Assembly (NCBI GenBank): GCA_036939355.1
Contig: JALLAP010000629.1
Location: forward strand, 1 to 11,345
From: Thalassiosira profunda
Lineage: Eukaryota; Bacillariophyta; Thalassiosirophyceae; Thalassiosirales; Thalassiosiraceae
Length of the DNA stretch: 11,345 bases
Direction: 5' to 3'
The notes under the pieces were generated by a model. The model was given only the letters and a program-made list of their open reading frames with translations, was not told the DNA's origin and ran no database searches. Shown here in pieces: positions 1 to 11,345 of the stretch; the first letter of the stretch is position 1; each line of letters begins with the position of its first letter. The position numbers were made by a program, and so were the translations under genes.

Positions 1-846
1 CGGCCGTCACCGCCCCGCCCCTCCACGACGCCCTCACGCCGGCGGCACCCCTCCAGCATCGTTATCCGCCCCGCGCAGACGTCGACGTGAGCCCGCGTGG
101 CTGCTGGGGCCGGAAATCCCTCCCTCATACAAGGCCAACTCATCTTATGAGTCGTCGCCCCTCGGCCTCCAATCATCCTCACATCCCACGGATGAGCCAA
201 TCATAGGAGAGAAGAAGATTTGCAATTGCAGGGGGGGACGAGAGATCAACGGGGCGGAGGGAACAACTATTTGCAAATATGCAAATATTTATGTACCTAG
301 GGGAGAGATCAATTGCAATGATGTGCACATACGGTTAAATACCCCGAACTGAATAGCATCGTGAGGAGATTTTATCCTCCCACGACCAATTCCTTGCCGA
401 GTTTGACGTTGCAACCGTTTCGTCGCGGATGCCCAAAGCGATCAAACGAGTGTGGGTGCGTCATTTAGACAGCGTTCGACATGCATTCGATACTGAACGA
501 CGCCAACGAGCGTCGAATCAACACGTGATCACGAAGTACTTCGCACGTGTCAACCCCTCCTTATCACAACCCAATCAGGGTCCTGGACCCGAAAGTGCTT
601 AGTCACACACCCGTCTCGCGACGTCTGAGCAACAAATCCCAGAGACTGTGAGACGGACTGGTTTCTAGATAGGCCATCTGGCCAAAATCCTGGTGTCCGG
701 CAACATCGCCTAATAGTGGGGGGTGGACTTACAATCTGCCGCCTCATTAGCCGGCTCGGGCATTTGGGGTGTGACTTAGGTCGAGGGAGGCTCTAAAAAC
801 TCTCCAGCCCTTCATTGGGCCCACTAAGCGTACTTTAACATTTCTG
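1..846. other. Flanking DNA without a recognisable gene
   Basis: No reading frame here has protein-like composition, an ATG in good context and reasonable length; the longest, on the minus strand around 550-747, has no recognisable motif. The first ~120 bases are rich in C and G. The rest is mixed, with an AT-rich patch around 270-295 containing a direct repeat of GCAAATAT. A small perfect hairpin (ACTCAT, 3-nt loop, ATGAGT) lies at 138-152. The hexamer TTGCAA occurs four times (220, 271, 313, 409). I see no tRNA or rRNA signature. It is probably host or older repeat DNA into which the large element at 854-6321 inserted. Confidence 0.5.
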
Positions 847-853
847 TTAATAT

Positions 854-898
854 ATATCCCACCCGATCTCAACCCGGAATCTAGTTCCGGATTGGGTT
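854..898 (+). repeat. Left terminal inverted repeat with outer palindrome
   Basis: ATATCCCACCCGAT (854-867) matches the right end exactly in inverse orientation. The next block, 871-890, contains the arms CCGGAA and TTCCGG around TCTAG and is identical over 20 bases to the reverse complement of 6283-6302. The palindrome here is slightly decayed on its inner side (GGATTGGGTT in place of GGGTT). Such subterminal palindromes are plausible transposase binding sites; that role is inferred. Confidence 0.75.
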
Positions 899-922
899 TC
901 GCCTAAATGGCTATTTTAGCGA

Positions 923-944
923 ACCCGGAATCTAGATTCCGGGT
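923..944. repeat. Left inner palindrome, perfect 22 bp
   Basis: The 22 bases are their own exact reverse complement, with core CCCGGAATCTAGATTCCGGG. It lies about 30 bases inside the outer palindrome, mirroring the two-palindrome arrangement at the right end (6223-6245 and 6280-6302). This supports a shared end architecture rather than a chance inverted repeat. A dimeric or paired binding site for the transposase is a reasonable inference. Confidence 0.8.
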
Positions 945-1186
945 GTTTAAACCCATTGGGCGTACGTTGGAGAAAATTTGAATGTAGGTAGTACGAGTTC
1001 CTACGCTCTATTCTCTTTCAGGGCAAGCGTTGGAAGAAAGCAAGGTGCGCAAATGTAATAATTTAGACTGGTGTAAGAAAACAGGTAAATCGAAGTGCCG
1101 CCGACATTCGTGCTCACGACAAAGCAGGACCGGCGCCATTGCAAAGACGACCCAACCAACAATACAAGCACGAATACACGCGCACG

Positions 1187-4100
1187 ATGCCGAAGAAGGT
1201 ACATGCAGGCAAGACAGATGGCGGCGGCGGCAATGTCGGCGGCCACGACGGCCCACCGCCGGCGAGGGCAAAGAGGAGCAGCGGCCGAACGAAAATCGCG
1301 GTAGGCACAAAGGTGTGGTACATCGACCAGACCAGCGAAGAGAACAAAGTGCACCCCGGTGTGGTCATTGGTTGCAACAAAGGCGCGGTCAAACCGTACC
1401 GCGTCAGGTTCGACGGCGACAAGAACGATGAGGAGAATTACACAGCCGAAGCGATTGCAAAGATGGTTGCAAACGATCCGAGCGCCGCGGCCGTCAAGGA
1501 GGAAGGCAGCAACAATGATGCCGGCGCCGGCGCCGCCGAGAAAGAAGCTCGTACGACTGCCATCGCCGCGGACGCCACGGCCGCCGCCGCCGCAACCAAC
1601 AATGCCGACGCCTCCGCCAAGCCGGCGGTCGCCGCCGACGCCTCAAAGAAGAGGGCAGCCCCTGCCGCTGGCAAAGAAGAGAAGCCGCAGCCGCAGCAGC
1701 CGCGGCAGAAGAAGAGCAAGAAGAAGAAGAGAACGAAAGGTGCATCAGCGATCGCCGGCAAGAACATCAAGAGCGGTGCGCCGCCGAACATCGATAAAGC
1801 CATCCCGGACGCTTTCAAGGCGTGCACAACTGGTTGGAAAGAAGTGCCTCTGCAGCAGCAGCCCGTTACGATAGCGTCGCAGGACGAGTACCTCGATCAG
1901 CACCTCGGGGCGAGCTTACTGGACACGTACACGCACATTGCCGATAAGATGGGCGCACATCTCAGGCGGCAAGGACTCGAGGCAAATGCGGTCAACGCCC
2001 TTACAGAGCTGGTCCAATCTAGCACGTTTGAAGAGCTCGCATCGCATACGACTGTCGAGCTAGTATCGAAAGGAAAGGATCCAATCAATGGCTACGAAAT
2101 GAAGCGTTTCTTTGCAACAAAGCTGTTACGCAGCCGGATCAACATGCCTACTGATCGCACGTGGACCATCATGGGGATGATAGCGCAAGCCCACAGTTTC
2201 ACCTTGATGGAGTCGGATAGGTTTAATAGCGTCTTGAAGTGCCTCAGAGGATACGACGTCAGTTCGCGAACTGGCAGCAACGAGGAAGATACCTGGATGA
2301 GGCGCAAAAGCATGCTCCGCAATATGAACCCTCTTGAAATCAAAATGTTTCAGAGGTCGATGTCCATACTCTTCAACACCAAGAACGGCGTCTTCGTGAT
2401 TGATGACGAATTGATATCCTCCCGAGCAAAGGATGTGGAGACAAAGACCGTTTCAGACAGGAAGGCGGGTAAGGAGGGCCCTGTCGCTGACTGTGTTGCG
2501 GACTCAAGAATCGGCACTCTGCACGGCATGAGACTACGTTGCGCTGGAGAGTCGCAGCACGAAAATGTCAAAGCTCTCATGGCAACAAAGCCGACGATCA
2601 CCAAGGCCGGCCACATGCCCAAAGTGAACTTCGACCGCGGCTATGGCAAGGAGTCCTTCGTGGCTGACGACAGCATTGCCGACAGCGAGGCTCTAACGAT
2701 TTGCAATGGACAAGGGTCTCGCAATCCTTTCGTGCTCGAGGCAGAGATGGAGGAACAGGTGAAGAAGTGGCGTGCTCACAAGAACTTCAAGGTTGTTGAT
2801 CCCAAAACTAACAAGGCGTCGGTCGACGAAGACAAAATCATACAATGCAAGGGCGTCTTCCTTGACTGGGTTATGGAGTCCTCCGATCTACTCGGCTCAG
2901 AAGTACGAGTGGCCACAAAAGACGCCCAAACCGAAAAGGGAGCAGTGGTACCAATCACAGCGTATTGCGTTCGCGACGTGTTTGACAGGAAGGTTGAATC
3001 GAAAGATCTGCGGTTCTTTGCGACTGGCGAGAAGGCCCGCGAAAAGCATGACTTGTGGGTTGCCGTCGCCAAAGAGAAGTACGTTGTCACTGCTGACCAT
3101 TTGTTCTCGCATAAGCGAGCGTCGACAGGCCGTCTCCGCATGGAGGAGAGGCTCAATCAACAGTGCAGGCCAATGACATCTGGTCAGCGGTGCGCTGATT
3201 GGTTTACGTTAAAAGGCTTCCTTCTCTCTGGTACAATGGCTGGCAAAGTGTTTGCGAAATCAAAGCAGATCGAGAGCGATCTTTTCATGGACGAAGACGA
3301 CGTTGACGACGATGTGCTTTCGAAACTTTTCGATGAGTGTCTGACATCGTGGTTTGGGCGCCATGGCGGGGGGACGGCAGCAATGGCAGAAGGAACCGCA
3401 AACGAGGCACCAACCGCCGAGAAATTTGCAACTTACTCTTGCGTGAACGAGTTCTACGACGTTGGGCTGTTGCAATCGAAGGAGCACGAGTGCATTGGCG
3501 TGTCCCCCGATGGAATTGCAAAGGTGGAGATTCCTGGCGACGACTACAAAGACCTCGAGCCCCAAGATGCCAGTGTCGAAATCAAGACTCGCGTTGCAGA
3601 GGCTACCATTGCACAGGCTACGGCTGCACGGCAAGAGCACGGCGACGTCGTGGTGTGCGAGTACGATGATGATGTCTTCAAGGCTTGCATTCCTGCGCAG
3701 AATCGCAAGCAAGTTATCCATCAGGCGCTTGTGACTGGATTCAACTGGGGTGTTTTCATTACTGCCAAGGTGGAGGAAGATCAGGGATCAATTGTGCAGG
3801 TAGTGTTTGTGGAGATCGACGATGCCGAGAAAGCATCATACGCTGAAGTATTGTATCGGCTCGCATTGCCTCTATGCCAGTGGATATCAAATGCGCCATC
3901 CGTTGAGAGAGGATACATCGAGGACGACGACTTCCCGTCCTGGGCGAACGAAGAAACGAAGAAGATCGTCTCATCGCGATACCGCGTGTGGAGCGCTCTC
4001 TACAAAATCGTGAAGAAAGATGGGCCAATGCGGCCGCTCAGCATGTTCAAGCACTGGACGCAATTCGACTACAACAAGGGCAAATGGGGCCTGGACAAAA

Positions 4101-5029
4101 GCACCGAGCATTACCTCAAAGTACGTGTACAATCGTCGGTGGGCCTTGAACAGAAATACATCTGCCGCATGTTCGATGGTGTCGTTTGCAATACATGGAA
4201 GTACGAGATTGCTCGTACGTTGATACGGCCATACGCTGCAAAATACGCCGAGGACCACGATGGGGCGACGCCTCCGACCAGATCAATCAGAGAAAGGGCA
4301 TACGAACTGCCATTGGAAGGCTTTGTTTTTGACGTGGCGTTGGCGTGGCTGAAAGATCTTGAGATTGAGAGATTGAGGATGGCCAACATCAGGCCGGAAG
4401 CGATAGAAGGGCTACAGCCACAGGTGCCCGCCGCGGCGTCAGGACTGCTATCCGCCGAAGAGGAAGAGATCATCGGCATCGTCGAAGCCCGCAAGGCGAA
4501 CAATACGTGGCCCATCAATAACAAACGGGCGGAGGCCTTTGCGGCAGATCCCAAACTGAACCAGCTACGTCGGTACCAATCGGATCTTGTGAGGCACTCC
4601 TACGCAATGCATGAAAAAACAAGTGGTGGTGGGGCGGAGGAGGGAACAGGCACCAACACTAAAGGTGTGAAGGATTGCTCGCTCTGTTCAACCCCAGCAA
4701 AGCAGAATCAATCGCGATACTTCTGCGAACTCTGTGTTGTGCCACTGTGCAAGAAACGGCGGTTCGATTGGGAGCAGTCATGCTTTGACGCATGGCACAC
4801 AGTGGAAGACCTCGCGGAGGAGAGGACACGACGTCAGGACCGAGTGAATGTTGAATACGAGGAGGCAAAGAGAAGGAAACGGAACCGCGCAGAGGAGAGT
4901 AATGCTGAAGCGGGAGGACAAGAGGAGAGTAATGTGGAAGCGGAAGGCGCAGAAGAGAGTAAAGTGGAAGCTGAAGACGCAGAAGAAAGCAAGGTGGAAG
5001 CAGCGGAAGGGCAAGTAGTGGGAGTGTAA
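1187..5029 (+). CDS. PiggyBac-type transposase with embedded YqaJ-like nuclease (1280 aa)
   Basis: Probable nuclear transposase of the surrounding element. Start: the frame is open from 1067, but its first ATG is at 1187, with A at -3. Residue layout: a Tudor-like segment (~36-95; VGTKVWYID, PYRVRFDGD); an Ala/Lys-rich linker with basic cluster KKSKKKKRTK (175-184); then a PiggyBac-like core. Candidate catalytic Asp: D406 in VFVIDDELI, D483 in NFDRGYGKESF, D970 in KWGLDKSTEHY. The first spacing (77) matches T. ni PiggyBac (D268-D346). The second is 487 rather than ~101, because a PD-(D/E)XK segment intervenes: QR-x3-WFTLK (~667-676), SGT (681-683), SPDG (D775), EIK (E798, K800), HQ (845-846). 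A Cys/His finger follows (C1164, C1167, C1180, C1183, C1188, C1199, H1204), then acidic decapeptide repeats. Start-stop triplet pairs at 982 and 1053, and a CAG/GTAAAT donor-like site near 1085, could affect the 5' end. Family assignment is by motif reading only. Confidence 0.8.
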   Translation: MPKKVHAGKTDGGGGNVGGHDGPPPARAKRSSGRTKIAVGTKVWYIDQTSEENKVHPGVVIGCNKGAVKPYRVRFDGDKNDEENYTAEAIAKMVANDPSAAAVKEEGSNNDAGAGAAEKEARTTAIAADATAAAAATNNADASAKPAVAADASKKRAAPAAGKEEKPQPQQPRQKKSKKKKRTKGASAIAGKNIKSGAPPNIDKAIPDAFKACTTGWKEVPLQQQPVTIASQDEYLDQHLGASLLDTYTHIADKMGAHLRRQGLEANAVNALTELVQSSTFEELASHTTVELVSKGKDPINGYEMKRFFATKLLRSRINMPTDRTWTIMGMIAQAHSFTLMESDRFNSVLKCLRGYDVSSRTGSNEEDTWMRRKSMLRNMNPLEIKMFQRSMSILFNTKNGVFVIDDELISSRAKDVETKTVSDRKAGKEGPVADCVADSRIGTLHGMRLRCAGESQHENVKALMATKPTITKAGHMPKVNFDRGYGKESFVADDSIADSEALTICNGQGSRNPFVLEAEMEEQVKKWRAHKNFKVVDPKTNKASVDEDKIIQCKGVFLDWVMESSDLLGSEVRVATKDAQTEKGAVVPITAYCVRDVFDRKVESKDLRFFATGEKAREKHDLWVAVAKEKYVVTADHLFSHKRASTGRLRMEERLNQQCRPMTSGQRCADWFTLKGFLLSGTMAGKVFAKSKQIESDLFMDEDDVDDDVLSKLFDECLTSWFGRHGGGTAAMAEGTANEAPTAEKFATYSCVNEFYDVGLLQSKEHECIGVSPDGIAKVEIPGDDYKDLEPQDASVEIKTRVAEATIAQATAARQEHGDVVVCEYDDDVFKACIPAQNRKQVIHQALVTGFNWGVFITAKVEEDQGSIVQVVFVEIDDAEKASYAEVLYRLALPLCQWISNAPSVERGYIEDDDFPSWANEETKKIVSSRYRVWSALYKIVKKDGPMRPLSMFKHWTQFDYNKGKWGLDKSTEHYLKVRVQSSVGLEQKYICRMFDGVVCNTWKYEIARTLIRPYAAKYAEDHDGATPPTRSIRERAYELPLEGFVFDVALAWLKDLEIERLRMANIRPEAIEGLQPQVPAAASGLLSAEEEEIIGIVEARKANNTWPINNKRAEAFAADPKLNQLRRYQSDLVRHSYAMHEKTSGGGAEEGTGTNTKGVKDCSLCSTPAKQNQSRYFCELCVVPLCKKRRFDWEQSCFDAWHTVEDLAEERTRRQDRVNVEYEEAKRRKRNRAEESNAEAGGQEESNVEAEGAEESKVEAEDAEESKVEAAEGQVVGV
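4892..5011 (+). repeat. Four 30-bp tandem repeats coding acidic decapeptides
   Basis: The transposase C-terminus (residues 1236-1275) consists of four tandem ten-residue units of the form EES(N/K)(V/A)EAxxx. At DNA level these are four imperfect 30-bp repeats. The units diverge at synonymous and conservative positions, so the array is not brand new. Charge pattern and composition suggest a disordered or helical acidic tail placed just after a basic segment (KRRKRNR, residues 1228-1234). Function unknown. Confidence 0.85.
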
Positions 5030-5565
5030 ATGAAAGAGGGGCGGGCGTTTGGTTCGAGGGGGAGCGGGCCTACGCGATGCAATTGCACAGTACATAATTA
5101 TCAGCACGGGACAGTCAACCCAAGAATATTATCACCGCCGCTTTGATGCCTCCGTGCACGCTCGAACGCACAACGATTTTGTATCGTCGTACGTCAACCA
5201 CCAGGCTCCGTGGTTCCTCAACCACTTTGCAAAAACGGTCTCAACGCAAGTACGGGTAACCACATTGCAAAGAGTCGAGCCCCCGCTTCCACATTGCTCA
5301 AGCGAACGCCCCCCGGGAGCACTTCCACGTCAAAGGGCGGCCGCCGGGGAGCAACATCAAGCGCAATTGTGGACGCAGGTTGGTGGATGAATCGCGTCGC
5401 GTTCCGAGGACAGCATGGGCCCTTATCGCCAAGAGTTTCAACGAACGCAATCACGGAGGAGGCGTGTGCAACTCGAGGCAGGCCGGCTGGTGCAGCGGTG
5501 CGAGGCGATCTCGAGAGCGACATCGGCTTCGGGCAGCGGTGATATCTTCTTGGACTGACTTGCGG

Positions 5566-5643
5566 TGCAATTGTAGAACGCGAGGAGCGGCGGCTCGGAC
5601 TGGCGGGGCTTGCAATTGTACATCGCGAGCGACGGCTCGCGGC
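5566..5643 (+). repeat. 45-bp imperfect direct repeat headed by TGCAATTGTA
   Basis: TGCAATTGTA occurs at 5566-5575 and again at 5611-5620, exactly 45 bases apart. In both copies it is followed by a similar GC-rich stretch (CGCGAG, then CGGCTCG). The copies differ by several substitutions and a one-base shift. It is probably a decayed tandem duplication within the element's noncoding 3' part. Confidence 0.6.
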
Positions 5644-5730
5644 CGCGCGAGAGCGATGCGGCGGTGGGCACGATGTACGAGGTCGGAGGCGAAGGCAGAA
5701 CACTTGATGTGGATACCGTGGCCTTGCCGG

Positions 5731-6086
5731 TGGACGTCAACTCGCTTGCCCGCCGGCGGCGGCTGCCGGCGATCTTGGCGCCGGTCGACGCGCGACGAGG
5801 ACACCGCGACGTGCCGCCGCGATACCGACGATAGCGGCCTTGGGCGGCCGTCGACGAGCAGCTCGAGGCGGCCGCGGAGCCATCACGACGCTAGGTGATG
5901 GATGGACGTGGTCTCGCCCACCCGCCGGCGGCGGCTGCCGGCCTTCTTCGACCTCCCTTGGCGCCGGTCGACGCGCGACGAGGACACCGCGATGTGCCGC
6001 GGCGATGCCGACAACAGCGGCCTCCGGCGGCCATGGGGGGCGGGGCGCTTGATGGGCGTCCGGAGAGCCATCAAAAGTGAGGTGAA
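5731..6086 (+). repeat. Tandem duplication, unit ~172-183 bp
   Basis: Copy 1 begins TGGACGT at 5731 and copy 2 begins TGGACGT at 5903. Both continue through CCCGCCGGCGGCGGCTGCCG and share an exact 35-base block (5775-5809 and 5958-5992). Each later contains GCGGCCT...GGCGGCC and an AGCCATCA...GTGA end. The period rises from 172 to 183 because copy 2 carries an 11-base insertion (around TTCGACCTCCC). That insertion breaks the reading frame shared by the two copies, which argues against present-day coding use. Confidence 0.8.
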
Positions 6087-6222
6087 GGTGACGTACTTAC
6101 TTAGATACTTACCGCCGTTTACTTTACGGTAGCGCTTGGCCCGCGAGCAGCAAAAAGCCGCAATAGGGTTAATGGCGTGGTGATGCACTAACTTTCGTCT
6201 AGAAGACAGAATAACCCTAATG

Positions 6223-6245
6223 AACCCGGAATCTAGTTCCGGGTT
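6223..6245. repeat. Right inner palindrome
   Basis: AACCCGGAA and TTCCGGGTT form perfect 9-bp arms around TCTAG. The 23 bases are the exact reverse complement of 6280-6302, so the right end holds two head-to-head copies 34 bases apart, matching the pair on the left. Confidence 0.8.
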
Positions 6246-6279
6246 GGCTTTTGTACCAGGCCTACGTAGTTTCTACGGC

Positions 6280-6321
6280 AACCCGGAACTAGATTCCGGG
6301 TTGCGAAATCGGGTGGGATAT
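6280..6321 (-). repeat. Right terminal inverted repeat with outer palindrome
   Basis: The palindrome at 6280-6302 (9-bp arms AACCCGGAA/TTCCGGGTT) is followed by ATCGGGTGGGATAT (6308-6321), the exact reverse complement of left end 854-867. An additional 10-bp inverted pair, TTGTACCAGG (6251-6260) and CCTGGTACAA (6334-6343), encloses this end. The second arm lies outside the presumed boundary, so either the element extends slightly further or the pair is fortuitous. Confidence 0.75.
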
Positions 6322-6538
6322 CGTATACCACCCCCTGGTACAAGGATCCAGGCCAGCCTTCCGGAGGGACTAGAGACTCCAACGAGAGAGCACTATGTAA
6401 CATGTCAGCAGCGGTATGAGTATATCATATCATCGTAACTTGACAAAAAAGTGACATGCTAGGTTTACTTGCTGGTAGCAACAAAAGCGGTGGCCGTCGG
6501 TTGGCGAGAGGTCGTTGGTGACCGTCGCGTTCCTAAGG
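6322..6538. other. Spacer after the right end of the element
   Basis: No gene is recognisable. The sequence includes GGATCC at ~6344 and an AT-rich segment around 6418-6475. There is no TTAA directly adjacent to the terminal repeat. Confidence 0.4.
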
Positions 6539-6892
6539 CTAGGCCTCGAATTGCGGTCCATGCTCCAAATAACGTTGATACTCCGCAACTTGGGCTAGTT
6601 CCAAGTTGGTTGGGTACGCGGTGGGGCTCCTGGGTGGAAGGCCGGGCACATTGGTATTGTATAAAAAAACCGGCGTCGGTGGAGGCGACGCCGGATCTGG
6701 TGTGACCGGCGCCGCTCCCGGGGTACAGGGCGAACAAAAGGGAGAGATCTGGGTGTTGATGCTCAACCTCGGAGAGCGTCGTTTGGGCTTGGATTTGCGC
6801 GTCGAAGGCTGGACTTTTTTCTGCGTCAAACGCTTCCTCAGTGTCTTTGTAAGAGTACGGTCGTCCTTGGTTTGGACGGTGTTTTCCACATC
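6539..6892 (-). CDS. Possible orphan exon or gene remnant, Pro/basic-rich
   Basis: This minus-strand frame of ~117 codons ends in TAG (6539-6541) and has a balanced, protein-like composition. A basic half (KPKRRSPRL) is followed by a Pro-rich half (PDPASPPPTPVF, GLPPRSPTAYPTN) and a short LAQVAEYQRYLE helix-like tail. It contains no ATG: the upstream in-frame stop is the TAG at 6895-6893. Read on the minus strand, that TAG is the end of ATTCTTCAATGTTATAG, a good-looking 3' splice site, so it could be a last exon whose upstream exon I cannot identify. It lies just downstream of, and on the same strand as, the sulfotransferase, but in no obvious continuation of it. It may equally be a gene fragment left by transposition. 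No family recognised. Confidence 0.25.
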   Translation of the reverse strand, partial: DVENTVQTKDDRTLTKTLRKRLTQKKVQPSTRKSKPKRRSPRLSINTQISPFCSPCTPGAAPVTPDPASPPPTPVFLYNTNVPGLPPRSPTAYPTNLELAQVAEYQRYLEHGPQFEA

Positions 6893-7003
6893 CTATAACA
6901 TTGAAGAATACACATCACTCAAAGCATATTAGTCTCTAAGTGAAGGCCAGTTGGCTCAGGGTACCCCCATTATCTGATTATTTTATACTGTCTCTTTACT
7001 AAT

Positions 7004-8281
7004 CTACGATAGGTAAGATTCGATGGCTGAAATACTTTCAGGAGATTGATGTGAACTCTCTGTTTTCATAAAGTGTAGCAATCGTTCATTATATGGACGA
7101 TAAAATTCTTCCATGAGAGATATTGTCTGGTTGTTGAACGGTTTTCTATGACTTTGAGAATTTGCTTTTGGCAATGTCTTGATTTCATTAGTAAATTCTG
7201 ACAAATGTAAAAATTTAGCCGCATCTTTAACAGAAGAAGTAGCACCAGCCTCCAATGGAGAAACTAAAAATTGACTTGATGGGAAAACGCGTAACCAATG
7301 TTCGATTATGAGTATATACAGGCCTTTCACAACAACATTGAAGTGACCAGCCTCAAAACATTCATATTCTTTCCGTCCCTCTTCTGTAAGACAAGATTGA
7401 AATTCCTCTAAGTAACGTGGTACCTCCACATCGGGATTTCCCTTCAAATTCGAGTAGGACCAATCCGAATTAACACGATTTGCAGGTCGACGTGTTCGTA
7501 GAATAATTCTGGCTTGTGGTGTAACCTCAAATAGTAATCTTGGCGTCCAAAAGTCGCCACCTGCATTCTGAACAGATGAATCGATGGTAAAGACACGGCC
7601 CCAAGACGACTGGCCCGCACCTAGAGTTGCCATTAGTTTGGGGTAACGATGCGTATACCTTTCAAGAGTCGAATCGCCACGGGGAACCTTTGCACGCGCA
7701 AGTTCATGTTTGTAACAATTTGGAGATGATGGTCGCCCATGCCAAAAATATAATTCTCCTACAGCACCATCGTTCGGTGTATCATTCGGAAGAACATCAT
7801 TATGTTGACACAAATTCAAATACAAATCAGTTGTTGCACATTTGGCCACACCTATGATGTATGCGTATGGTAGACATTTCAATTCTTTGGTTGTTGTTGT
7901 TGTATTAAGAACTTTTTCAGTCCACCAGCATGGACTTTTGAATGCGCTGTCATACTCCGTTGGTAATGATTTAAATAATGATGGATACTTTTGTTTGACT
8001 TCGAATGATGTAGCAAGATGAACATCGTGAGGATTAAATGTAGAATTGCACGGTCGAGGGGGGGGAGGTGAAGAAGAAGTGTTACCTTGCTTGTTTTTCT
8101 TCTTGAGAGTTCCGTAGGTTAAATTTTCAGGGCGATAGCTCCGGATGCTGCCAAAAAATGGAAGAAGAAGAAGAAGAAATCTGGAGGCCTTCCACGGGTT
8201 GATACAACAAAACTCAGCGTCATCGAGTTCATCATCATTTTGTATGTCTCCTGCTAATACTAATGCTCGTGCTTGTGGCAT
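7004..8281 (-). CDS. CHST15-like carbohydrate sulfotransferase (425 aa), type II Golgi membrane protein
   Basis: Predicted to transfer sulfate from PAPS to a polysaccharide or glycan in the Golgi lumen. Start: ATG at 8281-8279, A at -3; the frame is open further upstream to 8431 but has no earlier ATG. A short cytosolic tail and a hydrophobic run RFLLLLLPFFG (residues 34-44) suggest a type II signal anchor, followed by a Pro/Ser-rich stem (~69-77). The PAPS 5'-phosphosulfate loop is CLPYAYIIGVAKCATTDLY (136-154), with Lys present but Ala where PKxGTT families usually have Gly. Then come ELYFW (176-180), a 3'-phosphate motif RTRRPANRVNSDWSYS (262-277), GLYILIIEHWLRVFP (320-334) and a terminal EEFYRPYNERL (391-401), all typical of the family. 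Length and motif order indicate a complete intronless gene. Base composition is clearly more AT-rich than its surroundings. The substrate is unknown. Confidence 0.85.
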   Translation of the reverse strand: MPQARALVLAGDIQNDDELDDAEFCCINPWKASRFLLLLLPFFGSIRSYRPENLTYGTLKKKNKQGNTSSSPPPPRPCNSTFNPHDVHLATSFEVKQKYPSLFKSLPTEYDSAFKSPCWWTEKVLNTTTTTKELKCLPYAYIIGVAKCATTDLYLNLCQHNDVLPNDTPNDGAVGELYFWHGRPSSPNCYKHELARAKVPRGDSTLERYTHRYPKLMATLGAGQSSWGRVFTIDSSVQNAGGDFWTPRLLFEVTPQARIILRTRRPANRVNSDWSYSNLKGNPDVEVPRYLEEFQSCLTEEGRKEYECFEAGHFNVVVKGLYILIIEHWLRVFPSSQFLVSPLEAGATSSVKDAAKFLHLSEFTNEIKTLPKANSQSHRKPFNNQTISLMEEFYRPYNERLLHFMKTESSHQSPESISAIESYLS

Positions 8282-9039
8282 GATTTGGTAGTAAAATAAG
8301 TCTGTGGCAATCCCGGTTATGTCGCGACGTTTGAATGAGGAGGCAATAAAGAAGTGCAACAAATTGGATTTTGAGAGGACAGCAAAAGGAGAGTGTCTAG
8401 TGTCTAGATACGTGGGAGAAACGCGACTCAACCTGACTTTTTAGTCCCATTTGCTGCTTCCGCTACCAAACCGGGGCCCCACAATTCGGGCCTGGTTGAC
8501 ATGAAAAATTGCACGTAGGTTTCATTTCTGTTATTGTTTGGGCCAAAAAATCGTGTTACAGACACATTTTTGCATTGAAAGGAGTCCCGTGGGCTCGGCC
8601 ATAGTACTCCCATGCTTTGGCCCGGACCTCCCATAGACTTCAGTGACCGCAACAATACACCACCAAATACCTATACCAACCCAAAATTGCACGTAGAATT
8701 CGATTCTGAACGTTTTCAGGACTCAAATTGAGTGTGGAAAGCATAATGAAGCCCTACTTTCCCGGCCTGCATAATCTCATGATACAACCTTGAAATTTTG
8801 GTTCTGGACATTCCAAAGGCATCTCTTAGAGGGCCGAGTCCAGCCCCCATCTACTGTTTACTCTTTGCAATAGGAAGCCGAGCACGAGATGCTCATAAAT
8901 TTGTTTTGCCAATCAATGCAAGAGCTTCTACCTTTAATTCTACGCCTTTAGTAGACAGCGGCCTCGAATCGGCCATTCCATTTTTGCAATGATCATCCAG
9001 CACCTAACATGAGGTTATGTGAGCTCAAACCGTCTTTGA
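8282..9039. other. Region upstream of the sulfotransferase, no gene supported
   Basis: The first ~150 bases continue the sulfotransferase frame without an ATG and are probably its 5' UTR. A 75-codon minus-strand frame (8655-8428) begins only with TTG and has no motif. A plus-strand frame at 8798-8992 is likewise unrecognised. A 26-base imperfect direct repeat (8505-8530, 8683-8708) is listed separately. The promoter of the sulfotransferase should lie here, but I cannot identify a convincing core element. Confidence 0.4.
8505..8708 (+). repeat. Pair of 26-base direct repeats (AAAATTGCACGTAG...)
   Basis: AAAATTGCACGTAG is identical at 8505-8518 and 8683-8696. The similarity continues for 12 more bases (TTTCATTTCTG against ATTCGATTCTG), giving 22 of 26 matches with a 178-base spacing. 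Related ACGTAGGAAT motifs occur at 9285 and 10568. It looks like a dispersed short repeat or a duplicated upstream site of the sulfotransferase gene. Confidence 0.6.
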
Positions 9040-9204
9040 TTCGCCTCTGATCTTCATTATTGGCGCGCAAGGTATATGATACGCTCTGCACGGCTGGCAC
9101 CTGGAACCTGGAACGTGCCCAAGGCCCCGGGACGCGCTCACAACGTTCAGTCGAACGCGGCGCAGCAGCCGCTGCCCAAGGACTGCTGCTGCTGCTGGAA
9201 CTGC

Positions 9205-9234
9205 GGGGGACTTTTTTTCCTGGCTGGGGCACTC
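9205..9234 (+). repeat. Left terminal inverted repeat of the 970-bp element
   Basis: It begins GGGGGACTTTTTTT and ends GGCTGGGGCACTC. It pairs with 10147-10174 over its whole length, apart from one extra A and one extra T. Confidence 0.8.
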
Positions 9235-9323
9235 TCTATGTGAATTGGACAGTCTTTGCGACTCACCAAAGTATGACTAAAATTACGTAGGAATAGGTAT
9301 GTTTTGGGTTCTTTTTTGCTTCG

Positions 9324-9500
9324 AAAATCGGCATACTTTGCACTTCGCCGCCGCCGCGTGAGCTCCTCCGACCGCTAAGTCATGGCGATGTGCAACATCC
9401 TTTGCACGTCCTCTTGTTGCACATGTCCTTGGCGTCGCCGTTATTGGCGGAGGGAGCTCGGCAGCGAAGTGCAAAACAAGGTGTCTGAGTCGCCGATTTT
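9324..9500. repeat. Large nested foldback (imperfect ~177-bp hairpin)
   Basis: Four successive inverted pairs are nested in order. AAAATCGGC (9324-9332) pairs with GCCGATTTT (9492-9500). TTTGCACTTCGC (9337-9348) pairs with GCGAAGTGCAAA (9464-9475). GAGCTCCTCCG (9360-9370) pairs with CGGAGGGAGCTC (9448-9459), with one bulged base. ATGTGCAACA (9388-9397) pairs with TGTTGCACAT (9415-9424) around a 17-base loop. The order and similar arm distances indicate one folded structure rather than unrelated short palindromes. It could be a foldback core of the element or give a hairpin transcript and small RNAs; that is inference. Confidence 0.8.
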
Positions 9501-10146
9501 GGCCGTCTCTCAAGTCTCTCGCCACTCAACTTTTAGACGCGCCGCCGCCCGCGCCACACCCTCCGCAGCCCTTCTCTCCGCCATGGCCGCGGATTGGAGG
9601 CCAATACCCCGGCAATATTGCGCATAGACCTTGCCTACATCTACATACTAGCCGAGGCCGTGGTGGGCGGCGGCGGCGAGGCGTGGGTGGACAGGAGGCA
9701 CAAGGACGGCCGGAAGGCCGAGACGACGGCGGCGACGGCCTCACCGACGGCCATATCGGCGAGCTCCATGAAGCCGCGGACGATGGCCGACCGGCGATAT
9801 CGATAGCCAGTAGCCTCCTAATAGTATTAAACGGCGCCGGTGTGCAATGGTGGAGGCCAATGAGGCCGTTAAGGTTACTTCTACGCACTCTAAAGGTGCA
9901 TGGGTTGACCGGCGCATTGACCTTGCAGCGCAATATCCACATAGGCCGCCGTTGACCGGCTTCTACCCCTTCCTCGGCTCTCGTTCGACCTGGCCGAGGT
10001 GCAGCCATCATTTGCCGACATCGGCCGCCTACTCGCTCCGTAGGGCGGCCGGCCGCGGCGGCGCCATGGCGGGCGACGGTCTTGAGTTCGTTGTGTTTTT
10101 GTTTTGCCGGGTGTACCAGAATTCCTACATAGGGTTTTGTGTCCAC

Positions 10147-10174
10147 GAGTGCCCCAGCCAGGAAAAAAGCCCCC
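10147..10174 (-). repeat. Right terminal inverted repeat of the 970-bp element
   Basis: GAGTGCCCCAGCCAGG followed by an A run and GCCCCC is the inverse of the left end. The target copy TGC follows at 10175-10177. Confidence 0.8.
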
Positions 10175-10353
10175 TGCGAGAAGCCGGGCCATACCATCGG
10201 CAAGTGCAAGGAGCCGCGCCTCCGCGCATCGCACGAAACCGCGACAAGTTCCTCTACGAGGCCAGGGCAAAGCAGGGCGGAGACGGCGGTGACGGACCAC
10301 CCAAGGGCAAGGGCGGCAATTGCAAGAAGTGGGGGTCGCATGCGAAGGAATGA

Positions 10354-10477
10354 TGACGTCTCTGCTGACGCACTGATAGCAACACTCTTGCGCGTGAGTC
10401 GTGAGTCGTGACCGTCTGCCTCACTCTGAAAGAGAAGGCACAGTTCACTGCAGACGAAATTACCATGTATATTGGTG
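10354..10477. other. Sequence after the gag remnant, nothing recognised
   Basis: A short tandem GTGAGTC repeat sits near 10393-10406. A plus-strand frame from ~10408 to 10656 has no recognisable family and runs through the CGAATATAC repeats, so I do not call it. No protease or polymerase sequence follows the gag fragment. Confidence 0.35.
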
Positions 10478-10715
10478 GTATATTCGGGGGTACTCGGATA
10501 TACCTCTCTTCTACCGCGAATATACGGGAGCTGAATCGAGCCAATTTTGACCAAAATGGCTCCTTTCACGTAGGAATAGTATGTTTTTGTACCTCGAATA
10601 TACCTCCGTATGTGGGAGGCGTTTGTACCTCGAATATACTGATTTTTACATGCTAAATTAGCAATTTCCTTGCTTCGTCGCCCGCTCTTGCCGAATCAAC
10701 CTACGGCGAATATAC
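10478..10715. repeat. Cluster of six CGAATATAC motifs in both orientations
   Basis: Exact CGAATATAC occurs on the plus strand at 10517, 10595, 10631 and 10707. Its reverse complement is at 10478-10486, and a one-base variant (CGGATATAC) at 10495-10503. The first two form a hairpin: GGTATATTCG (10477-10486) against CGGATATACC (10495-10504) with an 8-base loop. The copies at 10595 and 10631 share the longer 18-mer TTTGTACCTCGAATATAC (10586-10603 and 10622-10639), a 36-base period. Spacings are otherwise irregular, so this is neither a simple satellite nor a CRISPR array. Confidence 0.8.
10538..10562. repeat. Short hairpin within the motif cluster
   Basis: GAGCCAATTTT (10538-10548) and AAAATGGCTC (10553-10562) pair over 10 bases with one bulge around a 4-base loop (GACC). 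It lies between CGAATATAC copies three and four. Confidence 0.65.
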
Positions 10716-11345
10716 CGAATCGCGACTGTTTACTGACGAACGCATCGAAGTAAGCTGTCTCTTCCACCGAACCGGCTGCGAGAGAGCGTGCAGACGGCTG
10801 ACGAGCACTATCGCTAGGTTTGTGCGTGAAAGAGATGAGGAGAGGGCGTGTCCGAGAGTGCCAGTCCGTTGGTCTTGGACGCGGCGTTTAACGGCGCCTC
10901 GACGACAAGGACGGCTCGCTCGAGAGTGCCGCCTCGGTTTGCTCTTCTCTAAGGTCTAAGGGCGAGGTGTCGGCGTCTCATTGGAGAGCGCGCCACCTCA
11001 ACAGAATTGCTCGAATGACAAAGTTTTGGTGGAGGGATGACGAGTGGCGTTGAGTGGTGCCACCACGACGGTCCGCATCCGTCTCGTTGGGCTCGGCGTC
11101 TCGAGGCGCAGGCACGGGGAGCAAGCGACTGTCGAGCGAGTTGGAGCGGCTGGCGCGAGACAGAGCGAGTGGCTGTCGAATAGCGCGAGCGCGAGGGACG
11201 AGGAGCGGAGAAGGGACGGCAGAGACTGTTGTTACAGCTTGCTTGCTACTGCGTTGCTACTGCGTTAAAACCTCGAGGCCCCAAAGGTGACAAGAGGAGG
11301 CAACAGCTTCCGTCTAAAGGACGGTCGCAACGTCTAAACCTTCTC
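10716..11345. other. GC-rich tail of the window, no gene recognised
   Basis: Open frames near 11044-11290 overlap one another, are Arg/Ser/Ala-rich and resemble no family I know. Only a small direct repeat, GTTGCTACTGC around 11240-11265, stands out. The region may contain part of a gene that continues beyond the window, but nothing here supports calling one. Confidence 0.4.

Follow-up and report, generated by a model that had tools for sequence, protein, structure and literature searches.

We hold with high confidence that positions 858–6317 of the window, the whole stretch of 11,345 nucleotides that was analysed, constitute a DNA transposon of the piggyBac superfamily, flanked by ATAT and encoding one transposase whose core is interrupted, beyond its fifth strand, by an enlarged and nuclease-bearing insertion. 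The element looks intact. It is 5460 bp long when ATAT is taken as flank, and runs from CCCACCC to GGGTGGG. The transposase-nuclease gene (1187–5029, forward strand) extends from ATG to stop with no internal stop and encodes 1280 aa. No Pfam match was obtained for an open reading frame at 5380–5898, considered as a second gene, and there was no Rfam match within the window. One full copy of the element was found in the assembly.

The transposase core and the domain within it

Pfam matches above the gathering cut-offs were obtained in the same open reading frame for DDE_Tnp_1_7 (PF13843; residues 270–456, E 9.5e-6) and for YqaJ (residues 676–852, E 9.2e-6), in agreement with the claim of an earlier note on this DNA, made from sequence alone, that transposase and nuclease are joined in one polypeptide. 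All parts of the protein are given on the forward strand. The N-terminal helical part (residues 243–401, 1913–2389), where helices are modelled and the fold alignment to 6x67 begins at residue 243, probably corresponds to the dimerization and DNA-binding domain of piggyBac as defined in PMC7351741. It is followed by the first part of the RNase H-like core (residues 402–505, 2390–2701), placed by PF13843 and by the five strands of the modelled secondary structure. Here lie the first and second catalytic Asp, D406 (2402–2404; VIDDELISSR from 404) and D483 (2633–2635; FDRGYGK from 482). Three long β-strands modelled after strand 5 (residues 572–613, 2900–3025) may sit where piggyBac has its own three-stranded insertion domain (PMC7351741). 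The YqaJ/lambda-exonuclease domain comes next (residues 662–876, 3170–3814). The motifs that the earlier note had listed in order within the gap as QR..WF..K, SGT, SPDG, EIK and HQ are all in place, at 667 (QRCADWF), 681, 773, 798–800 and 845–846. Beyond the nuclease, a modelled helix (residues 957–979, 4055–4123; YNKGKWGLDK) bears D970 (4094–4096; YNKGKWGLDKSTE from 962), and a C-terminal Cys-rich zinc finger (CRD) occupies residues 1164–1204 (4676–4798).

The spacing between the first two Asp residues is 77 and that between the second and the third is 487. The catalytic residues D268, D346 and D447 of piggyBac give 78 and 101 (PMC7351741). On recomputation the first value of the earlier note was correct, and the second gap, which it had called about 385 residues too long, exceeds that of piggyBac by 386. 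A conventional piggyBac-like open reading frame in the same genome (C924) served as control; it matches PF13843 in one stretch (positions 4–335), and its spacings are 97 and 127 when the motifs VIDETIV (650), VGDSYFGS (747) and NGAGVIDGI (870) are assigned.

When 27 relatives, the window protein excluded, were built into a profile, a search of the PDB recovered piggyBac (E 7.3e-6). YnktKgGvD of the family is there aligned with YNQTKGGVD of piggyBac up to D447, that stretch alone giving E 0.036. In the 66-row alignment D970 shares a column with the relatives' Asp that is aligned to D447, as is expected if it is the third Asp proposed at the outset. When the window protein was included, the profile found the piggyBat finger only (E 0.013) and not the D447 stretch. 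Taken alone, the segment that follows the nuclease in one relative, P0055, aligns with the final 52 positions of PF13843 (E 9.8e-5; 22.2 bits, cut-off 22.4); the equivalent segment of the window protein had no match. PiggyBac matches lie on both sides of the nuclease, PF13843 before it and the relatives' profile, up to the D447 stretch, after it. With the misaligned P0065 row included, Asp is found in the ungapped rows at D406 in 55 of 57 (the other two have Asn), at D483 in 61/61 and at D970 in 45 of 46, the remaining row having Gln. The core is homologous to the RNase H-like DDD core of piggyBac; the alignments indicate that after the nuclease the sequence returns to this core and that D970 is the third catalytic Asp.

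The finger foreseen after D970 was recovered as well. The isolated C-terminus of the window protein matches PF13842 (zf-Tnp_2) at E 2e-4 with 22.3 bits, below the cut-off of 24; piggyBat 9c0f is matched at E 0.6 with the single sequence and at E 0.013 with the family profile. Its Cys and His residues are conserved among the relatives, as befits the C-terminal Cys-rich finger of piggyBac.

Element ends and the flanking ATAT

Positions 854–895 pair with 6279–6321 as inverted repeats of 91% identity (E 7.8e-9 in a whole-genome search). The left ATAT (854–857), a palindromic 4-mer where TTAA would be, precedes the left terminal inverted repeat (858–895, forward strand; CCCACCCGAT...). The right terminal inverted repeat (6279–6317, reverse strand) ends in ...GGGTGGG and is followed by the right ATAT (6318–6321). 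We take the 5′-CCC start to be piggyBac-like, and CCC...GGG ends presumably belong to piggyBac also. Each end has two palindromes, mostly imperfect and of the AACCCGGAA–TTCCGGGTT type, 17–19 and 68–76 bases from the start of ATAT. On the left these are imperfect palindrome 1 (AACCCGGAATCTAGTTCCGGATT, 871–893), a candidate transposase site for the zinc-finger dimer, and palindrome 2 (AACCCGGAATCTAGATTCCGGGTG, 922–945), the inner 22 bases of which are fully palindromic. On the right, imperfect palindrome 1 (6280–6302) falls within the terminal repeat, and imperfect palindrome 2 (6223–6245) was located by inverted-repeat analysis. The element thus has the terminal repeats starting with 5′-CCC and the palindromic internal repeats of its superfamily. 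Since a dimer of the piggyBac Cys-rich domain binds a 19-bp palindromic internal repeat (PMC7351741), the end palindromes are likely zinc-finger sites.

Allowing at most 1 mismatch, the genome contains CCGGAAYTAGWTTCCGG 6 times (2 for the reversed control), and every one of these copies belongs to the window element or to the element on C289. The 14-mer ATATCCCACCCGAT has 4 exact matches in the 21.8-Mb assembly, namely both ends of the window element and both ends of the C289 element, a non-autonomous relative of 373 bp. When up to 2 mismatches were allowed, it matched 98 places and its reversed control 20; follow-up was confined to the 4 exact matches. A partial, more diverged relative (C651) has a ATATCCCACC end and a palindrome with changed centre and conserved arms; its second end was looked for and not found.

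ATAT was present at all five element ends examined (two of the window element, two on C289, one on C651); the ATATCCCACCCGAT-type search pattern contained ATAT itself, but similarity searches end at the same place. It is presumed, on these repeats, to be the target-site duplication. As the TTAA duplication characteristic of the piggyBac superfamily was seen at none of the five, membership is claimed for the protein, with a differing target. The left flank is a repeat. In its copy on C1035 the element is absent and ATAT stands at the corresponding place, which carries little weight in an AT run. Just past the ATAT run this copy diverges into DNA unlike the right flank, and it was rejected as a true empty site. 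Searching this assembly with the flanks did not reveal an empty site. Part of the right flank resembles a different small repeat.

Relatives and conservation of the two active sites

The same domain order recurs in homologues down to 20–30% identity from distant algae and protists and in separate data sources; the earlier note had suggested looking for it in other diatom genomes. At least 65 relatives (P0001–P0065) were collected in searches that each scored the 7989–7992 candidates with most shared words; the nearest named ones are, we presume, diatoms. A search of the assembly for the silicon-transporter family gave no match, and a diatom host for the element is accordingly no more than a possibility. 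Pfam sees the parts unevenly: among 27 relatives at E 0.01, YqaJ is recognised in 20 and DDE_Tnp_1_7 in 8. Because both Pfam domains lie above gathering in the window protein and the order of parts is kept in such distant homologues, the two-domain architecture is, on sequence grounds, not attributable to chance. That a single full copy was found in the assembly would suit a chance fusion of two unrelated mobile genes, the nesting of one insertion in another, or misassembly. Such an artefact is nonetheless extremely improbable, and was ruled out by the recurrence of the domain order in many proteins: the architecture is shared by separate organisms and data sources, the frame is unbroken, and the piggyBac core resumes after the nuclease.

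Catalysis by lambda exonuclease involves Glu85, Asp119 and Lys131, while Trp24 and Arg28 bind the 5′ phosphate (PMC7496540). By motif, the counterparts here are E740, D775 and K800 (with E798), and W672 and K676. We take Glu129 of lambda exonuclease to be the equivalent of the second catalytic Glu. Among ungapped rows, E740 is conserved in 53/54, D775 in 52/53, E798 in 51/51 and K800 in 51/52; in the phosphate pocket, Trp is kept at 672 in 58/59 and Arg or Lys at 676 in 57/59. The best nuclease fold matches are lambda-type exonucleases, so that a nuclease fold does lie between the transposase parts, and the domain belongs with the YqaJ/lambda-exonuclease group by fold as well as by its catalytic E, D, E, K and pocket residues. 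With the catalytic and 5′-phosphate-pocket residues conserved, it is expected to be an active 5′-phosphate-dependent exonuclease.

Joint conservation of the E, D, E, K and DDD sets was counted in 36 rows, the other 29 being fragments or lacking one of the three Asp positions; P0065, unaligned at the three Asp, was excluded here yet stands in the per-residue counts. The E, D, E, K set is retained in 33 of the 36. The domain could instead be mainly DNA-binding or architectural, acting in target choice (ATAT, for example) or transpososome assembly with nuclease activity secondary. The apparent ATAT target in place of TTAA would fit such a role, as would the insertion domains found elsewhere among DDE transposases, which hold DNA and are not known to be nucleases. 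A pure scaffold, however, need not retain the Glu and Lys residues and the phosphate pocket, and we consider this role unlikely.

Exceptions were few. In P0008, K800 is replaced by Glu. In P0010, the DDD residues are replaced by N, D and Q and the nuclease residues are retained. The catalytic part of YqaJ is missing from P0022, and some of it from P0063; both are annotated gene models and were counted as missing. They are probably mis-spliced models, and were set aside as true relatives lacking all or part of YqaJ. The loss of two transposase Asp in P0010, together with the occurrence of YqaJ nucleases as phage and giant-virus proteins, would be in keeping with a nuclease that acts outside the excision cycle, against competitors or in cellular recombination on linear DNA in the manner of RecE or lambda Red. 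Insertion within the catalytic core and correlated divergence point instead to joint action, and scans of the gene and of the 5380–5898 frame revealed no annealing protein; we regard this activity as quite improbable.

Members of the family are entered in databases under names such as 'YqaJ viral recombinase domain-...', 'PiggyBac transposable element-...' or 'Transposase'. As far as names show, the parts are thus already recorded and the combination is not. The viral structure library gave 359 matches at E <=10. The 50 matches listed are mostly YqaJ or phage-type nucleases, with one IS4-family transposase of Barrevirus; no name among them states the fusion, many rows being nameless. In the DNA of the relatives, pattern searches for further target sites gave 9 matches in viral_contigs and 27 in genome_contigs, with none confirmed in either.

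A possible role in donor-site repair, and known systems

Repair of the excision break is usually regarded as a task that DDE transposases leave to the host. The presence of a conserved exonuclease in the catalytic core suggests that some of them govern donor repair themselves. Our preferred reading, tentative as it is, is that the nuclease resects the 5′ strands of the donor break and so steers repair to homologous recombination. The DDD site would cut the element out along the hairpin pathway of piggyBac while the zinc finger held the palindromic repeats of the element ends, and the donor break would be left with 5′-phosphorylated ends. The tethered nuclease would degrade these 5′ strands to give 3′ single-stranded tails. 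Recombination with the sister chromatid or homologue would then replace simple religation and could put the element back where it had been excised, turning cut-and-paste into copy gain. Taken jointly, the identity of the element and this resection mechanism have a little under an even chance of being right. That it represents an ancient eukaryotic lineage with a 5′–3′ exonuclease in the piggyBac insertion site, combining self-excision and resection with replicative gain and an ATAT target, is a more speculative proposal, which we think rather doubtful.

Several observations count against resection. PiggyBac needs no nuclease of this kind in order to function, sites are damaged in some relatives (P0010, P0008), and one full copy is what was found in the assembly. 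The break left by piggyBac excision has a 5′ overhang. Lambda exonuclease is a trimeric ring that favours short 3′ overhangs and requires a free phosphorylated 5′ end (PMC7496540), whereas piggyBac is a dimer (PMC7351741). Ring-type processivity and long digestion are doubtful here on account of these differences.

The main rival, unlikely though still to be taken seriously, is that the nuclease takes part in the cutting itself and replaces a step which piggyBac performs with its DDD site alone, whether by opening the hairpin, trimming a flap or cutting the second strand at the end of the element. Its position matches that of the insertion domain, a part of piggyBac that borders the channel for target DNA and contacts the hairpin (PMC7351741), and the transposase and nuclease sites are conserved together. 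Yet the best fold matches are enzymes that need a free phosphorylated 5′ end, and the hairpin contacts of piggyBac, Y439 and N440 (PMC7351741), are matched in motif position by Y962 and N963. For this reason the native hairpin route seems to be kept in most rows of the diatom clade; in the clade containing a red alga, Ser stands in place of the hairpin-contact Asn. If resection of the donor break is the true function, an excising and resecting transposase using ATAT would interest genome engineers who work with piggyBac.

With piggyBac and piggyBat the element shares the DDD core and its first spacing (77 vs 78), the motif YNxxxxGLD/GGVD at the third Asp, the helical DNA-binding part, the C-terminal finger, the palindromic internal repeats and a palindromic 4-bp flank. 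It differs in that the stretch from the second to the third Asp is longer by ~386 residues and houses a YqaJ nuclease, in having ATAT and not TTAA, and in its two palindromes per end. With lambda exonuclease, LHK-Exo and YqaJ it shares the fold and the active-site and pocket residues; here the nuclease is not a free trimer and lies within a transposase that presumably forms dimers.

KolobokE also combines a DDE element with a lambda-exo-like PD-(D/E)XK nuclease, but its nuclease lies downstream of the transposase domain, and Kolobok has C/DxxH and a third Glu (PMC9587614). As a Kolobok member the present family was rejected: the third residue is Asp, not Glu, in 35/36 rows, and the best of four mostly-His columns between the second and third Asp has Cys or Asp at −3 in 2 of 22 His rows. 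ISL2EU encodes a YqaJ nuclease alongside a DDE transposase, but in a separate frame, with a transposase of the PHIS superfamily (PIF/Harbinger-related) and the target A|AT|T (PMC4482050). Membership of ISL2EU, with YqaJ in its own frame beside a THAP-DDE transposase, was likewise rejected, both domains being in one frame here. A DEDDh nuclease in piggyBac is mentioned in PMC3627910. Within excerpts of the open-licence PMC literature we found no description of a nuclease inside a DDE transposase core; a Repbase record is possible. As far as seen, lambda-exo-like nucleases accompanying KolobokE and ISL2EU are known, and one within a transposase core is new. This would be the third DDE lineage paired with such a nuclease, in a third arrangement, and the recurrent pairing may have a general purpose.

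P element, hAT, RAG1 and Tn5 are, we assume, DDE/D transposases with insertion domains, and none of these domains is known to be a nuclease. Every DDE/D transposase that has an insertion domain carries it behind the fifth strand of its RNase H fold (PMC7351741), and the nuclease-bearing insertion described here lies at the same topological site as those of the four.

Relatives of the transposase-nuclease

Among the relatives of the window protein recovered in protein searches, P0010 carries N, D and Q at the positions of the transposase aspartates and keeps all four nuclease residues. It is possible that P0010 represents a domesticated nuclease or, alternatively, a copy in decay. In another relative of the transposase-nuclease, P0009, an extra Ulp1 (C48) protease domain was detected at the C-terminus (E 5e-10).

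Repeats within and beside the element

The 3′ part of the element contains a dispersed repeat (window 5201-5383), copies of which are found on contigs C964 (91%) and C790 (86%) of the same assembly. After the gene, and before the element's right terminus, comes a GC-rich duplication (5731-6032) made up of a 76-nt repeat (91% identity) and a 46-nt repeat (83%), spaced 172-183 nt apart. Both flanks are similar to repeats elsewhere in the genome, the left one at 669-853 (C1035, 91%) and the right one at 6324-6368 (C424, 98%). The right-flank repeat starts with TATACCACCCCCTGG and takes the form of a short inverted repeat on C424; it is perhaps a further small element adjoining that of the window.

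Conventional piggyBac-like element on contig C924

The genome also has a piggyBac-like element of conventional type on contig C924 (locus L045, 2334-6284; PF13843, E 1.2e-28). Its TIR is 19 nt long, CTAGTGTCTAGCTTCTTCT, and is accompanied by the palindromes CGTCCCGGGACG. CTAG, like ATAT a palindromic 4-mer, is observed at both the start and the end of this element and may be part of the TIR or of the target.

Remainder of the window

A Pfam search with the 475-aa ORF on the minus strand at 7004-8431 gave no matches at E up to 10. A perfect 22-nt inverted repeat, GAGTGCCCCAGCCAGGAAAAAA, was observed at 9213-9234 and 10147-10168, its arms separated by 912 nt; these could possibly be the ends of another, non-autonomous element. 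At 10511-10715, a 15-nt repeat occurs four times and ends in CGAATATAC.
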